From Thiomicrospira sp. UBA5634 (GTDB lineage Bacteria > Pseudomonadota > Gammaproteobacteria > Thiomicrospirales > Thiomicrospiraceae): DNA of 9,296 nucleotides. Positions 1 to 9,296 of this stretch are shown piece after piece. The position numbers and the translations under genes were made by a program. The stretch is taken from assembly GCA_002421475.1 (NCBI GenBank), contig DIJW01000005.1, positions 1,635 through 10,930 on the forward strand, written 5' to 3'. Under the pieces are notes generated by a model. The model saw only the letters and a list, made by a program, of their open reading frames with translations. It ran no database searches and had not been told where the DNA came from. The stretch's first letter is position 1, and each line of letters opens with the position of its first letter.

Positions 1-24
1 TAACCGAACAAGTAACCGAACAAG
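1..24 (+). repeat. 12-bp tandem repeat coding TEQV
   Basis: TAACCGAACAAG occurs twice in direct succession at the window start, each copy encoding a T-E-Q-V unit in the partial gene. The array may continue upstream of the window. Because the unit is a multiple of 3, a copy-number change would lengthen or shorten the linker without shifting frame. Confidence 0.8.
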
Positions 25-242
25 TCGAGCGGTTACTTAAAGTAGTTAATGAACAAGAAATAAATAGCCAAGAAATTATGAACCAACTTGGACTAAACCA
101 TCGCCCAACCTTTTTATACGACTACTTGCAACCCGCAATTAAACAAGGTTGGCTTGAAATGAAATACCCTGATTCGCCCAAAAGTCCAAAGCAAAAATAC
201 AGACTGAGCGACAAAGCAAAAAAATTAAAAATTGAAAATTAA
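1..242 (+). CDS. C-terminal part of a Fic-family or AlbA_2-type regulator/helicase-like protein (5' end outside window)
   Basis: The frame beginning at base 3 is open from the window edge to a TAA at 240-242 and gives about 79 residues. It starts with a TEQV-TEQV repeat, followed by a helix-turn-helix-like segment ([19 protein letters not shown]), then [13 protein letters not shown] and a final [11 protein letters not shown]. This series (EQV repeats, LGL-HRPTF, YL-PA---G-(L/I)EM, KYRLT/S) is the usual winged-helix tail of Fic proteins and of AlbA_2 (RecG-like) putative regulators. The catalytic or N-terminal domain lies outside the window, so I cannot choose between the two. The last codons (KKLKIEN) are written by an A/T-rich heptamer repeat, so the natural C-terminus may have been altered. 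It is probably unrelated to polysaccharide synthesis and marks the edge of the cluster. Confidence 0.7.
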
Positions 243-256
243 GCATTCAAAATTAC
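222..256 (+). repeat. A/T-rich heptamer array (AAATTAA type)
   Basis: Read in steps of seven from 222, the units are AAATTAA, AAATTGA, AAATTAA, a diverged GCATTCA, and AAATTAC. The array covers the last codons and stop of the upstream partial gene and runs into the intergenic space. Strict 7-bp spacing of three near-identical units is seen directly. A link to the ACTCAAC-type arrays elsewhere is inferred from the shared period and similar base pattern. Confidence 0.65.
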
Positions 257-318
257 AACGTGGTGCGCCTAAAACGGGTGGCTACTACTCGATTAAAAAC
301 TAAAAATTCAGAACAAAA
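257..318 (+). other. Intergenic stretch before rfbB: G/C-richer core and second A/T heptamer run
   Basis: Between the array ending at 256 and rfbB lies a ~34-bp G/C-richer core (about 257-290, with GTGGTGCGCC and GGGTGGCTACTAC). A second 7-phased A-rich run follows at 291-318: GATTAAA, AACTAAA, AATTCAG, AACAAAA. A core bordered by similar repeats on both sides resembles a small inserted unit. I see no convincing sigma-70 promoter, terminator or Shine-Dalgarno here, so how rfbB is expressed is not evident. Confidence 0.4.
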
Positions 319-325
319 ATTTATA

Positions 326-1516
326 ATGAAGAACAGTCAAAACACTAAACTCAAAATCCTTGTCACAGGAGGAGCCGGGTTTATAGGCTCCGCAGTTGTT
401 CGTCATATTATCAATGACACTGATTATGCCGTCGTTAATGTGGATAAACTCACCTATGCCGGAAACTTAGAGTCTCTAGCAAGTGTCAGCCAAAATCCGC
501 GTTATGCGTTTGAACAGGTTGATATTTGCGATGCTGCAGCGTTAAAACGTGTGTTTAACCAACACCAACCGGATATTGTGATGCATCTGGCGGCCGAGTC
601 ACATGTCGATCGCTCGATTGACGGCCCGGGTGAATTTATTCAAACCAATATTGTCGGTACTTACACATTACTCGAACAAGCGCGTGCTTATTGGAATCAA
701 CTACAAGGTGATAAAAAAACCAACTTCCGTTTTCATCATATTTCAACCGACGAAGTCTATGGCGACTTGCCGCATCCTGATGAAACAACACTTGGTCATC
801 CTGAACACAGTGAAGGATCTCCAGCAGATGGACAAGATTCTTCGTCTTCGCCTCAGAATGACAATAGGGTGTTACCGCTCTTCACAGAAGATACGGCCTA
901 CGCCCCGAGTTCACCCTACAGCGCCAGCAAAGCGGCATCTGATCATCTTGTTCGTGCTTGGTTGAGAACCTACGGACTACCTACATTAGTCACCAATTGC
1001 TCTAATAATTACGGCCCGTATCACTTCCCGGAAAAACTGATACCGCTGATGATTCTGAATGCCCTTGAAGGCAAACCCCTGCCTATTTACGGCAAAGGCA
1101 ATCAAATCCGCGACTGGTTGTATGTCGCAGACCATGCTCGTGCATTGGTTTTAGTCGCCACCCAAGGAAAAGTAGGTGAAACCTATAACATCGGCGGCCA
1201 CAACGAAAAACAAAACATCGAAGTTGTCACCACAATTTGCAGTATTATGGACGAGCTTGCCCCCATGCACGAACGCGGCTATTCACTCAACACTCAACAC
1301 TCAACTCTCATAACTCACGTTAAAGACCGTCCCGGCCACGATATGCGCTATGCTATCGACGCCAGCAAAATCCAACGCGAACTCGGCTGGACGCCACAAG
1401 AAACCTTTGAATCCGGGATTCGTAAAACCGTACAATGGTATCTCGACAACCAGGCCTGGTGCCAACACGTCCAAGATGGTAGCTACCAAAGAGAAAGATT
1501 AGGAAGTAAACAATGA
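326..1516 (+). CDS. rfbB: dTDP-glucose 4,6-dehydratase (RmlB/RfbB) with two repeat-derived insertions
   Basis: Extended-SDR enzyme that converts dTDP-glucose to dTDP-4-keto-6-deoxyglucose in the cytoplasm, the second step of dTDP-rhamnose synthesis. The NAD-binding GGAGFIG is at residues 15-21, the catalytic STDEVYGD begins at S140 (D142/E143), and YSASK is at 198-202. The C-terminal [12 protein letters not shown] and [21 protein letters not shown] are typical. The ATG at 326 is chosen because family proteins begin a few residues before [12 protein letters not shown]; the frame is open back to a GTG at 260 but that part is repeat-like. No clear Shine-Dalgarno is visible. It has 396 aa against about 355 for the family. 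The excess is largely a palindromic-repeat peptide (around [13 protein letters not shown]...QNDNR) and an LNTQHST heptapeptide before [11 protein letters not shown]. Catalytic motifs are intact, so activity is plausible. Its stop overlaps the start of the rfbA remnant (ATGA). Confidence 0.95.
335..355 (+). repeat. Degenerate heptamer units in the rfbB start region
   Basis: AGTCAAA, ACACTAA and ACTCAAA follow one another in 7-bp steps and encode most of the non-conserved N-terminal residues before KILVTGG. Only ACTCAAA matches the other arrays exactly, so this copy is the weakest. It is listed because the same arrangement (heptamers coding the residues before a Rossmann motif) recurs at 7335. 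Confidence 0.4.
795..862 (+). repeat. Palindromic repeat copy 1, in frame inside rfbB (arm order L-R)
   Basis: The left arm (795-820) begins GTCATCCTGAAC and ends GTGAAGGATCT. The right arm (835-862) begins AGATTCTTCG and ends CTCAGAATGAC. The arms are imperfect reverse complements separated by 14 bp, so RNA or single-stranded DNA could fold into a long hairpin. It is translated in frame as roughly GHPEHSEGS...DSSSSPQND, between conserved [10 protein letters not shown] and [20 protein letters not shown]. RmlB proteins normally have only a short variable loop there. The arms match those at 7529-7589 at 24/26 (left) and 26/28 (right) positions. Confidence 0.85.
1285..1305 (+). repeat. Three perfect ACTCAAC heptamers inside rfbB
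   Basis: Three exact tandem copies of ACTCAAC occupy 21 bp and add seven residues (LNTQHST) before [12 protein letters not shown]. Normal RmlB has a variable loop here. Related bases (TCTCA, TAACTCA) follow. Three units keep the frame, while one or two would not. Confidence 0.85.
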
Positions 1517-1590
1517 AAGGCATCATCCTAGCCGGTGGTTCCGGCACGCGACTTTATCCGATCACACGCGGTGTATCCAGAGAGAAATGA
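1513..1590 (+). pseudogene. rfbA: Truncated remnant of glucose-1-phosphate thymidylyltransferase (RmlA/RfbA)
   Basis: An ATG overlapping the rfbB stop (ATGA) opens a 25-codon frame: [20 protein letters not shown], then VSREK and stop. The first 22 residues are the diagnostic N-terminus of RmlA, including the nucleotide-binding GGSGTRL loop. Family proteins (~290 aa) continue GVSKQLLP, but here similarity ends after GVS, near base 1580. The following DNA is A+T-rich and unrelated. The remnant lacks the rest of the active site and cannot be functional. It marks the join between an ancestral rml operon and the replacement cassette downstream; rmlC and rmlD are also absent. An assembly join could give the same picture. 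Confidence 0.9.
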
Positions 1591-1623
1591 TCGGTTTATA
1601 AGAGTTAAAATGTAATTTTTAAT

Positions 1624-1660
1624 AGGGATTAAGTTTTCTATATTAATCCTTTTGGTTGTA
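1624..1660 (+). terminator. Weak stem-loop after the rfbA remnant
   Basis: AGGGATTAA (1624-1632) can pair with TTAATCCTT (1643-1651), with one G-U pair and a 10-base loop. Only a short T run follows (about 1650-1653). The stem is A/T-rich, so termination would be weak. It lies in the only sizeable gap between rfbB and the next gene. Confidence 0.25.
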
Positions 1661-1677
1661 TTAGGTGTGCTAACGTT

Positions 1678-2520
1678 ATGTTTATAAAGAAAGTTAGAAG
1701 GTTGTATCGTCCCCTTTGGATACGATTTCTTATGAAATGGGTCGATTTTAGATTTAACCATAATAAAAGATTAGATGTACATAAACACAAACTAAATTAT
1801 GAGTTAATAGTGAGCCTTACATCTTATCCAGCAAGGTTTAAGAATCTTCATTTAACTTTGAAATGTCTATTAATGCAAACTGTCCAAGCTGATCGTGTAA
1901 TACTTTGGGTTGCGCATGAAGATAAAGCTAAATTACCCGTTTCAGTTTTACGCCTTGAAAAGTTTGGTTTAGAAATTCGTACAACTGGCGATATTCGTTC
2001 TTATAAAAAATTAATTCCTGCATTAAAAATGTTTCCAAATGCAGGCTTTATTATTGTCGATGATGACTTATTTTATCCAAGAAATTTAATAGAGAATTTG
2101 TTAATCACTGCAGAAAAATTTTCGGGTAGCGCGGTGGCTGGAAGAGTTCATAGGGTAAGACGGGATGATTTTGGACAAGTATTACCTTATAAAAAATGGT
2201 ATTGGAACAGTAATCTTCAGCAAAGCTCGGATAATTTCTACACAGGTTGTGGAGGGGCATTCTTCCCTCCGAACGCGTTTCATCCTGAAGTATTAAACCA
2301 GTCTAACTTCATGGAGTTAGCCCCCACCGCAGATGATGTTTGGTTTAACTGGATGTTAAAACTTAATCAAACGCCAGTTGTAAGTACTGAAAGTGAATTT
2401 GTTTTTTGGGATTGGCCGGATACACAATCCACTTCTTTACATAAAAAAAATGTTAGTGAGCATGGAAATGACAGACAAATAGCTAATATGGTTAAGCAAT
2501 ATGGTCAGTGCTATACATAA
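1678..2520 (+). CDS. Putative glycosyltransferase (GT-A type)
   Basis: A 280-aa cytoplasmic or membrane-associated protein with no hydrophobic segment long enough to be a clear membrane span. After a basic N-terminus, LIVSLTSYPARFKNLHLTLKCLLMQT begins a GT-A-like fold. FIIVDDD places an acidic D128-D130 cluster where GT-A enzymes bind the metal and nucleotide sugar. YTGCGGAFFPP (about 188-198) and TADDVWFNWMLKL (D219-D220) resemble acceptor-side and catalytic-base regions of capsule and O-antigen transferases. Donor and acceptor cannot be predicted. No strong ribosome site precedes the ATG at 1678; an in-frame ATG at 1732 is an alternative. Base composition is A+T-rich compared with rfbB, in keeping with horizontal exchange of the cassette. 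Confidence 0.8.
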   Translation: MFIKKVRRLYRPLWIRFLMKWVDFRFNHNKRLDVHKHKLNYELIVSLTSYPARFKNLHLTLKCLLMQTVQADRVILWVAHEDKAKLPVSVLRLEKFGLEIRTTGDIRSYKKLIPALKMFPNAGFIIVDDDLFYPRNLIENLLITAEKFSGSAVAGRVHRVRRDDFGQVLPYKKWYWNSNLQQSSDNFYTGCGGAFFPPNAFHPEVLNQSNFMELAPTADDVWFNWMLKLNQTPVVSTESEFVFWDWPDTQSTSLHKKNVSEHGNDRQIANMVKQYGQCYT

Positions 2521-2525
2521 CAAGT

Positions 2526-2532
2526 ACAGAGG
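2526..2532 (+). promoter_or_regulatory. Ribosome binding site supporting a TTG start
   Basis: ACAGAGG ends nine bases before the TTG at 2542. There is no nearby in-frame ATG; the next is codon 18. This spacing supports the unusual TTG start of the Wzy-like gene. Confidence 0.6.
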
Positions 2533-2541
2533 TTTTTTAAC

Positions 2542-3861
2542 TTGAAGTATTTAACAAAGTTTTCTAATGATCAATTACTAGCACTGCTCTCAATGTCATT
2601 TATATTTTTTTCATTGGTAGCAACGCAGCTAGTCAATACAATGAATCTATTAATTTTTTTTATGGTAGTTTCACTATGGCTCGGTTCGACTAAACTGCAT
2701 ATAACAAGTGAAGTTAAGAAATGGAGTCTAATTGTTATTTTTGTATTTTGTCTGCTTGGATTAGTTCCCCTTATTTTTCACGATGCCAGCTTAGAGGTTT
2801 GGAAAAATGCATTTGATAAACAAGTTGCTGTAGCAGTTGCGGTAGTTTGTTTGTCAATTATTCTTTTAAAGTTAAAACCTAATGATTTTGTTTTATGGAT
2901 TGGTATTTTGGGTAGTGCACTGGGTTTGATTCTGGTTGTTGGACTTGAATTTTATACAGTTGGTGATTTGGTTTTAGCAAATTACTATCGCTTTGGCGAT
3001 TTGTATGGAACGAGCACATTAGTTTTTGGCATGATTGCAAATTTATTAACAGCCGTTTTTTTCGGTGGCGTGATGTGGGCAGTTAAACACAAGCAAGCCA
3101 AGCTAGCGTTAGTATTCCTTTTAAGTGTAATTTTTGCAATTTATAGTAGCTTGTTGACAGGTACAAGAGGGGCTTGGCTAGGCTTACCTGAAATCTTAAT
3201 TGGTTGGGGGGTGTTTTTTTATTTTGCATATCTTAAAAGTAGACAGTGGCAAATTAAACTTGGCGTATTATCCCTTTTAATTATTATTTCTATTTTTTTG
3301 TTTAATGTTCTAGGTGATAAGGTTCAGCACAGAGTTGGATTAGCAATAGATGACGTTCAACAATATATTAAGGGAAACCCGGAAACCAGTATCGGTTTAA
3401 GGTTAGTTATGTATGAAGTAGCAATAAAGGAAGTCATTGAGCATCCTTTAGCTGGTGTGGGGCCTCATAATGTTGGACCAGCTTTAATGGATGGAACAAG
3501 ACAAGTATTTCAAGAAAGGTTTGGTTTGAGCCGTGAAGGTTTTGATTCCTGGGATGTGCATAACCAATATTTACAAGAAGCCTTTTCTAAAGGGTTTTTG
3601 GGTGTTTTTTCGCTTGTATTCGTTCAATTATATTTATTATGGTTTTTCATTAAAAGAAGTTCAACTCAAAATATTTGGGCAACTACAGGTTTGATTTTCG
3701 TTATTGCATCATCTATTAATTTAATGAGTTATTCTTGGTTGCGTTTTCATGATGGCTTGTTTTTTTATTTTATTATTCTTACTTTATTGCTCTATGGCGC
3801 TTCGCGGACGCAAGATGAACAGAATACTTTCAAGCCGAATTTGAATATGGGTCACATATGA
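2542..3861 (+). CDS. O-antigen polymerase/ligase family protein (Wzy_C type)
   Basis: A 439-aa integral inner-membrane protein of about ten hydrophobic segments, read from a TTG start. Wzy_C (PF04932) hallmarks are visible: LLTGTRGAWLGLP with R209 in the SRGAWLG position, then a periplasmic loop with HPLAGVGPHN (301-310) and WDVHNQYLQEAFSKGFLG, with H340 in the conserved HN-(Y/F) motif. The family includes Wzy polymerases and WaaL ligases, which both act on undecaprenyl-pyrophosphate-linked glycans on the periplasmic side. Its place between glycosyltransferases, with a Wzz-like gene downstream, favours a polymerase, but sequence alone cannot decide. The coding DNA is A/T-rich. The stop overlaps the next gene (ATGA), suggesting translational coupling. 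Confidence 0.85.
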   Translation: MKYLTKFSNDQLLALLSMSFIFFSLVATQLVNTMNLLIFFMVVSLWLGSTKLHITSEVKKWSLIVIFVFCLLGLVPLIFHDASLEVWKNAFDKQVAVAVAVVCLSIILLKLKPNDFVLWIGILGSALGLILVVGLEFYTVGDLVLANYYRFGDLYGTSTLVFGMIANLLTAVFFGGVMWAVKHKQAKLALVFLLSVIFAIYSSLLTGTRGAWLGLPEILIGWGVFFYFAYLKSRQWQIKLGVLSLLIIISIFLFNVLGDKVQHRVGLAIDDVQQYIKGNPETSIGLRLVMYEVAIKEVIEHPLAGVGPHNVGPALMDGTRQVFQERFGLSREGFDSWDVHNQYLQEAFSKGFLGVFSLVFVQLYLLWFFIKRSSTQNIWATTGLIFVIASSINLMSYSWLRFHDGLFFYFIILTLLLYGASRTQDEQNTFKPNLNMGHI

Positions 3862-4811
3862 ATTTTTTACCTTTTTTTTCAGTCATTATTCCCGTTTATA
3901 ACAAAGAACTACATATTGAGCGAGCATTAAAATCAGTTTTAAACCAATCATTTCAAAATTTTGAAGTCGTTGTGGTGTGTGATCCATCAACAGATGCAAG
4001 TAATGAAATAGTGCAAAAGTATCAATCCGAAACTGTGAGAATCTATCATCGTCAGGAGCCCGGTCCTGGTGGATATGCTGCGCGTAACTTAGGCATTCAA
4101 GAATCCAAGGGTGAATGGCTAGCATTTTTGGATGCAGATGATGAATGGCTACCTGATCATTTACAAAAGGTTCATGATTCGGTTATGCAATACCCCCATA
4201 TCAGCGTGATTAGTTGTGGATGGAATAATATTGGTGATAAAAAAACTCACATGGATAAATATTATCGAAATTTTCATGCAAATGGGACACATGAGGTAAG
4301 TCTTACGCGTTATTTAGAGCAAGGGCTACATGGTAAAAGACCTATACATACTAGTGTCGCCTGCATAAAGAACCATTCACCAATCAATGATGAACTTTTC
4401 ATTATTCACCCTGAAGTTAAACGTGGTGGAGACTTATTTGCTTGGCTAAAATTGATGTGTTTTTACAAGAAGATGCTTTGGAGTAATCATGTAGGTGCGA
4501 AATATTTTACCAATGCAACGAATATGGTAACCAAATCAGCGTCATCAACAGGTTACTTAATGAGTTCTGAAACGCTAAAAAAATTAAGCGCCAATCTGAA
4601 TGGACGAGAGAAAAAGTTATTGCAACAATACCTTAATAGATGGTTAAGAAATGATTGGAAATCCAATATTCATCGGGGTTGTTCAAATTTCAACTTAGGA
4701 TCTGCGTTGCATTGGAAAGGTGACTTTCTTTACGCATTGGCTTTGTATATTACAACCGTTTGGCCACAAAACTTGAGAAAGTTGTTAGGTGGCAGCGGTA
4801 AAAAAACATAA
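3858..4811 (+). CDS. Glycosyltransferase family 2 protein
   Basis: A 317-aa GT2 enzyme with the classic N-terminal GT-A domain: FSVIIPVYNKELHIERALKS, SVLNQSFQNFEVVVV, GGYAARNLGI and GEWLAFLDADDEWLP. The metal/nucleotide-binding DADD is at 92-95. The C-terminal half is less conserved, without an obvious membrane segment. It would transfer a sugar from a nucleotide donor to the lipid-linked repeat unit at the cytoplasmic face; the sugar is not predictable. It overlaps the Wzy-like gene by four bases and is followed after 12 bp by another glycosyltransferase. It appears to be the last gene of the A+T-richer cassette. Confidence 0.93.
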   Translation: MNFLPFFSVIIPVYNKELHIERALKSVLNQSFQNFEVVVVCDPSTDASNEIVQKYQSETVRIYHRQEPGPGGYAARNLGIQESKGEWLAFLDADDEWLPDHLQKVHDSVMQYPHISVISCGWNNIGDKKTHMDKYYRNFHANGTHEVSLTRYLEQGLHGKRPIHTSVACIKNHSPINDELFIIHPEVKRGGDLFAWLKLMCFYKKMLWSNHVGAKYFTNATNMVTKSASSTGYLMSSETLKKLSANLNGREKKLLQQYLNRWLRNDWKSNIHRGCSNFNLGSALHWKGDFLYALALYITTVWPQNLRKLLGGSGKKT

Positions 4812-4823
4812 AGAAGAAGTTAA

Positions 4824-5729
4824 ATGCATTGGCTTAAATATTTAAACAACTATAAAAAGCCCAAGAGCGGCAATGAACGTTTATTTATGACTATTTTGTG
4901 TCGTAATGAAGTGGATATTATTGGCGCAAATATTAAAACCCACGCGGCATTGGGTGTGGATACATTTATTGTGATGGATAATGGCTCAACTGATGGTACG
5001 CGTGAGTTGCTGGATGAATTAGCGAAAGATTATCAGGTTGTAATTATTGATCAACCGTCGCAAACCTATCAGCAAGCATTATGGATGAAACAATTGGTTC
5101 ATAAAGCGCGAGACTTAGGTGCGGATTGGGTAATCAGTAACGATGCGGATGAGTTTTGGATACCGCAGGATTCCGCTAAAACGTTAAAAGATTATTTAAA
5201 TTATGCGGACTCGGTTGTTACGGTGCCGAAAAGTAACGTACTGCTTACGGAAGAATCATTGCGTGATGACTTTCATTTTTCTCAGCTAAAATTACGCATC
5301 AAATATCCGGTGCGTTATCCTCTTGAAGCGAGAGTTGGCGAGCAAAATATTTCGATTTTCTTTAATGAAACACCGGCTAAGGTGATTGTTAATCCGCATG
5401 GTTTTATAAAAATTAGCGGGGGTAATCACCGCGCTAAACATATCGGTAATCCCATGAGCGGAAGAGTTGAGAACGGTATTCGGGTTTATCATTATCCGGT
5501 GCGATCATGGGCGCATTTTGAAGAGTCGATCAAACACCGTCGTGAATTGTTAAAAAACCCCAATGCTAAAATGGGGCAACACTATCGTCGCTGGGTAAAG
5601 CTGCTTGATGAAGGCTCGTTATACCAAGAGTATCAGCGTTTTGTTATTCCAAATAATGATATTCCGGTGCTAAAAAAATATGGATTGGTGGCAGAAGACA
5701 ATCTTCCGAGTTTAAGAATAAAGGTATAA
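4824..5729 (+). CDS. GT2-like glycosyltransferase (Glyco_tranf_2_4 type)
   Basis: A 301-aa protein with [45 protein letters not shown] and later [16 protein letters not shown]; the metal-binding DADE is at 107-110. The [19 protein letters not shown] layout is typical of the PF13704/GT92-like group rather than of classical GT2. The C-terminal half contains HRAKHIG and [21 protein letters not shown], also common in that group. A GAAGAAG ribosome site lies just before the ATG, and ugd follows after four bases. The sugar and acceptor are unknown. Base use is nearer to ugd than to the upstream cassette. Confidence 0.88.
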
Positions 5730-5733
5730 AACA

Positions 5734-6915
5734 ATGAAAATTGCTGTAGCTGGAACAGGGTATGTTGGTCTGTCGTTAGCGGTGTTGTTGGCGCAGCATC
5801 ATGAAGTGGTAGCGCTGGATATTATTAAGGAAAAAATTGATTTACTTAATAATAAAAAGTCACCGATTGTCGATGCCGAAATTGAAGATTTTCTGGCGAA
5901 TAAACCTCTTAACTTAACCGCGACGTTGGATAAAAACCAGGCCTATCAAGGCGCGGAATTTGTGGTGATTGCTACACCGACGGATTACGACACCGAGACC
6001 AATACCTTTAATACTAAATCCGTTGAAGCAGTCATTAAAGATGTTTTGGTGATTAATCCAAGCGCGATAATGGTCATTAAATCGACTATTCCGGTCGGTT
6101 ACACCAACGCTGTTAAAGCCAAATTTAACACCGACAATATTCTGTTTTCGCCTGAATTTCTGCGCGAAGGCAAAGCACTTTGGGATAACTTGTATCCTTC
6201 ACGTATTGTGATGGGTGAACAGTCAGAGCGTGCTAAAACGTTTGCTAATTTATTGGTAGAAGGTGCGGCGAAGCCGGCAAAAGACATCCCGGTGCTTTTT
6301 ACCGACTCTACTGAAGCCGAAGCGATTAAGCTATTTTCAAACACTTATTTAGCTTTGCGGGTGGCGTATTTTAACGAGTTGGATACCTATTGCGAAACCC
6401 ACGGTTTAAGCACCAAACAAGTGATTGAAGGCGTTGGCCTTGACCCACGTATCGGCAACCATTACAACAACCCGAGTTTTGGTTATGGCGGCTATTGTCT
6501 GCCCAAAGATACCAAGCAATTGTTGGCCAATTATAATGATGTGCCGCAAAACATTATCCAAGCGATAGTGCAATCGAATACCACTCGCAAAGATTTTATT
6601 GCCGATCAGATCATTAAACGCAAACCCAAAACAGTGGGTATTTTCCGTTTGGTTATGAAGCAGGGATCAGACAATTTCCGCGCCAGTGCGATTCAAGGCG
6701 TGATGAAACGGATTAAAGCCAAAGGCATTCCGGTAGTGATTTATGAACCGGTTTTAACAGAAGCGGGCGAAACTGAGTTTTATCACTCAAAAGTGATTAC
6801 TGATTTTAATGAGTTCAAAAAAATGTCAGACGTTATTATCGCCAACCGCCTCACCGACGACCTGCTGGATGTACAGGGCAAGGTGTATACTAGAGACTTG
6901 TTCGGAAAAGACTGA
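5734..6915 (+). CDS. ugd: UDP-glucose 6-dehydrogenase
   Basis: A 393-aa cytoplasmic enzyme that oxidises UDP-glucose to UDP-glucuronate with two NAD+. The N-terminal Rossmann motif is [15 protein letters not shown]. Then come [42 protein letters not shown], and [25 protein letters not shown]. The catalytic cysteine is C255 in [16 protein letters not shown]. The C-terminal UDP-binding domain includes [25 protein letters not shown]. Length and motifs match the bacterial E. coli-type Ugd (about 390 aa). An AAGG element precedes the ATG. Close relatives include UDP-N-acetyl-sugar dehydrogenases, but length and the [13 protein letters not shown] signature favour Ugd. The product is the substrate expected for the epimerase downstream. 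Confidence 0.95.
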
Positions 6916-6929
6916 TTACAGTGATGAAT

Positions 6930-6957
6930 TTTAAGTTGTGAGTGTTGAGTTTTGAGA
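6930..6957 (-). repeat. Inverted heptamer array at the left side of the four-helix-bundle gene
   Basis: On the minus strand, reading down from 6957, the 7-bp units are TCTCAAA, ACTCAAC, ACTCACA and ACTTAAA. They are the same units as in the + strand arrays at 7335 and 8159, in the opposite orientation. The right end overlaps the TTG start codon (6952-6954) of the four-helix-bundle gene. Confidence 0.8.
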
Positions 6958-7326
6958 GATGAAAACAATGTGCTAAGTAAGGCGTTTTCGTTCGCGGTGA
7001 GAGTTGTTAAGTTGTATCAGTTTTTGTCGAAAGAACATAAAGAATATGTTTTATCAAAACAATTGCTGAGATCAGGTACGTCAGTAGGGGCAAATATAAA
7101 TGAAGCGCAAGCGGGGCAGAGTAAAGCCGATTTTATTGCCAAAATGAGTATTGCAAGCAAAGAAGCAAGAGAAACCAAATATTGGATAGAGCTTCTTTGT
7201 GAAACTACCTATTTAGATAAAAATGAAATGCATGTTCAAACGCTCCTAGAACAAAACGAAGAACTCATTAACATTCTAACCAGTATCGTAAAAAGTGCTC
7301 AACAAAATATAAAAACGAAAATATGA
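6952..7326 (+). CDS. Four-helix-bundle protein (S23/IVS family, Avd-like fold)
   Basis: A 124-aa, helix-rich soluble protein with the family signature: KAFSFAVRVVKLYQFL (10-25), YVLSKQLLRSGTSVGANINEA (32-52), then QSKADFIAKMSIASKEARETKYWIELL. This family (TIGR02436/PF05635) is known from proteins encoded in 23S rRNA intervening sequences and is structurally related to Avd of diversity-generating retroelements; most stand-alone members have no known function. The TTG at 6952 is chosen because family proteins often begin M-R-(D/E)-x-N just before this point; GTG at 6970 is an alternative. The gene has no obvious role in polysaccharide synthesis, interrupts the ugd-epimerase pair, lies between inverted heptamer repeats, and overlaps the next start (ATGA). 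These points suggest a recent arrival. Confidence 0.9.
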   Translation: MRDENNVLSKAFSFAVRVVKLYQFLSKEHKEYVLSKQLLRSGTSVGANINEAQAGQSKADFIAKMSIASKEARETKYWIELLCETTYLDKNEMHVQTLLEQNEELINILTSIVKSAQQNIKTKI

Positions 7327-8447
7327 AACAAACAACTCAAAACTCAACATTAAACATTCTCATCACCGGCGCCGCAGGCTTTATCGGTTTTCACCTTATC
7401 CAAGCACTTAAACCGTTCGGTCACAACATTGTCGGTATCGATAACCTAAACGACTACTACGATCCGCAGCTAAAACTCGACCGCCTAAAGGCTCTTGGAC
7501 TTGATAAAGCCTGTATTGATCAATTGCTAGATTCTTCGGCTTTGCCTCAGAATGACAAAGTATGTCATCCTGAACGAAGTGAAGGATCTTTAACATTCCA
7601 AAAACTCGATTTAGCTGACCGTGAAGGTGTTGCGCAGTTATTCAACGACCACAAATTCGACATCGTCGTTAACCTTGGCGCCCAAGCCGGTGTGCGTTAT
7701 TCAATCGAAAACCCGCATGCCTATGTTGATTCTAATTTAGTGGGCTTTGTGAATATCCTAGAAGGCTGCCGACACAGCAAAGTCAAACACCTAGTCTACG
7801 CCAGCTCCAGCTCAGTTTATGGCATGAACATCAAACAACCTTTTAGCACCGATGACCGTGTTGATTACCCAATCAGCTTGTATGCCGCGACTAAAAAATC
7901 CAACGAACTGATGGCGCACACTTACAGCCACCTTTACGGCATTCCAACCACCGGGCTACGATTCTTCACTGTTTATGGCCCTTATGGTCGTCCCGATATG
8001 GCGTATTTTTCGTTCACCAAAAAAATCCTCAATGGCGAAACCATCGACGTATTTAATAATGGTGAAATGCAACGCGACTTCACCTACATTGATGACATAG
8101 TAGAAGGCATTGTTCGCGTCATGGAATGCCCCCCTGAAGCTACCAAAGGTGGCCAGCCACTCAACACTCAAAACTCACAACTCAACACTGCCGCTCCGGC
8201 CCCATACAAAATTTATAACATCGGCAATAACCAGCCCATAACCCTACGCCGTTTTATCACCGCCATAGAAACCGCTACCGGTAAAAAAGCCAAAGAAAAC
8301 CTGCTGTCGATGCAACCCGGTGATGTGCCGGCTACCTACGCAGACGTTGACCAACTGATCGCCGACACCGGTTTTAAACCGTCAACAACCATCGAAGAGG
8401 GTATCGCAAAATTTGTCGAATGGTACAAAAGCTATTATCAAAAATAG
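7323..8447 (+). CDS. UDP-glucuronate 4-epimerase-like NAD-dependent epimerase with repeat-derived insertions
   Basis: Extended-SDR enzyme, probably interconverting UDP-GlcA and UDP-GalA. The Rossmann GAAGFIG is at 16-22, followed by IVGIDNLNDYYDPQLKLDRL, typical of the CapI/LpsL group. LGAQAGVRYSIENPHAYVDSN, YASSSSVYG, YAATKK (Y187, K191) and FFTVYGPYGRPDMA follow in the expected order. The C-terminus has YNIGNNQP and MQPGDVPATYAD. It has 374 aa, against roughly 335 for the group. The surplus includes a palindromic-repeat segment (about 69-90, DSSALPQND...CHPERSEGS) before FQKLDLADREG, and a heptamer-coded LNTQNSQLNT before APAPYKIYNIG. Residues 3-10 are also heptamer-coded. Active-site motifs are intact. 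The upstream ugd supplies the expected substrate. Start ATG overlaps the stop of the four-helix-bundle gene. Confidence 0.92.
   Translation: MKQTTQNSTLNILITGAAGFIGFHLIQALKPFGHNIVGIDNLNDYYDPQLKLDRLKALGLDKACIDQLLDSSALPQNDKVCHPERSEGSLTFQKLDLADREGVAQLFNDHKFDIVVNLGAQAGVRYSIENPHAYVDSNLVGFVNILEGCRHSKVKHLVYASSSSVYGMNIKQPFSTDDRVDYPISLYAATKKSNELMAHTYSHLYGIPTTGLRFFTVYGPYGRPDMAYFSFTKKILNGETIDVFNNGEMQRDFTYIDDIVEGIVRVMECPPEATKGGQPLNTQNSQLNTAAPAPYKIYNIGNNQPITLRRFITAIETATGKKAKENLLSMQPGDVPATYADVDQLIADTGFKPSTTIEEGIAKFVEWYKSYYQK
7335..7355 (+). repeat. Heptamer units at the right side of the four-helix-bundle gene, inside the epimerase start
   Basis: ACTCAAA, ACTCAAC and a diverged ATTAAAC follow in 7-bp steps and encode part of the non-conserved N-terminus of the epimerase. 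They lie in the opposite orientation to the array at 6930-6957, so the four-helix-bundle gene sits between inverted copies. A near-identical stretch (AACTCAACATTAAA) recurs at the window end. Confidence 0.75.
7529..7589 (+). repeat. Palindromic repeat copy 2, in frame inside the epimerase gene (arm order R-L)
   Basis: The AGATTCTTCG...AGAATGAC arm comes first (7529-7556), then seven bases (AAAGTAT), then the GTCATCCTGAAC...GGATCT arm (7564-7589). The arms are imperfect inverted repeats and can form a hairpin. Compared with the copy at 795-862 the arms are nearly identical but in swapped order. The segment is read in frame as about DSSALPQND-KV-CHPERSEGS, just before the conserved FQKLDLADREG strand. 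Confidence 0.88.
8159..8186 (+). repeat. Four ACTCAAC-type heptamers inside the epimerase gene
   Basis: Four units in exact 7-bp steps: ACTCAAC (first and fourth), ACTCAAA (second), ACTCACA (third). They encode the centre of PLNTQNSQLNTAAPAP, in a surface loop before YKIYNIGNNQP where this enzyme group is already variable in length. The same peptide style (LNTQxS) appears in rfbB. Confidence 0.85.
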
Positions 8448-8489
8448 TCTGAAAATAATGACGTTAAGAAACAAATAAGAACAATTTTT

Positions 8490-8494
8490 GGAGG
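8490..8494 (+). promoter_or_regulatory. Strong Shine-Dalgarno before the Wzz-like gene
   Basis: GGAGG four bases before the ATG at 8499 is the best ribosome binding site in the window and fixes this start. The 51-bp gap upstream shows no convincing promoter. Confidence 0.65.
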
Positions 8495-8498
8495 AAAA

Positions 8499-9092
8499 AT
8501 GCAGAATCAGCAACCAATGAATTATCAAGACGACGAAATAGACCTATTTGAGTTATTTCAAACCTTATGGCAACAAAAATGGTTGATTTTAACAACGACC
8601 ATTGTTGCGCCATTATTGGCGTATGTTTTTACAGTCAGTAAGCCTGTTAACCCTGATGTTTTTCAAGCTAAGGCTTTGATCGAAATTGGCACCTATGCTA
8701 CTGAAATGGGTGAGTTACACCAGATTGAGCGCTCACAAGATTTAGCTTTAATTATCGGTGAGCAGTTGGGTGTAACAGTATCTATTCCAAAAACATCAAT
8801 GAAATTATTAGAAATTCAAACATCTAGTGTGAATCAGAATGAAGCTGAAACAAAATTAGAGTCGGCTATTAATTTTGTGATTTCTCGGCACGAGAAATAC
8901 GCCGCCTCGCAACTTAAAGCAAATGTGATTCAGCCGACGCAAGTTGTTGGCGAGTCCAAAGTTATTCGTGTGTCACCTAAAGATAAATTAAATCTCATCC
9001 TCGCAGTTGCTTTTGTTTTAGGCGGCATGTTGGGCGTGTTTATTGCCCTTATTCGTTCCGCAATTCGCAAGCGCAAACTACAAACTGCTTAA
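8499..9092 (+). CDS. Short Wzz/PCP-like chain-length determinant protein
   Basis: A 197-aa inner-membrane protein. The N-terminal EIDLFELFQTLWQQKWLI and transmembrane segment (about 28-46) are typical of Wzz/FepE/Etk N-domains (PF02706), followed by a periplasmic FQAKALIEIGTY. The C-terminal VSPKDKLNLILAVAFVLGGMLGVFIALIRS gives the second membrane span (about 164-185) and a basic cytoplasmic tail. The periplasmic part is only ~115 residues, far shorter than in classical Wzz proteins (~300 aa or more overall), so the long helical barrel region is missing or reduced. No tyrosine-kinase domain is attached. A strong GGAGG lies at 8490-8494. It probably modulates polymer length with the Wzy-like protein; a direct role is inferred from family and context. 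Confidence 0.85.
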   Translation: MQNQQPMNYQDDEIDLFELFQTLWQQKWLILTTTIVAPLLAYVFTVSKPVNPDVFQAKALIEIGTYATEMGELHQIERSQDLALIIGEQLGVTVSIPKTSMKLLEIQTSSVNQNEAETKLESAINFVISRHEKYAASQLKANVIQPTQVVGESKVIRVSPKDKLNLILAVAFVLGGMLGVFIALIRSAIRKRKLQTA

Positions 9093-9109
9093 ATCCATAA
9101 GGTTCTTAC

Positions 9110-9133
9110 CCAAGCACCAGGCCTGGTGCTTGG
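9110..9133 (+). terminator. 24-bp perfect palindrome, candidate terminator after the Wzz-like gene
   Basis: CCAAGCACCAGG is followed immediately by its exact reverse complement, 17 bp after the stop codon. It can form a G/C-rich hairpin with a tight loop. The downstream TGTTTCT is not a good U-tract, so it may be a weak intrinsic terminator, an mRNA-stabilising hairpin, or a dyad binding site. Confidence 0.45.
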
Positions 9134-9159
9134 TGTTTCTGTATAAAATATTTACAAAA

Positions 9160-9174
9160 AATAACCAGGTTATT
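9160..9174 (+). other. Small dyad AATAACC-A-GGTTATT
   Basis: A perfect 7+1+7 inverted repeat lies in the non-coding gap between the Wzz-like gene and the next possible start. It could be an operator, but no promoter around it is convincing. TTGCTG (9181) and TATTCA (9204), 17 bp apart, match the consensus only poorly. Confidence 0.25.
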
Positions 9175-9226
9175 CTCCGTTTGCTGGTGTAGAATTCCCC
9201 CAGTATTCAAAAATTGAACAAACCAA

Positions 9227-9296
9227 ATGGCAGACCAAAACGCAGGCCGTAGGTCGGGCTTCAGTCCGACAAAACACCAGAAACTCAACATTAAAA
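9227..9296 (+). CDS. Possible 5' end of a further gene (runs off the window)
   Basis: An ATG at 9227 opens a frame to the window edge: MADQNAGRRSGFSPTKHQ then KLNIK. Much of it is written by the REP-like element (9249-9270) and by a heptamer-like tail (9283-9296). The tail resembles the start of the epimerase and rfbB genes, where such residues directly precede a Rossmann motif. There is no Shine-Dalgarno before the ATG, and the real start could lie beyond the window. No family can be assigned. Confidence 0.3.
   Translation, partial: MADQNAGRRSGFSPTKHQKLNIK
9249..9270 (+). repeat. REP-like element with GTAG head
   Basis: GTAG is followed directly by GTCGGGCTTCAGTCCGAC, whose ends GTCGG and CCGAC pair around a short loop. 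A GTAG (or GGAG) head next to a short palindrome is the layout of REP sequences handled by RAYT (TnpA-REP) transposases. Only one copy is in the window, so repetitiveness is inferred from the family pattern. Confidence 0.6.
9283..9296 (+). repeat. Heptamer-like tail at the window edge
   Basis: ACTCAAC followed by ATTAAAA matches ACTCAAC plus ATTAAAC at 7342-7355 with one difference. The array may continue beyond the window. It lies within the possible N-terminal coding region of the next gene. Confidence 0.5.

Follow-up and report, generated by a model that had tools for sequence, protein, structure and literature searches.

Gene, arrays and neighbours at the locus

The window, i.e. the whole 9,296 nt stretch of Thiomicrospira sp. 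UBA5634 that was analysed (genome G000, 84 % complete), carries a short gene for a four-helix-bundle protein between the genes for a UDP-glucose 6-dehydrogenase (ugd) and an NAD-dependent sugar epimerase (Table 1). An earlier, sequence-only reading held that this gene parts ugd from the epimerase, that inverted heptamer arrays bracket it and that the left array supplies its TTG start; all three statements were confirmed. The 14-mer TGTTGAGTTTTGAG at 6943–6956 is the exact reverse complement of CTCAAAACTCAACA at 7336–7349. No longer exact inverted match exists between the two flanks of the gene, and 0 of 2000 base shuffles reached this length. The start codon (6952–6954) lies within the left array, and the epimerase ATG (7323) overlaps the stop of the four-helix gene. 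The right array codes for part of an N-terminal extension of the epimerase, which is missing in the congeners G001 and G003.

Table 1. Genes and heptamer arrays in the window (positions in nt from the first base of the window)
Feature	Positions	Strand	Basis
ugd, UDP-glucose 6-dehydrogenase, left host gene	5734–6915	+	profile matches, ORF list
Left heptamer array, degenerate, 4–5 units, holds the inverted 14-mer	6925–6956	−	direct reading, Tandem Repeats Finder
Four-helix-bundle gene (S23 / 23S rRNA IVP, PF05635), 124 aa, TTG start in left array	6952–7326	+	
Right heptamer array, holds CTCAAAACTCAACA at 7336–7349	7335–7355	+	direct reading, period-7 scorer
NAD-dependent sugar epimerase, right host gene	7323–8447	+	profile matches, ORF list
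Solo array, same heptamer type as unit, inside rmlB	1284–1310	+	
Solo array, same heptamer type as unit, inside epimerase gene	8158–8184	+	

Tandem Repeats Finder delimits the left array at 6925–6956, with a period of 7, 4.6 copies and 72 % matches. On our own period-7 scorer the right array passed (10.5) and the left array failed, which is partly accounted for by the trimming of the left flank at the start codon for this scorer. From the window by itself the case for arrays is modest, because the left array is degenerate; the arrays at relatives' loci make it strong. In the predicted fold of the window transcript the closing stem consists of the two arrays paired, with an energy barely below that of shuffled sequences (z −1.35, 10 of 100 shuffles as good).

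The four-helix protein matches PF05635 at 97.2 bits (cut-off 33.8) and TIGR02436 at 106.9 bits. Its other profile matches are two weak hypothetical-protein models only, and no transposase-like family was found on it in profile searches. An Rfam scan of 6900–7400 gave no match, and rRNA was likewise not found in the rest of the window or at ten further loci, most of them with no or weak arrays.

In the congener G004 an rmlB-like gene has an array at a similar position, as seen by reading; the gene names prs, rplY, rpsI, thiO and rmlB-like in relatives likewise come from reading of translations. Matches to the generic pattern AYTYANNAYTYANNAYTYA, searched for in the genus, cluster on the window's contig (5 of 6 in G000); this pattern reads the same backwards, so the reversed-pattern control is uninformative. 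Another kind of repeat, around CATCCTGAAC..AGTGAAGGATC and with an HPERSEGS-like peptide, is found at about 797–865 and 7530–7592 of the window, in frame in rmlB and the epimerase gene, and similar sequence occurs at the thiO|thiS junction of relatives (L108, L116).

Period-7 arrays around homologues

A first sample comprised 80 loci picked by protein similarity alone, with usable flanks (at least 100 bases) upstream in 79, downstream in 78 and on both sides in 77. Array thresholds were self-set, at a period-7 score of at least 9 for flank counts and at least 8 for arm comparison. Within 200 bp, arrays were found upstream in 57/79, downstream in 40/78, on either side in 69/77 and on both sides in 26/77; control windows of 200 bp, more than 700 bp off in the same loci, had an array in 86 of 1573 cases. 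At a score of 10, period 7 was detected in 54/79 upstream and 39/78 downstream flanks, and period 14, a multiple of 7, in 36 and 36. Periods 5, 6, 8, 9 and 10 gave none at this score, period 11 gave two and period 12 one. By group, as assigned from record titles, arrays on either side accompany the gene in Gammaproteobacteria (11/12), Campylobacterota (19/21), Ignavibacteria (4/4), Clostridia (30/35) and the rest (5/5); within the same 200 bp, both arms are present in just 4 of the 35 clostridial loci.

Among 274 gammaproteobacterial genomes drawn, 57 have a match to the family, 52 of them above the curated cut-off. These genomes supplied an independent sample, in which 50 of 68 places were scored, the window's copy, one further G131 copy and the 16 weakest having been dropped; flanks of at least 100 bases were available upstream in 49, downstream in 49 and on both sides in 48. 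Arrays lie on either side in 43/48 and on both sides in 25/48, with 13 of 322 distant windows positive. After merging of genes at 85 % nucleotide identity, the either-side counts are 56/64 in the first sample and 39/44 in the independent one. ParE toxin genes of the same class served as a control (30 loci from 30 of 94 genomes): arrays were found within 200 bp on either side in 0/30 and in distant windows in 0/196, and one of the 30 loci had an array if 500 bp upstream was allowed. On plasmids, 14 of 25 records were examined and 13 of these 14 loci have arrays on both sides. At 110 loci a neighbouring reading frame (at least 70 aa, mechanical calling) was called on each side of the four-helix gene, and in 73 of them both neighbours have its direction.

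Orientation and specificity of the arms

Two arms with a score of at least 8 are present at 59 loci; they are inverted in 49, direct in 5 and tied in 5. The sequence-only reading had named inverted heptamer flanks at homologues in other contexts as a check, and such flanks were found in both samples and on plasmids. The similarity of an arm to its own partner is 0.76, compared with 0.525 across loci, and at these 59 loci the own partner ranked first in 24 and within the top 5 % in 38. The heptamers vary widely between copies (GAGTTCT, GGTGATG, AGGGCCA, TAGGGAT, AATTCGT and others) and differ even among the copies of one genome (G091). Similar proteins go with similar heptamers (129 loci, Spearman 0.42, 0/300 permutations as high), a correlation that may be plain co-inheritance or common descent.

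Mirror-image pairing of the arms unit by unit was also tried and was rejected (33 loci, mean p 0.57, p<0.05 in 1). As the arms are unmatched at this level, exact pairing is not under visible selection.

A stop triplet on the strand of the gene occurs in 79/106 upstream arms and in 22/88 downstream arms. With a stop in the upstream arm and a stop-poor downstream arm, the unit would terminate the frame before it and start the one after it, and insertion inside operons would therefore be tolerated. A mobile unit would also account for N-terminal extensions resembling NSKFKIQ in many operon proteins and for the split plasmid gene described below.

Filled, empty and decayed sites

The family is present in five of the nine genomes of the window's genus. 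The unit is located at the ugd–epimerase junction in G000 and G004, and a decayed copy of the gene with three stops is found there in G005. In G001 and G003 the end of ugd lies directly before the epimerase and the four-helix gene is absent, so the empty junction that the sequence-only reading had called for does exist in congeners; the epimerase match in these two genomes begins at residue 11 or 12, beyond the heptamer-encoded N-terminus. The ugd–epimerase pair was not found in G002 and G006.

Nostoc plasmids provide filled and empty sites that can be compared base by base. Plasmid pC052_A has a unit with four heptamers per side, and its sister plasmid in the same strain, pC052_D, is without it (L229 versus L220). 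The two match at 100 % over 347 bp in the right flank and at 92 % over 432 bp in the left, and the array–gene–array block of pC052_A stands in place of a 188 bp target. Five of the listed records were taken as empty relatives of the L220 site. On three further records (L223, L224, L234), also plasmids, the unit lies inside a cytosine methyltransferase gene, 328 bp of which have been replaced; by the look of it, this insertion is one shared event. Three plasmids, pC052_C, p057_N and one of UHCC 0302, have an uninterrupted methyltransferase gene (L235–L237, with PF00145 in L235). In L223 position 2357 closes the four-helix ORF, and the next base, 2358, begins the TTG with which the right-hand methyltransferase fragment opens within the right array. 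Two plasmids have the unit at the cas2|cas1 junction and two lack it (L238, L239). No target duplication was seen by eye at the three Nostoc sites, where the target was replaced, and no arrays were seen at the empty sites. Comparison shows that the arrays at Nostoc sites come and go together with the gene, and that array, gene and inverted array are a single unit acquired independently of place, at separate sites.

Some sites are common to families. In six loci the gene directly follows an rpsI-like gene (L145, L151, L152, L153, L157, L201), a site that is probably shared by descent; L145, L153 and L157 are without an array at threshold 9. Sites of this kind would suit an ordinary, vertically inherited operon gene with flanks prone to heptamer slippage, an explanation with which the split methyltransferase gene is already in conflict. 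Sites that are empty, decayed or inside a gene, arms that are inverted and copy-specific, and control genes without arrays all speak against it, leaving it very improbable.

Gene-less pairs and solo arrays

The prs|rplY site was followed in one family (searched-for gene in 7/8 genomes, forms judged by eye). Two genomes have the four-helix gene there, its right arm being weak; two others have an inverted pair that lacks the gene and is of another heptamer type, and two more are degenerate. For the copy in G064 no ORF of 60 aa was called, and this copy may have decayed. G286, from another genus, has neither gene nor arrays at this site.

For 125 arrays lying over 700 bp away from the four-helix gene at their locus, an inverted partner was found within 150 bp in 36 and a direct partner in 25; with a random other array as control, an inverted partner was found in 5. 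The frequency of direct partners (25/125) counts against a mobile unit. The similarity of distant arrays is higher to the unit at their own locus than to other units (0.73 vs 0.58, 112 arrays).

The heptamer of the G162 unit has 215 overlapping matches in G162, 67 in the congener G273 and 0–1 in eight other genomes. Inverted pairs were seen at 5/20 and 3/19 of the places examined in G162 and G273, respectively, most places being single arrays. As G273 combines numerous matching arrays with the absence of a PF05635 match, either the gene was lost or the arrays spread without it. Likewise, the G091 heptamer has 63 overlapping matches in G091 (24 of these in the unit's own left array), 36 in the congener G215 and 0 in eight other genomes. 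On a 69 kb Dolichospermum plasmid the unit query matches at 21 places, counted by query match only. By reading, a solo array of the window's type lies at the thiO|thiS junction in four congeners (L108, L116, L121, L127); two of the congeners with this solo array (G001, G008) are without a PF05635 match.

Arrays without the gene, common as in G273, would be expected if the arrays came first, as a separate dispersed repeat and recombination hot spot at which small cassettes (the four-helix gene, toxin–antitoxin pairs) are swapped by array homology. Two congeners offer examples at the ugd–epimerase junction itself: G008 has two genes there, one of them for a ParE toxin (PF05016), and G007 another small two-gene pair, each followed by an epimerase with a heptamer-like N-terminus. 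An array beside a toxin–antitoxin-like pair was also noted in G008 (L126, by reading). However, arrays are not a general companion of ParE genes (0/30 within 200 bp, 1/30 with 500 bp upstream allowed), none were seen at the Nostoc empty sites, and the prs|rplY site of G286 has neither gene nor arrays. An origin from pre-existing arrays is judged unlikely overall, though it may hold at some loci. The two-gene pairs at congeners' junctions occupy 2328–2838 of L093 and 936–1468 of L094, and the non-ParE pair is toxin–antitoxin-like by reading only.

Protein fold and the reverse transcriptase question

The predicted structure of the window protein (pLDDT 93) has a four-helix fold and resembles the S23-family structures 2RLD (TM 0.82) and 2GSC (XCC0516). 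These two entries have five chains each, and the S23 structures are presumably pentamers. Similarity is lower to Avd and to the Avd subunits of a diversity-generating retroelement reverse transcriptase complex (TM 0.58–0.71, E 0.09–0.3); chains of 4DWL and 8UB7 gave TM 0.66–0.71, with weak Foldseek E values of 0.09–0.3. Kinship between the fold of the four-helix family and Avd is stated in the accessible portion of PMC10053308.

This kinship, seen also in the structure comparison, would fit a retroelement in which a reverse transcriptase acting in trans copies the unit, with its Avd-like protein, via an RNA intermediate, as would the replacement of the target without visible duplication in the Nostoc insertions. 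Reverse transcriptase genes (PF00078), however, occur in 8/17 genomes with PF05635 vs 28/77 without, a cross-count that shows no enrichment, and no PF00078 match was found in G000 (84 % complete) or in G091, which has four PF05635 copies and is 99 % complete. A reverse transcriptase helper was therefore rejected. The sequence-only reading had suggested help in trans, and this idea, read as a reverse transcriptase by way of Avd, received no support; the retroelement explanation is quite unlikely.

Comparison with known systems

In the available text of PMC4990558, the intervening sequence (IVS) of Coxiella 23S rRNA has terminal inverted repeats that form a 28 bp stem, three tandem heptamers, variable in number, upstream of the S23 ORF, and an RNase III site at the first repeat. 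Such sequences took the place of a small tetraloop, and rRNA intervening sequences were called possible transposition remnants in 1990 (cited in PMC4990558). The present units are alike in the PF05635 family ORF, the terminal inverted repeats and the heptamers just upstream of the ORF, and the loss of the tetraloop is in line with target replacement on the Nostoc plasmids. The window unit itself has the S23/PF05635 ORF and terminal inverted repeats able to form a stem. However, the known IVSs are located in rRNA genes, whereas the present units lie in protein operons, that of the window being between ugd and the epimerase, and inside a gene. They also differ in having copy-specific heptamers, gene-less forms and scattered arrays. 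The sequence-only reading had called the unit a candidate undescribed one; its design is in part described, as upstream heptamers and terminal inverted repeats are already described for the Coxiella IVS in the part of PMC4990558 available.

REPIN/RAYT systems, as presented in the accessible part of PMC3116915, share with the units a gene flanked by a repeat, gene-less inverted doublets, dispersed singlets and a repeat type matched to the nearby gene. The repeat-flanked gene and the gene-less inverted doublets are found here and a Y1 transposase gene is not: RAYT is a tyrosine (Y1) transposase and REPs are palindromes, whereas here an Avd-like four-helix protein is accompanied by tandem heptamers. 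The four-helix bundle fold of the protein resembles, at lower similarity, that of Avd of diversity-generating retroelements, but no reverse transcriptase was found in the window's genome (84 % complete) and none is enriched in hosts. Unlike a DDE or HUH insertion sequence, the window has no transposase gene between its inverted arrays.

Dispersed heptamer arrays have been reported for GGGAATC in Xanthomonas, partly as inverted pairs (PMC4692102), and for TAACTGA in Beggiatoaceae and cyanobacteria (PMC4679880). These are alike in their tandem heptamers and, in Xanthomonas, in their inverted pairs; they differ in that no gene is named behind them, S23 and helix bundle being absent from the accessible portions of both papers. 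No GGGAATC arrays were found in the 274 gammaproteobacterial genomes, and the reversed control pattern was found among these in G162 only (8 matches). No literature linking heptamer arrays to an S23/PF05635 gene outside rRNA was found, in a search that lay mostly outside subscription journals and preprints.

Interpretation

Because the bracketed gene occurs at many unrelated places in several phyla, and some of these places are empty in relatives, the unit is likely a mobile element that is built like a 23S rRNA IVS and is located outside rRNA, here between ugd and the epimerase (probability roughly 0.77). The sequence-only reading had proposed mobility, which is supported by the inverted flanks in varied contexts and by the empty sites, including the nucleotide-level ones on Nostoc plasmids. 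Against this, no movement was observed and no target duplication was seen by eye. Further points on that side are the lack of unit-by-unit matching between arms, the small energy advantage of the window's predicted fold, the lack of a transposase-like family on the protein, the arrays of G273 without a PF05635 match, the clostridial loci with usually a single arm, and the shared sites.

The unit would move by itself. The four-helix protein, with its S23/Avd-group fold, would recognize the heptamers and help insert copies with or without the gene. Insertion may proceed via a copying or repair reaction in which a stretch of the target is replaced and no obvious target duplication results. In the transcript, by analogy with rRNA intervening sequences, the two arrays would pair into a stem, which RNase III would cut.

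A broader proposal is tentative and is held at somewhat less than even odds: the units could constitute a class of mobile elements without a known transposase, with copy-specific inverted heptamer ends and an Avd-like four-helix protein as the only gene, leaving behind gene-less hairpins and solo arrays. Both rRNA intervening sequences and the unexplained Xanthomonas, Nostoc and Beggiatoaceae arrays could stem from such a class. Bacterial heptamer arrays have appeared in print without a known cause, as far as the available text of PMC4692102 and PMC4679880 extends. Here, rRNA intervening sequences and heptamer arrays are both linked to a single gene family, for which empty sites are resolved to the base; mobility, a helper and the role of the protein are therefore directly testable.

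Further occurrences of the gene

Several defence-like plasmid operons house the gene (L226, L227, L221, L228), with DISARM drmD and MmeI, helicase and methylase, and DUF1156 and HEPN. Two distant matches to the family were found in phages. Two four-helix genes lie within 2.2 kb of each other in G131, and in an Oscillospiraceae genome a second four-helix gene, identified by reading, is located about 750 bp downstream of the first (L064, 3001–3354). Oceanisphaera avium and O. profunda each have two four-helix proteins on one contig (P0011 and P0012, P0018 and P0019). The sole difference within the O. avium pair is one extra N-terminal residue, and these are possibly recent copies within one genome.
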